From: Blattabacterium sp. (Blattella germanica) str. Bge | GTDB taxonomy: Bacteria > Bacteroidota > Bacteroidia > Flavobacteriales > Blattabacteriaceae | Direction: 5' to 3' | NCBI RefSeq assembly: GCF_000022605.2 | Contig: NC_013454.1 | Span: 558,001 to 622,000 of the forward strand | DNA: 64,000 nt | Part shown: in pieces, positions 1 to 64,000 of the stretch | Layout: the number at the start of each line of letters is the position of its first letter | How positions within the stretch are numbered: position 1 is the stretch's first letter | Made by a program: the position numbers and the translations under genes | The notes under the pieces: model-generated | What the model was told of the DNA's origin: nothing | The model's input: the letters and a program-made list of their open reading frames with translations, nothing else | Database searches by the model: none

Positions 1-855
1 AGGTACTTCTTTAGAAGCCCCCAATATTGCATCCGGAAAAGAAATATATAAATCATAATGGAGGTTGATCCCTTCTCTTTTCAGTTGAGAATGAGGAATT
101 TCTTCAATGAGTACAATTAAATCTCCAGGAATTCCCCCAAATGGAGCTTCATTTCCTTTTTCAGAAATTTTAAGTTGAATTCCTTCTGTAAGTCCTGCAG
201 GAATTTTTATATTTACCAATTCTTCTTCTTTAATTAATCCATGTTTATTAGCTCCATAAGGTATATTTTCAACATTTTTTCCAGTCCCTGAACATATATG
301 ACATTGAGAAGTAGTTTGCATTTTTCCTAAAATGGTATTGGTTACACGTATAATTTGACCAGTTCCATTACAAGATGAACAATTTTTAAATTTGATTCCT
401 TTAGCTATTTTAAGTCTTTTTACTTTAACTTTTTTTTCTATTCCATTAGCGATCTCTTCTAATGAAAGTTTAACTCTTATTCTTAAATCACTTCCTTTAA
501 TAGTTTTATTCCGATTTGATCTTCCAAATCCAAAACTAGAAAAACCTTCTCCAAATGCATCAGCGAAAATATCTCCAAAATTTGCAAAAATATCTTCCAT
601 ATTCATTCCTGAACCAGTACCGCTTCCTTTTACCCCAGAATGACCAAATTTATCATAACGTTGTCTTTTTTCTGGATTACTTAAAATTTCATAAGCTTCA
701 GCAGCTTCTTTAAATTTTTCTTCTGCTTTTTTTTTATCATCCAAATTTTTATCTGGATGATATTTGATTGCTAATTTTCGATAAGCTTTTTTAATTTCTT
801 CTGAAGAGGCATTTTTAGAAACTCCTAATACTTCGTAATAATCTTTTTTAACCAT
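1..855 (-). CDS. dnaJ: Chaperone DnaJ (Hsp40), 3' end beyond the window
   Basis: DnaJ stimulates DnaK ATP hydrolysis and delivers unfolded clients in the cytoplasm. The 285 visible codons start at an ATG at 855. They show an N-terminal J domain beginning [17 protein letters not shown] with an HPD motif in YHPDKN, a short Gly/Phe-rich linker (around residues 65-110), and then the client-binding region. The zinc domain is unusual: only two CxxCxGxG-type motifs are present (Cys159/Cys162 and Cys185/Cys188) instead of four. The second substrate-binding domain begins after residue 205 and runs off the window edge. The gene lies 12 bases downstream of grpE, so the two are probably one operon. Family assignment is certain; the reduced zinc domain is read directly from the sequence. 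Confidence 0.97.
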
Positions 856-867
856 GAAGATAAAAAT

Positions 868-1443
868 TTACTTTCCGGTTATGACTTTAGCATGTCGTAT
901 GACTTTTTCTTTAAGAAGATATCCAGCTTCTATAATTTCTATTATTTTTCCTTTTAAATCTTCTGTAACAGCTGGAATTTGTGAAATAGCCTCGTGTAAA
1001 TCTGTATTAAAGTCATCTCCCTTTTTTATTTTGATTTTATTTAATCCTTTTTCTTTTAAAATTTTAACAAGTTTTTCTTGTATTAAAGAAACTCCTTTCA
1101 CAATCAGTTCATCTTTAGATTTTCTTAACTCTTTAAGTCCTCGTTCAAAATCATCCAAAATCGGAATTAAATCTATAAGAATTTCTTCATGAACAGCTCT
1201 AAAAATATCAAATCTTTCTTTTTGAATGCGTTTTTTATAATTTTCAAATTCTGCAAAAAGACGTAAAAATTTATTCTTTTCTTTCTCTACTTCTTTTTGA
1301 AGTAATTCCATTTCTTTTTTTAATGGATCCTGTATTTCTCCTTGACAAGAAGATGATCCCACATTACAGACATCGTTAGATGGATCTGATTGTTTTTTCA
1401 GTTGTTTTTTTGATTGATATCCATAATATAAAAATATTTTCAA
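868..1443 (-). CDS. grpE: Nucleotide exchange factor GrpE
   Basis: GrpE releases ADP from DnaK and works with DnaJ in the Hsp70 cycle. The 191-residue protein has a poorly conserved N-terminal tail of about 40 residues, then a long charged coiled coil (about 45-85) including RLFAEFENYKKRIQKE, which is the family hallmark. A C-terminal beta domain follows, with the FNTDLHEAI segment near residue 146 and a VIRHAKVITGK ending typical of GrpE. The ATG at 1443 gives a normal family length, but the tail is not conserved, so a start slightly downstream cannot be excluded. A sigma-54-like promoter lies directly upstream, and dnaJ follows after 12 bases. Confidence 0.96.
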   Translation of the reverse strand: MKIFLYYGYQSKKQLKKQSDPSNDVCNVGSSSCQGEIQDPLKKEMELLQKEVEKEKNKFLRLFAEFENYKKRIQKERFDIFRAVHEEILIDLIPILDDFERGLKELRKSKDELIVKGVSLIQEKLVKILKEKGLNKIKIKKGDDFNTDLHEAISQIPAVTEDLKGKIIEIIEAGYLLKEKVIRHAKVITGK

Positions 1444-1455
1444 TACAGGACTAAC

Positions 1456-1471
1456 AGCAAAAGATTTGCCA
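1456..1471 (-). promoter_or_regulatory. Sigma-54-like -24/-12 promoter element upstream of grpE
   Basis: On the minus strand the 16 bases read TGGCAAATCTTTTGCT. This matches the sigma-54 consensus TGGCA-N6/7-TTGCW, with the invariant GG and GC exactly 12 bases apart. The predicted transcription start is near 1445, only two bases before the annotated grpE ATG, so either the mRNA is nearly leaderless or translation starts further in. No Bacteroidota TAnnTTTG box was found in this spacer. The sequence ATTATGGCA occurs twice just upstream. Whether the genome encodes RpoN cannot be seen here. Confidence 0.4.
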
Positions 1472-1504
1472 TAATTTTAATTATGCCATAATGACATTTT
1501 TTAA

Positions 1505-2497
1505 TTAAATTAAAGGGTTGAATTTGAAACATTTTCTAATATCATTCAACCTTTTATGAGCTATAATTTTTGCTTTTTTAGCACCAGAATCCAGAATATG
1601 ATCTAATAAAGATTTATTTTTCATAAAATAAAAAAACTTTTTCCTTTCTATTGAAAATTTATGAATGATAAGTTCATACAATGCTATTTTAGCCTCATAA
1701 TAACCATATCCACCCCTTATATATTTTTCTTTCATTTTCTCTATTTGATCTAAAGAAGCTATTAATTTGTATAGAGACATTATATAATCTGTTTCGTGAT
1801 TTTTCTTTTCTTCCAAAGATTGACTGTCTGTACGAATACTCATAATTTGTTTTTTCAAAATTTCGTCTGAAGAGAAAATGTTAATCCAATTTTTTTTAGA
1901 TTTACTCATTTTTTCTCCATCTGTTCCAGGGACAGACATCATTTTTTTTTGTAAAAAAGCATTAGGCAATACAAATAATTTATGACCTATTTTTTTATTG
2001 AAAAAGGAAGCAATTCGTCTAGCTATTTCTATATGTTGTAATTGATCTTTTCCTACGGGAACAATTTTTGCGTTATAAAGTAAAATATCGGCAGCCATTA
2101 AAATAGGATAAGAAAACAATCCTAAACTAATTTTTTCTTTATTTGTTTTTTTGATTTCATTTTTAAATGAATGAGCTAATGTAAGCCTTTGATAAGGAAA
2201 AAAACAACTGAAATACCAAGCTAGTTCAGTCACTTCTGAAACATCAGATTGTCTATAAAAAAGACAATTTTCAGCATTCAATCCAAAAGCTAACCACGCT
2301 GCCGCAATTTGATAAGTGTTATTTTTTATTGTTTGGATATTATTTACTTGAATCAGAGAATGTAAATCTGCTATAAATATAAATGAAGAATGTTTTTCAT
2401 TTTTATTAGCCATATTTACAGATGGAATTATAACACCTAAAATATTTCCTAAATGAGGAGTTCCTGTACTTCGAATTCCTGTTAAAATTTTTTCCAT
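1505..2497 (-). CDS. trpS: Tryptophanyl-tRNA synthetase
   Basis: Charges tRNA(Trp) with tryptophan; a class Ic aminoacyl-tRNA synthetase acting as a dimer in the cytoplasm. The 330-residue length is normal. The class I signatures are both visible: the HIGH-type motif as TPHLGN near residue 13 and the KMSKS loop as GEKMSKSKKN near residue 195. A conserved ADILLYNA segment follows the Rossmann core. It starts at the ATG at 2497, 49 bases after the end of atpG on the same strand, and may be read through from the ATP synthase operon because no convincing promoter was found in the spacer. Confidence 0.97.
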   Translation of the reverse strand: MEKILTGIRSTGTPHLGNILGVIIPSVNMANKNEKHSSFIFIADLHSLIQVNNIQTIKNNTYQIAAAWLAFGLNAENCLFYRQSDVSEVTELAWYFSCFFPYQRLTLAHSFKNEIKKTNKEKISLGLFSYPILMAADILLYNAKIVPVGKDQLQHIEIARRIASFFNKKIGHKLFVLPNAFLQKKMMSVPGTDGEKMSKSKKNWINIFSSDEILKKQIMSIRTDSQSLEEKKNHETDYIMSLYKLIASLDQIEKMKEKYIRGGYGYYEAKIALYELIIHKFSIERKKFFYFMKNKSLLDHILDSGAKKAKIIAHKRLNDIRKCFKFNPLI

Positions 2498-2546
2498 ACT
2501 TATAAAACTTATAAACTAATTGAAAATAATACAATCTAAAAATTGA

Positions 2547-3428
2547 TTATTTTTTTTCATTTAAAGATTCTAATCCACTGATGATTTCAAGTATTTCTTT
2601 AGTTATTGTTGTTTGTCTTTCCTTATTGTAATTTAATACTAGATCATTTTTAATTTCAGATGCATTTTCTGTAGCTTTATGCATAGAAATCATACGTGCT
2701 GTATGTTCTGAGTAAGAAGATTCTAAAAAAATTTTTAATAATTTTGCATTTACAAATTTTGGAATCAAATAATCAAAAATTTCTTTTTGGGATGGTTCTA
2801 GAATATACTCAATTTCTGTTTTTTCTTTTTGTAAATCTACAGAGACTGGTAGTAATTTTTCTACAATTATTTCTTGAAACAAAGATTTTTTGAAATTGTT
2901 ATACATCAAATAAATAGAAGATACTTTTTTTTGAATAAAAATTGAAATGAATTTTTTTGTTAAAGTTTGTATTTTTTCATTACTTTTAGTAAAGTCATCT
3001 CCCCAATCAATCCAATTGTTATTTTTGTCATATATCTTATATCTTTTCACTAAAAAATCGAATCCTTTTTTTCCAATTGAAAAAAATATGCACTCATTAT
3101 GTGAGTATCCTTTTTTTTGAAACAATTGATTAATTTTTTCAAAAATTAAGGAATTAAAAGAACCGCATAATCCACGATTAGAAGTAAATACAATGAACAA
3201 TTTTTTTTTTTCTTCTTTTTCTAAGAAATATTTATTTTTTTCCAATTTTTCCGTTAACAAAAAATCTGAAATAAGTAATTCTATATGATCCAAATAAGTT
3301 TTTACATGTGTCAATAAACCTTTAGTTTTTCGTAGTTTTACGATAGAGATCATTTTCATAGCTTCCGTAGTTTTAATAACTGATTCTATAGATAATATTC
3401 TTCTTTTGATCTCTTTTGGATTGGACAT
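2547..3428 (-). CDS. atpG: ATP synthase F1 subunit gamma
   Basis: Central rotor stalk of F1F0 ATP synthase; its N- and C-terminal helices form the coiled-coil shaft turning inside the alpha3-beta3 ring. The 293-residue protein has the expected N-terminal helix (KEIKRRILSIESVIKTTEAMKMI) and the conserved SNRGLCGSFN motif near residue 84. The C-terminal helix carries SEHTARMISMHKATENA. It is the last gene of atpBEFHAG. The coding sequence contains a run of 11 T on the plus strand (3201-3211), that is 11 A in the sense strand, with the reading frame intact. Confidence 0.97.
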   Translation of the reverse strand: MSNPKEIKRRILSIESVIKTTEAMKMISIVKLRKTKGLLTHVKTYLDHIELLISDFLLTEKLEKNKYFLEKEEKKKLFIVFTSNRGLCGSFNSLIFEKINQLFQKKGYSHNECIFFSIGKKGFDFLVKRYKIYDKNNNWIDWGDDFTKSNEKIQTLTKKFISIFIQKKVSSIYLMYNNFKKSLFQEIIVEKLLPVSVDLQKEKTEIEYILEPSQKEIFDYLIPKFVNAKLLKIFLESSYSEHTARMISMHKATENASEIKNDLVLNYNKERQTTITKEILEIISGLESLNEKK

Positions 3429-3439
3429 AAAAAAAAATT

Positions 3440-5023
3440 TTAGGATACATATTTATTACTTAATTCCAAGGCTACTTTTTCCAATATTTCAGATATTTTA
3501 TCATCAAGGATTCCATCTTTTAATGAATTTAATAAATCTTCATGTTTTTCTTTTAAATAAAAAAGATATTCTTTTTCAAAATCTGAAATCTTATCAAGAG
3601 GAATATTTTTTAATATATTTTGAGTTCCAACATAAATTATAGCTATTTGATCTTCTATATTATACGGATAATGAGGAGGTTGTTTTAGTATTTCTATATT
3701 AATTTTTCCTTTTTTTAGAATTTCCATTGTAGATGGATCTAATTCAGAACCAAATTTTGAAAAAGATTCCAATTCTCTAAATTGAGCTTGATCTAATTTG
3801 AGAGTTCCAGATACTTTTCTCATAGATTGAATTTGAGCAGCCCCTCCTACACGAGAAACAGATATACTTTCATTGATAGCAGGACGTATTCCAGAATGAA
3901 ATAAATCTTTTTCCAAAAAAATTTGTCCATCTGTTATGGAAATTACATTAGTTGGAATATAAGAAGAGATATCTCCAGATTGAGTTTCAATAATAGGTAA
4001 AGCAGTTAAAGACCCTCCTCCTTTAACCTCTTTTCTAATAGATTCTGGAATATCATTCATTTTTTCAGCCATTTTTTGGTCTTTGATAATTTTAGAGGCA
4101 CGTTCTAAAAGACGAGAATGTAAATAAAAAACGTCTCCTGGATAAGCTTCTCTACCAGGAGGCCGTCGTAACAACAAAGAAATTTCTCTATAAGAAACAG
4201 CTTGTTTTGACAGATCATCATATATCACCAAAGAAGAGCGGCCTGTATCACGAAAATATTCTCCGATCGCAGTTCCTGAAAAAGGAGCAAAAACTTGCAT
4301 AGAAGCTGGATCAGAAGATGTAGCTGAAACGATTACGGTGTAAGACATAGCTCCCTTTTCTTGCAAAAGATTAGCAATTCTTGCTATTGTAGATCCCTTT
4401 TGACTAACTGCTACGTAAATGCAATAAACTGGTTTATTTTGTTCATAAAATTTCTTCTGATTGATAATAGCATCAATGGCTATAGTCGTTTTTCCCGTTT
4501 GTCTATCTCCAATAATCAATTCTCTTTGTCCTCTTCCTATAGGGATCATTGAATCTATAAACTTAATGCCAGTTTGAAGAGGTTCTTTGACTGGTTCTCT
4601 GTAAATAACACCTGGAGCCTTTCTTTCTAAAGGCATAGAAAATAATTTTCCTTCTATAGGACCTTTTCCATCAATAGGATTTCCTAATGTATCGACAACA
4701 CGACCTAACATGCCTTCTCCTACTTGGATAGAAAAAATTTTTCCTGTTCTTTGAACTACATCACCTTCTTTGATATCTTTTGATGAGTTTAGCAAAACAA
4801 TACTAACATAATCTTCTTCAAGATTCAAAACTATGCCTTTTACTTCGGTATTATTAAATTCTACCAATTCTCCATAAAAAGCGGAGTTTAGACCGAAGGA
4901 TCTAGCTACTCCATCTCCTACTTGAATAACAATACCAGATTCAGATAATTTTGATTCAAATTGAAAATTTGATAATTGTTCTTTAAGAATAGATGATATT
5001 TCAGAATATTTTAAATCTGACAT
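3440..5023 (-). CDS. atpA: ATP synthase F1 subunit alpha
   Basis: Non-catalytic nucleotide-binding subunit of the F1 hexamer. The 527-residue length and the order of domains are normal: N-terminal beta barrel, P-loop domain with Walker [10 protein letters not shown] near residue 172, and a C-terminal helical bundle. The alpha-subunit signature [17 protein letters not shown] lies near residue 385, including the arginine in SVSRVG that reaches into the neighbouring beta active site. It sits 11 bases from atpH and 11 bases from atpG in a tight operon. The catalytic beta subunit (atpD) and epsilon (atpC) are not in this window. Confidence 0.98.
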
Positions 5024-5034
5024 GAAAATAAAAT

Positions 5035-5580
5035 CTAAGAATTTTTAAATATTTTTTGAATGGAATCTAACTGCTCTTTAACGCTAAAATTCCATTTTTC
5101 GGATCCTATGCAAAATAGGAAACCTCCAATAATAGATTTATCTATTTTGTTTATTATATGAAATTTTTTTTTCTGATACTTAGGATAAATTTTAATTTTA
5201 TGCGCAATTATTTTTTGCATATCTATACTTAAAGGAAATGCAGAAACAATAATGCATGTCACAATCCCTTTTTTTTCTTCTTTATATATTTTTTGATATT
5301 CTAAGAAAATTTCTTTTAAAAGAGATTCTCTTTTTCGTAGAATTAAAAGTTTTACAAATTGAAAGAGTGAAACATCGAAAGGATAAAGAATTTTTTTGAA
5401 AATAATTATTTTTTTTTTGTAACTTAATAATGAGGTTGAAAGAATTTTATTGAAATCTGTTTTCAACAAAGAAGATATTTTCTTGACTTTATAATAAAAT
5501 GAATCATTGTTATTCATGATAGAATATTCAAAAAAAACTCTTGCGTAATGTTTAACTATTTTTTGATTATTTGAAAACAT
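5035..5580 (-). CDS. atpH: ATP synthase F1 subunit delta (OSCP)
   Basis: Peripheral-stalk subunit joining F1 to the b subunits. The 181-residue length and position between atpF and atpA identify it. The N-terminal helical domain starts [12 protein letters not shown], equivalent to the RYAxALFE motif of the family. The C-terminal part has the conserved sequence around [29 protein letters not shown]. Similarity outside these patches is weak, as usual for delta. Spacers are 11 bases on both sides, consistent with one transcript. Confidence 0.93.
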
Positions 5581-5591
5581 TTTTGTATCAA

Positions 5592-6080
5592 TCAGTATAA
5601 TTTATCTACCAATTCTTTTATAAACTTATCTTGTTTATTTGTTTGATCCAACTCTTTTTTTAATATTTTTTCAGCTATTTGAATAGAAATGTCTCCTATT
5701 TGATTTTTTAATTTATGAATAGCTGCTTTTCTTTCTATTTGAATACTTTTTTTTGTTTCTTCTAGAATCTTTTTCTTTTCTATCAAACTTTCCTCTTTTG
5801 CTTTTAATTTTATTTTTTCTCTAATTTGAATAGCTTCCTTTAAAATCATATCTCTCTTCATTCGAGTTTCTTTTAAAATTTTGTTTTTCTGATTTTCTAC
5901 ATTTTTCAATTCATTTTTCACTTGATCCGCTTTTTCAACAGACATTCTAATATTTTCTTCTCTTTGATCAATAAAATGAAGGATTGGCTTCCAAGCAAAT
6001 TTGGAAAGAAATAACATAAGGATTACAAATATTATAGTATGCCAAACAATCAATCCTACAGAAGGAGTTACCAGATCCAT
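5592..6080 (-). CDS. atpF: ATP synthase F0 subunit b
   Basis: Peripheral stator stalk. The 162-residue protein has one N-terminal transmembrane helix (GLIVWHTIIFVILMLFLSKF) followed by the conserved AWKPILHFIDQREENI junction. A long, highly charged coiled-coil helix extends to the C-terminus, rich in Lys and Glu. Only one b-type gene is present, so the stator is presumably a b2 homodimer. It lies 9 bases after atpE in the atp operon. Confidence 0.96.
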   Translation of the reverse strand: MDLVTPSVGLIVWHTIIFVILMLFLSKFAWKPILHFIDQREENIRMSVEKADQVKNELKNVENQKNKILKETRMKRDMILKEAIQIREKIKLKAKEESLIEKKKILEETKKSIQIERKAAIHKLKNQIGDISIQIAEKILKKELDQTNKQDKFIKELVDKLY

Positions 6081-6089
6081 TGTTAAAAA

Positions 6090-6317
6090 TTATTTAAATA
6101 CAGCTAATAATGTAGTAACTATTCCAAAAAGGGCTGCCCCTTCAATTAGTGCCGCAGCAACAATCATTGCATTCTGTATTTTTCCTGATGCTTCAGGTTG
6201 TCTAGCAATAGCATCCATTGCTGAACTTCCAATTTTACCAATTCCCAGTCCCGCTCCTACTACTGCAAGACCAGATCCTAAAGCGGCTAATCCAGAGTAA
6301 GTCAAATCTATATCCAT
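6090..6317 (-). CDS. atpE: ATP synthase F0 subunit c (rotor ring proteolipid)
   Basis: Proton-translocating ring subunit. The 75-residue protein is a helical hairpin: a Gly/Ala-rich first helix (GLAVVGAGLGIGKIG), the polar loop ARQPEA that contacts gamma and epsilon, and a second helix with the ion-binding glutamate in AAALIEGAALFG. The residue after the glutamate is Gly and no sodium-type ligand set is evident, so proton coupling is the simpler reading. The coding sequence is less AT-rich than its neighbours, as expected for a Gly/Ala-rich protein. Confidence 0.97.
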   Translation of the reverse strand: MDIDLTYSGLAALGSGLAVVGAGLGIGKIGSSAMDAIARQPEASGKIQNAMIVAAALIEGAALFGIVTTLLAVFK

Positions 6318-6343
6318 ATAATTAATATTTTTAATGTTAATGC

Positions 6344-7402
6344 TTAATGCGTTTCATTTTCATAATTTTTGATAGCCATTCCTATAAGTAAAGCAGATAA
6401 AGTCGTAAAAATAAAAGCTTGTAAAAAGGCTACCATAATTTCTAACATAGAAATAAAAAAACCGAAAATTATAGAAAAACCGGCTATAAAAAAATTTTTA
6501 AAAATAAAAATAAGACAAATAAAACTTAAAATAATTATGTGTCCAGCAGTAATGTTAGCAAACAAACGAATACACAAAGTCAATGGGCGAATAAAAATTC
6601 CAACCAACTCTATAGGAGCTAATAAAAATCTAATTCCTATTGGAACCCCTGGCATCCAAAAAGTATGTTTCCAATAACTTAGACTAGCATTGATATTCGT
6701 TATGATAAATGTAGTTATAGCTAAAGTCAATGTAACATTTATGTTTCCTGTAACATTTGGAAATCCTGGTATAAGACCCATTAAATTATTAAATAATATA
6801 AAAAAAAAGGATGTTAATAAAAAAGGAAAATAGGTTTTATACTTTTTTTCTCCAATATTAGGAATTGCTATTTCATCACGTATAAACAAAATTAAAAATT
6901 CTAAAAAAATACCTAAACTCCATTTGAGTTGACTCTTTTCATTATAACTATGTTTCATTCTAATGAAAAGATAACATAACAAAAAAAAAGAAATCAAAAT
7001 AGCAACTACATTTTTTGTAATAGAAAAATCCCAAGGCTTTTCATTAATTGGAATTCCTTTTTCATCTATATGAAATGTTCCAACGGAATTTGTGTTATAT
7101 ATTTTTCCTTGAAACATTTTATAATATCCATGTTTTCCTTTGACCACTTTTTCACATGATAATTTCGATGAAGAAAAAATTTCTAAACCATGATTCCACA
7201 AAATAACAGGTAAAGATAAAACAATACCATGATTGTGAGACCCTGCAATATGCCATTCATGAGAATCACTTACATGTTCAAAAATAGTATTGGCTACATT
7301 CATTTTATTTTCCTGATGTTTTTCATATTTTACTTCTTGAGCCTTAGTATCAGCATACAAGATGAAAGACAAAAACAAGAATAATAAATTTTTTGAAATC
7401 AT
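6344..7402 (-). CDS. atpB: ATP synthase F0 subunit a
   Basis: Stator half of the proton channel. The 352-residue protein has the long N-terminal extension typical of Bacteroidota: a signal peptide (residues 1-22, MISKNLLFLFLSFILYADTKAQ minus the last residues) and a soluble region to about residue 125. Transmembrane helices fill the rest. The essential arginine is in IRPLTLCIRLFANITAGHI, about residue 280. First gene of atpBEFHAG. A TAnnTTTG box lies 27 bases upstream and diverges from the trans-sulfuration gene. Confidence 0.96.
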   Translation of the reverse strand: MISKNLLFLFLSFILYADTKAQEVKYEKHQENKMNVANTIFEHVSDSHEWHIAGSHNHGIVLSLPVILWNHGLEIFSSSKLSCEKVVKGKHGYYKMFQGKIYNTNSVGTFHIDEKGIPINEKPWDFSITKNVVAILISFFLLCYLFIRMKHSYNEKSQLKWSLGIFLEFLILFIRDEIAIPNIGEKKYKTYFPFLLTSFFFILFNNLMGLIPGFPNVTGNINVTLTLAITTFIITNINASLSYWKHTFWMPGVPIGIRFLLAPIELVGIFIRPLTLCIRLFANITAGHIIILSFICLIFIFKNFFIAGFSIIFGFFISMLEIMVAFLQAFIFTTLSALLIGMAIKNYENETH

Positions 7403-7428
7403 TTATTAAAAATCAAAAAACAGGAAAC

Positions 7429-7436
7429 AAATTTAG
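7429..7436 (-). promoter_or_regulatory. Bacteroidota -7 box for the atp operon
   Basis: The minus strand reads TAAATTTG, matching TAnnTTTG. The predicted transcription start is near 7422, giving a leader of about 20 bases before the atpB ATG at 7402. No clear -33 TTTG lies at the usual distance. Confidence 0.5.
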
Positions 7437-7518
7437 ATTTTTTCCAAAAAAAAGTGTTGTTTTTTTTCAAAATAATTTTTTCAACAAATTGGGTTTCCAT
7501 TTTTTTGAATTGAAAGAG

Positions 7519-7526
7519 TACATTTG
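7519..7526 (+). promoter_or_regulatory. Bacteroidota -7 box for the trans-sulfuration gene
   Basis: The plus strand reads TACATTTG, matching TAnnTTTG. The predicted transcription start is near 7533, about 34 bases before the ATG at 7567. This supports starting the gene there rather than at the long upstream extension of the frame (from 7393), which would begin before the promoter. Confidence 0.5.
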
Positions 7527-7566
7527 TATACATTTTTTTATGAAATTTTATTTATTTAACAAAATA

Positions 7567-8712
7567 ATGAAGGAAGAAACAAAGCTCATTCAAAACATCT
7601 TATCAGATCCTCTTACAGGTGCCATATCCACACCAATATATCAAACTTCAACTTATGTACAGGAATCTCCTGGAGTTCATAAAGGATTTGATTATACAAG
7701 AACAAATAATCCTACAAGAAAAATATTGGAGGAATTAATTACTGATTTAGAATATGGTTATGCTAGTTTAGCATTTTCTTCAGGATTAGCATCTGTAGAT
7801 GCCGTTTTAAAGTTATTAGAATGTGGAGATGAAATAGTAGCTGTAGATGATATTTATGGAGGGACTTTTCGTTTATTGAATTTGTATAAAAAATTAGGAC
7901 TTAGTACTAAATTTGTAGATACAACCGATGCAGAAAAAACGATATCAGCAGTTTCTAATAATACAAAATTGGTTTGGATGGAAAGTCCTACGAATCCAAC
8001 ATTAAAAATATCTGATATAGAATATATTAGTGAAAAATCTAAGAAAAAAAATCCAGAAGTATTGGTTGTGGTAGATAATACTTTTGCCTCTCCTGCTATT
8101 CAAAATCCTATCAAATTAGGAGCAGATATTATTATTCATAGTGCCACAAAATATTTAGCAGGACATTCAGATGTGTTAGCTGGATTGATTACAGTAAAAG
8201 ATCCAGACTTATATGAAAAATTGAAATACATACAAAATGCAAGTGGAGGAGTTTTATCTCCTATTGATTGTTGGTTAACAATAAGAGGAAGTCAAACTTT
8301 GTATTTACGTGTTCAAAAACAATCTCAAAATGCATTTCAAGTTGCTACTTTTTTAGAAAAGAAAAAAGATTCCTGTATTGATAAAGTTTATTATCCTGGA
8401 TTATCACATCATAAAAATCATTTGATAGCTGTTAAACAACAACGATATTTTGGAGGAATTGTTTCTTTTAGTTTAAAAAATGATACAATAGAATCAGCAA
8501 AAAAAATTGTAACATCAACAAAATTATTTAAGTTAGCAGAAAGTTTAGGAGGAACAAAAAGTTTAATTTGTCATCCGGCGACTATGACTCATAAGTCTAC
8601 CCCTTTGGGAATTAGAATTAATGCTGGAATACAGAATTCTCTCATTCGTTTATCTCTTGGTATAGAAAACGTAGAAGATCTTATAGAAGATATAGATCAA
8701 GCATTGCGTTAA
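7567..8712 (+). CDS. PLP-dependent trans-sulfuration enzyme (cystathionine gamma-synthase / lyase family)
   Basis: Fold-type I pyridoxal-phosphate enzyme of the Cys/Met metabolism family (MetB, MetC, CGL, MGL). From the ATG at 7567 it has 381 residues, the normal family length. Visible features are the YTRTNNPTR segment, the SSGLASVDAVL helix, and the cofactor lysine in HSATKYLAGHSDV. A SLGGTKSLICHPATMTH segment lies near the C-terminus. The family exchanges specificities easily, so synthase versus beta- or gamma-lyase cannot be settled from sequence alone. The frame is open upstream to 7393 but that part lacks family similarity and precedes the predicted promoter. The last four bases overlap convergent cysS. 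Confidence 0.9.
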   Translation: MKEETKLIQNILSDPLTGAISTPIYQTSTYVQESPGVHKGFDYTRTNNPTRKILEELITDLEYGYASLAFSSGLASVDAVLKLLECGDEIVAVDDIYGGTFRLLNLYKKLGLSTKFVDTTDAEKTISAVSNNTKLVWMESPTNPTLKISDIEYISEKSKKKNPEVLVVVDNTFASPAIQNPIKLGADIIIHSATKYLAGHSDVLAGLITVKDPDLYEKLKYIQNASGGVLSPIDCWLTIRGSQTLYLRVQKQSQNAFQVATFLEKKKDSCIDKVYYPGLSHHKNHLIAVKQQRYFGGIVSFSLKNDTIESAKKIVTSTKLFKLAESLGGTKSLICHPATMTHKSTPLGIRINAGIQNSLIRLSLGIENVEDLIEDIDQALR

Positions 8713-10166
8713 AATAATTTATCATCATGAAATGGAATCCCTATGGAGGATAATTCCTCGCGGATTTTATCCGATACTATCCAATTTTTTTGTTTTCTTG
8801 CTTCTGCACGGAATTTTATCAATCTTTTGACAAGTATTTTCAATTTTTTTTCAGAAGAATTTGTTTTTTGTTCTTGGTCTTGAAGACCAAGAATATCAAA
8901 AACAAAATAAGTCATATATTTTTTCAATAAATAAGATTTTTCTATCTCATTCAAAGAATTGATAACATGAGTAGCTTTAAATAAATGAGAAATCAATAGA
9001 GGAATGTTAAAATCGTCATCGATTGCTTTATAACAATCTTTAATCCAATCATACACATTAAAAACATTATGATTTTTTTTTGATATATTTGGATCAAAAT
9101 TTTTTAATTTATTTATAGCTTTCATGATTTTATTATATCCCTTTTCTGCATTCATGAGTCCTTCTTTAGAAAAATCCATGACGCTTCTATAATGGGATTG
9201 TAAAATAAAAAATCTAAGAATACTAGGAGAAAAAGGTTTTTTATAAAATTGAATGACATCTTTTAAAATCAAAAAATTTCCTGTGGATTTACTCATTTTT
9301 TTTCCATTTAAAGTTAACATATTGGTATGCATCCAATAATGTGCAAGATAGCTTTTGTTATAAATAGCTGTAGCTTGTGCTAATTCACATTCATGATGAG
9401 GAAATTTGAGATCGATCCCCCCTCCGTGAATATCAAAAGTGACTCCTAAATATTTTGTACTCATAGCAGTACATTCTATATGCCAACCAGGAAATCCTTT
9501 TCCCCATGGAGAATTCCAACTCATAATATGGCCAGAATGAGCTCTTTTCCAAAGAGAAAAAATCTTGTGGATTACGTTTTTCTCCTGAAAATTGAATTCT
9601 TTATTAAAAAGTTTATCGATTTTGTTTTTACTAAGAATTCCGTAAGAATATAATTTTCCATATTCTTTCAAATTAAAATAAACAGAACCGTTTATTTCAT
9701 ATGCTAAATTTTTAGCAATTAACTTTTCAATCATATCTATTTGTTCTATGATATGACCCGTAGCTGTAGGCTCTATGTTTGGAGGTTGAACATTTAAAAT
9801 ATTTAATAAATTATGAAAAGAAAGAGTATATTTTTGAACAATTTCCATAGGTTCAAGTCCTTCAATTCGAGATTTTTTAGAAATTTTATCTTCTAAATCA
9901 TTTTCTTCATTTTCTAAATGGCCAACGTCGGTAATGTTTCTAACATAACGAACTTTATAACCTAAATGTTTTAAATAGCGAAAAACAACATCAAATGATA
10001 TGAAAGTACGACAATTTCCCAAATGTAAATGATTGTAAACTGTAGGCCCACAAACATAAATTCCTACATATTCCTCATGAATCGGTTTAAATAATTCTTT
10101 TTTCCCTGTTAAGGAATTATATATTTTTAAATTGTTTCGTCCATAATTTATTTCTCTCATTTCCAT
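8709..10166 (-). CDS. cysS: Cysteinyl-tRNA synthetase
   Basis: Charges tRNA(Cys); class I synthetase that selects cysteine with an active-site zinc. The 485-residue protein carries the HIGH-type motif in CGPTVYNHLHLGN (about residue 38) and KMSKS in GKKMSKSTGN (about 290). Zinc ligands are recognisable as the cysteine of VCGPTVY, the cysteine of WHIECTAMS and the HHECE histidine and glutamate. An ATG two codons downstream (MREINYG) could also be the start. folE ends 3 bases upstream on the same strand, so the two are probably co-transcribed. Confidence 0.97.
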   Translation of the reverse strand: MEMREINYGRNNLKIYNSLTGKKELFKPIHEEYVGIYVCGPTVYNHLHLGNCRTFISFDVVFRYLKHLGYKVRYVRNITDVGHLENEENDLEDKISKKSRIEGLEPMEIVQKYTLSFHNLLNILNVQPPNIEPTATGHIIEQIDMIEKLIAKNLAYEINGSVYFNLKEYGKLYSYGILSKNKIDKLFNKEFNFQEKNVIHKIFSLWKRAHSGHIMSWNSPWGKGFPGWHIECTAMSTKYLGVTFDIHGGGIDLKFPHHECELAQATAIYNKSYLAHYWMHTNMLTLNGKKMSKSTGNFLILKDVIQFYKKPFSPSILRFFILQSHYRSVMDFSKEGLMNAEKGYNKIMKAINKLKNFDPNISKKNHNVFNVYDWIKDCYKAIDDDFNIPLLISHLFKATHVINSLNEIEKSYLLKKYMTYFVFDILGLQDQEQKTNSSEKKLKILVKRLIKFRAEARKQKNWIVSDKIREELSSIGIPFHDDKLF

Positions 10167-10169
10167 TTT

Positions 10170-10856
10170 TTAAGAAATTCCAATGTGATGAAGAAATTCT
10201 CTTCTAATTTCTGAATTTTTTTTGAAAGATCCTACTAATTCCGTTGTTACTGTACTACTATCTATATCTCGAATTCCACGAGAATTGACACATAAGTGTT
10301 TTGCTTTTATTACACAAGCAACATCTTGTGTTTTTAACATTTTTTGTAAAGATTCGACAATTTGCATAGTCAAACGTTCTTGAACTTGTGGTCTTTTTGC
10401 ATAAAAATTCACAATTCTATTAATTTTAGAAAGTCCAATAACCTTTCCATTAGAAATATAACCAACATGAGCTTTTCCGACAATAGGAAGAAAATGATGT
10501 TCACAAGTCGAGTAAACTGTTATATTTTTTTCTATCAACATTTGATTGTATTTATATTTATTATCAAAAATAGAAAGGGTCGGAGTATTTTTAGGGTTAA
10601 GACCACTAAATATTTCTTGAATAAACATTTTAGCCACACGTTTGGGAGTGCGACGTAAACTATCATCATTCATATCTAAACCTAATGTTTCCATAATCTG
10701 GAAAAAATGTTCTTCTATTTTTTCAATTTTTTCTTCATCATTCATCAAAAAATTATTTTTTTGTGAAATACTTTTACTATTGACTAAATTATTATTATTC
10801 AAAATATAATTTTGATCAGTGTTTTTTAAAATTTTTTTCTGTTTTTCTTTCATCAT
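10170..10856 (-). CDS. folE: GTP cyclohydrolase I (type IA)
   Basis: Converts GTP to 7,8-dihydroneopterin triphosphate, the first step of folate/pterin synthesis. The catalytic domain (about residues 45-228) is complete: TLGLDMNDDSLRRTPKR, the zinc/catalytic motif STCEHHFLPIVGKAHVGYI, the RPQVQERLT segment and the second zinc cysteine in AKHLCVNSRGIRD. About 40 N-terminal residues are Asn/Lys-rich low complexity and probably disordered. The downstream partner is cysS. A -7 box lies about 35 bases upstream. Confidence 0.96.
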   Translation of the reverse strand: MMKEKQKKILKNTDQNYILNNNNLVNSKSISQKNNFLMNDEEKIEKIEEHFFQIMETLGLDMNDDSLRRTPKRVAKMFIQEIFSGLNPKNTPTLSIFDNKYKYNQMLIEKNITVYSTCEHHFLPIVGKAHVGYISNGKVIGLSKINRIVNFYAKRPQVQERLTMQIVESLQKMLKTQDVACVIKAKHLCVNSRGIRDIDSSTVTTELVGSFKKNSEIRREFLHHIGIS

Positions 10857-10890
10857 AAAATGAACTTAATCCATGCCGAGCATAGGTAGA

Positions 10891-10898
10891 CAAAGTTA
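10891..10898 (-). promoter_or_regulatory. Bacteroidota -7 box for folE-cysS
   Basis: The minus strand reads TAACTTTG, matching TAnnTTTG, in the 61-base spacer between nadE and folE. The predicted start near 10884 leaves a leader of about 28 bases. The leader holds the least AT-rich stretch of the spacer (around 10872-10890), but no tRNA-like or riboswitch fold could be made out. Confidence 0.5.
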
Positions 10899-10917
10899 CG
10901 AAGTTGTACTTTTATTT

Positions 10918-11694
10918 TTATTTCAGAAAGGAAGGAATTTTGCAAACAGGAATAAGTATCATTTTGTGCTTATTTTTTTGATTTAAGATTTTATATTTTT
11001 TGAAAATATCGTATTCTTTTTCTTTATAAAAGTTAGAACCTTTTTTTTTTGTTATTTTCATAGCCCACTCCAATTGTTCATAACTAGCTCCTAGTTGCTC
11101 TTCATCCGATCGTTGATCTTCCCAAAGTCCATCCATAGGTTTTACTTTTTGAATTTCTTCTGCAATATTTAATTCTTTGGCAAGAAAACGAACTTCACTT
11201 TTAGTTAAATCTGCTATAGGGTGTAAATCGACTCCACCATCTCCATATTTTGTAAAAAAACCTACCCCAAAATCTTCCACTTTATTTCCAGTTCCAACAA
11301 CAAGATAATTTTTCATGTTAGCGTAGTAGTATAAAGTTAACATTCTCAAACGAGCTTGAACATTAGCTAATGCTAAAGAGGATTTTTCATTTTTTTTTTC
11401 AATGATATGACAAAAAGAAGTAAATAAAATTGATAAATCTTTTTTGAGATAAGAAACGTTTGAAAATTTATCAGTTAAAAATTTTGCATGTTTTATAGAT
11501 AAACAATTTTTTCTATTTTCTAAAATAGGCATTTCTAGTATGATGGTAGGAAATTTAGTCATAGACACTAAACAAGAAGTTACGGAAGAATCTATTCCTC
11601 CAGATATTCCAATTATAAAACCATTTGATTGAGATTTATGAATATATTCTTTTAACCAGGATATAATATATTTGATTATCTTTTTTGTTTTCAT
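10918..11694 (-). CDS. nadE: NH3-dependent NAD+ synthetase
   Basis: Amidates nicotinic acid adenine dinucleotide to NAD+, using ammonia and ATP. The 258-residue protein is the short, single-domain form without a glutaminase domain. It carries the ATP-pyrophosphatase P-loop SGGIDSS near residue 30, the VVGTGNKVEDFGVGFFTKYGDGG segment and a DLTKSEVR motif. The ammonia-using form suits a symbiont recycling host nitrogen, although that link is inference. It is divergent from tsaB with only 20 bases between their start codons. Confidence 0.95.
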   Translation of the reverse strand: MKTKKIIKYIISWLKEYIHKSQSNGFIIGISGGIDSSVTSCLVSMTKFPTIILEMPILENRKNCLSIKHAKFLTDKFSNVSYLKKDLSILFTSFCHIIEKKNEKSSLALANVQARLRMLTLYYYANMKNYLVVGTGNKVEDFGVGFFTKYGDGGVDLHPIADLTKSEVRFLAKELNIAEEIQKVKPMDGLWEDQRSDEEQLGASYEQLEWAMKITKKKGSNFYKEKEYDIFKKYKILNQKNKHKMILIPVCKIPSFLK

Positions 11695-11714
11695 TATTTA
11701 TAGAAAAAATTTAT

Positions 11715-12350
11715 ATGTCTTTAATTCTAAATTTAGAAACTTCTACTAAAAACTGTTCAGTAAGTATAGCCAAAAACGGAATATGCATAGTTTATGTAGA
11801 AGAATGTTCAAAAAAATATTTCCATTCAGAAAAATTACATACATTTATACAATATGCTACAGAAATTTCTAAAATACGTCTTAAAGATTTAAAATCTGTT
11901 TGTGTCAGTAAAGGGCCAGGTTCGTATACTTCTTTAAGAATCGGCTTATCGGCAGCTAAAGGTTTGTGTTATTCTTTAGAAATTCCTTTATTATCTGTAG
12001 ATTCTTTAACCATTATGAGTCAAAAAATAAATATAAAAAGTGGATTTTTGATTCCAATGATACATGCTAAATCGGATTTATTTTATACTTCATTATTCAA
12101 TAAATCAAAGAAGAGATTGAGTTCGATTTTGATAAAAAAAATTCATGACGATTTTTTTACATATTTAACAAAAAGTGAAAAGATATATTTTATAGGTAAT
12201 ATTGATTTTTTTGGTGAAAAATTATTTTCTAATAACAGGTTTTTTACTAAAGTTTATCCATCTGCAATGGATATGTCTTTCATTTCCTACGTTAAATTTT
12301 GTAATAAAAAATTCGACGACATTGAAAAATTGACCCCTTCTTATTTCTAA
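11715..12350 (+). CDS. tsaB: tRNA t6A synthesis protein TsaB
   Basis: Partner of TsaD in forming N6-threonylcarbamoyladenosine at position 37 of ANN-decoding tRNAs. The 211-residue protein has the actin-like N-terminal half: ILNLETSTKNCSVSIA, the KGPGSYTSLRIGLSAAKGL motif and the PLLSVDSL segment. The C-terminal half is shortened and poorly conserved. The start is placed at the ATG at 11715; the frame is open to 11685, but that would overlap nadE and add residues with no family similarity. tsaD is at the far end of this window. Confidence 0.92.
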   Translation: MSLILNLETSTKNCSVSIAKNGICIVYVEECSKKYFHSEKLHTFIQYATEISKIRLKDLKSVCVSKGPGSYTSLRIGLSAAKGLCYSLEIPLLSVDSLTIMSQKINIKSGFLIPMIHAKSDLFYTSLFNKSKKRLSSILIKKIHDDFFTYLTKSEKIYFIGNIDFFGEKLFSNNRFFTKVYPSAMDMSFISYVKFCNKKFDDIEKLTPSYF

Positions 12351-12382
12351 TTTATAGAATAATGATTTAAATCCATAATTTT

Positions 12383-13312
12383 TTGAAAAAGATCATTAGA
12401 ATTGGAACACGAAACAGTCCTTTAGCTGTTTTTCAAGCACAAAAAGTTCAAAAATTACTTAAAAAAGAAGGATATTTTTCTCACTTATTTAAAATAAAAT
12501 CTGAAGGAGATTTGATTCAAAATGTTCCTATTCATGCTTTAAAACATGTAGGAGTTTTTACAAAAAAATTAACTAATATTATGCTTTCAGGAGAAATTGA
12601 TATGGCTGTTCATTCTTTAAAAGATGTTCCTATTAATTTACCTGAAGGAATTATTTTATCTGCTTTTTTAAAAAGAGAAAGTTTTTTTGACTCACTAGTG
12701 TATAAAGGGTCTAGTGATTTTTTATATGATCCAAAAATTCATGCAGTGATAGCTACTGGAAGTATTAGAAGAAGTGCTTTTTGGAAAAATCGCTATCCAC
12801 ATCATGGATTGATTGATTTAAGAGGAAATATAAATACTAGATTGAAAAAATTACAAAATAGTTCTTGGAAAGGCGCTCTTTTTGCTCAAGTTGGGTTGGA
12901 ACGTTTAGGAATATTAAATAATTTTAAATGTTTGAATTGTAAAATTTTAGATTGGATGATTCCTTCTCCAGGACAAGGGATCATTGTAGTATCGACTCTT
13001 GAAAAGAAAGATTCAATCAATTCTTTAATTAAAAAATTAGATGATATAGAAACCAGATTGTCTGCGAATATTGAACGTCAGTTTTTAAAAACTTTAGGAG
13101 GAGGATGTATCAGTCCAATAGGAGCTCATGCCAAGATAAAAAATAAAATAATTTATTTTACTGGAATGTTGCTCAGTTTAGACGGAATGCATAAAATAAA
13201 AAAAACTAGAATAGGGACTAATTATGACCTAATTGGATTTCAATGTGCTGAAGAAATTTTAAAAGAAGGAGGAAGAGAAATATTAGAGGGAATAAAAAAC
13301 AATATTTCATAA
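12383..13312 (+). CDS. hemC: Porphobilinogen deaminase (hydroxymethylbilane synthase)
   Basis: Polymerises four porphobilinogens into hydroxymethylbilane. The 309-residue protein begins with KKIIRIGTRNSPLAVFQAQKV, has the HSLKDVP motif near residue 77 and the GSIRRSAF segment. The dipyrromethane-cofactor cysteine lies in GGGCISPIGAHA near residue 235. The start codon is TTG: an in-frame TAA at 12368 leaves no ATG before the conserved N-terminus. It is first in a tight same-strand run hemC-trkH-trkA-hemD. Confidence 0.95.
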   Translation: MKKIIRIGTRNSPLAVFQAQKVQKLLKKEGYFSHLFKIKSEGDLIQNVPIHALKHVGVFTKKLTNIMLSGEIDMAVHSLKDVPINLPEGIILSAFLKRESFFDSLVYKGSSDFLYDPKIHAVIATGSIRRSAFWKNRYPHHGLIDLRGNINTRLKKLQNSSWKGALFAQVGLERLGILNNFKCLNCKILDWMIPSPGQGIIVVSTLEKKDSINSLIKKLDDIETRLSANIERQFLKTLGGGCISPIGAHAKIKNKIIYFTGMLLSLDGMHKIKKTRIGTNYDLIGFQCAEEILKEGGREILEGIKNNIS

Positions 13313-13349
13313 ATTTTTTCAATCTAGTATTTATATTTCCTCAAAAACC

Positions 13350-15098
13350 ATGATTCAAATTAAATTCCGAAATCTTTTAGAGATCGCTACTCCAATTATA
13401 TTTTTTTATATCATTGTTTCTTTAGGATGGAAAACTTTCCGTTTTTTTAATGCAGAAATTATTATAAGCATAACACTAACAATAAGTGTTTTACATTTTT
13501 TCCTTCTTTTTGATAAAAGTTTAAAAAAGAATTATAAATCTATGATTTTTCTATCTTTTTTTATATTGCTGATTTTTCTTCTTTTTTCTTTTGGAAAAAT
13601 ATTTCTATGCAATTCAGGAAAAATTACAGATGATGTAAAAATATCTTTATTAATTAGTTTGATTTTATATATACTGATTCGTGTAACTTATTTTATGCGT
13701 ATAGTATACGTGAAAATACATAATCCTGCTTTTATATTTATTATAAGTTTTGTCTTTTTATCTTTTTTGGGATCTTTTTTATTAATGCTTCCAGCATCTA
13801 CAGTAAAACAAATATCATTTATAGATGCTTTATTTACTTCTACAAGTGCTGTATGTGTTACAGGATTAGTGGTATTGGATACAGCTAAAGATTTTACTTT
13901 TTTAGGAAAAGTAATTATACTTATTTTAGTTGAGTTAGGAGGATTAGGGATTTTAACTATAACTTCTTTTTTTAGTTATTTTTTTAGAGATGGTTTTTCT
14001 TTTAAAGAAGCTATTTTCATTAGCAATTTTTTAAATACAAAGACGACAAGTAACGTTCTTAGTTTAGCAGTAAAAGTAGTCTTGTTCACTCTAACAGTAG
14101 AATTTATAGGTACTTTATTAATTTATTTTTCCATTAAGGATAAAAATACATTAGAGTCTGATAGTCCTCTATTTTTCTCTATTTTTCATTCTATATCCGC
14201 TTTTTGTAATAGTGGATTTTCTACTCTTAGTCAAGGACTTTACTCGCAATCTGTAAGATTTAATTATTTGTTACAACTGATTATTGCTTGTTTATTGATA
14301 TTGGGAGGAATAGGTTTCAATATTTTATTTAATTTTTTTACATATATATGGTTAACTATCAAAAAATGTTTTTATAGAATTTTTAAAGATGAATACTTTC
14401 GTTCTCCTGCACATGTAGTTACTTTAAATACACAAATTGTTGTAATAACAACTCTTTTTTTACTTTCTTTTGGAACTATTTTTTATTACATTAGTGAATA
14501 TCATTCTTCTCTTTCAGAACATTCTTCTTTTTATGGAAAATGGATTGCTTCATTTTTTTCATCCGCAACATCAAGAACGGCGGGTTTTCATGTACTCAAT
14601 ATGAATAGTTTCGCACCAGTTACTGTTTTTTTTACAATTTTTTTAATGTGGATAGGGGCATCTCCCGCTTCTACTGGTGGAGGAATTAAAACTAGCACTT
14701 TTGCATTAGCTTTAATGAATATTGTTTCTTTATCTAGAGGAAAAAATAGATTAGAAATACAAAGAAAAGAAATATCTTCAGAGTCTATTCGATTGGCTTT
14801 TTCAATTATTATGTTATCATTAATTGTAATATACATAAGTATTTTAATTATTATTTTTTTGGATCCTAAAGAAAACATTTTATCTATTTCTTTTGAAGTT
14901 TTTTCTGCTTTTTCTACAGCAGGTTTATCTTTAGGAATTACTTCTAGTTTGTCAAATGGAAGTAAATTAGTTTTAATATGTTTAATGTTATTAGGAAGAA
15001 TAGGAGTATTCAACGTAATGATTGGATTATTAAAAAAAAATAAAATTAGTTCTCATTATTATTACAGATATCCTAAAGGAAATATTCTTATCAATTGA
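13350..15098 (+). CDS. trkH: Trk/Ktr potassium uptake channel subunit
   Basis: Integral membrane potassium-translocating subunit of the SKT superfamily. The 582-residue protein is strongly hydrophobic and has the four pore-loop repeats with selectivity-filter glycines: SAVCVTGL (about 168), SAFCNSGFSTL (about 290), ATSRTAGFHV (about 410) and AFSTAGLSLG (about 528). About 130 extra residues at the N-terminus form additional hydrophobic helices, as in flavobacterial TrkH. The regulatory subunit trkA follows after 19 bases, giving a complete two-gene system. Confidence 0.94.
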   Translation: MIQIKFRNLLEIATPIIFFYIIVSLGWKTFRFFNAEIIISITLTISVLHFFLLFDKSLKKNYKSMIFLSFFILLIFLLFSFGKIFLCNSGKITDDVKISLLISLILYILIRVTYFMRIVYVKIHNPAFIFIISFVFLSFLGSFLLMLPASTVKQISFIDALFTSTSAVCVTGLVVLDTAKDFTFLGKVIILILVELGGLGILTITSFFSYFFRDGFSFKEAIFISNFLNTKTTSNVLSLAVKVVLFTLTVEFIGTLLIYFSIKDKNTLESDSPLFFSIFHSISAFCNSGFSTLSQGLYSQSVRFNYLLQLIIACLLILGGIGFNILFNFFTYIWLTIKKCFYRIFKDEYFRSPAHVVTLNTQIVVITTLFLLSFGTIFYYISEYHSSLSEHSSFYGKWIASFFSSATSRTAGFHVLNMNSFAPVTVFFTIFLMWIGASPASTGGGIKTSTFALALMNIVSLSRGKNRLEIQRKEISSESIRLAFSIIMLSLIVIYISILIIIFLDPKENILSISFEVFSAFSTAGLSLGITSSLSNGSKLVLICLMLLGRIGVFNVMIGLLKKNKISSHYYYRYPKGNILIN

Positions 15099-15117
15099 TG
15101 AATATATATAAATAAAC

Positions 15118-15804
15118 ATGAAGATAATAATTATTGGGTTAGGAAACTTTGGAAGATCTTTAGCTCTTAATTTAACAGATAATGGACACGAAGTTTTTGG
15201 TATAGATCATAAAATGGAGAAAGTAGATTTATTAAAAGATCATATAGCAAATGTCGTGTGTATGGATGCGAATAATGAAGCAGCTTATAAAGTTTTGCCT
15301 GTTCAGCAAGCCGATTTAGGAATTGTGGCTATTGGAGAAAACGAAGGTTCATCAATAGTCACTACGGCTATACTTAAAAAATATAAAAATCTTAGAATAG
15401 TAAGTAGATCTTTATCAAAGATACATGATACCATATTAGAAGCTATGGGAATCAATGATGTTGTCCATCCAGAACAGGATGCAGCTTTTAGGTTAACTAA
15501 ACAAATATCTTTTAATTATGCTTTAGATTATTTTAGAGTGGATAACAAACACTCTATAGCAGAAGTTTTTTCTCCATCTTCTTTTAGTGGAAAATCTGTT
15601 AAAAGTTTAAAATTAACTCAAAAATATTCTGTTTCTTTAATTACCGTTATACGAGATCTCAAAAATCCTATGTCTTCCAAAGGAAATTCCACAAGAAAAG
15701 TTATTGGATTAGTTACAGGTGATACCGTTTTGCAAAAAGGGGATATATTAACTCTTTTTGGTTCTAACAAATCTATAATGAATTTTGTGAAAGATCAAAA
15801 CTAA
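15118..15804 (+). CDS. trkA: Potassium uptake regulatory subunit (KtrA/TrkA, RCK domains)
   Basis: Cytoplasmic gating ring protein for the TrkH/KtrB channel. The 228-residue protein has one RCK_N Rossmann domain starting IIIGLGNFGRSLALNL, with the acidic residue in FGIDHK at the end of the second strand, and one RCK_C domain (about residues 140-225). This is the single-unit KtrA architecture rather than the doubled TrkA of enterobacteria. In other bacteria RCK_C domains of KtrA bind c-di-AMP; that is family knowledge, not visible here. It lies between trkH (19-base spacer) and hemD (13-base spacer). Confidence 0.93.
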   Translation: MKIIIIGLGNFGRSLALNLTDNGHEVFGIDHKMEKVDLLKDHIANVVCMDANNEAAYKVLPVQQADLGIVAIGENEGSSIVTTAILKKYKNLRIVSRSLSKIHDTILEAMGINDVVHPEQDAAFRLTKQISFNYALDYFRVDNKHSIAEVFSPSSFSGKSVKSLKLTQKYSVSLITVIRDLKNPMSSKGNSTRKVIGLVTGDTVLQKGDILTLFGSNKSIMNFVKDQN

Positions 15805-15817
15805 AACGAGTTAAACA

Positions 15818-16492
15818 ATGATTAATATTCTTATGACGAAATCTGTGGATTTTTCTATTTTTTCAAAAAAATATTTTTTTATTCAATCTTATGATTTTCT
15901 ATCAATAAAATATTCGAAATTGTATAAAAGACCTATTTTAAATAATCAGTTAATATTTACTAGTTATAACGGAGTTAAAGGTTTTTTATACAATTTCGAA
16001 TATTGTTTTTTTCGAAAAAAGATATATGTGGTAGGAGAAAAAACATTTTTTTTTCTCAAGAAACACTTTCCTTATTGTTTTTTTTTTCAAAAAGATTATG
16101 TTCAAGATATAATAGAAGAAATTATAAAAACAAAATCTAATCAATACTACGATTGGTTTTGTGGAAATAAAAATATTTTTAATCAAGATATTAATTTTTT
16201 CAAAGAAAAGAATATCAATCGATATGAAGTTTATAAAACATTTTTAATTCCTAGAAAAATAAAAAATTTATCCGATTACCATGGAATCATTTTTTTTAGT
16301 CCTTCTGGGGTACAATCTTTTTTTTTGAATAATAAAATAGAAAATAATACAAAAACCGAAATTTTTGCTATAGGAAAAACCACAGCTAAATTCATTTCAA
16401 ATTTTTTGCATAAAAAAATATGGATTCCTAAAAAACCTTCTTTAAAAGAAGTTTTTACTCTTGTAAAAAATTTTTATGATGTTTACATATAA
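15818..16492 (+). CDS. hemD: Uroporphyrinogen-III synthase
   Basis: Closes and inverts ring D of hydroxymethylbilane to give uroporphyrinogen III. HemD is poorly conserved; the call rests on length (224 residues), two-lobed similarity (FTSYNGVKGF in the first lobe, FFSPSGVQSFF and EIFAIGKTTAKFI in the second) and association with hemC. The protein is rich in Phe, Lys and Asn, reflecting AT pressure. Its last 10 bases overlap the end of convergent actF. Confidence 0.85.
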   Translation: MINILMTKSVDFSIFSKKYFFIQSYDFLSIKYSKLYKRPILNNQLIFTSYNGVKGFLYNFEYCFFRKKIYVVGEKTFFFLKKHFPYCFFFQKDYVQDIIEEIIKTKSNQYYDWFCGNKNIFNQDINFFKEKNINRYEVYKTFLIPRKIKNLSDYHGIIFFSPSGVQSFFLNNKIENNTKTEIFAIGKTTAKFISNFLHKKIWIPKKPSLKEVFTLVKNFYDVYI

Positions 16493-17724
16493 GGATATTT
16501 GTATTTCTTACTTTCCTGAAAAAAAGGATTTCCTGTAGAAGAAGCGGAATTTAATTCTTCTAAATTAGAAAACAAAATATAACTGAAAAAACCACCTATC
16601 AATAATAGAGAACCTATTTCAGATATTCCAAACTTTATTCCTACATCTGGAGCTATTAAATTGTATATATCTATATAGTGTCCAATGAGTAAAATTAAAG
16701 ACACTGTAAATACAATTTTATGGTTAGCTTTATTTTTACTACTTATTAATCCTAAGAAAGGAATTATAAAATTAGGAATGAGCATCCAAAAATGAATGGA
16801 ATTATACATTTCTTCTCTTTTTAAAAAATAGGAAATTTCTTCTGGAACATTTCCGTACCAATAAAGTAAAAATTGTGAAAACCAAAGATAACTCCACAAT
16901 AAACTACTAGAAAATAAATATTTACTCAAATCGTGTAAGTGACTTTTTTTAAACCAAGGAAGAAATCCTTTTTGATTTAGATAAATGGCTATTATTGTAA
17001 CAGTTCCTATTCCTGTTACGATATAACTGCTCAAAACATACCAGCTAAATAAAGTGCTAAACCAATGTGGATTTAAAGACATAATCCAGTCCCATGCCAT
17101 AAATATAGAAATAATAGAAAAAAATATAATAAAAATAACAGATATAAAATTCAATTTTTTATAATCATTCAAAGAATGTGTTTTATCTAATGAATAAGAT
17201 ATTTTTTTAATTTTTGAATAAAAAAAACTGCATACGAATCCATAAATAATGGATCTTATTAAAAAAAAAGGAATATTTAAAAACAATTTTTTGCTGGCTA
17301 TAATTTTATCATATTTTACAGAATTAGGATCAAATAAATTGGAATCCATCCAATGAAACATATGGATAAAATTTATTGTATTTAACAATAAAATGATAAA
17401 AATCATGAAACATCCATATGGAATAAAAGAAGCTACTTTCTCCATGATAGGATGAAGAATTACAGACCATCCTGATTTGGATACGTTTTGGATCCCTAAA
17501 AAAAATAGAGAACCTAAAGAGATAGAAGTAAAATAAAAAATAGAAATATATAGACCTGTCCAAGGATTATTTTTTTTTTCTTCATATTTTATTTTTTCTA
17601 TGTTGGAATTCAAAAAATTTTTATTCTTTTTTTCGAAAAAAGTTTTGTCCAAAAAAATTAAAATAAAACCTATAATCATTATAAGAATAATAATTTTTCT
17701 ATTGATTTTAGAAAATTTATACAT
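16483..17724 (-). CDS. actF: Alternative complex III subunit ActF (NrfD/PsrC-like)
   Basis: Membrane subunit of the quinol:cytochrome c oxidoreductase alternative complex III. The 413-residue protein has about ten predicted transmembrane segments, with HPIMEKVASFIPYG, MAWDWIMSLNPHWFST and a C-terminal LLLIGGFFSYILF segment that resemble ActF/ActC relatives. It follows actE after 2 bases and is the last gene of the cluster. The terminal oxidase genes that often follow in Bacteroidota are absent; the next gene is convergent hemD. Confidence 0.93.
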   Translation of the reverse strand: MYKFSKINRKIIILIMIIGFILIFLDKTFFEKKNKNFLNSNIEKIKYEEKKNNPWTGLYISIFYFTSISLGSLFFLGIQNVSKSGWSVILHPIMEKVASFIPYGCFMIFIILLLNTINFIHMFHWMDSNLFDPNSVKYDKIIASKKLFLNIPFFLIRSIIYGFVCSFFYSKIKKISYSLDKTHSLNDYKKLNFISVIFIIFFSIISIFMAWDWIMSLNPHWFSTLFSWYVLSSYIVTGIGTVTIIAIYLNQKGFLPWFKKSHLHDLSKYLFSSSLLWSYLWFSQFLLYWYGNVPEEISYFLKREEMYNSIHFWMLIPNFIIPFLGLISSKNKANHKIVFTVSLILLIGHYIDIYNLIAPDVGIKFGISEIGSLLLIGGFFSYILFSNLEELNSASSTGNPFFQESKKYKYPYM

Positions 17725-17726
17725 GT

Positions 17727-18332
17727 TTATTTATTTTTTAGATACATAACGTATGCTGCTATTTTCCATCTGTCGATTTCATTCAATTGAGAAGCATAAG
17801 AATTCATATTATTTTTTCCATATGTAATAACATAATAAACACTTCCAATAGTGATTTCTCTATCTTTATAATTAGGAATTCCTAAAATTTTTTCATTTTT
17901 AACTAATTGACCTTGTCCATCTCCATTGTCTCCATGACATATCGAACAATTAATTTTATATAATTTTTCTCCTTTTTTCAGTATCTCTTCCTTTGTTCCT
18001 ATATTTTTATGAAAAGGATATGCAATTATTTGTTTACAATAATCAAATCCTTTGTTTTCTATTTCATTGGAAATAGAATTATAAAAATTATTTCTTGAAA
18101 TAGTACCTTTTACTGGTAAAAGAGAAGAAGTTTTTCCATTTAAAAATAATGGAATCTGAATTTTTTTAATTTTCTTATTATAATTGAAATTAGGATCTGA
18201 ATAGGGTTCGTATGCGTCGGAATAATACATATCTGGCATATACACTGTATTTGGCTTTGTTTTATCAAACCAACAAGATTCTAATAACATAACATTTAAA
18301 ATGATAATAACTCCATAAAAATATTTTTTCAT
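17727..18332 (-). CDS. actE: Alternative complex III subunit ActE (mono-haem cytochrome c)
   Basis: Membrane-anchored cytochrome c subunit handing electrons out of the complex. The 201-residue protein starts with a lipoprotein-like signal (hydrophobic stretch ending LLESCW, with the cysteine near residue 20). It carries one class I haem c motif, CSICHGDNGDGQGQ, in the C-terminal domain, with a methionine in NNMNSYA as likely distal ligand. Translation is assigned to the ATG at 18332; the frame extends two codons further to a TTG. Spacers are 2 bases to actF and about 25 to actD. Confidence 0.93.
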   Translation of the reverse strand: MKKYFYGVIIILNVMLLESCWFDKTKPNTVYMPDMYYSDAYEPYSDPNFNYNKKIKKIQIPLFLNGKTSSLLPVKGTISRNNFYNSISNEIENKGFDYCKQIIAYPFHKNIGTKEEILKKGEKLYKINCSICHGDNGDGQGQLVKNEKILGIPNYKDREITIGSVYYVITYGKNNMNSYASQLNEIDRWKIAAYVMYLKNK

Positions 18333-18357
18333 AATCAATAGTTAGTAAATTTTTTCT

Positions 18358-18879
18358 TTATTTTTCTTTTATAAGAACTTCCATAGCTCCATTTTCTTTC
18401 AATAAATTCACTAATTTTTCAGTATTATTTTTTTTAATATGAATCTCCACTAAGAACATATTATCAGTGGTTCTTGGATCTGGATTTTTATGAACAGATC
18501 CTGGAAACAATTTGCATTGAATAAGGTAACTAATACACATAAAATGTGCTGAAAAAAAAATAGATAATTCAAATATTACAGGAATGAAAGAAGGAACATT
18601 TCTGATCCAAGAAAAAGATGGTTTCCCACCAATATTTTGAGGCCAATCCAAAATCATAGCATACCAAGTTAATATACTTGCTATACAAAATCCCGAAAAT
18701 CCATATATAAAAGACAAAAAAGATAAATTAGTTTTTTTTAATTTTAGGATTTTGTCCAAATTATGAATTGGAAAAGGAGAGTAAACTTCATGTATATTAA
18801 AATCATGATTTTTAAGGACCTTAATACTATTCATTAGTGTAGAATCATTATCATATAATGCATGTACATATTTATTCAT
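18358..18879 (-). CDS. actD: Alternative complex III subunit ActD (DUF3341)
   Basis: Small membrane subunit of alternative complex III. The 173-residue protein opens with a soluble domain including the HEVYSPFPIHNLDKIL motif characteristic of DUF3341. Two transmembrane helices follow (about residues 55-75 and 97-120) with the WPQNIGGKPSFSW loop between them. A soluble C-terminal tail includes NPDPRTTDN. Its start overlaps the end of actC by 8 bases, suggesting translational coupling. Confidence 0.93.
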   Translation of the reverse strand: MNKYVHALYDNDSTLMNSIKVLKNHDFNIHEVYSPFPIHNLDKILKLKKTNLSFLSFIYGFSGFCIASILTWYAMILDWPQNIGGKPSFSWIRNVPSFIPVIFELSIFFSAHFMCISYLIQCKLFPGSVHKNPDPRTTDNMFLVEIHIKKNNTEKLVNLLKENGAMEVLIKEK

Positions 18880-20251
18880 TTTCTTGTTTTTTATTTTCAG
18901 TTTTTAATATTGTTTTTAATTCTGATTGAGAAATCACTGGAAATGCACGTATATATAATAAATAAAGAACAAAAAATAATCCAATAGTTCCTATAAATAT
19001 TCCAACATCTACAAATGATGGAAGAAACCCGGTCCAAGAAGAAGGAAGATAGTCATGACTTAGGTTTAAAACAATAATATCAAATCTTTCAAACCACATT
19101 CCAATATTTATAATTATAGCTATTACATAAGACCAAAAAAAACTTCTACGTATAGATTTAATCCATAAAAATTGGGGAATAATAACATTACAAATAATCA
19201 AAGCCCAAAAAGCCCACCAAAATGGACCTTTAGCTGCTTCTTTAGAAAAATAAATGAATTTTTCAAAAGGATTTCCTGAATACCAGGCAAGAATAAATTC
19301 TGAGATATAAGCCAATAAAACGATTCCTCCTGTTAACAGAATAATTTTATTCATAGATTCAATATGATTTCTTGTAATGTAACTTTCTAGAGAAAGAACT
19401 TTTCTTGCTACACCCAGCAAAGTTTGTACCATAGCAAACCCAGAAAATATCGCTCCTGCTACAAAATAAGGAGGGAATATGGTACTATGCCAACCTTTAA
19501 TGACAGAAGTTGAAAAATCAAACGAAACTATAGTATGAACAGAAAAAACCAATGGAGTACATAAACCGGCCAAAATTAAGGAGATTTCTTCAAATCTTTG
19601 CCAATCTTTTGATCTTCCTCCCCAACCAAAACTAAGAATACTATAAATTTTTTTTTGAAAAGGATCTGATACTCTATCTCTTATCATAGCAAAATCAGGG
19701 ATTAATCCCATAAACCAAAAAACAGTAGAAACAGAAAAATAAGTACTAATAGCAAATACATCCCACAATAAAGGAGAATTAAAATTAGGCCACAAACTTC
19801 CAAATTGATTAGGAATGGGCAAAACCCAATGAGCATTCCATGGTCTTCCCATGTGAATAATGGGAAATAAACCAGCTTGAATGACTGCGAAAATAGTCAT
19901 CGCTTCTGCTGAACGATTGATCGATAAACGCCATTTTTGACGAAATAATAACAAAACAGCAGAAATTAAAGTTCCAGCGTGACCAATTCCAACCCACCAT
20001 ACAAAATTAGTAATATCCCAAGCCCAATTAATTGTCCTATTCAAGCCCCATACTCCAATTCCTGTTCCTATTGTGTAAAAGATACATACTAATCCCCATA
20101 AAAAAGCTAAAATAGAAATTAATAAAGCAGTCCACCATAAATTTCCAGCTTTATTTTCTATAGGTTTTAATATGTCATCAGTAATATTTTTTAAGGTCTT
20201 TTTTCCTAAAATTAATGGCTTTCTGATAGGAGATTCATAGTGATTTGACAT
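18872..20251 (-). CDS. actC: Alternative complex III subunit ActC (NrfD-like quinol-binding membrane subunit)
   Basis: NrfD/PsrC family integral membrane protein, part of the quinol-oxidising core. The 459-residue protein has about ten transmembrane helices. Conserved family segments are GVWGLNRTINWAWDITNFVWWVGIGHAGT near residue 80 (read in parts), HMGRPWNAHW near 133 and VFSVHTIVSFDFS near 236. It shows high similarity in kind to ActC of flavobacteria. actB ends 21 bases upstream and actD overlaps its end. Confidence 0.95.
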   Translation of the reverse strand: MSNHYESPIRKPLILGKKTLKNITDDILKPIENKAGNLWWTALLISILAFLWGLVCIFYTIGTGIGVWGLNRTINWAWDITNFVWWVGIGHAGTLISAVLLLFRQKWRLSINRSAEAMTIFAVIQAGLFPIIHMGRPWNAHWVLPIPNQFGSLWPNFNSPLLWDVFAISTYFSVSTVFWFMGLIPDFAMIRDRVSDPFQKKIYSILSFGWGGRSKDWQRFEEISLILAGLCTPLVFSVHTIVSFDFSTSVIKGWHSTIFPPYFVAGAIFSGFAMVQTLLGVARKVLSLESYITRNHIESMNKIILLTGGIVLLAYISEFILAWYSGNPFEKFIYFSKEAAKGPFWWAFWALIICNVIIPQFLWIKSIRRSFFWSYVIAIIINIGMWFERFDIIVLNLSHDYLPSSWTGFLPSFVDVGIFIGTIGLFFVLYLLYIRAFPVISQSELKTILKTENKKQENE

Positions 20252-20272
20252 AATTTTTCTATTTCATTTTTA

Positions 20273-23242
20273 CTATTTTTTCTCATTTTTTATTTTTACT
20301 TGATAAAATACGTTAGGTCGTATTCCTATAAAATCAAGAAGTTTATAAGATCTTGGATCTTCTATTTTTTTAGAAATAAGACTATTTTTATCATTAATAT
20401 CTCCAAAAGTAATGGCTTTTGTGGGACAAGAAATACTGCAGGCTGTTTCAAATTCTTCATCTTTTATTTTTCTCTTTTCTTTTTTTGCTATTCCTATAGC
20501 ATATTGTGTTTTTTGTATACATAAAGAGCATTTTTCCATAACACCTCTAGTTCTAACGACTACATCCGGATTTAAAACCATTTTTCCTAAAGTGTTATTC
20601 ATATTAAAATCAAATTTTTGATTATTAGCGTAATTAAACCAATTAAAACGTCTGACTTTATAAGGACAGTTATTTGCACAATAACGAGTTCCTACACAAC
20701 GATTATAAGCCATCATATTTTGCCCTTGTTCTCCGTGAACTGTAGCACCTACAGGACATACCGTTTCACAAGGAGCATAATCACAATGTTGACACATAAT
20801 AGGTTGAAAAGAAACCTTTGTATTCTGATTATGTAACGATTCTTGATCATCATGAATTTTCTTATCATTTGTGGAATAATATCTGTCTACACGAATCCAA
20901 TGCATATCTCTAGATTTTCTAATTTCTTCTTTTCCAACTACAGGAACATTATTTTCTGAATGACATGCAATAACACAAGCTCCGCATCCAATACAAGCGT
21001 TTAAATCTATAGATAGATTAAAATGATGTCCACTTTTTTTCTTTTCTTCTTTATTTTTATTTTGATTCCAAATAGAAATTTCTTGTGGAGAAAGTTTTCC
21101 TTTGTGAGTCGAAATTTTTTCTTCTTCATTCCAAACCTCTTTAGAAGACCTTAAAAAAGTATCCAAATTTGTTTCTTTAACTAGATTTCTACCGACTGTT
21201 GTATTTTGCAGTTGAACACAAGCAAATTTATGGATCTTATCTGTTTTTTTTATTTGTATATTTTTTTGTATAACATGAAAATCTTCATAAATTTTGTAGG
21301 CATTTTTACCCTTACAAAGAGTGGATAATTTTCCATTTTTTTGACCATAACCAAAAGCTAACCCTACAGATCCTACCGCTTGTCCAGGTTGAATAAAAAT
21401 AGGAATATCTCGAATTAATATTTCATTATTTCTAATTAAGTCTACACAATTTCCATTTAAAGATCCATCTCCTACATTCCAGTTCTTTAATTTCATTCTG
21501 TTTGCATCAAAATATGACATAGTTAAATAATTGTCCCAAGTCGTACGTGTAATAGGATCTGGTAATTCTTGTAGCCAGGGATTATTGTATTGATGACCAT
21601 CTCCCATGCTTGTTTTTACATACAATCTTAACTCAAACTCAAAATGTTTTTCTATATTGTTTTCAGAATTAATGAATTTTTTATCATATTCTTGTATTTG
21701 ATTTTCATTAATTACAAAATTTTTTTTATAAATAGATTGTTTATTTTTTATGTGTACTATCCCATGAAATAATGCTTCATTAAAAGAAGAAACATTAGAT
21801 TTAGGAATAATATTTTTTTCCCAAGTTGTTTTCAAAAAATCATAATAATTTTTATACTTCATTTTTCCCCAAGTAATCAAGGAATCTTGCAATTGTCTTG
21901 TATCAAAAATCTGTTGAATTGTAGGTTGAATCAAGGTAAAAATATCAGTAATAGGATTAGTATCTCCCCAAGATTCCAGCCAATGAGGAGTAGGAGCCAA
22001 CACATCCATCATTTCATTGGTTTCATCTTTATTCATAGAAAATGATACAGTGAGTGGGATTGTTTTTATAAATTTTTTAATTTTTTTGAAAATAGATAAT
22101 GGAAAACTGTAGATAGGATTAGTATTATAAATAAATAAACATCCAATATTTTCCTTTTCTAAATTTTTTAGAAATTTTTTCAATTTGTGATCATTACTTT
22201 CTTTTGATAAAATGTATTTATTATTTTGCAATGCATTGCTATTAATTTTTTTATTAATTAAAAAAGAAAGTTCATAAGACTCTTGGTCTCCATCTGCAAG
22301 AATCACACTTTTAGATCCTACTTTTTCAATTAAAAGTGCTATTTCTTTTATATGTTGATTTTTAGGCTCTTTTCCAAAAAAGACTTTTTTATAAAGTTCA
22401 AATAACATTTTTTTAATGTCAGAAGGTTTTTTTGCGATTCTAATATCTGCATTAGCCCCAGAAAGTGTCATATTACTTTCTATTTGAATATGTTGCATCA
22501 TGGATTTCTTAGGAATCCTATTTAAAACATAAGATTTTCCCATATTTTCTGGACTCCAGTCACCCAATAAATCAGCATCAAATGATACTATTAATTCTGA
22601 TTTTTCTAAATCAAAAAAAGGAAAAGCACGAACTCCAAATATTTTTTCTGATGCATCTAATACTTTGGAATACGAAATTGCATCATAAGTAATCCATTTA
22701 GTATTAGAATAAATTTTTGAAAATCTTGAATCTAATTTTTTTGTGGAAAAACTAGGAAAAGAAGAAGAAAGAAAAACTATGTCTTTCTTTGTTTGAGATA
22801 TATATTCTAAATGTTGAATAATATAATTATCTATTTTATCCAAGAACTTTTTTCCCTTAAGAAAAGGATATTTCAATCTATCTTCATCATAAAGAGATAA
22901 TAAAGAAGATTGAATTCTAGCCGAAGTCGTGTTGAAGTATTTTGAAGTTGAATTAGGTTCTATTTTTATAGGACGTCCTTCTCTCGTTTTTATTAAAACA
23001 CTTCCTATATCAAAAGAATCAATCATAGTGGATGCGTAATAATTTGGAATTCCTGGAGTTATAGAATCTGGTTTCACTACATAAGGAATAGATTGAATCA
23101 CTGGACCTTTGCAAGCAGCTAAAGCGACTGAAGCTGTTCCAAAACCTATCCATTTTAGAAAATCACGTCTAGAAGTTTTTTCTTTAAAAAAATCTTTAAT
23201 TGGGTTATAATCTGCAACTATTTTTTTATTTCTTAATTTCAT
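20273..23242 (-). CDS. actB: Alternative complex III subunit ActB (molybdopterin-oxidoreductase-like/iron-sulfur)
   Basis: Large periplasmic electron-transfer subunit. The 989-residue protein begins with a twin-arginine signal (TSRRDFLKWIGFGTASVALAAC, residues about 23-44, ending in a lipobox-like cysteine). An N-terminal half resembling a molybdopterin oxidoreductase follows; in this family it usually carries no cofactor. The C-terminal ferredoxin-like half has four cysteine clusters: NACIGCGACVIACHSE, CQHCDYAPCETVCPVG, RCVGTRYCANNCPYK and KCSLCIQK with CSISCP. That fits three 4Fe-4S and one 3Fe-4S cluster as known for the family. Export implies a Tat system, and tatA is in this window. Confidence 0.95.
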   Translation of the reverse strand: MKLRNKKIVADYNPIKDFFKEKTSRRDFLKWIGFGTASVALAACKGPVIQSIPYVVKPDSITPGIPNYYASTMIDSFDIGSVLIKTREGRPIKIEPNSTSKYFNTTSARIQSSLLSLYDEDRLKYPFLKGKKFLDKIDNYIIQHLEYISQTKKDIVFLSSSFPSFSTKKLDSRFSKIYSNTKWITYDAISYSKVLDASEKIFGVRAFPFFDLEKSELIVSFDADLLGDWSPENMGKSYVLNRIPKKSMMQHIQIESNMTLSGANADIRIAKKPSDIKKMLFELYKKVFFGKEPKNQHIKEIALLIEKVGSKSVILADGDQESYELSFLINKKINSNALQNNKYILSKESNDHKLKKFLKNLEKENIGCLFIYNTNPIYSFPLSIFKKIKKFIKTIPLTVSFSMNKDETNEMMDVLAPTPHWLESWGDTNPITDIFTLIQPTIQQIFDTRQLQDSLITWGKMKYKNYYDFLKTTWEKNIIPKSNVSSFNEALFHGIVHIKNKQSIYKKNFVINENQIQEYDKKFINSENNIEKHFEFELRLYVKTSMGDGHQYNNPWLQELPDPITRTTWDNYLTMSYFDANRMKLKNWNVGDGSLNGNCVDLIRNNEILIRDIPIFIQPGQAVGSVGLAFGYGQKNGKLSTLCKGKNAYKIYEDFHVIQKNIQIKKTDKIHKFACVQLQNTTVGRNLVKETNLDTFLRSSKEVWNEEEKISTHKGKLSPQEISIWNQNKNKEEKKKSGHHFNLSIDLNACIGCGACVIACHSENNVPVVGKEEIRKSRDMHWIRVDRYYSTNDKKIHDDQESLHNQNTKVSFQPIMCQHCDYAPCETVCPVGATVHGEQGQNMMAYNRCVGTRYCANNCPYKVRRFNWFNYANNQKFDFNMNNTLGKMVLNPDVVVRTRGVMEKCSLCIQKTQYAIGIAKKEKRKIKDEEFETACSISCPTKAITFGDINDKNSLISKKIEDPRSYKLLDFIGIRPNVFYQVKIKNEKK

Positions 23243-23268
23243 AATAAAATTTTATTAATCGCTTTCAT

Positions 23269-24573
23269 TCAATAATGACATTTAGCACATTCTGTCCCTC
23301 CAACCATGTCTACAGTTGTTTTTCTTTCTTTTTTTATTTCATTTGAAAAATACTTTTTATAATATTGATTATTTATATCAATTTCTGCATTTCTATGACA
23401 AGAAATACACCATTCCATAGTAAAATCGCTGGACATTTCTACCTGATCCATTTTTTGAACATCTCCATGACAAGCATTACAAACTGAATTCACTTTTTTA
23501 AGTTTTTTTATCATTTCCTCTCCAGTAATAATATGTTGAGAATGATCGAAATAAACAAAATCTGGCATATTATGTATGCGAATCCATTGAATGGGATGAG
23601 TTTTATTGGAATATTCTCTAGTTTCCGGATTCCATCCTACAGCATGATATATTTTTTGTATTTCTTGATTGTATTCATCTCTACTTTTTCCTTTTTCTAG
23701 ATAATCTCCTTTGTATTCATCAATAGTGATATGACAATTCATGCAGACATTTGCTGAAGGAATTCCCGACACTTTACTATATTTTGCAGAAGAATGACAA
23801 TATTGACAATCAATTCCGTTAATCTCAGAATGAATTTTATGAGAAAAATAAATAGGTTGTTCAGGTTTGTATCCTTTGTTCACATCTATTTTCATTAAAA
23901 AATTCCAAGCCCCATATATTCCTATCAAAAATAAAAAACCTACAAAACAAGATAAGATCCTCCATCTTATCTTTTTTTTTCCTAAAATTTTTTTATATAA
24001 AATATTTATTGGAAAGTCTTTTTTGTCAAAAATGGGATCTTTTGTTTCACTTAATAATTTAGTTAGAAGTTGAATTCTGTATAAAATCCAAAGCAAGATT
24101 AAAGATAAAATACTAAAACAAAAAACAATCAGTTTAATTAAAAATTGTTTTTCTTCTATTTCATTTTCATTGCTTGTTTCATGAGGTTCTATTTCTTCTT
24201 TTTTTTTTATTGGATTTTGAATAAAAGATAAAATATTATCTACTTGTTCTTCTGATAATTGAGGAAATAAATTCATTTCCAAGTTTCCATATTCTTTATA
24301 AATGGCGATGGCATCTTTATCTCCACTTTCTCTCAAAGATTTATTATTTATAATCCATTTATGTAACCATTCACGACTTCTTTTTTCGGTGACCCCAGAT
24401 AAAGCGGGGCCTACCATTTTTTTTTCTAAATCCATAGAATGACATGTCGTGCAATTTTTCTTAAAAAGTTCTGCGCCTACCTCAGGGTTCCCTTTTATAT
24501 TTTCAGCTTTTACTTTTCCTAAGAAAAAGAAGGATAAAATGAAAATAGAGAATAAAATTTTTTTCATATTCAT
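23269..24573 (-). CDS. actA: Alternative complex III subunit ActA (multi-haem cytochrome c)
   Basis: Multi-haem cytochrome c subunit. The 434-residue protein has a signal peptide (residues 1-23), then a mono-haem class I cytochrome c domain with CTTCH, a linker with a transmembrane helix around residues 145-170 and a second one near 210. A C-terminal multi-haem region has CQYCH, CMNCH, CNACH, CISCH and CAKCH, giving six CxxCH motifs in total. The start is placed at the ATG at 24573; the frame extends four codons further to two TTGs, and another ATG lies two codons inside. First gene of actABCDEF, with a -7 box about 35 bases upstream. Confidence 0.94.
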   Translation of the reverse strand: MNMKKILFSIFILSFFFLGKVKAENIKGNPEVGAELFKKNCTTCHSMDLEKKMVGPALSGVTEKRSREWLHKWIINNKSLRESGDKDAIAIYKEYGNLEMNLFPQLSEEQVDNILSFIQNPIKKKEEIEPHETSNENEIEEKQFLIKLIVFCFSILSLILLWILYRIQLLTKLLSETKDPIFDKKDFPINILYKKILGKKKIRWRILSCFVGFLFLIGIYGAWNFLMKIDVNKGYKPEQPIYFSHKIHSEINGIDCQYCHSSAKYSKVSGIPSANVCMNCHITIDEYKGDYLEKGKSRDEYNQEIQKIYHAVGWNPETREYSNKTHPIQWIRIHNMPDFVYFDHSQHIITGEEMIKKLKKVNSVCNACHGDVQKMDQVEMSSDFTMEWCISCHRNAEIDINNQYYKKYFSNEIKKERKTTVDMVGGTECAKCHY

Positions 24574-24607
24574 ACGAGTCAACAAATTCTTGTTTGTTAT
24601 TGTTTAA

Positions 24608-24615
24608 CAAAAATA
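24608..24615 (-). promoter_or_regulatory. Bacteroidota -7 box for the act operon
   Basis: The minus strand reads TATTTTTG, matching TAnnTTTG. The predicted start near 24601 leaves about 28 bases to the actA ATG at 24573, similar to other leaders in this window. The -33 region is not clearly conserved. Confidence 0.45.
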
Positions 24616-24677
24616 GAATAAAAGAAAAAAATCTCATTTTTTGGAAAAAAAATTCGTAAATTTCTTTTGTTAATCTT

Positions 24678-24685
24678 TAACTTTG
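24678..24685 (+). promoter_or_regulatory. Bacteroidota -7 box for the M16 peptidase pair
   Basis: The plus strand reads TAACTTTG, matching TAnnTTTG, with TTCG 21 bases upstream as an imperfect -33 element. The predicted start is near 24692, so the ATG at 24695 is almost leaderless. The box covers the alternative TTG start at 24683, which argues against that codon. Confidence 0.45.
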
Positions 24686-24694
24686 TTTTATGTC

Positions 24695-26029
24695 ATGTAT
24701 CGGATTTATTTTTTTTTCTTAATGTTAGTGTTAGCTACGATGTTTAATCATTTAAAATCCAAAGAATTGTATAAAATAAAATTTTTAGAAGAAAAATTAT
24801 CAAATGGATTACATGTTATTTTACATCAAGATAATACCAATCCTTTGGTTTCGATTTCTGTGTTGTATCATGTAGGAAGTAAAAATGAAACACCCGGGAA
24901 ATCCGGATTTGCTCATTTTTTCGAACATCTTATGTTCGAAGGTTCTAAAAATATTAAAAAAGGAGAATATTTTAAGTATATAGCATCTAATGGTGGAAAA
25001 AATAACGCTTATACGAATCATGATGAAACTTGTTACTATGAAGTTTTGCCATCTGATCGTCTACCACTAGCTTTATGGTTGGAATCTGAGAGAATGCTTC
25101 ATGCAAAGGTAGATGAAGAAAGTATTAATATACAAAGAGAAGTGGTTAAAGAAGAGAAAAAAATGCGTGTAGAAAATCAACCATATATAACAGCACTTTC
25201 GGAAGTGATTCCGTCTTTATTATTTAAAAAACATCCATATAAATATCCTATAATTGGATTCGATAAAGATTTAGATACAGCTACAGAAAATGATTATAAA
25301 AAATTTTATAAAACATATTATGTTCCAAACAATGCCGTATTAGTTGTAGCTGGTGATTTTGATATGAATGAAGCAAGAAAATTAATTAAGAATTATTTTT
25401 CGACTATTCCACAAGGAAGGATGGATTTCAGTATGAAAAAAATAGAAGAAAAACCTATTCAAAAAGAAATATTTTCTACATATGTGGACAAAAACACCAA
25501 GGTTCCTGGAGTTTTTCTATCATATAGAGTTCCAAAAATGACAAATAGAGATTCTTATGTATTAAAAATAATAGATCATATATTATCTTCTGGAGAAAGT
25601 TCACGAATCATTAAAAATGTAGTTAATTTAAAACAAATGGCTTCTTATGCAGGTTCTTTTCTGGACACCATGGAAGATTATGGAATTTTTATTATATATG
25701 GACTGATCAATCCTGGAATCAGTTTAGATCAATTAACAAAAATCATAGATGAAGAAATTGATTTATTAAAAGAAAAAGGAATCACAGAATATGAATTGGA
25801 AAAACAGATAAATTTTTTTGAAAAAAAATTTATCTCCGATAATTATTACATGAGTGGAATCGCTGCAAATTTATCTCACTATTATTTATATTATCACAAT
25901 GCAAATTTAATTAATACCGATATAGATAAATATAGTGAAATAACCATAGAAGATATTAAAAGAGTCGCTAACAAGTATTTAAATAAAAATAACAGAGTTC
26001 GTTTATACAATGTTCCAGACAACAAATAA
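24695..26029 (+). CDS. M16 family zinc metallopeptidase, catalytic subunit
   Basis: Exported M16B (pitrilysin-like) peptidase subunit. The 444-residue protein has an N-terminal signal peptide (to about residue 22). The inverted zinc-binding motif HxxEH is HFFEHLMFEG near residue 75, and the downstream glutamate lies in the NIQREVVKEEKKMR segment. The FYKTYYVPNNAVLVVAGDF region is typical of the family. In Bacteroidota such genes come in pairs, one with and one without HxxEH. The second member follows, overlapping by 20 bases. The physiological substrate is unknown. Confidence 0.92.
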   Translation: MYRIYFFFLMLVLATMFNHLKSKELYKIKFLEEKLSNGLHVILHQDNTNPLVSISVLYHVGSKNETPGKSGFAHFFEHLMFEGSKNIKKGEYFKYIASNGGKNNAYTNHDETCYYEVLPSDRLPLALWLESERMLHAKVDEESINIQREVVKEEKKMRVENQPYITALSEVIPSLLFKKHPYKYPIIGFDKDLDTATENDYKKFYKTYYVPNNAVLVVAGDFDMNEARKLIKNYFSTIPQGRMDFSMKKIEEKPIQKEIFSTYVDKNTKVPGVFLSYRVPKMTNRDSYVLKIIDHILSSGESSRIIKNVVNLKQMASYAGSFLDTMEDYGIFIIYGLINPGISLDQLTKIIDEEIDLLKEKGITEYELEKQINFFEKKFISDNYYMSGIAANLSHYYLYYHNANLINTDIDKYSEITIEDIKRVANKYLNKNNRVRLYNVPDNK

Positions 26030-27464
26030 ACTTTTCAAAAAAATTATTCTTATTGCAACAATTTTTTTTCATACAACAATTATGTTTGCTCACACTGTTA
26101 ATCGTAATATTCCCCCCAAATCTTTAAAAAGAAAAACGACTATCAATATTGAACAACCTGAATTTTTTCAAATGGAAAATGGATTGAAAGTTTTGGTTGT
26201 AGAAAATCATAAACTTCCTTTAGTTAGAATTGGGTTAGAATTAGACTGTAAACCTTTTTTGGAAAAAGATAAAGCTGGAATAAGAAAAGTTTTTGGTCAA
26301 ATGCTTCGTTCCGGAACCAAGAATCATTCAAAAGAAGAATTGGATGAAATGATAGATTGTTTAGGAGTTAATTTGTATACTTCTTTTTTTGAAATTTCTG
26401 TTTCCACTTTAAAAAAACATTTGAATAAATCCACTTCTATAGTGAGTGACATTTTAATGAATAGTAGATTTGATAACTCTAAAGAATTAGAAAAGATAAT
26501 TAAACAAAGAATAATCGATATTCATCTTTCAGAAAAAGATCCTAATGCCATTCTGCAACGAGTTCGTGACGTTTTATATTTTGGGAAAGATCATCCTTAT
26601 GGAGAGTATGAAACTTATGAAACCATTAAAAATATAGCTCTTAGTGATTTAAAAAAATTATACGAAAAATATTATATTCCAAATATTTCTTATCTTTCTT
26701 TTATAGGAGATATTTCCAAAAAAGAAGCAGAAAAGTTATGCAATGATTATTTTTCTAAATGGAAAAAAAAGCCATATTCTGAAGAGTTTTATAAAGAAGA
26801 ATATGTTGTTCCTTCTGAAATAGAGATAAATATAGTAGATCTACCTTCTCTCACTCAATCTACTATTTGTTTCGGTGGGCCTGTATGTTTTAAGAAAAAT
26901 GATCCTTCATATTTTTCTTCCATATTAGCAAATGGAATACTAGGTGGTGGACCTCAAAGTCGTTTGTTCTTAAATCTTAGAGAGAAAAAAGCTTACACAT
27001 ATGGTGCTTATTCTGTTTTAAAATCTGATAAAAATATTGGTTACTTTTCAGTTTATACTCAAGTTAGAAATGAAGTAACAGAAAAAGCTATTCAAGATAT
27101 TTTAAAAGAAATTATGAAAATAAAAAAGGAAAAAGTTTCTTATGAAGAATTGAATATTAAGAAAAAAGAAATAAATGGACAATTTATTCTTGATTTAGAA
27201 GATCCAAACAGAATTAGTGATCTTTTTATCTGTGAATTAAAAAATAATCTTCCAAATGGATTTTATAAGAATTACTTAAAAAAAATAGAATCAGTTACTC
27301 CAGAAAATATACATCAATCATGTAAAAAATTCTTTTCTATTAAAAATGGTAGAATTATAATTGTTGGAAAAGCTAATGATATTTTACCTAAAATCAAAAA
27401 ATTAGATTATCCTATTCGTTATTTTGATCAATTTGGATCTTTATTAAAACAAAATGAGAAATGA
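26010..27464 (+). CDS. M16 family peptidase-like subunit without the zinc motif
   Basis: Second half of an M16B pair. The 484-residue protein has a signal peptide (hydrophobic residues 11-27). The region equivalent to the active site reads VFGQMLRSGTKNHSKEEL, with no HxxEH, so this subunit cannot bind catalytic zinc. The C-terminal domain keeps the LGGGPQSRLFLNLREKKAYTYGAYS segment that forms the substrate-binding R/Y pair in M16B proteins. It probably forms a heterodimer with the upstream subunit; the 20-base overlap suggests coupled translation. Confidence 0.9.
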   Translation: MFQTTNKLFKKIILIATIFFHTTIMFAHTVNRNIPPKSLKRKTTINIEQPEFFQMENGLKVLVVENHKLPLVRIGLELDCKPFLEKDKAGIRKVFGQMLRSGTKNHSKEELDEMIDCLGVNLYTSFFEISVSTLKKHLNKSTSIVSDILMNSRFDNSKELEKIIKQRIIDIHLSEKDPNAILQRVRDVLYFGKDHPYGEYETYETIKNIALSDLKKLYEKYYIPNISYLSFIGDISKKEAEKLCNDYFSKWKKKPYSEEFYKEEYVVPSEIEINIVDLPSLTQSTICFGGPVCFKKNDPSYFSSILANGILGGGPQSRLFLNLREKKAYTYGAYSVLKSDKNIGYFSVYTQVRNEVTEKAIQDILKEIMKIKKEKVSYEELNIKKKEINGQFILDLEDPNRISDLFICELKNNLPNGFYKNYLKKIESVTPENIHQSCKKFFSIKNGRIIIVGKANDILPKIKKLDYPIRYFDQFGSLLKQNEK

Positions 27465-27775
27465 GTGAAGATCATTCTTTAGAAGATCGTATTATTTTTG
27501 TATTAAAAAGTATATATGACCCGGAAATTCCGGTAGATATTTATGAACTAGGTCTTATTTATGATATTCAAGTTTCTAATAAAAAAGAGGTTAAAATAGT
27601 AATGACTTTAACTACACCAAATTGTCCAGTAGCAGAAAGTTTGCCCTTAGAAGTCAAAAATAAAGTTGAGTCTTTAAAAGAAATAAAAAATGTAGATGTA
27701 GTTTTAACATTTGATCCTCCTTGGAGTAGAGAATTTATGAGTGAGGAAGCACGTTTAGAACTAGGTTTTTTATAA
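27461..27775 (+). CDS. DUF59/MIP18-family iron-sulfur assembly factor (SufT-like)
   Basis: Small cytoplasmic protein of the MIP18 (DUF59) family, implicated in iron-sulfur cluster maturation (SufT) and also found in PaaD-type proteins. The 104 residues include the signature DPEIPVDIYELGLIYDI near residue 20, a conserved cysteine in TTPNCPVAE, and the C-terminal FDPPWSREFMSEEARLELGF. The start ATG overlaps the stop of the M16 gene (ATGA). With many Fe-S proteins retained (ActB and others), a role in cluster assembly is plausible but inferred. Confidence 0.88.
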   Translation: MSEDHSLEDRIIFVLKSIYDPEIPVDIYELGLIYDIQVSNKKEVKIVMTLTTPNCPVAESLPLEVKNKVESLKEIKNVDVVLTFDPPWSREFMSEEARLELGFL

Positions 27776-27780
27776 ATTTT

Positions 27781-28728
27781 ATGAGTATGAGTATTTTGAG
27801 TTTTCTATTTTATGGGATATTAATCCTTTTAATTTTATCTCTTTTTTCTAGTTTCCTTTTTATAGTTCAGCAAGAAACAGCATTTATTATTGAAAGAATG
27901 GGAAAATTTCATAGTATTCGTTATGCTGGATTGAATTTTAAAATTCCCATTATAGATCATATAGTCGGAAAACTCACTTTGAAAATTCAACAATTAGATC
28001 TTTTAGTAGACACTAAAACTAAAGATAATGTTTTTGTAAAAGTTAAAATATCAGTTCAATTTAAAGTAATTAAAAAAAAAGTATACGAAGCTTTTTATAA
28101 ATTAGATAATTCTCATGCTCAAATTACTTCTTATATATTTGATGTTGTTCGAGCAGAAGTTCCAAAAATGCGTTTAGATGATGTTTTTGAGAGAAAAGAT
28201 CACATTGCTCTTGTAGTAAAAGGAGAATTAGAGGGGTCCATGTTAGATTATGGATTTTCCATTATTAAGGCTTTAGTCACAGATCTTGATCCAGATGAAC
28301 AAGTCAAACAAGCAATGAATCGTATTAATACAGCTGAAAGAGAAAAAGTAGCAGCGGAATATCAAGCAGAAGCTGAAAGAATTAAAATTGTAGCTAAAGC
28401 CAAAGCAGAAGCTGAAAGTAAAAAATTACAAGGAAAAGGAACAGCAGATCAACGTAGAGAGATAGCTAGAGGAATATTAGAATCTGTAGAAGTATTAAAT
28501 AATGTAGGAATAAATTCACAAGAAGCTTCAGCTTTGATTGTAGTGACACAACATTATGACACACTTCAATCTATGGGAGAAGGGTGTAACACCAATTTAA
28601 TTTTATTACCTAATTCCCCAGGATCTGCTAGTGAAATGTTAAATAATATGATTACTTCATTTAATATTTCTAATCAAATTGGAGAAACACTCAAAAAAAA
28701 GAACAATAGTAAAAAAAATAAATCATAA
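27781..28728 (+). CDS. SPFH/band 7 (stomatin-like) membrane protein
   Basis: Stomatin/prohibitin family protein of the slipin/QmcA type. The 315 residues consist of one N-terminal transmembrane helix (about 5-28), an SPFH domain starting VQQETAFIIERMGKFHSI, and a long Ala/Glu/Lys coiled coil (about 180-230) with INTAEREKVAAEYQAEAER. The tail is Ser/Lys/Asn-rich. Members form ring or cage oligomers in the inner membrane and often associate with proteases; no NfeD partner is next to it here. It starts 5 bases after the DUF59 gene. Confidence 0.92.
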   Translation: MSMSILSFLFYGILILLILSLFSSFLFIVQQETAFIIERMGKFHSIRYAGLNFKIPIIDHIVGKLTLKIQQLDLLVDTKTKDNVFVKVKISVQFKVIKKKVYEAFYKLDNSHAQITSYIFDVVRAEVPKMRLDDVFERKDHIALVVKGELEGSMLDYGFSIIKALVTDLDPDEQVKQAMNRINTAEREKVAAEYQAEAERIKIVAKAKAEAESKKLQGKGTADQRREIARGILESVEVLNNVGINSQEASALIVVTQHYDTLQSMGEGCNTNLILLPNSPGSASEMLNNMITSFNISNQIGETLKKKNNSKKNKS

Positions 28729-28734
28729 AATTTC

Positions 28735-29076
28735 ATGGAAATTATAGGAAGAGTTAAAAAACTATTTGAAACTCAAAAATTTGATAGTGGATTTAGAAAA
28801 AGAGAAATCGTTCTTACAACTGAAGAACCATACCCACAAAATATATTGATTGAATTTATTCAAGATAAAGTGGATTTATTAGAGAATATAAGATCAAAAG
28901 ATAAAATAAAAATTTTTATTAATATTCGTGGTAGAGAATGGACCAATCCTGAAGGAATAATTAAATATTTTAATTCTATACAAGGATGGAAAATAGAAGA
29001 GATAGGTTCTTCAAAAAAAACATCTGCTATATCTCCATCTTTATCTTCTGATGATTTCGATGATTTACCTTTCTAG
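28735..29076 (+). CDS. DUF3127 OB-fold-like protein with SSB-type acidic C-terminal tip
   Basis: A 113-residue member of DUF3127, a family largely restricted to Bacteroidota. The N-terminal part (EIIGRVKKLFETQKFDSGFRKREIVL to about residue 90) is predicted beta-rich and OB-fold-like by family knowledge. A short Ser-rich linker leads to a C-terminus reading SSDDFDDLPF. That ending closely resembles the protein-interaction tip of single-stranded DNA-binding protein SSB. Function is not established; a role at single-stranded nucleic acid is inference. Its last 50 bases overlap convergent nth. Confidence 0.85.
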   Translation: MEIIGRVKKLFETQKFDSGFRKREIVLTTEEPYPQNILIEFIQDKVDLLENIRSKDKIKIFINIRGREWTNPEGIIKYFNSIQGWKIEEIGSSKKTSAISPSLSSDDFDDLPF

Positions 29077-29719
29077 AAAATTTTTCTAACAAATTATTTC
29101 TTAATAATTCTTGATAAATTATATCTTTATTCACATTCCACTTTTTAGAAGGTGAATATTCTTTGGCATAAAAAATAATTTGAAGGTGCAACTTTTTCCA
29201 ATTGATTTTATTGAAAATTCGTTTGGCATCTTTTTCCGTTTTTTTAACATTTTTTCCGTCACTCAATTGCCAACGAGCCATCATTCTGTGTATGTGAGTA
29301 TCTACAGGAAATACAGGAACATTTGATACATGAGATAAAAAAACAGATGCTGTTTTATGTCCTACTCCAGGTAAAGATTTTAATATGGAAATATTTTTAG
29401 GAATAACATTGTTATATTTATTTATCAAAATAGTAGATAAATCATAAATATTTTTGGATTTTTTATTATAAAGTCCTATATTTTTTATAAAATTTTTGAT
29501 TTCATCAACAGAAAAACGAATCATATCCCTAGGAGTTCGTATTTTTTTAAATAAATGTTTTGTGATCTCATTTACTTTTTTTTCCTTGCTTTTTGCAGTA
29601 AGCAAAACAGATATGAGTAGAGTATATTCGTTGATATAATATAGAGTGCTAGTTGGACTAGGATATAAAGAATCCAATATTGTTTCAATTATTTTTGTTT
29701 TTCTCGTAAAAAGATTCAT
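29027..29719 (-). CDS. nth: Endonuclease III (DNA glycosylase/AP lyase) lacking the Fe-S loop
   Basis: Removes oxidised pyrimidines and cleaves AP sites in base-excision repair. The 230-residue protein keeps the helix-hairpin-helix LPGVGHKTASVFL with the catalytic lysine, and the catalytic aspartate in VDTHIHRM. The C-terminal region that normally holds CX6CX2CX5C for a 4Fe-4S cluster has no cysteine (YAKEYSPSKKWNVNKDI follows the last core helix). The final 17 residues are encoded antisense to the end of the DUF3127 gene. The start ATG overlaps the stop of clpC. Confidence 0.93.
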   Translation of the reverse strand: MNLFTRKTKIIETILDSLYPSPTSTLYYINEYTLLISVLLTAKSKEKKVNEITKHLFKKIRTPRDMIRFSVDEIKNFIKNIGLYNKKSKNIYDLSTILINKYNNVIPKNISILKSLPGVGHKTASVFLSHVSNVPVFPVDTHIHRMMARWQLSDGKNVKKTEKDAKRIFNKINWKKLHLQIIFYAKEYSPSKKWNVNKDIIYQELLRNNLLEKFSRKVNHRNHQKIKMEI

Positions 29720-31830
29720 ATATTCTGAATAGAAACTTCTATATTATTATTTTTTTCATTCATTTTTAATAAAATTTGATCTCCTTTTTTTAATTTTTCA
29801 CTGATTATACATTCTGATATAGGATTTTTTATAAATTTTTCTATTACTCTTTTTAAAGGACGAGCTCCATATTCATGATCAAATCCTTTTTTTTGAATAA
29901 AATCTTTGACTTCAGGAAATAAAGTTATTTTATATCCTAAATTAGATACGTGAAGTATTATTTTTTCTAGTTCTATATGAGTAATTTTAGATATATCTTT
30001 TTGAGTTAAAGAATTAAAAACAATAATATCATCTATTCTATTTAAAAATTCTGGAGAAAAAGTTTTCTTTAAAGCTTGTTCTAGCACATTTTTAATATAA
30101 TTATTTGATTGTCTGGCTTGAGTATGAAATCCTATTCCTTGACCAAATTCTTTTAATTGTTGTGTTCCTGTATTTGACGTAAAAATAATTACGGTATTTT
30201 TAAAATTTATTTTTCTTCCAATACTATCTGTTACACATCCGTAATCTAACATTTGCAATAAAATATTAAAAACTTCATGATGTGCTTTTTCTATTTCATC
30301 CAACAATATAACAGAATAAGGTTTACGACGTATAATTTCTGTTAATTGTCCTCCCTCTTCATAACCAACATAACCTGGAGGAGCTCCTATTAATCTAGAA
30401 ACAGAGAATTTTTCCATATATTCACTCATATCTATACGGATCAGTGATTCTTCTGAATCAAATAGTTCTTTTGCAAAAATTTTTGCTAAATAAGTTTTTC
30501 CAACTCCTGTTTGTCCTAAAAAAATAAAAGATCCTATAGGAGAATTAGGATCTTTTAATCCAGTTCTGTTTCTTTGTACTGCTTTGACTATTTTTTCTAC
30601 TGCTTCATCTTGTCCTATTATTTTTTCTTTTAGTATATCTATCATTTTATTTAACTTCTTCATTTCAGCTTGAGCGATTCTTTTGACTGGAACCCCACTC
30701 ATCATAGAGACCACTTCTTCAACATTTTCTTCAGAAACTATTTCTTTATTTTCTTTAGAAGATTCTTCCCACTCTTTTTGAGCTTTGATTAATTGTTTTT
30801 CTATACGTTTTTCTGTATCACGAAGCCTAGCTGCTTCCTCATATTTTTGACTTTTAACTACTTTTGATTTCTCTTCACGAATACTTTCTAATTCCTTTTC
30901 TAAAAGAACTATTTCCTGAGGAACTTTTATATTTTTGATATGTACGCGAGATCCTGCTTCATCTAAAGCATCAATTGCTTTATCTGGTAAATGACGATCT
31001 ACAATATATCGTACAGTGAGGTTTACACAAGCTTTTATAGCCTCTTTTGTATAAAGAACATTATGATGACTTTCATATTTTCCTTTTATTTTTTTTAAAA
31101 TTTCTACAGTTTCTTCTTCAGAAGAAGGTTGGACTATAATTTTTTGAAATCTTCGTTCTAAAGCTCCATCTTTTTCTATATATTGTCTATACTCGTTTAA
31201 CGTGGTAGCTCCAATACATTGAATATCTCCTCTAGCTAAAGCCGGTTTAAATATGTTAGACGCATCTAATGACCCCGTGGTCCCTCCCGCTCCAATCATT
31301 GTGTGAATTTCATCTATAAAAAGAATCAATCCCGCATTTTTTTCTGATTCATTTATAATAGCCTTCATTCTTTCTTCAAATTGTCCTCTATATTTAGTTC
31401 CAGCAACTAAACTGGCTAAATCTAGGACAACTACTCTTTTGTTGTATAATACTCTAGAAACTTTTTTTTGTACAATACGAAGAGCTAATCCTTCAGCTAT
31501 AGCTGATTTTCCTACTCCAGGTTCTCCTATAAGTAAAGGATTATTTTTTTTTCTTCTACTCAATATTTGAGAAACGCGTTCTACTTCTTTATCTCTACCG
31601 ACTACAGGATCTAACTTCCCTTCCATTGCTATAGCATTCAAATCTCTTCCAAAGTTGTCCAAAACAGGAGTTTTACTTCTGATTGAAGTTCCTCCATAAT
31701 AACCTGAACTCCTTCCACTTCCTCCAGAACCGTAAGAAGAAGTAGAACTATCATTTTCTATATCTTCATCTGAATAAGCAGAAGAGAAAAAAATTTTTTT
31801 TATACTGTTTGACGAGTAATGATAAATCAT
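29716..31830 (-). CDS. clpC: ATP-dependent Clp protease ATPase ClpC, lacking the N-terminal domain
   Basis: AAA+ unfoldase that feeds ClpP. The 704-residue protein has both ATPase modules: D1 with Walker A GEPGVGKSAIAEG near residue 105 and D2 with GQTGVGKTYLAK near 447. A UVR-type middle helix pair lies around SQKYEEAARLRD, and the ClpP-docking loop is GIGFHTQ. The usual N-terminal Clp_N double repeat (about 140-150 residues) is missing. The protein starts with a short Ser/Gly/Tyr-rich tail leading into SKTPVLDNFGRDL. Only 79 bases separate it from dnaX, so the domain is not encoded nearby. clpP is at 54.9 kb. Confidence 0.95.
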   Translation of the reverse strand: MIYHYSSNSIKKIFFSSAYSDEDIENDSSTSSYGSGGSGRSSGYYGGTSIRSKTPVLDNFGRDLNAIAMEGKLDPVVGRDKEVERVSQILSRRKKNNPLLIGEPGVGKSAIAEGLALRIVQKKVSRVLYNKRVVVLDLASLVAGTKYRGQFEERMKAIINESEKNAGLILFIDEIHTMIGAGGTTGSLDASNIFKPALARGDIQCIGATTLNEYRQYIEKDGALERRFQKIIVQPSSEEETVEILKKIKGKYESHHNVLYTKEAIKACVNLTVRYIVDRHLPDKAIDALDEAGSRVHIKNIKVPQEIVLLEKELESIREEKSKVVKSQKYEEAARLRDTEKRIEKQLIKAQKEWEESSKENKEIVSEENVEEVVSMMSGVPVKRIAQAEMKKLNKMIDILKEKIIGQDEAVEKIVKAVQRNRTGLKDPNSPIGSFIFLGQTGVGKTYLAKIFAKELFDSEESLIRIDMSEYMEKFSVSRLIGAPPGYVGYEEGGQLTEIIRRKPYSVILLDEIEKAHHEVFNILLQMLDYGCVTDSIGRKINFKNTVIIFTSNTGTQQLKEFGQGIGFHTQARQSNNYIKNVLEQALKKTFSPEFLNRIDDIIVFNSLTQKDISKITHIELEKIILHVSNLGYKITLFPEVKDFIQKKGFDHEYGARPLKRVIEKFIKNPISECIISEKLKKGDQILLKMNEKNNNIEVSIQNI

Positions 31831-31909
31831 AAATTAAAATCATTTTTATTAAAAAATAAATAGAAATTTATTGCAAAAAACTTTAACATATATAAGTTTG
31901 TTAATTATA

Positions 31910-33415
31910 TTAATTATAAAGGTTTTTTTCTTCTTGTATTATAGAAGAAGATATTTTCAAATTCAACCGTTCTATTAATGTTTCTACTAATTTATTTTTT
32001 TGATACAAAAAATTGTACTGTTCTATTGGATATTCTTTTTTTTTGATGACTTTAAATTCTAAATGTGGATTATTCAATTTTTTTTTGAAATATTTTTCAA
32101 AATTTGTTTGAATTAATGAAAAATTTCGACTATCTAATTTACAGGGCACCATAAAAAATATTTTATTTCTTATGATTTGAAATTGTATTTCATTTTTCAA
32201 AAAATCTAAATAAACGGGATTTATTTTTTCTGAAAAATTGTGTACGAATTTAATCCAATTTTTTTGCAAAAAATGAAGTTTTTCATTTTCCTTATAAAAG
32301 TGAAATTCTTGACTGTTTTTTTCTATAGAAGAATTTTTATGATTTTTTTTATGAATAGAAAAAAAATGTGCTAATTGGATTAAATGTATTTCTACTGTCA
32401 GTCTTAAATTTTGATTGTTCAATCTATATTCTTTTTCCAAACGAAGGAAAATACTCAAAGCATGAATTAAAAAAAAGAAAGATATTTTTTTTGATTGTTC
32501 AATATAAGATTGTATTATTTCTTTTTTAAATTTCAAAATAGAAATTGTTTCAGAATTTTTAGATAAAAATAAATTTCTGAAATGTTTAGTAAATCCAACT
32601 ACTAAATTATAAGAATCAATTTTTTTCTGTAAAATTTTATCTAACAAAATCAATATCTTATTGACATTCTCATCTAAAAGATAATCTACTATTTCAAAAT
32701 AGTATTTGACATCAAAAATACCCAATTTATTCATTATAAAATATTTGGATATTTTTTGTCCATCACATGATATGAATCTATCAAATAAATGAATAGCCTT
32801 GCTGAGAGATCCTTCTACATGCTTAGACAAAAGCAATAAAGCTTCATTTTCTATTTCTATATTTTCTTTTTCCGCGATCATTTTTAAATGAAAAAAAATT
32901 TTCTTTACAGAAAGACTTTGGAATTCATAAACTTGACAACGTGATAAAATGAATTCTGGGACTATTTTTTCTTCTGTTCCGCAAAAAATAAATAATATAT
33001 GCGGATGTTTTTCTTCTATAAATTTCAAAAAAAAATCAAAAACATCTTTAGAAAATTTATGTATTTCCTTAATAATAAAAATATTATACTTCCCTCTTTT
33101 AGGAGAATAGCGGGATGTATCAATAATTCTATGAATGCATTTCAAGGAATTGTGAAAAAAACCATTAATTTCAAATGTATTTAAAGAAATGTCTTTAAAT
33201 TCTGAAAAAGAATTCAATTCATTCGCTAAAATATGTGCACATGTATTTTTTCCTACTCCTTTTGGTCCAAAAAAAAATAAAACTTGAGACAAACGATTTT
33301 CTTGTATTGCTTTTTTTAAAGTGATAGAAATATTTTCTTGTCCTATCAATTCATCCCATTTCAATGGTTTATATTTATCCGCTAATACAATTTTGTCAGA
33401 AAAAACTTTATTCAT
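31910..33415 (-). CDS. dnaX: DNA polymerase III clamp-loader subunit gamma/tau, divergent ATPase motifs
   Basis: Clamp-loader ATPase subunit. The 501-residue protein has the DnaX N-terminus KYKPLKWDELIGQENI and the SRC arginine-finger motif (LSRCQVYEF). Its nucleotide site is altered: the Walker A loop reads GPKGVGKNTC (residues 50-59), with Asn57 in place of the usual Thr/Ser. Walker B reads FIIKEIHKF, with Lys116 where family members have Asp. The four-cysteine zinc module after the first helix is also missing. The C-terminal 200 residues are poorly conserved and tau-like in position. It precedes clpC by 79 bases and follows sucC. Confidence 0.93.
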   Translation of the reverse strand: MNKVFSDKIVLADKYKPLKWDELIGQENISITLKKAIQENRLSQVLFFFGPKGVGKNTCAHILANELNSFSEFKDISLNTFEINGFFHNSLKCIHRIIDTSRYSPKRGKYNIFIIKEIHKFSKDVFDFFLKFIEEKHPHILFIFCGTEEKIVPEFILSRCQVYEFQSLSVKKIFFHLKMIAEKENIEIENEALLLLSKHVEGSLSKAIHLFDRFISCDGQKISKYFIMNKLGIFDVKYYFEIVDYLLDENVNKILILLDKILQKKIDSYNLVVGFTKHFRNLFLSKNSETISILKFKKEIIQSYIEQSKKISFFFLIHALSIFLRLEKEYRLNNQNLRLTVEIHLIQLAHFFSIHKKNHKNSSIEKNSQEFHFYKENEKLHFLQKNWIKFVHNFSEKINPVYLDFLKNEIQFQIIRNKIFFMVPCKLDSRNFSLIQTNFEKYFKKKLNNPHLEFKVIKKKEYPIEQYNFLYQKNKLVETLIERLNLKISSSIIQEEKNLYN

Positions 33416-33426
33416 AAATATTCATC

Positions 33427-34626
33427 TTATTTTATCTGCAAAATTTCTTTAATTTTATCGGCAGCGTCTTTTAATGTATCTGTAGAATAAATAGGAAGTA
33501 AACTATTTTGAAGCATTTTTTTTGCTATTCTCTCATTTGTTCCTTGCAAACGAACAACCACTGGTATTTGGATATCATGATCAATTTTAGAATATGAATT
33601 AATGATTCCTTCTGATACAGTATCACAACGAACTATTCCTCCAAATATATTAATCAATATTGTTTTAACAGATTTGTCTCTTAATATAAGAGAAAAAGCC
33701 TTTTCTACACGTTTTTTATCCGCAGAACCTCCTATATCTAAAAAATTAGCCGGTTCTCCTCCACAAAATTTGATCATATCCATTGTAGCCATAGCTAACC
33801 CCGCTCCATTCACCATACATCCTACATTTCCTTCCAATTTTAAAAAATTCAAATGAGCTTCATTCGCTTCTTTTTCAAGAAAATCAATATCTTTTGAGTC
33901 ATTATTAATGGCATATTTTTTATGACGAAACAAAGCATTATCATCTAATACAATTTTTATATCTACAGGAATAATTTTGTTGTCAAATGTTTTGATCAAA
34001 GGATTTATTTCCAATAGTAAAGCATCATAAGCTTTATAAGCTTTATAAAGAGAAATTAAAAAAGAACTAAAATTTTTTAAAGTATCACTGTCCATTCCTA
34101 GATTAAAAGCAATTTTTCTGGTTTGAAATAATTGCAATCCTAATATTGGATCTATTTCTTCTGTATAGATTTTATTTGGATTTTTTTTGGAAAGATTTTC
34201 GATTTCAACTCCTCCTTCCTTGGAATAAAGAATTATATCTTTTTCTATATCACGATTAAGCAATATAGATAAATAATATTCTATAGGTGAATTTAATTCG
34301 TTAGAATAGATATCTTCAGACAATAAAATTTTTCTAACTAATTTTCCTTTTTTAGAAGTTTGTGGAGTTATTAGAAATTTTCCTAAGATATTTTTAGATT
34401 TTTCGTAAACTTCATCTAAAGTTTTTGCAATTTGAATACCACCAGCTTTTCCACGTCCCCCTGCGTGAATTTGGGCTTTAATTACCAAAGATTTTTTTCC
34501 AGTTCTTTTAAAAATAATTTTTGCTGCTTCTACAGATTCTTCTGGAGAAGAAGCAAGTATTCCATATGGAACTTGAATTGAAAAAGAATTCAATATTTCT
34601 CTACCTTGGTATTCATGTAAATTCAT
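33427..34626 (-). CDS. sucC: Succinyl-CoA synthetase (ADP-forming) subunit beta
   Basis: TCA-cycle enzyme making ATP from succinyl-CoA with SucD. The 399-residue protein starts with the ATP-grasp domain signature NLHEYQGREILNSFSIQVP, has the IKAQIHAGGRGKAGGI loop near residue 50, and the CoA-ligase-type domain with GCMVNGAGLAMATMD and GGEPANFLDIGG near residues 265-300. INIFGGIVRCD lies near 325. sucD is not in the window. It is transcribed away from lolD, with dnaX 11 bases downstream. Confidence 0.97.
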   Translation of the reverse strand: MNLHEYQGREILNSFSIQVPYGILASSPEESVEAAKIIFKRTGKKSLVIKAQIHAGGRGKAGGIQIAKTLDEVYEKSKNILGKFLITPQTSKKGKLVRKILLSEDIYSNELNSPIEYYLSILLNRDIEKDIILYSKEGGVEIENLSKKNPNKIYTEEIDPILGLQLFQTRKIAFNLGMDSDTLKNFSSFLISLYKAYKAYDALLLEINPLIKTFDNKIIPVDIKIVLDDNALFRHKKYAINNDSKDIDFLEKEANEAHLNFLKLEGNVGCMVNGAGLAMATMDMIKFCGGEPANFLDIGGSADKKRVEKAFSLILRDKSVKTILINIFGGIVRCDTVSEGIINSYSKIDHDIQIPVVVRLQGTNERIAKKMLQNSLLPIYSTDTLKDAADKIKEILQIK

Positions 34627-34670
34627 TGAAAATAATTTTATTTACAAGTAAATTTAAACTAAAATTCGTT

Positions 34671-34678
34671 TATTTTTG
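34671..34678 (+). promoter_or_regulatory. Possible Bacteroidota -7 box for the lolD group
   Basis: The plus strand reads TATTTTTG, matching TAnnTTTG, in the 128-base divergent spacer between sucC and lolD. The leader would be about 70 bases, longer than others here, and no -33 TTTG is evident. A matching box for sucC on the other strand was not found. Confidence 0.3.
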
Positions 34679-34754
34679 ATAATGTTTCTTTAACTTGTTA
34701 ATTTGATTCCTATTCTACATTACAAATAAAAGTCTCACTATAATATACAGAAAA

Positions 34755-35432
34755 ATGATTCAGGCTGAAAATATTTACAAATCTTTTGGAAAAGATGAAG
34801 TCATAAAAGGAGTAAATTTATTTGTGAAAGAAGGAAATATGGTGTGTATTTTGGGGGAATCTGGAGCAGGAAAAAGTACTCTTTTGCATATACTAGGAAC
34901 TTTGGAAAAACCTACTTTCAAGAAACAAATAAAAACTGTTCTAAAAGTCAATGGAAAAGAAGTTTTTCATCTTTCAGATAAAGAACTTTCTATTTTAAGA
35001 AATCAAACAATAGGTTTTATTTTTCAAACTCCTCAACTTTTTCCTGAATTTACTGTATTAGAAAATATTTGTTTACCGGGCTTTATAAACAGAAAAAATA
35101 AAAATGATGTAAAAAAAAAAGCTAAAAGCTTATTAAATAAATTAAATCTTTCTAAACATGAAGATTCAAAACCAGAAGAACTATCAGGAGGACAAAAACA
35201 AAGATTAGCAGTAGCAAGGGCTTTAATTAATAACCCTAAAGTTATTTTTGCAGATGAACCTTCTGGGAATTTAGATAGAAAAAATGCAGATGAATTACAT
35301 AATTTCTTTTTTCTAAGAAAAAAACTAAAACAAACTTTTTTAATTGTCACTCATAATATGCAATTAGCAGATATGGCTGATGAAAAACTAAAAATAGAAA
35401 ATGGAAGAGTCTATCAAATGAATAAAAAATAA
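34755..35432 (+). CDS. lolD: ABC transporter ATP-binding protein, LolD-type
   Basis: ATPase of the MacB/LolD class, which drives release of lipoproteins from the inner membrane (LolCDE). The 225-residue protein has Walker A GESGAGKST near residue 36, the Q-loop FIFQTPQLFPEFTV, the ABC signature LSGGQKQRLAVARAL near 143 and Walker B VIFADEPSG. The Q-loop and FPEFT segment fit LolD, but the class also includes MacB and FtsE relatives. No permease gene is adjacent. Outer-membrane lipoproteins remain plausible in this cell envelope. Confidence 0.8.
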   Translation: MIQAENIYKSFGKDEVIKGVNLFVKEGNMVCILGESGAGKSTLLHILGTLEKPTFKKQIKTVLKVNGKEVFHLSDKELSILRNQTIGFIFQTPQLFPEFTVLENICLPGFINRKNKNDVKKKAKSLLNKLNLSKHEDSKPEELSGGQKQRLAVARALINNPKVIFADEPSGNLDRKNADELHNFFFLRKKLKQTFLIVTHNMQLADMADEKLKIENGRVYQMNKK

Positions 35433-35443
35433 AATATTATTTT

Positions 35444-36136
35444 ATGCTTTTAAACAATCAACTCAAAAATCAACTTTCTATTAAACATATTATAAAAAAA
35501 CCAGCCAATGAAAATGAAACGACTCTTTTTTTGATGATTCACGGATATGGAAGTAATGAAAGAGATCTTTTTTATTTCAAAAAAGATATTCCTGAAAATC
35601 TTTTCATAATTAGTATTCAAGGGCTCTATCCTATTGGAACAGATAAATATTCCTGGTATGATATAGATTTTTCTAATGAAAAAAAATTTATCAATATTTT
35701 ACAAGCTAAAAAAACTATTGAAAAAATATCATTTTTTATAGATGAAGCTATTCAAGAATATGAGTTAAAAAAAAATCAAGTTTGGTTATGTGGGTTTAGT
35801 CAAGGTGCTATTTTAAGCTATGCTATAGCTTTAAAAAATACTAATAAAATAAAAAAAGTAATCGCTTTAAGTGGATATTTAGAAGAAAGCATTTTGCCGA
35901 TCGAAACAAATCCAAATATTTATACTAATTTAGAATTTTTTATATCTCATGGAAAATATGATACAGTAATTCCTTTAAATTGGACAAAAAAAGGATTAAA
36001 ATTTCTTAAGAAAAAAAAAATACTTTCTTTGTATTACAAAGAATATGAATCTGGACATTCTTTGAACAGTCTAAATTATCAAGATCTTGTTAATTGGATT
36101 AAAAAAAAACATATTTATTCTGATAAAAAAATATGA
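35444..36136 (+). CDS. Alpha/beta hydrolase, phospholipase/carboxylesterase family
   Basis: Predicted cytoplasmic esterase of the YpfH/carboxylesterase 2 type. The 230-residue protein has the oxyanion-hole segment MIHGYGSNERDL near residue 28, the nucleophile elbow GFSQGA near 120, an acidic residue in HGKYDTVIP and the catalytic histidine in ESGHSLN. All three triad positions are therefore present. The substrate cannot be inferred. It starts 11 bases after lolD, and its stop overlaps the start of the TPR gene. Confidence 0.88.
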   Translation: MLLNNQLKNQLSIKHIIKKPANENETTLFLMIHGYGSNERDLFYFKKDIPENLFIISIQGLYPIGTDKYSWYDIDFSNEKKFINILQAKKTIEKISFFIDEAIQEYELKKNQVWLCGFSQGAILSYAIALKNTNKIKKVIALSGYLEESILPIETNPNIYTNLEFFISHGKYDTVIPLNWTKKGLKFLKKKKILSLYYKEYESGHSLNSLNYQDLVNWIKKKHIYSDKKI

Positions 36137-36687
36137 GTAAATATTCAAAAATAATATTGTTTCTATTGATTTTTTCGGTATCTGTTTTTTTCTTTTTTCA
36201 GAAAAATTATTTCTGTGGAAGTTTTCTAACTTTATTAAGTCTGATTCCTATTTTTTTTCTTTTTAGAAATGAATTTTTATTATTGGCTTTTTTTCAAATA
36301 CGGAAGAAAGATATGAAAGGATTGAAAAAGTATTTAGGATATATCAAAAAACCAGAATTACAACTTACTAAAAATCAAATGGCTTATTATTATTTTTTGA
36401 ATGGAATTTTCTATTCGGAAAAAAATATACTCCAATCAGAAAATTATATGCAGAAGGCTTTAGATTTTGGACTAAAATTTAAACAAAACATCGCCATTGC
36501 AAAATTGAACTTAGCAATAGCCTCTTTATCAAAAGGAGATAAAAAGAGAGCTGAACTTTTATTATTGGAAGCAAAAAAAATGGATATTTCTGGTTTATTA
36601 CATGATCAAATTCAAATCATAAAAATTCAAATGAAAAAAATGAATATTGGAAATAAAAACAAACAAAATCCTTATATTAGAAATTGA
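36133..36687 (+). CDS. TPR-like membrane protein, conserved in flavobacteria
   Basis: A 184-residue protein with two closely spaced N-terminal hydrophobic helices (about residues 6-24 and 28-50) and a soluble alpha-helical region. The latter resembles tetratricopeptide repeats: YYYFLNGIFYSEKNILQSENYMQKALDFG, then AIAKLNLAIASLSKGDKKRAELLLLEAKKM. Proteins of this architecture are common in flavobacteria and have no assigned function. The start overlaps the esterase stop (ATGA), so the lolD-esterase-TPR genes are probably one transcript. Only 3 bases separate its end from the next, convergent gene. Confidence 0.8.
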   Translation: MSKYSKIILFLLIFSVSVFFFFQKNYFCGSFLTLLSLIPIFFLFRNEFLLLAFFQIRKKDMKGLKKYLGYIKKPELQLTKNQMAYYYFLNGIFYSEKNILQSENYMQKALDFGLKFKQNIAIAKLNLAIASLSKGDKKRAELLLLEAKKMDISGLLHDQIQIIKIQMKKMNIGNKNKQNPYIRN

Positions 36688-36690
36688 AAA

Positions 36691-37833
36691 TTATAAATGG
36701 ATAATCCACAATCCTTTATTTATATATCCTCCTTTATCAGAAATTTTCTGATATTTATACTTACTAATTAATCCTGAGAAAGATTTTTGATCTATTGTCT
36801 TAAATAAATTTTTATTTTCAAAAAGTTTTTCTATTATGTCGTAGGTTAAATCGAATCCCAATAATTGATATTTGTTGAAGTAATTTCCAAATTTTTTTTT
36901 AAGAAAATGAAACATTTTTCTTTTTTTTTCATCATTTTTGTTGAAATGATATTTTGTTGTGAATAGAAATTTATATTCTCTTAATAAGGAAATGTTTTTA
37001 TAATAAACATTATGATAACCTATTCCAAAAGGGATTATTTTTTTGTTGTTTTTAACAAAATCAATAAATTCTTTTCCTATAAAAAAATCTCCTCCTAAAA
37101 AAATAGCAAAAAAAGGAAGGTTATGACTCGTTTTAATATTAAAAAAATTATTCTTCAAATAAAAAATTTGGAAATGAACATTCCATTGCGATAACTTTTT
37201 CTTTATAAAAGTTGTCATTTTTTTAGATGGATCTTCACCTAGCAAATATAAAGTTTTTATCTTATTATTTTGATAAATAAGTTTAATTTCTTCTAAAATA
37301 GGTTCCGAAAGATAAATATCTTTTGCTTCAGATTGAATAACATTTGGATAAGCATTTAAAGAATCAGAAGCCGACAGAGGAGAAATAATAGGCGTTTTTT
37401 TGTTATTTTTAGCGACTTCTTCTAAAGAAGAGCGAAAAAAAGGTCCTATAACAGCATGATTATGAGACAGATCATACGAATGAATAAAGTTTATAATTCT
37501 TTTTCTTTCATTTCTAGTATCAAAAACTTGAACATTGATTTTTTTATTTTTTAATAAAAGAAAATCAATAGCGCTCTTAGCTCCAAGATAAAAATATAAA
37601 GCATTTTCACTCAACTGTTTATTTTCATTATCTATTTTTTCGTCTTTAACGGAACTCAGAAACAAAGGCAACATAAAAATTATTTTAATGGAAGATGTCT
37701 GATTTGTAGAATTAGAATTATATGTTTGATTTTCTTTTTTTTTAAAATGACCATAATTTTGATCCATTTTGCTAATTCCTTCCGAAAAAAACAAAATAAT
37801 AAGAGAAAAAAAAACAAAAAAAGTATTTCTCAT
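36691..37833 (-). CDS. Periplasmic-binding-protein-like (type 1) protein
   Basis: Exported 380-residue protein with a signal peptide (about residues 1-20) and a type 1 periplasmic-binding fold, as in amino-acid-binding or LppC-type proteins. Visible segments are IIFMLPLF, YLGAKSAIDFLL, VFDTRN, VIGPFFRSSLEEVA and TPIISPLSASDSL. Flavobacterial relatives often carry LysM peptidoglycan-binding repeats in front of this domain; none is present, so this looks like a shortened version. No ABC transporter permease is adjacent. A role in envelope or peptidoglycan processes is more likely than uptake, but this is inference. Confidence 0.72.
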   Translation of the reverse strand: MRNTFFVFFSLIILFFSEGISKMDQNYGHFKKKENQTYNSNSTNQTSSIKIIFMLPLFLSSVKDEKIDNENKQLSENALYFYLGAKSAIDFLLLKNKKINVQVFDTRNERKRIINFIHSYDLSHNHAVIGPFFRSSLEEVAKNNKKTPIISPLSASDSLNAYPNVIQSEAKDIYLSEPILEEIKLIYQNNKIKTLYLLGEDPSKKMTTFIKKKLSQWNVHFQIFYLKNNFFNIKTSHNLPFFAIFLGGDFFIGKEFIDFVKNNKKIIPFGIGYHNVYYKNISLLREYKFLFTTKYHFNKNDEKKRKMFHFLKKKFGNYFNKYQLLGFDLTYDIIEKLFENKNLFKTIDQKSFSGLISKYKYQKISDKGGYINKGLWIIHL

Positions 37834-37868
37834 ATCAGTTCAGTTGATATTCTGAATATACTTTTTTT

Positions 37869-39095
37869 TCATAATTCTAATATTTTAGAAATATTTTTTT
37901 CATTTTCTCCCATTAAAAATTTTACTGGGTTTTCTATAGATTCTTTAATAGATAATAAAAATCCAACAGATTCCCGACCATCAATTATTCTATGATCATA
38001 GGATAAAGCTAAATACATCATAGGACGTATTTCAATAGATCCATCAATAACTACAGGTCTTTCCATAATTTTATGCATTCCTAATATTGCACTTTGTGGT
38101 GGATTTATGATTGGAGTAGATAACATGGATCCAAAAACACCACCATTAGTAATGGTAAATGTCCCACCTGTCATTTCATCTATAGATATTGTCCCATTTT
38201 GAACACGTGTTGATAAATTAAAAATTTCCTGTTCTATTCCACGAAACGATAAATGTTCCGCATTTCTTATCACAGGAACCATTAATCCTTTAGGTCCAGA
38301 TATAGCCACACTAATATCACAATATTCAAAATTAATTTTTTCTTCTCCATTAATCATAGCATTAACATCTGGATACATTTGCAATGCTCTTACACAAGAA
38401 AGAGTAAAAAAAGACATAAATCCTAAATGAACTCCATGTTTTTCTTTAAAAAGATTTTTGTATTTTTTTCTTATAAAAAAAATTTCTTGCATATCAACTT
38501 CATTGAATGTAGTTAGCATCGCTGTTTCATTTTTTATGGATACTAATCTTTCAGAAAGTTTTCTTCTTAGAGAAGAAAGAGATGTTATTGTTTTTGATCT
38601 ATATATTGGAATAGATCTACTTATAGACGGAAAAGAACTCTGATTTTCAATCAAAATACAATCGGCTTTTGTAATTCTTCCATCTTTTCCTGTTCCTTGA
38701 ACAGATTCAATGGGAATATTCTTTTCTTTCAAGATTTTTTTTGAAGCTGGAGAAAGAATTTTTGTTTTCGTATTTTCTAAATAAACCTCTTTTTTATTTT
38801 TATTATTTTCTTCTTGATTTTCAATGTTTTGATTGAGTTCCTTTGTACTTTTTTTACTTTTAGAAGAATCGATAAGGCACAAAACATCTCCAACTCGTAT
38901 TTTATCTCCTTTTTTTACCATCAAAGTAATCACTCCATTCTCTTCTGCAGAAATTTCTAAAGTTGCTTTATCTGAATCAATTTCTGCTAATGTTTGACCT
39001 TTAGATACATAATCTCCATCTTTAACGAGCCATGTGGAAACCTCTACTTCCGTAATGGATTCTCCTGGAGAAGGGACTTTAACCTTTGTTATCAT
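37869..39095 (-). CDS. sucB: 2-oxoglutarate dehydrogenase E2 (dihydrolipoamide succinyltransferase)
   Basis: Core acyltransferase of the 2-oxoglutarate dehydrogenase complex. The 408 residues comprise one lipoyl domain with the lipoylated lysine in EIDSDKATLEI (about residue 43), a Lys/Glu/Asn linker, a peripheral-subunit-binding domain (ILSPASKKILKEK, about 112-150) and the catalytic domain. The catalytic domain carries the C-terminal LSYDHRIIDGRESV active-site motif. It follows sucA after 31 bases. Choice of SucB over PdhC rests on the gene pair and the single lipoyl domain. Confidence 0.95.
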   Translation of the reverse strand: MITKVKVPSPGESITEVEVSTWLVKDGDYVSKGQTLAEIDSDKATLEISAEENGVITLMVKKGDKIRVGDVLCLIDSSKSKKSTKELNQNIENQEENNKNKKEVYLENTKTKILSPASKKILKEKNIPIESVQGTGKDGRITKADCILIENQSSFPSISRSIPIYRSKTITSLSSLRRKLSERLVSIKNETAMLTTFNEVDMQEIFFIRKKYKNLFKEKHGVHLGFMSFFTLSCVRALQMYPDVNAMINGEEKINFEYCDISVAISGPKGLMVPVIRNAEHLSFRGIEQEIFNLSTRVQNGTISIDEMTGGTFTITNGGVFGSMLSTPIINPPQSAILGMHKIMERPVVIDGSIEIRPMMYLALSYDHRIIDGRESVGFLLSIKESIENPVKFLMGENEKNISKILEL

Positions 39096-39126
39096 ATGTT
39101 ATCATAATTTAAATTATTACAAAAAA

Positions 39127-41892
39127 TCAAAAAAAAGCTTTTTCTAATATTTTATTTTGAATTTTTAAAAAATCTGGATAAGATCCTGTAGATGGACTAG
39201 AACTCTCAGATGGAGCGATTAAATTGAATGATATTATACTTCCCAATTTTCTTAAAATAAAACTCCATAATCCCATATTCTCTGGTTCTTCTTGTACCCA
39301 AAAAACTTCTTTTTTGTTTTTGTATTTAATAAGTAATTCTTTAATTTTTTCCATTTTTAATGGATAAATTTGTTCTATGCGAATTAATGCCGTTTTATCG
39401 TTTTTAAGGGCCTCTTTTTTATTGAGAAGCTCATAATATATTTTTCCAGAACAAAAAATTAATCTAGTAATTTGATGAATATCTATCACAGAGGGGTCAT
39501 CCAAAATTTCTTGAAATTTTCCTTCAGAAAGATCTTCTATTGTAGATAAGCATTTTGGATTTCTAAGTAAACTTTTGGGAGTAAAAACTATAAGAGGTTT
39601 TCTATATTTCAATTTCATTTGTCTTCTTAAAAGATGATAAAAGTTAGCTGGAGTCGTACAATTGACCACAAATAAATTATTGTTAGCACAAAGTTGCAAA
39701 TAACGTTCTACACGTGCAGATGAATGTTCTGGCCCTTGCCCTTCATATCCATGAGGAAGTAATAAAACAATTCCATTGCTAATTTTCCATTTATTTTCTC
39801 CAGAGGAGATGTATTGATCTATTATAATTTGTCCCCCATTTCCAAAATCTCCAAATTGAGCTTCCCATAAGGTTAAAACATGAGGAGAATACATAGCGTA
39901 TCCATAATCAAAACCCAAAACTCCATATTCTGAAAGAGGAGAATTATAAACTTGCATTTTTCCTTGTCCCATTCGGATATGATTCAATAGAATAATTTCT
40001 TCCTCTTCTTCCGTTTTTACAATGGCATGACGTTGAGAAAATGTTCCTCTAGCCACATCTTCTCCTGATAACCGAATATGAACACCTTCATCCAAAAGTG
40101 TTCCATACGCTAGTATTTCTGCCATACTCCAATCCACCAATTTAAGCTGAATCATTTCTAATCTTTGTTGAAAAATCGATTCCGTTTTTCTAAAGAATTT
40201 TTTATTCTTAGGAAGAGAAAAAACTTGATTGGATATATCTACAATTTTTTTCATTGGAATTCGAGTATCGACTTTATGAAAAATATCTTCATGATTAGAT
40301 ACAATAGGAAAATTTTTCCATTCTTCTTCTAAAAAAGAATTCAATACATTCCATTTTATATTTATTGCTTCATGATATCCTCCATTCAAAATCTGTTCAT
40401 ATTCTTTTTCCATATTGATTATTTCATCACTATTAATGATTCCTTCTTTTTCTAATTTTTGTTTATACAAATTGTAAGAATTGGGATGTTTAGAAATAGC
40501 TTTATATAAAGAAGGTTGTGTAAACCTAGGTTCATCTCCCTCATTGTGTCCATATTTTCTATATCCAAGTAAATCTATAAAAACATCTTCATGATATTGC
40601 ATTCTAAAATCTACAGCAAAATGAATTGCTCGTATAACAGATTCTACATCATCTGCATTAACATGTAACACTGGAGAAAGAACAATTTTTGCTATATCAG
40701 TACAATAAATACTAGAACGTCCTTCAGTATAATTTGTGGTAAAACCTATTTGATTATTTAGTACGATATGAATTGTTCCTCCAGTTTTGTATCCTTTTAA
40801 TCTAGATAATTGAATAACTTCATATACAATCCCCTGACCTGCTAACGCTGCATCTCCATGAATTAAAATAGGAATAATTTTTTCTGAATTACTGTTTTGA
40901 TTATAAATAATATCTATTTTTGCACGTGTAATTCCTTCTACAATAGCATCTACGGATTCTAAATGAGAAGGATTAGGAACTAAATTCATTTTAATATATC
41001 GTCCTTGACTAGTCTTTCTGATTTTAGAAAATCCAAGATGGTATTTTACATCACCAGAAAAGGTTTTTTCTTTGTATTCTTTTCCTTGAAATTCACTAAA
41101 TATTTGAGAAAGATTTTTTTGAAAAAAATTAGAAAGAAGATTTATACGTCCTCTATGTGACATTCCAATTATAAAATCTTCGGTAAAATATTTTCTGGAT
41201 GTATATTCTATCATCTCTTCTAATGCAGGTAATGCAGATTCATTTCCTTCTATAGAAAATCTTTTTTGCCCCACAAATTTGGTGTGAATAAAATTTTCGA
41301 ACGCAACTGCTTCATTTAATTTTTTCAAAAAAAACTTTTTTTCTTCTGCAGAAAATTGCAATTTTTCTTTTTGAAACCATTTTTCAATCCATTGAATTTT
41401 GTCAGGGTTGGAAATATACATGTATTCTATTCCTATAGATCCACAATAAATATTTTTTAGATAATCGATTATGTTTCTTAATGAAGTTCTTCCAAGACCT
41501 ATTAATTTTCCAGCTTCAAAAGATATGTCAAGTTCTTTATCAGATAAACCAAAATTTTTTAAATCCAAAGAAGGAAAATGTTTTCTTCTTTCTCGTATAG
41601 GATTTGTAGGAGTAAAAAAATGACCTCTTTTTCTATAAGCATGAATCAAATTAAACACCAAAAATTCCTTGTGGATGATATCAATTTCATTCTCATTTTT
41701 TAAAAATTTTTTGTGATTTTCTTGATTTATTGATTGACGATCGGTTTTGTAATTTTCTTTTCCAAAATCAAATCCATGGAAAAAAGCGCTCCAACTGGAT
41801 TCTATTGAATTAGGATCTTTTTTATACTTGTTATATAGAAATTCTAAATCTTGAAAATGAATAGTATTTAGAAAAGAATATCTATCACTCAT
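39127..41892 (-). CDS. sucA: 2-oxoglutarate dehydrogenase E1
   Basis: Thiamine-diphosphate-dependent decarboxylase of the TCA cycle. The 921-residue protein has the E1o N-terminal segment (YSFLNTIHFQDLEFLYNKY), the IGMSHRGRINLL motif near 245 and ThDP-binding HGDAALAGQGIVYE with the following NNQIGFTT. The pyrimidine-like domain contains GEDVARGTFSQRHA, and the C-terminal domain has VQEEPENMGLW. Family length is normal. A promoter with both elements lies immediately upstream. Confidence 0.97.
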   Translation of the reverse strand: MSDRYSFLNTIHFQDLEFLYNKYKKDPNSIESSWSAFFHGFDFGKENYKTDRQSINQENHKKFLKNENEIDIIHKEFLVFNLIHAYRKRGHFFTPTNPIRERRKHFPSLDLKNFGLSDKELDISFEAGKLIGLGRTSLRNIIDYLKNIYCGSIGIEYMYISNPDKIQWIEKWFQKEKLQFSAEEKKFFLKKLNEAVAFENFIHTKFVGQKRFSIEGNESALPALEEMIEYTSRKYFTEDFIIGMSHRGRINLLSNFFQKNLSQIFSEFQGKEYKEKTFSGDVKYHLGFSKIRKTSQGRYIKMNLVPNPSHLESVDAIVEGITRAKIDIIYNQNSNSEKIIPILIHGDAALAGQGIVYEVIQLSRLKGYKTGGTIHIVLNNQIGFTTNYTEGRSSIYCTDIAKIVLSPVLHVNADDVESVIRAIHFAVDFRMQYHEDVFIDLLGYRKYGHNEGDEPRFTQPSLYKAISKHPNSYNLYKQKLEKEGIINSDEIINMEKEYEQILNGGYHEAINIKWNVLNSFLEEEWKNFPIVSNHEDIFHKVDTRIPMKKIVDISNQVFSLPKNKKFFRKTESIFQQRLEMIQLKLVDWSMAEILAYGTLLDEGVHIRLSGEDVARGTFSQRHAIVKTEEEEEIILLNHIRMGQGKMQVYNSPLSEYGVLGFDYGYAMYSPHVLTLWEAQFGDFGNGGQIIIDQYISSGENKWKISNGIVLLLPHGYEGQGPEHSSARVERYLQLCANNNLFVVNCTTPANFYHLLRRQMKLKYRKPLIVFTPKSLLRNPKCLSTIEDLSEGKFQEILDDPSVIDIHQITRLIFCSGKIYYELLNKKEALKNDKTALIRIEQIYPLKMEKIKELLIKYKNKKEVFWVQEEPENMGLWSFILRKLGSIISFNLIAPSESSSPSTGSYPDFLKIQNKILEKAFF

Positions 41893-41906
41893 ATACTATT
41901 TTTTAC

Positions 41907-41936
41907 TTCAAATTTAAACATTTTAAACATCTATCA
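41907..41936 (-). promoter_or_regulatory. Bacteroidota promoter for sucA-sucB
   Basis: On the minus strand, TTTG (41933-41936) and TAAATTTG (41907-41914) are separated by 18 bases, a match to the Bacteroidota -33/-7 promoter TTTG-N17-23-TAnnTTTG. The predicted start is near 41900, leaving a very short leader before the sucA ATG at 41892. Confidence 0.6.
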
Positions 41937-41947
41937 AAGTTTATTGT

Positions 41948-44611
41948 TTATTTGAAATGATTTTTTATAGCTATTGCATCTTTTAAAACCAAACTTAATC
42001 CATTTTTTTCAGTTCCTATAGCTGTAGCAAAAAAAGACTTTCCCCAATATTTTCCATGTATATAAGATGTCATTTTACATATTATTTTGTGAGCATGAAT
42101 GTTTTTGCTTTGAATTATAGAATCGGAAATAGATATGAAAATCACCGGTTTGTTTTCTTTTATAAATCCGACAATCATAAACAAATTAGATATTTCATTT
42201 CTTAAATCCAAAACTATTTTCTTAATAAGATTAATATCTTTTTCTTTAGATAGATCAATATCACATATATAGTTAATTGAAGAGAATTGAATAGCTTTTA
42301 AAGAATATTCTTTTTTGAGTGTTATCATTTGCTGTAAACGAATTTCTGATATTTTTTTTTTCAATTCTTGATTCTCTTTTTGTAAAATGAGAAAACTTTT
42401 AAAAGGAGATTCCGGATACTTCATCATCTTTTTGAAAGATTGATATTGGTCATGGATTGATTTTAAGTATTGTACTGCTTTTTTTGAAGTTATAGCCTTA
42501 ATTCTCCGTATTCCATACGATATAGAAGATTCTGATATAATTTTAAAAATTTGAATCAATCCAGTATGTTTAACATGTGTTCCAATACATAATTCAGATG
42601 ATTTTCCAAAAGTTATGACTCGCACTTCTTGTTTGTATTTATTTTCAAATGTTTCACTTTTATAAAAAGAAATGTTTTTTTCAGCTTCTTGTAAGGAAGA
42701 AAATCTTTTTTCTTCTAGAATCAGATCAGAAAAAATTAATTCTTGAACTAAATTTTCTATTTTATACAATTCTTCAACAGTTATTTTTTGATAATGAGAA
42801 AAATCAAATCGTAAATAGTCTTCTCCTACATAAGACCCTTTTTGTTGAATATGATTTCCTAAGATTTTTTTCAAAGAAAAATGTAATAAATGAGTAGAAG
42901 TGTGATTTTTCTCAATTTCTAATCTTCTATTTTTATCAACTATAGCTTTAAAAGAAGAAAAAACATCTGAAGGCAATTTTTTAGCAGAATGTATAATAAT
43001 GGAATTTTCTTTTTTAGTATTAAAAATGTAAACTTCATCAGTCTCATTTTTTATGAATCCAGTATCTCCTAACTGTCCACCTCCTTCAGGATAAAAAGGA
43101 GTTTTTGAAAAAACTAACTCATAATAATGAGTTTTTTCTAATTTATTTTCTACTTTTCTGTATTTTAAAATCAATACGTCACATTTTATCATATCATATC
43201 CTACAAAATTTACATTTTCGTGAATGAATTGATGATTATGTACTTCAATCCAATCTTTTTTTTCTATTGTGTGATTTTCTTTTTTGGATCTATTTTTTTG
43301 TTCTAACAATTTTTCATGAAATAATTTTTCATCAATTAACAAGTTATTTTTTTCAACTAACATTTTAGATAACTTTATAGGGTAACCATAAGTATCATAT
43401 AATTTAAAAATGGTTGTTCCATCAATAATTTTTTCATTTTGTTTTTTAGCTTTTTCTATGATGTATTGAATTTTATGATTTCCTTTTTCAATAACTTTTA
43501 AAAAAGACAATTCTTCTTCCTGAATTACATTTTTTATGTATTCTTTTTTTTCCATCAATTCTGGGAAATAACTTTTCATTTCTTTTACTAAAGAATCTAC
43601 AAATTGATAAATAAAAGGCTCTTTTTTATATAAAAAACGAGTTGCATAAATGATGGCTCTTCTAAGAATTCGTCTGATCACATAACCAGCTCCATTATTT
43701 GATGGAAATACTCCATCTGAAATAGAAAAAACAATAGCCCTTAGATGATCTGCTATTATATGTATGGATACTTTTTGATGAAAATCTTCTTTATAAATTT
43801 TACCCAAAGATTCTTTTATATTTTGAATAATTGGAAAGAAAATATCAGTTTCATAACTAGAAAATTTTTCTTGTAATATCATACATAATCTCTCCAATCC
43901 CATTCCTGTATCAACATGTTTTTTCGTAAGTTTTTCTAATTTTCCATCTGATTTACGTAAGAATTCTATAAAAACAAGATTCCAAATTTCTATAACCTTT
44001 GGATGTTTTTTATTAACAAGATGTTTTCCAGATAACATTTGTTTTTCTTTTTCATTGCGTAAATCTATATGAATTTCTGAACAAGGCCCACAAGGACCTG
44101 TCAATCCCATTTCCCAAAAATTTTCTTTTTTTCCAAAAAAAAGAATATTTTCTTCGCTTATTAAAGTTTTCCAATATTTAAAAGTTTCATAATCCATGGA
44201 TAATCCTTCTTTTTTATCTCCAATAAAAACAGATATGTAAATATTTTTTTTTGGAATGTTATAAACTTGAATTAACAATTCCCAGGCCCATTCTATTGTT
44301 TCTTTTCTAGAATAATCTCCAAAAGACCAGTTTCCTAACATTTCAAACATGGTATGATGATAATTGTCATATCCCACATGTTCCAAATCATTGTGTTTAC
44401 CAGTTACTCTAAGACATTTTTGAACATTGACTATTCTTGAATAATCCGGTTGAATGTGTCCTAAAAAATAATCTTTAAAAGGATTCATTCCTGCATTGAT
44501 AAAAAAAAGTGAAGGATCATTTTTTGAATGAATGGGAAAAGAAGGAATAACTTTATGTTCCTTTTTTTTAAAAAAACCGAGAAAAGTATCTCTTATCGAT
44601 TTGTATTTCAT
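41948..44611 (-). CDS. alaS: Alanyl-tRNA synthetase
   Basis: Class II synthetase with editing. The 887-residue protein begins with the aminoacylation domain (TFLGFFKKKEHKVIPSFP, NAGMNPFKDYFLG, TGKHNDLEHVGYD). The editing domain has zinc-binding HTSTHLLHF near residue 575 and the ELCIGTHVKHTG cysteine and histidine. The C-Ala domain forms the last 150 residues or so. All editing-site metal ligands are visible, so mischarged Ser/Gly-tRNA(Ala) clearance seems retained. It starts 10 bases after the acyltransferase gene on the same strand. Confidence 0.97.
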   Translation of the reverse strand: MKYKSIRDTFLGFFKKKEHKVIPSFPIHSKNDPSLFFINAGMNPFKDYFLGHIQPDYSRIVNVQKCLRVTGKHNDLEHVGYDNYHHTMFEMLGNWSFGDYSRKETIEWAWELLIQVYNIPKKNIYISVFIGDKKEGLSMDYETFKYWKTLISEENILFFGKKENFWEMGLTGPCGPCSEIHIDLRNEKEKQMLSGKHLVNKKHPKVIEIWNLVFIEFLRKSDGKLEKLTKKHVDTGMGLERLCMILQEKFSSYETDIFFPIIQNIKESLGKIYKEDFHQKVSIHIIADHLRAIVFSISDGVFPSNNGAGYVIRRILRRAIIYATRFLYKKEPFIYQFVDSLVKEMKSYFPELMEKKEYIKNVIQEEELSFLKVIEKGNHKIQYIIEKAKKQNEKIIDGTTIFKLYDTYGYPIKLSKMLVEKNNLLIDEKLFHEKLLEQKNRSKKENHTIEKKDWIEVHNHQFIHENVNFVGYDMIKCDVLILKYRKVENKLEKTHYYELVFSKTPFYPEGGGQLGDTGFIKNETDEVYIFNTKKENSIIIHSAKKLPSDVFSSFKAIVDKNRRLEIEKNHTSTHLLHFSLKKILGNHIQQKGSYVGEDYLRFDFSHYQKITVEELYKIENLVQELIFSDLILEEKRFSSLQEAEKNISFYKSETFENKYKQEVRVITFGKSSELCIGTHVKHTGLIQIFKIISESSISYGIRRIKAITSKKAVQYLKSIHDQYQSFKKMMKYPESPFKSFLILQKENQELKKKISEIRLQQMITLKKEYSLKAIQFSSINYICDIDLSKEKDINLIKKIVLDLRNEISNLFMIVGFIKENKPVIFISISDSIIQSKNIHAHKIICKMTSYIHGKYWGKSFFATAIGTEKNGLSLVLKDAIAIKNHFK

Positions 44612-44621
44612 AATACATCAT

Positions 44622-45431
44622 TTAAGAATTATTTTTTCTATAATATTTAGGGGACTGTTCTATCGCATCCATGATCTTATCCATAATATTATCAGTGGTG
44701 TCTTTTTTTAAATCTAATTGAATAGGTTCTTTAAATTTCATTTTTTGTAACACTCCCTTTTTTTTAATTCGAATACCTTTTTTATCATAAGCTTTTTGAA
44801 ATCCATCTATTACGATAGGAACAACTATAGGATTATATTTTCTGATTACATGAACAATTCCTCTTCGTCCGGGGGCAAATGCCTGGGTTGTCCCTTGTGG
44901 AAAAGTAATTAACCATCCATCATTCAGAGCTATCCCCATACGAGTTATCTCAGATCTATTTACGGAACGATTTACTTTTTTATCTCCTTCTTTCCATGTT
45001 CTTTTTACAGTTATTCCTCCAGAATAAGTAAATAATTTTGTTAAAAAACTTTGATTCATGGTTTCTTGAGCCGCAACATAGTACAGATTCACTTTTGGAT
45101 TTAAAAGATAAATAGGATTCTTAATGCTATTTATGAATCCATTTTTTACACTGCAAAACACATGAAACATAGCAAAAACATCTGCAAAATAAGTTTGATG
45201 ATTTGAGACAAAGAGAACTCTTTTATCAGGTAAATTTTTTAGATATTCCGTTCCTTTCAATTTTAATTGATTAAATCCATTATAACGATTGTAAGAAATA
45301 CAACCAAAAGTGAAAATTAAAAAACGTTTTATAAAATGTAAATTTCCAAATGCGTCTCTAAATAGAGTACTTTCTTTTTTTTTCAAATGTTTCTTTTTTG
45401 TTTTCTTAAAAAAAGATGAATGAAAATTCAC
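44622..45431 (-). CDS. plsC: Lysophospholipid acyltransferase (PlsC-like)
   Basis: Membrane-associated acyltransferase expected to convert lysophosphatidic acid to phosphatidic acid. The 269-residue protein has the acyltransferase block NHQTYFADVF near residue 76, the GGITVKR segment, the FPQGTT block near 173 and PIVVPIVIDGF. Two motifs vary from the textbook: the His-Asp spacing is HX5D rather than HX4D, and FPEGT is FPQGT. Both also occur, as I recall, in flavobacterial relatives. The start codon is GTG; no ATG precedes the conserved region. It lies 3 bases after ccsBA. Confidence 0.85.
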   Translation of the reverse strand: MNFHSSFFKKTKKKHLKKKESTLFRDAFGNLHFIKRFLIFTFGCISYNRYNGFNQLKLKGTEYLKNLPDKRVLFVSNHQTYFADVFAMFHVFCSVKNGFINSIKNPIYLLNPKVNLYYVAAQETMNQSFLTKLFTYSGGITVKRTWKEGDKKVNRSVNRSEITRMGIALNDGWLITFPQGTTQAFAPGRRGIVHVIRKYNPIVVPIVIDGFQKAYDKKGIRIKKKGVLQKMKFKEPIQLDLKKDTTDNIMDKIMDAIEQSPKYYRKNNS

Positions 45432-45434
45432 TGT

Positions 45435-48400
45435 TTATTTATCTATTTTTTTTGTAATGTTATGAAATTTTGCAGAATAATAGGCAAAAATTGTGAAAAT
45501 TAACAAAATGAATAAGCTATAATATATCCAAGAAGGTACAGAAAGAGGATCTCCTTTAGCATAAGAATGTAATCCAGATAAATAATAATTCACTCCAAAA
45601 TAAGTCATAATAATAGAACTTATTGATAATATGCTACAAAAATTAAAAATAAATATACTTCTCATGGATGGAATTAAGCGAATATGTAACACAAAAGCAT
45701 AAATCATAATGCTAATCAGAGCCCAGGTTTCTTTTGGATCCCAACTCCAATAACGTCCCCAACTATTATTTGCCCAAACAGAACCTAAAAAAGTTCCTAT
45801 TGTTAATAAAAAAAGTCCTATGGTTAGACACATTTCATTAATAATAGTTAATTTTTCAATATGAATTTGAATTATTTTACTATAATAATGAAAATTGGCT
45901 TTCAATATATATAAAAGTAACACAAAAAATCCTAAAAAAGATCCTGTGAAAAAAAAACCATAACTAGTTGTTATTGTGGCGACATGTATAATTAACCAAT
46001 GAGATTTTAAAACTGGAACTAAATTTGTTATTTCTGGATCCATTGCATTTCCATGTGCTATCATTAATAGAACAGATGCTATGAAAACTGTGGGACCTGA
46101 AACAAATCGATTTTTATGAAATAAAAAACCTATTCCAACTAAACAAAAACTAATAAAAATAGCAGATTCATATCCATTAGTCCATGGAGCATGTCCAGAA
46201 ATATACCATCTAGAAATTAAACCTAAAAAATGTGAAAAAAATAAAACATATAAAATGAAAAAAAATATTTTAGAAAAAAAAACATATATTTTTTTTGAAA
46301 GAAAATGATCAAAAAAGAATTGATAATGATAAAAATTCCCAAAAATGGCATATAAGAATGATAAAACATAAAATATGTTGAGTTTATTGTAAAGAATTTC
46401 TAGGGATATTTTATTTACTGAAGGTAAAATAGATTTAGCATGTTTGATTTGATAGAGTCGTATTTTTTCTATTTCATTATCTGCAATACGCCAATTTTTT
46501 TCATTTTGAGCATATAATAAAGATTTTAGATAATTATTAAACATAGAGAACCCCAAAGGATTTAATCTATTTGATTCTGATAAAATCCAACTAGACCAAG
46601 TATGATTTTCGTCATTTGGAATCGGAAAAATACGAATATATTTTCCCTGAAAAATTTCATGAAGAATCCCTACACGTTCACTAATACTGAGGACTGCTTT
46701 ATCATATTCGTCTCTTTGTATAGGATTTTTAGAAAAAGCTCTTTCATAGTCTTCTTGAAGTATAAATTTTAATCTTGATGTTTTGGAGTCTAAAATATAA
46801 AGATCTATCAGAGATACATAACATTCTCCATTTGCTTTGACTTTATTTAAAAATTTAGATCCTCCTTTTTTATCTGCTTTAATAAAAGGAATTTTTGTCC
46901 AGAATATATTATCTTGATGAATAGAGATAAACCATTGGTTTGCGTCTATATTTTCTACAGAATTCCTTTTATGTATTTTTCTAAGAAGTTCAATAGCTAT
47001 AGTATTAACAGGTTTTATTCTTCCTTTAGAATCTTGAACTAGTAAACGTCCAAAATTTTCACTATGTTTTTTAGGAATATGAATAGCGTCAGAAACATTT
47101 TCTATAGGAAATTTTTTAAATTCGTGTATTTGATTATGTGTTTGAGGAGAACCAAAAGCATTATGATTTCCTATCAATAGAAATAATATGAAAAATAATA
47201 TTGAATAATTTTTAGAATATAAATTTTTCAATTTATTTTTCATATTATAAAATCTAGTTCCTTTCCAAAATAAAGTAAGAAACATCCCTATACTCATCAA
47301 AACATAACCCATATAGGAAAAATAGGTTCCTAAATAATCATTATTAACAGAAAAATGAGTTCCTTTTCCGTCTGGATCATATCCAGATTGAAAAAATCTA
47401 TATCCCTTATAGTTGAGAACATTGTTCATGGAAATCAAATAATCTTTTTTCTTTTTTTTGTCTATAAGTGTAATATGACTTCTAAAAGATGAAGGGAATC
47501 CAGATCCTGGATAATTTTCTATTTGAAAATGATTTAATCGCAAGAAAAAAGGTAGATACAAAAATATAGATCCATATCCAATGGATATTTGGTAATCTTT
47601 ATTAAATAATAAAGGATCACTCATTTTTGTTGTATTTTTTCCGCCCAAAAAGGTCACTAATTTAGATTGATCTCTAAAAGATATTTCTGCTGTTATAGCA
47701 TTTAATAAATTATTATTATCTTCTTCTTTTTCACATGATTTGATATATTCTAATTTTCCTTTTTCAATTCCTTCTGGAATAACCCACTGGATTATTCCAT
47801 GATCTGTTTTCATTCGATACAAATGTTTTATTCTTAAAATATCAAAAGTGTTTTTGAATAAAAAATAGGTTTTTCTATTGATCATGTTTATACATTTTCC
47901 TGAAAAAGAAGATTTTAAAAATATTTTATCATTTTTCTCAAAAATTTGTATTCCGTAAGGAATTTTTTTATTTAGAGAAAATATTATACCATTGATTTTC
48001 GTAATATCTCCATCTTTCAGGAAATTTTCCGTTCTTCCTTTTTGATCGTTTGAAATAATTTTTACAATTTTTTCTTCTGATTTTTTTTTAGAAAAAAAAA
48101 CTTTAGCACACGGTATATAATCTATAATTTTTATTTTCAAAGAATTATCCTTAAAAAAGAATTTTTTTTGATATTTTTTATGATAAGTAGAAAGAATATA
48201 GGGATCATTATAAAATCTGGTATCATTTCCTTGATGAATTTTTAATTTAATGTAATTTTTTATAGAAACAATTTTTCTATTCATTTCTCCTTCTCTTATA
48301 GACATTATTCCTTCAAAACTATAATATCTAGAAAAAATTCCTCCAATGAAAATAAATACAAATGATAAATGAAAAATAAAAAGAGGAAATTTATTATGAT

Positions 48401-48611
48401 TCCATAATTTATATTTCCATATGTTCCCTATTAGGTTGATTATAATTAATAACATTATAATTTCAAACCAAGTAGATTCATAAACAAATATTTTTGCTAC
48501 ACTGGTAGAATATTTTTGTTCTATAAAAGTAGCTATAGCCATAGATATAGCCAACAATAAGAATAAAAAAGAAGTTATTTTGGTGGAGAAAAAAATTTTT
48601 TTTATTTGCAT
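45435..48611 (-). CDS. ccsBA: Fused system II cytochrome c biogenesis protein CcsBA (ResB-CcsA)
   Basis: Haem exporter and cytochrome c synthetase in one polypeptide. The 1058 residues start with ResB/CcsB-type membrane helices and a large periplasmic domain. A second helix set follows around residue 435, then a further periplasmic region. The C-terminal CcsA part contains the haem-handling WWD motif WGRYWSWDPKETWA near residue 970, flanked by conserved histidines. The fusion is usual in Bacteroidota. Its clients here include ActA (six CxxCH motifs) and ActE (one). Confidence 0.94.
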   Translation of the reverse strand: MQIKKIFFSTKITSFLFLLLAISMAIATFIEQKYSTSVAKIFVYESTWFEIIMLLIIINLIGNIWKYKLWNHNKFPLFIFHLSFVFIFIGGIFSRYYSFEGIMSIREGEMNRKIVSIKNYIKLKIHQGNDTRFYNDPYILSTYHKKYQKKFFFKDNSLKIKIIDYIPCAKVFFSKKKSEEKIVKIISNDQKGRTENFLKDGDITKINGIIFSLNKKIPYGIQIFEKNDKIFLKSSFSGKCINMINRKTYFLFKNTFDILRIKHLYRMKTDHGIIQWVIPEGIEKGKLEYIKSCEKEEDNNNLLNAITAEISFRDQSKLVTFLGGKNTTKMSDPLLFNKDYQISIGYGSIFLYLPFFLRLNHFQIENYPGSGFPSSFRSHITLIDKKKKKDYLISMNNVLNYKGYRFFQSGYDPDGKGTHFSVNNDYLGTYFSYMGYVLMSIGMFLTLFWKGTRFYNMKNKLKNLYSKNYSILFFILFLLIGNHNAFGSPQTHNQIHEFKKFPIENVSDAIHIPKKHSENFGRLLVQDSKGRIKPVNTIAIELLRKIHKRNSVENIDANQWFISIHQDNIFWTKIPFIKADKKGGSKFLNKVKANGECYVSLIDLYILDSKTSRLKFILQEDYERAFSKNPIQRDEYDKAVLSISERVGILHEIFQGKYIRIFPIPNDENHTWSSWILSESNRLNPLGFSMFNNYLKSLLYAQNEKNWRIADNEIEKIRLYQIKHAKSILPSVNKISLEILYNKLNIFYVLSFLYAIFGNFYHYQFFFDHFLSKKIYVFFSKIFFFILYVLFFSHFLGLISRWYISGHAPWTNGYESAIFISFCLVGIGFLFHKNRFVSGPTVFIASVLLMIAHGNAMDPEITNLVPVLKSHWLIIHVATITTSYGFFFTGSFLGFFVLLLYILKANFHYYSKIIQIHIEKLTIINEMCLTIGLFLLTIGTFLGSVWANNSWGRYWSWDPKETWALISIMIYAFVLHIRLIPSMRSIFIFNFCSILSISSIIMTYFGVNYYLSGLHSYAKGDPLSVPSWIYYSLFILLIFTIFAYYSAKFHNITKKIDK

Positions 48612-48665
48612 ATTATTTTAATTGTTTAATATAAAAACGAGTTATATGTTCTATGCAAAAATATT

Positions 48666-49445
48666 TTATGTTTCATATACGATTAATCCATCATAAGCTA
48701 AATAAACATTTTTTGGTAATTGTGTTTCAATTTCTTTATGAAAACCAATCATATGACTAATGTGTGTCAGATAAGTTTTTTTAGGACAAATTTTTTGAAT
48801 GACATTTAAAGATTCGGAAAGCGTAAAATGAGAAGGATGTTTTGGTACTTTTCTTAAAACATTTAAAATTAAAACATCTAATCCTTTTAATCGTTGAATT
48901 GTTTTAAAAGGAATATCACTAGCGTCTGTAATATATGCAAAATTTTCTATTCGAAAACCTAAAATAGGAAGAGAGCCATGCCATATGGACAAAGGGAATA
49001 CTTTAAAATATTCTACAAAAAAGAAATCTTTATAATGATCTAATTCATGTACAGATATTTTTGATGTATACGTATTTGATTTTTTATTTTCTGAAAAAAT
49101 ATAAAAAAATCTTTTTTTTATATTTTCTAAAACTCTACGCAATCCATAAACAGGGATAGGTTTATTCATATTAAAATAAATCGATCTTATATCATCAAAT
49201 CCTCCTATATGATCATGATGTTCATGTGTAATAAAAATAGCATCCAATTTTTCATGATTACTTCGCAACATTTGATAACGAAAATCTGGACTACAATCAA
49301 TTAAAAAATGTTTTTTATTTTTTTCAATTAAAACTGAACTTCTTAATCTATTATCTTTTGGATTTTTAGATAAACATACTGGATGTTTAGATCCAATAAT
49401 AGGAATTCCTTGAGAAGGCCCAGTCCCTAAAAAAGTAATTTTCAT
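48666..49445 (-). CDS. MBL-fold metallohydrolase (PhnP/RNase Z-like)
   Basis: Metallo-beta-lactamase-fold hydrolase. The 259-residue protein opens with MKITFLGTGPSQGIPIIG, a start shared by PhnP and RNase Z-type proteins. The dinuclear metal motif is THEHHDHIGG near residue 74, with further ligands in the YITDASD aspartate and the TYLTHISHMIG histidine. The CPKKTYLTH segment resembles PhnP-type phosphodiesterases. The substrate is not predictable. It lies 10 bases after recA. Confidence 0.88.
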   Translation of the reverse strand: MKITFLGTGPSQGIPIIGSKHPVCLSKNPKDNRLRSSVLIEKNKKHFLIDCSPDFRYQMLRSNHEKLDAIFITHEHHDHIGGFDDIRSIYFNMNKPIPVYGLRRVLENIKKRFFYIFSENKKSNTYTSKISVHELDHYKDFFFVEYFKVFPLSIWHGSLPILGFRIENFAYITDASDIPFKTIQRLKGLDVLILNVLRKVPKHPSHFTLSESLNVIQKICPKKTYLTHISHMIGFHKEIETQLPKNVYLAYDGLIVYET

Positions 49446-49455
49446 ATATAATATA

Positions 49456-50457
49456 TTACCACTTTCTATTTTTGAATTGATTGATTATATTTTTTTGTAT
49501 TTCATTTATAATGTTTTTTTTTCCTTTTAAAAATTCTTTTACAGAATCTCTTCCTTGACCTAATTTCATATCTCCATAACTAAACCAAGATGCATTTTTT
49601 TTGATAATTCCTAAATCAACTCCTAAATCCAGTATTTCCCCGATTTTTGAAATTCCTTCTCCGTACATTATATCAAATTCAGCAATTTTAAAAGGAGGAG
49701 AAAGTTTATTTTTCACTACTTTTACTTTTGTTCTATTTCCTAATACTTTTTCTCCATTTTTAATTTGATTTCCTTTTCTAATATCTAATCGTATTGAGGA
49801 ATAAAATTTCAACGCATTTCCGCCTGTTGTCACTTCCGGATTTCCATACACACCTATTTTTTCTCTTAATTGATTAATAAATATAAGAATGCTTTTTGAT
49901 TTTCCTATACTAGAAGTTAGCTTCCTCAAAGCTTGAGACATTAATCTAGCTTGTAATCCTATTTTAGAATCCCCCATTTCTCCTTCTATTTCACTTTTAG
50001 GAGTTAAAGCTGCTACAGAATCTACTACGATCATATCAATTACACCAGATCTAATTAAATTATCTACTATTTCAAGTGCTTGTTCTCCATTATCTGGTTG
50101 AGAAATTATTAATTCTTTGACATTCACTCCTATTTTTTGAGCATAAAGACAATCCAAAGCATGTTCCGCATCAATAAAACTAGCAAATCCTCCTAATTTT
50201 TGAGATTGAGTTATTGCATGTAAAGCAACAGTCGTTTTTCCTGAAGATTCTGGTCCAAATATTTCAATAATGCGACCTTTTGGAAATCCATAGATTCCCA
50301 AGGCTATATCTAAGCTTAAAGATCCAGAAGAAATAATTTCTAAATTTTCTATATGAGAATCTCCCATTCGCATAACAGTTCCTTTCCCATATATTTTATC
50401 CATTTTTTCTAAAACCAGTTCTAATGATTTTCTTTTTTGTTCAATTTTTTCGTTCAT
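49456..50457 (-). CDS. recA: Recombinase RecA
   Basis: Strand-exchange ATPase for homologous recombination. The 333-residue protein shows the N-terminal [24 protein letters not shown], Walker [10 protein letters not shown] near residue 70, Walker [11 protein letters not shown] and the L2-loop region [21 protein letters not shown]. The C-terminus is shortened and basic (FKNRKW), without the acidic tail of longer homologues. All core motifs are intact, so recombination capacity appears retained, which not all endosymbionts keep. Confidence 0.97.
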
Positions 50458-50519
50458 AATTTTGAAAATGTTAAGGGCTATAATATATGCTTCCCTTTGT
50501 CCATTACAATCATTTTTTT

Positions 50520-51587
50520 TTAATGATTTTTTTTTAAAAAGAAAACTTTATTTTTTGGTAATCTCAAAAAAAACTTATTTCCAGGAGGAATCATATCCAC
50601 TATATATTGTGGATTTAAAAGAATTAAATCTTGATAAGACATATTTAAACTATAGGCAAAAAATTTCAAAGAAATTTTTTCTTTTATAGGAATTAAAACT
50701 GTTTCTTTGTATTTGTATTTGTAGGGAGAGGAATAATGTGAAGAGAAGTTATGTTCCTTATAGTAATTCATTACATAATTAATTGCAATAAATTTTGGAA
50801 TATAGTTTTGGGTTTCTTTTGGAAAAAATTCCCATAATCCCCAGAAATCTTTTCTATTCCGATGATTTTGCAATATTTTATCTACGGTTCCTGGACCTGC
50901 ATTATAAGCCGCTAAAACCAATTCCCAATTTCCTATTTTTTGATATAGAAATTTTAAATAACGGCAAGCTGCTTCTGTTGATTTAACAGGATCATTTCTT
51001 TCATCATAAATATTATTAATGTTTAGATCATATATTTTTCCAGTTTCAGGCATGAATTGCCAAATCCCTTGTGCTCCGGCTTTGGAGGTTATAATAGGAT
51101 TTAAATTTGATTCTATGACGGCTAAATATTTTAATTCTTTTGGAAGACGATAATGTTCAAGTTTTTCTTCAAACATAGGAAAATAAAAATCTGATAATGA
51201 AATAATTCTTCCTATATATTTTCCCATACGAAGATAACTTTCTACAGAAGCATGGACTATGCTGTTGTATTTAAATATCTTCATTTGAGATTTTTGATTT
51301 ATAAAATTGAATCTGAGTTTAAGTTCTTCAGAATCTATATTAATAATAACAATGTTTTTTTTATGATACAATTTTTTTCCAGATAAAGATTTTTTCTTTC
51401 CTCCAAACATTTTTTTCCATAATTTTTCCATATAGATATTATTTAAATCTAATTTTTGATCATAAATATCTTTATGAAAGTTGATTACATTTTTTTGTTC
51501 CAAAAAGGGCTTTGATACAGATTGAACAGTCAAGCTTTTTAAGATGAGCATAAAAAACATAATATTTCTTATCGTTATCGTTGCCAT
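50520..51587 (-). CDS. Lytic transglycosylase (MltD-like, GH23)
   Basis: Peptidoglycan-cleaving enzyme in the periplasm. The 355-residue protein has an N-terminal signal peptide and a GH23 SLT domain with the catalytic glutamate in [28 protein letters not shown] (about residue 160). The [13 protein letters not shown] motif lies near 230. A single LysM-like segment ([19 protein letters not shown]) ends the protein, fewer than the repeated LysM domains in MltD of free-living relatives. A -7 box lies 40 bases upstream. Confidence 0.9.
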
Positions 51588-51626
51588 TATTAGTTTCTAA
51601 AATTGTAGAAAAAAAGTACTAATGAA

Positions 51627-51634
51627 CAAACGTA
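51627..51634 (-). promoter_or_regulatory. Bacteroidota -7 box for the lytic transglycosylase
   Basis: The minus strand reads TACGTTTG, matching TAnnTTTG, in the 62-base spacer after tatA. The predicted start near 51620 gives a leader of about 33 bases. No -33 TTTG is evident. Confidence 0.45.
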
Positions 51635-51649
51635 AAATGAAAGAAATTT

Positions 51650-51847
51650 TTATTCTTCTTCAGATTCAGAATCTTTCCCTTTCCCTTCAGAAGCCTTTTT
51701 GAATTCTTTCAAACCTGTTCCTAATCCTTTCATTAATTCCGGTATTTTTTTACCTCCAAAAAGTAAAAGTGCAAGAATGACAATTACCACGATCTCTGTG
51801 GTTCCAAAAGTTCCAAGTAGTATTAACAAAATAGAAACGAAATCCAT
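51650..51847 (-). CDS. tatA: Sec-independent protein translocase TatA
   Basis: Pore-forming component of twin-arginine export. The 65-residue protein has a single N-terminal helix ([25 protein letters not shown]), the FGG hinge, an amphipathic helix ([14 protein letters not shown]) and a short acidic tail. Size and layout are typical of TatA/E. The likely client in this window is the twin-arginine protein ActB. tatC is not visible here. Confidence 0.96.
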
Positions 51848-51864
51848 TCAATGGGATTTTTTTC

Positions 51865-51872
51865 CAAATATA
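51865..51872 (-). promoter_or_regulatory. Bacteroidota -7 box for tatA
   Basis: The minus strand reads TATATTTG, matching TAnnTTTG, 17 bases upstream of the tatA ATG at 51847. The predicted start near 51858 gives a leader of about 11 bases. Confidence 0.4.
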
Positions 51873-51890
51873 AAAAAAATATTAATGTTA

Positions 51891-52907
51891 TTAATTGTAA
51901 GCAGAATAATCTCCTAAATTTACTTCTTTAGTTTCTCCTATATAACAAGTGTGATTTCCTATCATAGAATTCTGCAAATTTGCATATTGAATTTTTGTAT
52001 CATCCTGAATCAAGGATCTTATTATATTGCTATTTTTGATTTTTGTATTTTTTCCGATTGAAACATAAGGACCTATTATACTATTCTCAATTTTTGTATT
52101 TTTTCCAATTGAACAGGGTTTTATAATGAAACTATTTTTTATGATTGATTTTTCATGAATCAATTGTGAATGATTGGATTCAATAGACAATATTTTTGAA
52201 TTAGAAGAAATAGTTCTTTTTTGATCTCCAAAATCCATCCATCCTTTAACTTGTTTGTAAGTGAATCTTTCTCCTTTTTTTCTCATGTTTTCTAAAACAG
52301 ATGTTAATTGATATTCTTGATTGTTATTGTATGATATAGATTGGGATTCCAGTTCTTTTCTTAAGAAAAGACTATTTTTAAAATAATAGAGACCTATGAT
52401 AGCTAAATTAGAAACATAATTATTTGGCTTTTCGATAAAATGAGTAACAATTCCCGAAGAATCACATTTTACCACTCCAAATAAATGAGGATTTTGGACT
52501 TTTTTTGTCCATATAATGTTGTCTACTTGATTCGTGATTTCCTTTTCTAAAGAAGTGTTATCAAATAAAGTGTCGGAAAAAGCAATAATAACCGGTTCTC
52601 CATTCAATGAATCTTTAGCTCTTAATAAAGCATCTGCTGTTCCGAGCGGAGTGATTTGATAATAAATAATAGGATGAACTCCTATATCATTAGCTAATTT
52701 GATTAATTTTGTTTCGATGTTACCGACATTATTTCCTATAATGAAGATAATTTCTTGAACCGAAAAAATTTTTATAACTTCGGAAAAACTTTCCACCAAT
52801 CTCCTCAAAATTGTTTTTCCTGCAATATGGATGAATGCTTTTGGAGTGCTTAAAGTATGCGGATATAAACGCAATCCTTTTCCAGCCATAGGAATTATAA
52901 TTTTCAT
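51891..52907 (-). CDS. Sugar-phosphate nucleotidyltransferase with hexapeptide-repeat tail
   Basis: Predicted NDP-sugar pyrophosphorylase. The 338-residue protein has an N-terminal Rossmann-like transferase domain starting IIIPMAGKGLRLYPHTLSTPKAF (G-x-G-x-R-L signature, then the conserved lysine). IIAFSDTLFDN lies near residue 108 and GWMDFGDQKR near 222. The last 90 residues form left-handed beta-helix repeats (SIGKNTKIENSIIGPYVSIG). The nucleotide and sugar cannot be fixed. It neighbours dut and a flippase, the same grouping as in flavobacterial surface-polysaccharide regions. Confidence 0.85.
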   Translation of the reverse strand: MKIIIPMAGKGLRLYPHTLSTPKAFIHIAGKTILRRLVESFSEVIKIFSVQEIIFIIGNNVGNIETKLIKLANDIGVHPIIYYQITPLGTADALLRAKDSLNGEPVIIAFSDTLFDNTSLEKEITNQVDNIIWTKKVQNPHLFGVVKCDSSGIVTHFIEKPNNYVSNLAIIGLYYFKNSLFLRKELESQSISYNNNQEYQLTSVLENMRKKGERFTYKQVKGWMDFGDQKRTISSNSKILSIESNHSQLIHEKSIIKNSFIIKPCSIGKNTKIENSIIGPYVSIGKNTKIKNSNIIRSLIQDDTKIQYANLQNSMIGNHTCYIGETKEVNLGDYSAYN

Positions 52908-52937
52908 ATTACATCATTTGTTATGTATGTTTTTATT

Positions 52938-53318
52938 TCATATTCCAGTACTTCCAAAACCATTGCTTCCTCTTATGCTCGTATTTAAAATAGAACATGG
53001 TTCCCATTTTATTTGAGTTCCTTGAAATATGTTTACTAAAACTAGTTTTTCATTGGGTTGAATGATCATTGTTTCAAATAAAATGTTTGTTATAAGAATC
53101 TTTATTTCTTGACATAAAACCGTATTTTTTTCATATTTTGTAATATGAATAACGCAAATAGCTTCTATTAATTTTTGTTTCAAAAAAAAATGATACTTCA
53201 TTTTTTTGGAAAATTGAATCAAAATGCCTGTTGATATCAATTTTCGTTCCATTAAATTAATGGAAATAGATTTTTCTATATTAGCAATTAAAGTTAATTG
53301 ATATCCATTTTTTATCAC
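52938..53318 (-). CDS. dut: Degenerate dUTPase-like protein
   Basis: Homologue of deoxyuridine triphosphatase. The 126-residue frame starts at a GTG and aligns with the family along its length, ending in motif 5 as SIRGSNGFGSTGI. The other motifs are not recognisable: motif 1 (AGxDLxA) reads NGYQLTLIAN, motif 2 (RSG) is replaced by LKQKL, and motif 3 (GTIDADYRGE, with the catalytic Asp) by the region TKYEKNTVLCQE. Motif 4 reads NEKLVLVNI. The frame is open and there is no internal stop. It is probably inactive as a dUTPase, or repurposed. Neighbours (nucleotidyltransferase and flippase) match dut loci in flavobacteria. Confidence 0.75.
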   Translation of the reverse strand: MIKNGYQLTLIANIEKSISINLMERKLISTGILIQFSKKMKYHFFLKQKLIEAICVIHITKYEKNTVLCQEIKILITNILFETMIIQPNEKLVLVNIFQGTQIKWEPCSILNTSIRGSNGFGSTGI

Positions 53319-53331
53319 ACTAAATCTACTT

Positions 53332-54804
53332 TTATTGTTTGATTAAATTAATCAATCTTTTTTTTTCTAGTAAAAAAATAATTATCAAATAAAAAAATTG
53401 AAAAAAAAAGCTAAATATTATTTGTTTTTTATGATTGATTATAAAAACTAAAAAAATTGCAAATAAAAAATGAATTGTGATATTTCTTTTTTTTCCACAA
53501 AATTCAAAAAAATTTTTTTTACCCCAAATGTATAAAATGATTAACATGCATCCATACGATGCTAAAGTACCCCAAGCCGGGATCATAAAACTACTATTAG
53601 GAATTAAAATAAAAATAAGATTAAATAAAAAGGTAATTAATACTCCTATAAAAGAAATATAAGTTCCGATAAGGGGTTTATCTATCACTTTGTAAAATAT
53701 GGATAAATTTGTATAAATTCCTAAAAATAAATTTCCCATCATGATTATAGGAATAATGGACATGGCAAAGTGATATTTTTTATCAATAAAAAACTCTATA
53801 AACAAAGGTAAATTTCCACATATTAATACATAAAAAATTAACCCGAAAAAAATAAACATATAATTAATTTCTTCATAATAATATTTTGCATCAGAATCTA
53901 TGGATTTTTTAAAAAAAAAAGGTTCAATTCCCAATTTAAAAATCCTGATATACAAACTCATAAAAGATGCTATTTTATAACAAGCAGAATAAGATCCGTT
54001 TATTTCATCTGACCCCCATCTTTTAATTAAGATCTTATCAAGATTTTCATTGATAGAAAAAGCAATGCTTCCTAACATAATAGGAATTCCATAATTTAAC
54101 ATTTTTTTAGCAAGAATTTTGTCAAATTTTTTGATAATTACTTTTTTTAAAAGAATAGGAAAAACTAAAACTAAATTAGTTAAAGATGATATCATGTTTG
54201 CGAAAAATATATAACCTGTTCTGTCTGTAAAAGAATTAATCCATTCAAAAATGAATAAAAAACAAGTTCTTTGAATGTGAAGATTGTTAAAACAAAAAAA
54301 CATATATATTGTTAAAAATGATTGTATAAGTATATTTATTACATTTATAACGGTATGTTTGAATGGTTTTTCATTCGCACGAAGCCAAGCCATAGGAAGA
54401 ATGCAAATTGTGTCAAAAAATATGATGAATAAGAACATCAAAAAATAATCCTTATGTTCTTGATATCCAATTAAATAAGTTATATTTTTTATGAATTTAA
54501 CAGAAATGATTAAAAAAAAAGTGGTGATCAATAATTGTATTATAACACCTGTTGAAAATACAGTTTCTGGATTATAATTTTTTTTATATAAAAATCTAAA
54601 ATAAGTATTTTCTAATCCAAAAGAAAGAAACCCTATAACTAGAAAAGATAAGGCATACATATCTGTATAAAGAGAAAACTCTTCTCTTTTTAAAGACACA
54701 GTAAAAAATTTTAAAAAAGCATAATTAATAACCTTTGGTAAAATGGATCCTATAGAATAGATAATTGTTTGTATTGCTAATTTTTTGTACAAATTCAATT
54801 TCAA
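53332..54804 (-). CDS. Polysaccharide/oligosaccharide flippase (Wzx-like, MOP superfamily)
   Basis: Integral membrane lipid-linked oligosaccharide flippase. The 490-residue protein has about 13-14 hydrophobic segments, starts KLAIQTIIYSIGSILPKVINYAFLKFFTVSL, as in flavobacterial members, and has the conserved FLSFGLENTYFRF and LNYGIPIMLGSIAFSINENLDKILIKRW segments. Very rich in Phe, Ile and Lys. Substrate unknown. Together with the nucleotidyltransferase it suggests a residual surface glycan or O-antigen-like pathway. The gene ends 13 bases before the GTG of dut. Confidence 0.85.
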   Translation of the reverse strand: MKLNLYKKLAIQTIIYSIGSILPKVINYAFLKFFTVSLKREEFSLYTDMYALSFLVIGFLSFGLENTYFRFLYKKNYNPETVFSTGVIIQLLITTFFLIISVKFIKNITYLIGYQEHKDYFLMFLFIIFFDTICILPMAWLRANEKPFKHTVINVINILIQSFLTIYMFFCFNNLHIQRTCFLFIFEWINSFTDRTGYIFFANMISSLTNLVLVFPILLKKVIIKKFDKILAKKMLNYGIPIMLGSIAFSINENLDKILIKRWGSDEINGSYSACYKIASFMSLYIRIFKLGIEPFFFKKSIDSDAKYYYEEINYMFIFFGLIFYVLICGNLPLFIEFFIDKKYHFAMSIIPIIMMGNLFLGIYTNLSIFYKVIDKPLIGTYISFIGVLITFLFNLIFILIPNSSFMIPAWGTLASYGCMLIILYIWGKKNFFEFCGKKRNITIHFLFAIFLVFIINHKKQIIFSFFFQFFYLIIIFLLEKKRLINLIKQ

Positions 54805-54857
54805 TGTTTTTAAAAATTTCTAATTTCTATATTTTTTATGCATGAGTGAATTTATTT

Positions 54858-54871
54858 TGCAAAATTTTGCA
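54858..54871. repeat. 14-base perfect palindrome upstream of clpP
   Basis: TGCAAAATTTTGCA is a perfect inverted repeat about 25 bases upstream of the preferred clpP start and within the first ATG of the longer reading. The sequence ATTTTGCA also occurs twice in tandem here. It could be an operator, or chance in AT-rich DNA. Confidence 0.4.
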
Positions 54872-54894
54872 TGAAAATAGAGAAGAGATTAATT

Positions 54895-55608
54895 ATGAGT
54901 AACTTTAATAATAAAACTTCTCAACATATGGATTATAGAAAAAAAACAGAAGAATTTATGTTATATGCAACTAAGCATAAGAAGATCAATAGTTTAATAA
55001 TAGATAAATATATTATTCAATCAATGACTCCTTATATTGTTGAGGAAAGAAAGTTAAATGTAGCTCAAATGGATGTTTTTTCTCGTTTAATGATGGATAG
55101 AGTTATTTTTTTAGGAACTCCTATAGAAGATCAAGTAGCTAATATAGTACAAGCTCAATTATTGTTTTTACAATCTGTAGATTCTGTGAAAGATATACAA
55201 ATCTATATCAATTCTCCAGGAGGAGATGTTTATGCAGGACTAGGGATCTATGACACCATGCAAATTGTAGAACCTGATGTATCTACCATTTGTACTGGTA
55301 TGGCAGCATCTATGGCCGCTGTTTTACTTTGTGCTGGAGTCAAAAATAAGAGATCTGCATTAAAACATTCAAGAATCATGATTCATCAACCTATAGGGGG
55401 AACACAAGGACAAGCATCAGATATTGAAATCACAGTTCGTGAAATTTTAAAATTGAAAAAAGAACTTTACGAGATTATATCGAAACATTCGGGTGTACCT
55501 ATTGAAAAAATAGAAATTGATTCAGATCGAGATTATTGGATGACGTCTCAAGAGGCAAAAGAATACGGAATGATAGATGAAGTTCTAGAAGGAAAAAGAA
55601 AAAAATAA
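54895..55608 (+). CDS. clpP: ATP-dependent Clp protease proteolytic subunit
   Basis: Serine peptidase forming the Clp chamber with ClpC/ClpX. The 237-residue protein has all three catalytic residues: Ser in CTGMAASMAAVL, His in SRIMIHQPIGG and Asp in DSDRDYW. VEERKLNVAQMDVFSRLMMD and the GGDVYAGLGIYDTM handle region are conserved. The start is uncertain among ATGs at 54871, 54895 and 54928. 54895 is preferred because the first ATG overlaps a palindrome and a purine-rich tract precedes the second. The ClpP-binding loop of ClpC (GIGF) is retained, so a ClpCP protease is expected. Confidence 0.95.
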   Translation: MSNFNNKTSQHMDYRKKTEEFMLYATKHKKINSLIIDKYIIQSMTPYIVEERKLNVAQMDVFSRLMMDRVIFLGTPIEDQVANIVQAQLLFLQSVDSVKDIQIYINSPGGDVYAGLGIYDTMQIVEPDVSTICTGMAASMAAVLLCAGVKNKRSALKHSRIMIHQPIGGTQGQASDIEITVREILKLKKELYEIISKHSGVPIEKIEIDSDRDYWMTSQEAKEYGMIDEVLEGKRKK

Positions 55609-55609
55609 A

Positions 55610-55683
55610 TGATCACGACAGGACTCGAACCTGTAACCGACTGCTTAGAAGGCAGTAGCTCTATCCATTTGAGCTACGTGATC
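55610..55683 (-). tRNA. tRNA-Arg (anticodon TCT)
   Basis: Complete 74-nucleotide cloverleaf on the minus strand: acceptor GATCACG/CGTGATC, D stem GCTC/GAGC, anticodon stem ACTGC/GCAGT with loop CTTCTAA (anticodon TCT), T stem ACAGG/CCTGT with TTCGAGT, and discriminator A. CCA is not encoded. Last of three tRNAs in tandem, ending next to the clpP stop. It decodes AGA/AGG, the likely major Arg codons in this AT-rich genome. Confidence 0.96.
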
Positions 55684-55690
55684 TTATATA

Positions 55691-55765
55691 TCGGGGTAGC
55701 AGGATTTGAACCTACGATCTCCTGGTCCCAAACCAGGCGCGATAACCAAACTACGCCATACCCCG
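55691..55765 (-). tRNA. tRNA-Pro (anticodon TGG)
   Basis: Complete 75-nucleotide cloverleaf on the minus strand: acceptor CGGGGTA/TACCCCG, anticodon stem CCTGG/CCAGG with loop TTTGGGA (anticodon TGG), T stem GTAGG/CCTGC with TTCAAAT, and discriminator A. CCA is not encoded. It lies 7 bases from tRNA-Arg and 2 bases from tRNA-Ser, so processing from one precursor is likely. Confidence 0.96.
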
Positions 55766-55767
55766 TG

Positions 55768-55852
55768 CGGAGAATGTGGGATTCGAACCCACGCGGTATT
55801 TCTATACCGACAGTTTAGCAAACTGTTCCGTTAACCACTCCGGCAACTCTCC
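55768..55852 (-). tRNA. tRNA-Ser (anticodon GCT)
   Basis: Complete 85-nucleotide type II tRNA on the minus strand: acceptor GGAGAGT/ATTCTCC, anticodon stem ACAGT/ACTGT with loop TTGCTAA (anticodon GCT), and a long variable arm CGGTATAGAAATACCG. The T stem is GTGGG/CCCAC with TTCGAAT, and the discriminator is G, as expected for serine. CCA is not encoded. First tRNA after the promoter. Confidence 0.96.
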
Positions 55853-55861
55853 CAAAGAATA

Positions 55862-55893
55862 CAAATCTAAAGGAGATCTATTAAATAAACAAA
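55862..55893 (-). promoter_or_regulatory. Complete Bacteroidota promoter for the tRNA-Ser-Pro-Arg operon
   Basis: On the minus strand, TTTG (55890-55893) and TAGATTTG (55862-55869) are separated by exactly 20 bases, matching TTTG-N~19-TAnnTTTG. The predicted start (about 55855) lies three bases before the tRNA-Ser 5' end. The whole promoter fits in the 44-base spacer after pgpH. Confidence 0.75.
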
Positions 55894-55896
55894 TAA

Positions 55897-57936
55897 TCAG
55901 CTTTTAGGATATTCTATTCTAGTATGATAAATATTTATTAGTTTCTTTTTAAGAACTTTTTTTACTTTCTCTATTTCCTTTAAAGTAATATCCGCATTAG
56001 AAAACTGATTTTCTTTTTTCTGTTTGTTAATAACATTTTCTACCAAGTCTTCTAAATCTTTGGAAGACGGATTTTTTATACTTTTAGAAGCAGCTTCTAC
56101 AGAGTCGGCTATCATAACAATAGCCGTTTCTTTGGAAAAAGGTTTAGGTCCAGAATATTGAAATTGTCTTTTATCCACTTTGATATTAGGACATTTTTTT
56201 TTTTGTTTTTCGTAAAAATAATGAATAATGCTATTTCCATGGTGTGTTCGTATGAAATCAGTAACAGAATCAGGAAGATGATATTTTTTTGCAAACTCAA
56301 TTCCAATTGAAACATGTCCTAAAATAATTTTTGAACTTTCTTTTGGACTTAATTTTTCGTGGGGATTATTAATTATATTATGTTGATTTTCAGTAAAAAA
56401 ATTTGCATTTTTTATTTTTCCTATATCATGATAAATAGCTCCTATTCTTACCAATAATGAATTGGCTCTAATAGCAACAGCTGCTTCTTCTGCGATATTT
56501 GCTACTGTTAAAACATGTTGAAAAGTACCAGGAGCTTTTTGAGATAACAATCTTAATATAGGAGTATTTGTATCCGATAGTTCCAATAATGAAATATCAG
56601 AAGTGAGATTTAATAATTTTTCGAAAAGAAATATTAATGGATGAACAAATAAAGTTAAAACTCCACTAAAAAAAATAAAGAAAAAAGTATGCCAAGAAAT
56701 TTTTTCTAAAGACCCTTCACGAATCAAAATAAGTGAACTAAAAGTAACTATATAAGTAATGGTTATTTTTCCAACAGCAATAAAAAGGTTCGCCATTTTA
56801 TAAATGTTTTTTTTTGTAAGCATGACTAAAAATCCTGTAATTAATTGAATAAAAATAAATTCAAAACTATTTGGGGCAATTAAGGACAATAATAAAATGG
56901 TTGTTATGTGAATAATGATGCTCAAGTGAAAATTGAAAAAAGCACGAATACTTATAGGAAGTATACAAAAAGGAATTATATATAATATTTTAGAATGATA
57001 TTTTAAAATTAAAATAGTAATTAATGATATGAGCAGTATATTGATTATTAAAAAATTAATTTCCCTATTTTTGTGGAAGATTTTATTTTGAAAATAAAAA
57101 AGATATAATATAAATAAAGTAAATATCATACTAATGATAAGAAAATACCCTATAATAAGACAATAATCTTTTTTTTTATTCCATACTTTATTTTCATATT
57201 CCTTTTTGAAATAAGATAAAATCTGAAATTTATTTTCATCTATTATTTCATTATTTCCGATAATTTTATCTCCTTTTGAAAAAGAATATTTTATTTTATT
57301 GATAGATTGAATTTTTTTATGAAAAAAAAATTCAGTATAACTTTGGTTATAAAAAAAATTTGGTACGATAATTTTTTTTAAAATTCTTTTTAAAATCTTG
57401 ACACGATAACCATTTATAAGAAAATTTTTATCAATAATATGATTTACCTTTTTGCGAGTGTAAATTTTTTTGTATAAAATGGGAATCCATTTTTTGTTTT
57501 TTTGAAAAAAAATTATATGAATTTTATTATGTTCCGTTATATCTGGAATTGGAATAGAATCTATATATCCATATTTGTACACAGTATTTACTGTTTTATA
57601 AACGATTTTGGAATAATGTTTTCTATTTTTTAGAAATGGAATTTTTTTTAGCTTTTTTTTTATGTTTTTAACTATTTTTTCGTTTTGAATAAAAAATATT
57701 TTTTGATCCTCTTTCAATTTTTTTATTTCTAAATCGATATCTTGATTGTTTTTTGGAACAACAAAACAAAACGGAGAAAATAAATCTCTGTAAGTCCAAT
57801 TTTTTCCTTTTGAAAATTCATATTTAAAAATCTCTTTTTTTGGGAAAAAAAATGTCAATGATAAGACTGCAATAATTGGAACTAAAATCTTATCTGCAAT
57901 ATTTTTATATGTATAAAACTTTAAGAAATTAGCCAT
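55897..57936 (-). CDS. pgpH: 7TM-HD phosphohydrolase, predicted c-di-AMP phosphodiesterase PgpH
   Basis: Membrane-bound HD-superfamily phosphodiesterase. The 679 residues consist of an N-terminal helix, an extracytoplasmic 7TMR-HDED domain (to about 270), seven transmembrane helices (about 275-450) and a cytoplasmic HD domain. The metal ligands of the HD domain are in GTFQHVLTVANIAEEAA, IGAIYHDIGK, ILGHVSIGIE, IRTHHGNS and MIADSVEAA. In Firmicutes such proteins hydrolyse c-di-AMP to pApA. The diadenylate cyclase is not in this window. Potassium uptake subunits, typical c-di-AMP targets, lie at 13.3-15.8 kb. Confidence 0.9.
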   Translation of the reverse strand: MANFLKFYTYKNIADKILVPIIAVLSLTFFFPKKEIFKYEFSKGKNWTYRDLFSPFCFVVPKNNQDIDLEIKKLKEDQKIFFIQNEKIVKNIKKKLKKIPFLKNRKHYSKIVYKTVNTVYKYGYIDSIPIPDITEHNKIHIIFFQKNKKWIPILYKKIYTRKKVNHIIDKNFLINGYRVKILKRILKKIIVPNFFYNQSYTEFFFHKKIQSINKIKYSFSKGDKIIGNNEIIDENKFQILSYFKKEYENKVWNKKKDYCLIIGYFLIISMIFTLFILYLFYFQNKIFHKNREINFLIINILLISLITILILKYHSKILYIIPFCILPISIRAFFNFHLSIIIHITTILLLSLIAPNSFEFIFIQLITGFLVMLTKKNIYKMANLFIAVGKITITYIVTFSSLILIREGSLEKISWHTFFFIFFSGVLTLFVHPLIFLFEKLLNLTSDISLLELSDTNTPILRLLSQKAPGTFQHVLTVANIAEEAAVAIRANSLLVRIGAIYHDIGKIKNANFFTENQHNIINNPHEKLSPKESSKIILGHVSIGIEFAKKYHLPDSVTDFIRTHHGNSIIHYFYEKQKKKCPNIKVDKRQFQYSGPKPFSKETAIVMIADSVEAASKSIKNPSSKDLEDLVENVINKQKKENQFSNADITLKEIEKVKKVLKKKLINIYHTRIEYPKS

Positions 57937-58046
57937 TTCCTAAAAACCTAAAAAATTGAAACTATGCAATTTTTTCGGAAGGATGAAATTTTCATTTCAA
58001 GAAGAAGTATCAAAAATTAATTATCAATTATATTATGATAATATCA

Positions 58047-58565
58047 TCATGTTTTTTTTTTATAAGATGATTGATTTTTTTGTAAAATATTGGATAACAA
58101 TCTATTTTCATCATTAATGCTTTCTTCTAAACAAATAGTAGATTCCGTTCTAAGAACTCCTTTTATCTCTCCAATTTTAGAAATAACATCTCTAGCATCC
58201 GAAGGGTCTCTAGCAATAATTCTACAAAAAAGATTATATTTTCCTGAGGTAATATATAATTGGACAACATTAGGAATTTTTTTTAATTCTTCTTTCACCA
58301 ATTTAGATTCACGAGAATCCGATAAAATTCCTACAAAAGCTATTAAATGAAAACCCAAAGATTCATATCCAATAATCAAAGTACTTCCCTTGATAATTCC
58401 TGCTTCTTCTAATTTTTTTACTCTAACATGAACAGTACCAACAGATAATGGTTTTATTTCTTTGCTAATCTGTTTACTGATTTCAGTATATGGAGTTCTA
58501 GCATTTATATTTAATTTTTTGACAATAGTATTGTCTATTTCATCTGTATTATATCTTAGAATCAT
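58047..58565 (-). CDS. Lrp/AsnC family transcriptional regulator
   Basis: Amino-acid-responsive regulator. The 172-residue protein has an N-terminal winged helix-turn-helix (VKKLNINARTPYTEISKQIS, SVGTVHVRVKKLEEAGIIKG) and a C-terminal RAM effector domain (residues about 75-150: FVGILSDSRESKLVKEELKKI, YNLFCRIIARDPSDARDVI). This is the only clear DNA-binding transcription factor in the window. Its 183-base upstream region holds several short inverted repeats, which could mediate autoregulation. The ligand and targets are unknown. Confidence 0.93.
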   Translation of the reverse strand: MILRYNTDEIDNTIVKKLNINARTPYTEISKQISKEIKPLSVGTVHVRVKKLEEAGIIKGSTLIIGYESLGFHLIAFVGILSDSRESKLVKEELKKIPNVVQLYITSGKYNLFCRIIARDPSDARDVISKIGEIKGVLRTESTICLEESINDENRLLSNILQKNQSSYKKKT

Positions 58566-58748
58566 TGTTTTATATTTTTATTTTTTTTTGAATAAAGGTA
58601 TTAAAAATACCAAGATACAAAACTTTCTTTTTAAGAAATAGGTTCTTGTTTTTCAATAAGTAATCTTATGATATAAATGATTTGATTTGGATTCTTTTTT
58701 TTGTTACTAACTCTAATTAAAAAGAAAGAGACAATGATTCTTATCATT
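58566..58748 (-). promoter_or_regulatory. Lrp-gene leader with three short inverted repeats
   Basis: One of the longest non-coding stretches of the window. It contains GGTATT-N3-AATACC (58597-58611), TTTCTT-N3-AAGAAA (58624-58638, centres 27 bases apart) and AATGAT-N4-ATCATT (58733-58748). The last directly follows the tamB stop and leads on the minus strand into a pyrimidine-rich tract. The first two could be operators for the adjacent regulator; the third could be a weak tamB terminator. No TAnnTTTG box was found. The assignment is tentative. Confidence 0.3.
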
Positions 58749-61700
58749 TCATTTAATAGATGATAGATTTTTATTATCATGATATAAAGAAAGAAAATAA
58801 TTAAACGTTTCTTTTTTTTTTAAAGAATCCAAATTTTTCATATCTGAATATGATAGTATTTTTTTTAATTTTTTTAAAAAAATTTCGAAAACAGAAAAGT
58901 ATAGAAAATTTTTTATGATCTCGTTTTTTATAAAAAATTTTCCTAAAATTAAAATGGATACAAATTGTATTGTTTTTTCCTCAAAAGAATTTAATTTATT
59001 GAATAATTTTTGTTGAGTGATTTTATCACTTTTAGGAAATAAAATTTCCATATTAATATTAGGTTTTTGTATTTTTCCAGAAATATTAATTCTCAATTCT
59101 GTAAATATTGGATTATGTTCTGAATCTTTTGCAAAATTTATATACTCAGTAACTTTGGATACATATTTAGTTTCATAAGCAATTAAATTGATATTGGATT
59201 GGTCAAAATTATTTTTCCAAGTAATAAATCCTCCTGGTTTGATTTTAAATTCTTTTTCCAATTTTAGAATTGGAATTTTTTCTTGACTAGAAAAATGATA
59301 GAATCCATCTATTACAAAATATTTTCCACTAGTTTCAACATCATTTTTATGTGTTTTTTTGAAAAAAAGAAAGCCTTTTCCTTTTAATTCAATAAAATTT
59401 TCTAAATTTTTGTCTAAAAATATTGATATTTTCGTATTTTCTTGTACATTCGTTTTCACATCTATTGACAAAAAATCATCATCTTCTTTTTCTTTGTATT
59501 TTTTATACGATATTTTTTTATTTTTATAACCCTTTGGGTTAATATATAAATGAGAAGAATTCAAAATTTCTCCATGTTTCATAGAAACATGAACTTTATT
59601 TTCTTTTTTATTTATTTTAATTTTTCCACAAGTCAATATTTTTCCAAATAAAAAACGATTTTGTTTTTCATTTGTATCTAAAACGAGTAAGTTTTTTGTG
59701 TTTATAGATAATTCTAAATTCCATTTTAGAAAATTTTTGTGTAAAAAACATCCATTTATATATCCTTGAGTATTATATTTAGTGTCCCTAAAAGAAGAAG
59801 AAGATAATAAGATGCAGGATTCAGAAACAATATTTACATAAGCCTTGCTCGTAATTTCATAATCTGTATTTATAGAATTTATTTTTATTCCAAATTTGTT
59901 AATTTCTAATTTACCAAAGTAATGAGGATTATTTATATTACCAAATATTTTGATTTTTCCTGTTAGAAATCCTCTTGCTTCACTATTCATTTTTTTCCAA
60001 AAAAAGGAAAAATTATCCATTCTTAAATTTTTAATATATAGATTGAAATCTAGTTTGGATTGATTTTTAGATTTGTTGTTAATATTTCCAGATATTTTTA
60101 AAATATCATGACAATTTTTTTTGAGTACTCCATTAATCTCATAATTTTTATTCTTATGAAAAGAATGAACATAAAAATTTCCTAAAACTGTTTTATCAAT
60201 TGAAAAATTTGTAATTTTTGCATGTATATTGGGTTCAATTTGATTGTAGTCACTTTTATACGAAAAAAAACCGTTCACAAAACCATCCATATTTTTTTTA
60301 AATATGATTTTTTTTAATTGTACATTATTTAAATAAAATTGAAAAATCTTTTGTTTTTTTTCAATAAAATCCGCGTTTACAATAATTTTTTGTTTTTCAG
60401 AATATAAAATAATGTTATCTATGACATATCTTCTGTTTAAGAAGTCTATTTTTATTATTCCTAAACCATTATTGGTTTTCCAATCATATCCATTGATATT
60501 TAATTTAGAAAGAAAAGGAAAAAAAACGAAAAAAATTTTTTTTCCTTTTTTGCAAAGAAAATTCAATATTTGTTCTTTGTATTCTTGTTTTTGAAATTTT
60601 AATAAAAACTTAGAATGAATCATCCAAAAATCTTCTTGATTCAAAATAGATACATCTATTTTTTTAGAAAAGAAATTTTTATAAGTAATTTTTTCTGTAT
60701 TAATTCGTATATCATTTTTTAAAGAAGAATTAACGATTATAAACAGTTTTTCAAAAAATATTTCATTCAATTGTATTTTTTCTGTGAAAAAAATCGTTCT
60801 AAATACGTTCTTCTCTTTTTTTCCTGAAATTCGAATATCAGAAAAAGTATTACTATCTTTTTTTTGTCTTATCAAGTCTATAAAAGATTTTTTTATCAGA
60901 AAACTAAAATTCACATGTTCTATTTGTTTTTTACAGTAACTTTTTAAACAAAAAATTTGTTCTTGTATAACAGATAATAAATGTTCCCATTTAAAATCTC
61001 CATGAATTTGACCAATGATCATATCATATACATTGATTCTAATTGTTTTAAACTGTTTTTTTTTGATCCACATGACCTTTATATCTTTATCAATTTGATT
61101 TTTATCATTATTGATTCTTAGATAGATTTTCTGAACCTGTGGATGAATTTCTCCTTTAAAATTAATTTTAAATCCTGAATGTGATAAAAGCAGAGGTCCA
61201 AATAATTTTGATAAATTTTCTTTTAAATTCATGAAAATCCATACATCATCTGATGAACATTTAGATCCATCAAATGGATTATTTGATGAAATGAAAAAAA
61301 AACTTTTTTCCTTTAATAAAACTTTGAAGTAAAAAAAGAAGATATTTTTTTCAATTGAAACTTGACCGACATATTGAACCTCATGATTCAAAAAATTAAT
61401 ACAAGTTGAGACTTTAGCCATAAAGAAATGATTTTTAATAGCTCCTTCTACTTTTAAACTTATTTCTTTCATTTTTACTACTCTAATAATTAGATTTCCT
61501 TTGTATGTCCATTTTTTCAAATTCAAATTGACTTTTCTAAAATGGAATTTAGAATAGAAATTAGATGGAATGATCTGACTTATTTTATTAGTATGAAATA
61601 GAATAAAAGTTTTAAAAAATTTAATTTTTTTCCATTGTGGATACTCATCAATATAAATAGTCTTTGCAAACAATTTATCTTCTTGTAAATCCTTTATAAG

Positions 61701-62639
61701 AATATTAGATAGAAAAAATTTCTTATGGATCCCATTCAATTGTACGTGAATATTTCCTTGAACAAATAAGCTAAGATTAGAAGACCATTTTCTGTGAAAA
61801 AATATTCCTAAATCAGGTCCTAATTTTGATCCTTTAAAAACTTCACATAATATATTTTTTTTATAGAAAGAATTTTTCTTTTCTTCATATTTTTTGCTAT
61901 TAAAAATCGAAAAAGATCCTTTTAGAAAACTATTCGATGTTTTTATAAACAAATCTTGAATTTCTAATTTTGCAGGATAATAATATGTTAAATGGCAAAA
62001 CAAGTTTTTGATGAAAAGTTTTTTTTTATTTATCAATCCTTGAGATTGAAAAGAAAAAATAGAAACTTTAATTTTTCTATTTTTAATTTGAATATTTTTC
62101 ATATAACTAGAAAAAAAATGATCTAATTTTTTTTTAGAATCTATATTATTATACACTAAATGAGATTTGTTGATTATTAACTCTGAACAAGTAATTGTGT
62201 TTATTGATTCTTTATTCATCAAAACATTTTTGATAAAAAAAAGGATATTGTTTTCTTTTTCCTTGAAATATTTTTTTATGAAAAAAGAAGAGTTTTCAAT
62301 GACCATACTTTTTAGACTCAAATGTCTAGAGTTCATAAAAATCAAACGAAATAAATGATTAATAGATATTTTACATTTAGATAAATGAATAAAAGACAAA
62401 TGATGATGATCTGTCATTTTAACATCATAAAAAATAAGTTCTTTTTTGAAAAAATTAAATGAAATATGTTTTATGGAAATTTTATCGCTTAATTGATTTC
62501 TTACTTTTTTCAAAAAAAAGGTTGATATTTTTTCTTGCACTTTTTTTTGATCATAAATATTTACAAAAATCAATACCAATAAAAAAAGTAAAAAAAGGAT
62601 TATTTTCTTTACGGTAAAAAATTTATGATAAAAAATCAT
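58749..62639 (-). CDS. tamB: TamB-like translocation/assembly module protein
   Basis: Large AsmA/TamB-family protein bridging inner and outer membranes, implicated in outer-membrane protein insertion or phospholipid transport. The 1296 residues start with a single signal-anchor helix (about 12-30). A long, repetitive beta-rich region follows, and a C-terminal DUF490-type domain contains GFITWKNNFDQSNINLIAYETKYVS and LRISGKIQKP-like segments near residue 1190 (read as ELRINISGKIQKPNINMEILFP). Translation is assigned to the ATG at 62639; a TTG lies two codons upstream. Only 24 bases separate it from divergent tsaD. No BamA-like tamA is adjacent. Confidence 0.85.
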   Translation of the reverse strand: MIFYHKFFTVKKIILFLLFLLVLIFVNIYDQKKVQEKISTFFLKKVRNQLSDKISIKHISFNFFKKELIFYDVKMTDHHHLSFIHLSKCKISINHLFRLIFMNSRHLSLKSMVIENSSFFIKKYFKEKENNILFFIKNVLMNKESINTITCSELIINKSHLVYNNIDSKKKLDHFFSSYMKNIQIKNRKIKVSIFSFQSQGLINKKKLFIKNLFCHLTYYYPAKLEIQDLFIKTSNSFLKGSFSIFNSKKYEEKKNSFYKKNILCEVFKGSKLGPDLGIFFHRKWSSNLSLFVQGNIHVQLNGIHKKFFLSNILIKDLQEDKLFAKTIYIDEYPQWKKIKFFKTFILFHTNKISQIIPSNFYSKFHFRKVNLNLKKWTYKGNLIIRVVKMKEISLKVEGAIKNHFFMAKVSTCINFLNHEVQYVGQVSIEKNIFFFYFKVLLKEKSFFFISSNNPFDGSKCSSDDVWIFMNLKENLSKLFGPLLLSHSGFKINFKGEIHPQVQKIYLRINNDKNQIDKDIKVMWIKKKQFKTIRINVYDMIIGQIHGDFKWEHLLSVIQEQIFCLKSYCKKQIEHVNFSFLIKKSFIDLIRQKKDSNTFSDIRISGKKEKNVFRTIFFTEKIQLNEIFFEKLFIIVNSSLKNDIRINTEKITYKNFFSKKIDVSILNQEDFWMIHSKFLLKFQKQEYKEQILNFLCKKGKKIFFVFFPFLSKLNINGYDWKTNNGLGIIKIDFLNRRYVIDNIILYSEKQKIIVNADFIEKKQKIFQFYLNNVQLKKIIFKKNMDGFVNGFFSYKSDYNQIEPNIHAKITNFSIDKTVLGNFYVHSFHKNKNYEINGVLKKNCHDILKISGNINNKSKNQSKLDFNLYIKNLRMDNFSFFWKKMNSEARGFLTGKIKIFGNINNPHYFGKLEINKFGIKINSINTDYEITSKAYVNIVSESCILLSSSSFRDTKYNTQGYINGCFLHKNFLKWNLELSINTKNLLVLDTNEKQNRFLFGKILTCGKIKINKKENKVHVSMKHGEILNSSHLYINPKGYKNKKISYKKYKEKEDDDFLSIDVKTNVQENTKISIFLDKNLENFIELKGKGFLFFKKTHKNDVETSGKYFVIDGFYHFSSQEKIPILKLEKEFKIKPGGFITWKNNFDQSNINLIAYETKYVSKVTEYINFAKDSEHNPIFTELRINISGKIQKPNINMEILFPKSDKITQQKLFNKLNSFEEKTIQFVSILILGKFFIKNEIIKNFLYFSVFEIFLKKLKKILSYSDMKNLDSLKKKETFNYFLSLYHDNKNLSSIK

Positions 62640-62663
62640 TTTCAAATATATTGTTATTTCATT

Positions 62664-63694
62664 ATGAAAAAAAAACCTATTATTCTCGGTATAGAATCAT
62701 CATGTGATGATACAGCTGTTTCTATTATTAAAAATAGAGATGTGTTATCTAATATTATCATTCATCAAGAAATCCACAAACAATATGGAGGAGTAGTCCC
62801 AGAATTAGCTTCTAGATTGCATGATCAAAATATGACACCTGCCGTCAACCAAGCTATTCATTCAGCAAAAATTAAAAAAAATGAAATTGATGCTGTATCT
62901 TTTACTTTAGGACCAGGATTAATAGGATCTCTATTGGTAGGCGCTTCTTTTGCTAAATCTTTTTCAATGGGATTAGAAATTCCTTTACTAACTGTCAATC
63001 ATGTGCAAGCCCATATACTTACTCATTTCATAAAAAATGCTAATATGAACAATTCTTATCCTAAATTTCCATTTTTAGGTTTAGTTATAAGTGGGGGACA
63101 CACTCAAATAGTTAAGGTAAATGATTTTTTTAAAATGGAAATATTAGGATCCACTTTAGATGATTCTATAGGAGATACTTTTGATAAAATTGCTAGACTT
63201 TTGGGTTTCCATTATCCTGGAGGACCTATGATCGAACTTTTTTCTAAAAATGGAAATTGCAAAAAATTTGGTTTTTCAAAACCATCAGTCAATGATTTAA
63301 ATTTCAGTTTCAGTGGATTCAAAAGTCATGTTTTACAATTCATTAAAAAAAAATCAAAAAAAAATCCATTATTTATAAAACAAAATTTATCTGATATTTG
63401 TGCTTCTATTCAAAGAATCATAGCAGAAATTCTTTTAGAAAAAGTAGAAAAAGCCACTCTAATAACTGATATTTTTAGAGTAGCTTTAGCAGGGGGAGTC
63501 TCCGCAAATTGTGAAATTAGACGAATGTTTATATCTTTCGCAAAAAGAAACAAAAAATGGGAAATTTTTATTCCAAAAAAAAATATACCACAGATAACGG
63601 AGCAATGATAGCCATTACAGGATTATTGAAATATGAAAAAAATTTATTTGATTCTATTCATGTTTCTCCATATTCAAAATTTAAAACATTTTAA
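62664..63694 (+). CDS. tsaD: tRNA t6A synthesis ATPase/transferase TsaD, with apparent frameshift
   Basis: Catalytic subunit for N6-threonylcarbamoyladenosine in tRNA, with TsaB. The frame from the ATG at 62664 shows the actin-like fold (ILGIESSCDDTAVSI), the metal-binding VNHVQAHILTH near residue 113, the VISGGHTQIV motif and ALAGGVSANC. At a run of nine A (63575-63583) the frame leaves the conserved sequence and stops at 63608. One extra A would continue as KYTTDNGAMIAITGLLKYEKN and end at 63694 with 343 residues, the normal length. This is a sequencing error, slippage-rescued gene or true mutation. The frame is also open upstream to 62625 without similarity. Confidence 0.88.
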
Positions 63695-63737
63695 AATAAA
63701 AAACAGACTCTCCTAACCTAACTTGAAATTAAACTAT

Positions 63738-64000
63738 TCAATTACATGTACACATCAAATTTCTATCCCCATATCCATCATCAATACGATTGACTGATGG
63801 CCAGAATTTTCTTTCCCTGACCCAATATAATGGATATGCAGCTTTTTCTCTACTATAAGGATAGTTCCAATCATTATCAGTTAGCAATTCTATACTATGC
63901 GGAGCGTTTTTAAGTACATTTTCTTTTTTAGAAAATTTTCCATCTTCAATTTCTTGAATTTCTTTACGTATATTGATAAGTGTTTCAATAAAACGATCTA
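63738..64000 (-). CDS. gcvP: Glycine dehydrogenase (decarboxylating) P-protein, C-terminal end
   Basis: Only the last 87 or so codons are in the window; the rest lies beyond 64000. The visible C-terminus reads [18 protein letters not shown], then [33 protein letters not shown]. This is the highly conserved end of the PLP-dependent P-protein of the glycine cleavage system. The gene is convergent with tsaD, with 43 bases between the stops if tsaD ends at 63694. Confidence 0.93.

Follow-up and report, generated by a model that had tools for sequence, protein, structure and literature searches.

Reciprocal motif loss in chromosomal and plasmid-borne dut genes suggests a split heteromeric dUTPase in Blattabacterium

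The chromosomal dut gene of Blattabacterium sp. (Blattella germanica) str. Bge is located on the minus strand at positions 52938..53318 (stop codon included) of the window, that is, of the whole 64,000-nucleotide stretch of DNA that was analysed. Its product is called beta in the following, and the product of the plasmid-borne dut gene is called alpha. As the earlier note on this sequence had stated, the frame is intact: the gene begins with GTG and encodes 126 amino acids with no internal stop. Upstream, on the same strand, lies a gene for a polysaccharide flippase (PF01943; 53332..54804), whose stop codon is found 13 bases ahead of the beta start codon. The downstream neighbour, likewise on the minus strand, was assigned by Pfam to the sugar nucleotidyltransferases (PF00483; 51891..52907). 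The same two genes flank dut in most of the loci compared from free-living Flavobacteriales. Because the order flippase, dut and nucleotidyltransferase is conserved in this way, the chromosomal gene is, judged by synteny, the native dut, in which motifs 1-4 are degenerate and motif 5 is intact. Further along the window, at 55609-55852, the open reading frame calls are spurious; three tRNA genes (Arg, Pro, Ser) are found there on the minus strand.

A Pfam search with the single beta protein from the window gave no hit, and the beta orthologs reach at most 20.3 bits against PF00692, for which the gathering cut-off is 22 bits. The homology to Dut proposed in the earlier note is nevertheless confirmed by NCBIfam, by a profile search of the PDB and by profile-profile comparison. 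Two NCBIfam dUTP diphosphatase models match the window protein with 1e-10 and 4e-8, both under the curated cut-offs, and both models are matched by all 34 aligned beta orthologs. The PDB search with the ortholog profile retrieved dUTPases only (best 3e-14), and hhalign of the beta profile against an alignment of true Duts gave 99.4%. On these sequence comparisons it is certain that beta is a dUTPase homologue, far above chance. Sequence homology and predicted fold place it with the trimeric dUTPases, though under the Pfam gathering score.

The column alignment agrees with the description of motifs 1-4 as unrecognisable and of motif 5 as near-perfect. The remnant of motif 1 (53280..53297, minus strand) reads LTLIAN where Duts have GMDLRAN, and the active-site Asp is gone in 37 of 37 orthologs. 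At the position of motif 2 (53166..53189, minus strand) FFLKQKLI is found in place of (V/I)RPRSGLA, so that the RSG is missing. Motif 3 (53106..53147, minus strand) reads HITKYEKNTVLCQE instead of N(S/T)PGTIDADYRGE and has lost the catalytic Asp in all 37 proteins. The same is true for the Gln of motif 4 (53031..53057, minus strand), where PNEKLVLVN stands for (D/N)G(E/D)RIAQMV. The C-terminus RGSNGFGSTGI, in contrast, conforms to the motif 5 pattern RG..GFGS(T/S)G. It comprises R116 G S N G F121 G S T G125 (52944..52973, minus strand), of which R, F, G, S and G are invariant in all 37 orthologs. In most beta proteins Asn and Ser/Cys take the place of the two central Gly of this motif, and the Gly following the Arg is replaced in three lineages, one of them frameshifted.

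The genome of 640,935 bp consists of a 636,850-bp chromosome and a 4,085-bp plasmid. Its sole PF00692 match is the dut gene carried by the plasmid (positions 808-1197 of G000 contig 2). The alpha protein contains perfect motifs 1-4 (SSGMDLQA, IRPRSGLA, NNPGTIDSDYRGE and NGNKIAQI) and ends with KIKWIKNFK, short of motif 5. It scores 90.6 bits against PF00692 and 37.5 bits against PF22769 (DCD), and is therefore better matched by the Dut family than by the DCD or DCD-DUT proteins. All 11 distinct alpha proteins agree with a trimeric dUTPase in the invariant positions of motifs 1-4, and motif 5 is absent from all 11. We also looked for a motif 5 hidden in another frame or farther downstream. This possibility was rejected, since none of the 20 alpha loci, which encode the 11 distinct proteins, contains the motif, whichever reading frame of the sequence searched is considered.

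For comparison across the genus we used 37 species-level Blattabacterium genomes for beta and the 11 distinct plasmid-borne or integrated proteins for alpha. Counted by column, the R, F, G, S and G of motif 5 are present in 37 of 37 beta and in 0 of 11 alpha proteins. All 11 alpha proteins keep the residues that are invariant in motifs 1-4 (G, D; R, S, G; N, P, G, T, D, D, R, G; G, Q). In beta the count is 0-1 of 37, with two exceptions: 5/37 for the second R in motif 2 and 3/37 for the Tyr in motif 3. The comparison with other strains recommended in the earlier note thus reveals the same state of the chromosomal dut gene, motifs 1-4 gone and motif 5 kept, throughout the genus. As a control we sampled other Bacteroidota Duts, 80 of 80 of which contain motif 5. 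A scan with alpha, which gave other Bacteroidota only, was used as a further motif 5 control. In a separate scan of 296 genomes of the order, the matches listed outside the genus all reach profile position 128-129. The loss of motif 5 in alpha is therefore exceptional, and its interpretation as a common event was rejected. In the tree the alpha proteins form one group among the flavobacterial Duts with modest support (73/89), and the beta proteins form one long, fully supported branch.

No complete dut gene was found elsewhere in the genome, the only other PF00692 match being the plasmid gene without motif 5. A replacement by an all-alpha dimeric dUTPase (PF08761) was rejected as well, as no such protein was detected in any of the 12 Blattabacterium genomes searched, including the present one. 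The earlier note had suggested that a loss of Dut would raise dUTP and the uracil content of the DNA, which is unsupported because a second dut gene exists on the plasmid. It had also named a second intact dut as a finding that would speak against its reading. A second gene indeed exists, but it is not intact, since it lacks exactly the motif that beta keeps; this partial agreement points to complementation. For the ung gene, which was to be checked in the same context, the genome has an intact copy (C1:151197-151682, PF03167). In 10 of the 37 Blattabacterium genomes ung is missing, and in several others it is fragmentary.

Published Blattabacterium genomes for which plasmids are reported contain one plasmid with dut and nrdB (PMC6039017, PMC7453276). 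All 12 Blattabacterium plasmids in PLSDB encode dut, in each case adjoining genes annotated as VRR-NUC and as DUF1599/nucleotide-modification-associated. The gene for the ribonucleotide reductase beta subunit is found beside dut on 11 of the 12 and is omitted for Mastotermes, for which the PLSDB table is possibly incomplete. In two other Blattabacterium genomes the plasmid gene set is integrated in the chromosome. Alpha was found in 8 of the 37 species assemblies and is absent from the other 29. The plasmid-borne nrdB is missing from exactly the same 29 assemblies, 22 of which retain nrdA; for this reason the plasmid was probably left unassembled in these genomes, and a true loss of the plasmid is judged unlikely.

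The nrdB gene (L201, 2083-3165) codes for the beta subunit of class I ribonucleotide reductase and is found exclusively on the plasmid or where the plasmid is integrated, whereas nrdA belongs to the chromosome. This is a second important enzyme that is divided between the two replicons. In eight genomes (G006, G009, G010, G014, G017, G026, G029, G031) nrdA was not found or, in the case of G014, is broken, and G010 has nrdB on its plasmid although an intact nrdA was not found. The plasmid (L201, G000 contig 2) additionally carries at 3216-3671 a tandem array of a 31-bp repeat with 14.7 copies and 97% matches. The array is comparatively G+C-rich, is spanned by three overlapping open frames and is a possible replication or maintenance element.

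The beta gene is present in all 37 genomes of the genus examined, and its orthologs share 38-84% identity with the window protein. Its frame is open in 36 of them. The single exception is G002 (L052, around 1580-1615), where one frameshift occurs at an A9 tract and both halves are conserved, which could be due to a sequencing error, to decay or to an expression rescued by slippage. The invariant residues of motif 5 are encoded by synonymously varying codons. For 11 pairs of related genomes the pN/pS of beta ranges from 0.32 to 0.69, compared with a simulated neutral mean of 0.88-1.10 from a simple AT-biased model without indels, the pairs being treated as independent. The test for selection that the earlier note had proposed therefore places beta below the neutral mean in 11 of 11 pairs, in seven of them within the lowest 5%. 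Judged from these substitution patterns, beta is under purifying selection. The constraint on alpha is stronger (pN/pS 0.19-0.40). All 36 open beta orthologs have an available start codon near the beginning of the frame (TTG in 23, GTG in 8, ATG in 5), so the first available start is TTG or GTG and not ATG in 31 of the 36, which may indicate a low translation of the beta subunit.

Outside the active site, Dut columns are well preserved in beta (R 35/37, T 35/37, N 37/37, W 36/37). The spacing between the Trp of the last strand and the Arg of motif 5 is 11 residues in 35 of 37 beta proteins and in 18 of 20 normal Duts. The AlphaFold model of beta (pLDDT 81) shows a confident core of beta-strands, with values of at least 90 in 61 residues, and a poorly defined C-terminal arm. 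The PDB matches listed by Foldseek for this model are dUTPases with a TM-score of only about 0.54, and because of this low similarity to solved Duts the barrel is either changed or imperfectly modelled. Alpha was modelled with a pLDDT of 89 and matches solved Duts at TM-scores of up to 0.90. The matches listed for it are dUTPases and include the STOP mutants 5ect and 3i93 of the M. tuberculosis Dut. According to alignment and model, beta is still a Dut scaffold in which the structural residues and the length of the arm are retained.

In trimeric Duts the active site is built by motifs I, II and IV from one chain, motif III from the next and motif V from the third (PMC8961515). Without motif 5, kcat falls about 720-fold and the affinity changes roughly 3-fold; in engineered trimers where a single subunit is dead or has no motif 5, the remaining sites act independently and are fully active (PMC4827122). 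It is in our opinion quite probable that the plasmid-borne alpha and the chromosomal beta form an obligate heteromeric dUTPase, presumably an alpha2-beta trimer with one complete active site, so that this DNA-protecting enzyme would act solely as a mixture of the two chains. Alpha would bind dUTP and Mg and carry the catalytic Asp. Beta would fold as a catalytically dead dUTPase barrel that occupies one place in the trimer, and its C-terminal arm would reach across to supply motif 5, the Phe stacking on the uracil and other residues gripping the triphosphate. If motifs 1, 2 and 4 are provided by subunit i, motif 3 by subunit i+1 and motif 5 by subunit i+2, an alpha2-beta trimer would possess exactly one complete site, with motifs 1, 2 and 4 and motif 3 from the two alpha chains and motif 5 from beta. 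An alpha3 trimer would have three sites without a lid, and alpha-beta2 and beta3 would have no complete site. Given this canonical three-subunit geometry, alpha2-beta would be the only assembly that forms a complete site. The ATG start of alpha, encoded on a plasmid, and the mostly non-ATG start of the chromosomal beta would favour an excess of alpha, which would suit a 2:1 ratio.

The split appears to have a single origin that predates the divergence of the sampled Blattabacterium lineages. An additional dut gene of flavobacterial type on the plasmid may have allowed complementary degeneration, after which neither gene would be dispensable. With slightly less assurance, we still think it probable that a natural, obligate alpha2-beta dUTPase with its subunits on different replicons has been fixed since the ancestor of the sampled Blattabacterium, which would make the tiny plasmid indispensable as the carrier of the enzyme's catalytic half. 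The split-enzyme reading is based on the reciprocal loss of motifs, the conservation of both genes, their homology and the predicted fold. From these we infer the physical association of alpha and beta, the alpha2-beta stoichiometry and the dUTPase activity. In the literature searched, mostly without subscription journals, neither a heteromeric dUTPase nor a reciprocal dut loss in Blattabacterium was described.

Other readings have to be weighed against the heteromeric enzyme. The earlier note had left open whether beta is a decaying pseudogene in which motif 5 survives or a repurposed trimeric scaffold. On the first view the survival of motif 5 would be accidental. The fast divergence of beta, the lack of an ATG start in most orthologs and the one frameshifted lineage could be taken as signs of decay. 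However, in the same neutral simulation the chance of the frame staying open is 0.29 at most and falls, depending on the pair, to below 0.01 (zero of 300 runs), and that of keeping motif 5 lies between 0.42 and 0.003, while the frame is in fact open in 36 of 37 genomes, each of these with an available TTG, GTG or ATG start, in a symbiosis older than 140 million years (PMC2768785). On frame retention, neutral simulation, pN/pS and conservation of motif 5 the pseudogene was rejected and is considered very unlikely. The scaffold comes near to what we regard as the best explanation. If it had been recruited for an unrelated role such as nucleotide sensing or binding of a protein partner, motif 5 might serve as a phosphate-binding loop and the match to alpha would be coincidental. 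Such a role would agree with the loss of the catalytic motifs from a protein whose open frame and conserved core persist, and with the new conserved lysines (FFLKKKFI) and the CIIH stretch in beta, and catalytically dead Dut relatives with other roles are known from herpesviruses (PMC8961515). It would not explain, however, why alpha lacks motif 5 though it is under strong purifying selection, and the conserved length of the arm between the Trp and motif 5 is as expected for an arm that serves a Dut active site. We therefore hold an unrelated role of beta to be improbable.

It could also be that alpha alone is the working dUTPase, slow yet sufficient without motif 5, and that beta, which would have kept motif 5 by accident, is vestigial or has a minor modulating effect. 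DCD and DCD-DUT proteins naturally lack motif 5, Duts truncated in this motif keep a near-normal substrate affinity (PMC4827122), and the truncated M. tuberculosis structures (5ect, 3i93) are among the fold matches of alpha. But by its scores alpha is a Dut and not a DCD. Moreover, it would be left unexplained why beta has conserved just motif 5 throughout the genus, with synonymous variation of its codons, and why the losses in alpha and beta are exactly complementary. That alpha suffices on its own thus appears unlikely.

If the heteromeric alpha-beta dUTPase is real, it would be a clean natural case of complementary degeneration that distributes one active site between two genes, each on its own replicon, in a genome undergoing reduction. 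The retention of a plasmid of 3-4 kb by Blattabacterium would become easier to understand, and an apparently decayed gene would be seen to code for one half of an important enzyme.

Among known systems, the homotrimeric Duts (PF00692) from E. coli, human and M. tuberculosis are the obvious relatives. Alpha and beta are homologous to them, contain together all five motifs and match them in predicted fold, and the canonical trimer likewise builds its sites from three subunits. In Blattabacterium, however, the motifs are distributed between a pair of paralogous genes, one on each replicon, and neither protein alone has all five. The monomeric dUTPases of alpha- and gammaherpesviruses are reported to originate from a gene duplication and to assemble their single site from motifs located in separate regions of the polypeptide (PMC8961515). 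There one chain is involved and motif III is displaced, whereas here two chains would share the site, motifs 1-4 on one and motif 5 on the other. The dCTP deaminases and DCD-DUT proteins lack motif 5 like alpha, which nevertheless scores as a Dut. The engineered asymmetric human trimers WWS and WWN, with one subunit that is dead or without motif 5 and other sites that act independently (PMC4827122), are artificial covalent constructs; in Blattabacterium nature appears to have fixed the asymmetry, and the proposed enzyme would be the natural counterpart to these laboratory-made trimers.
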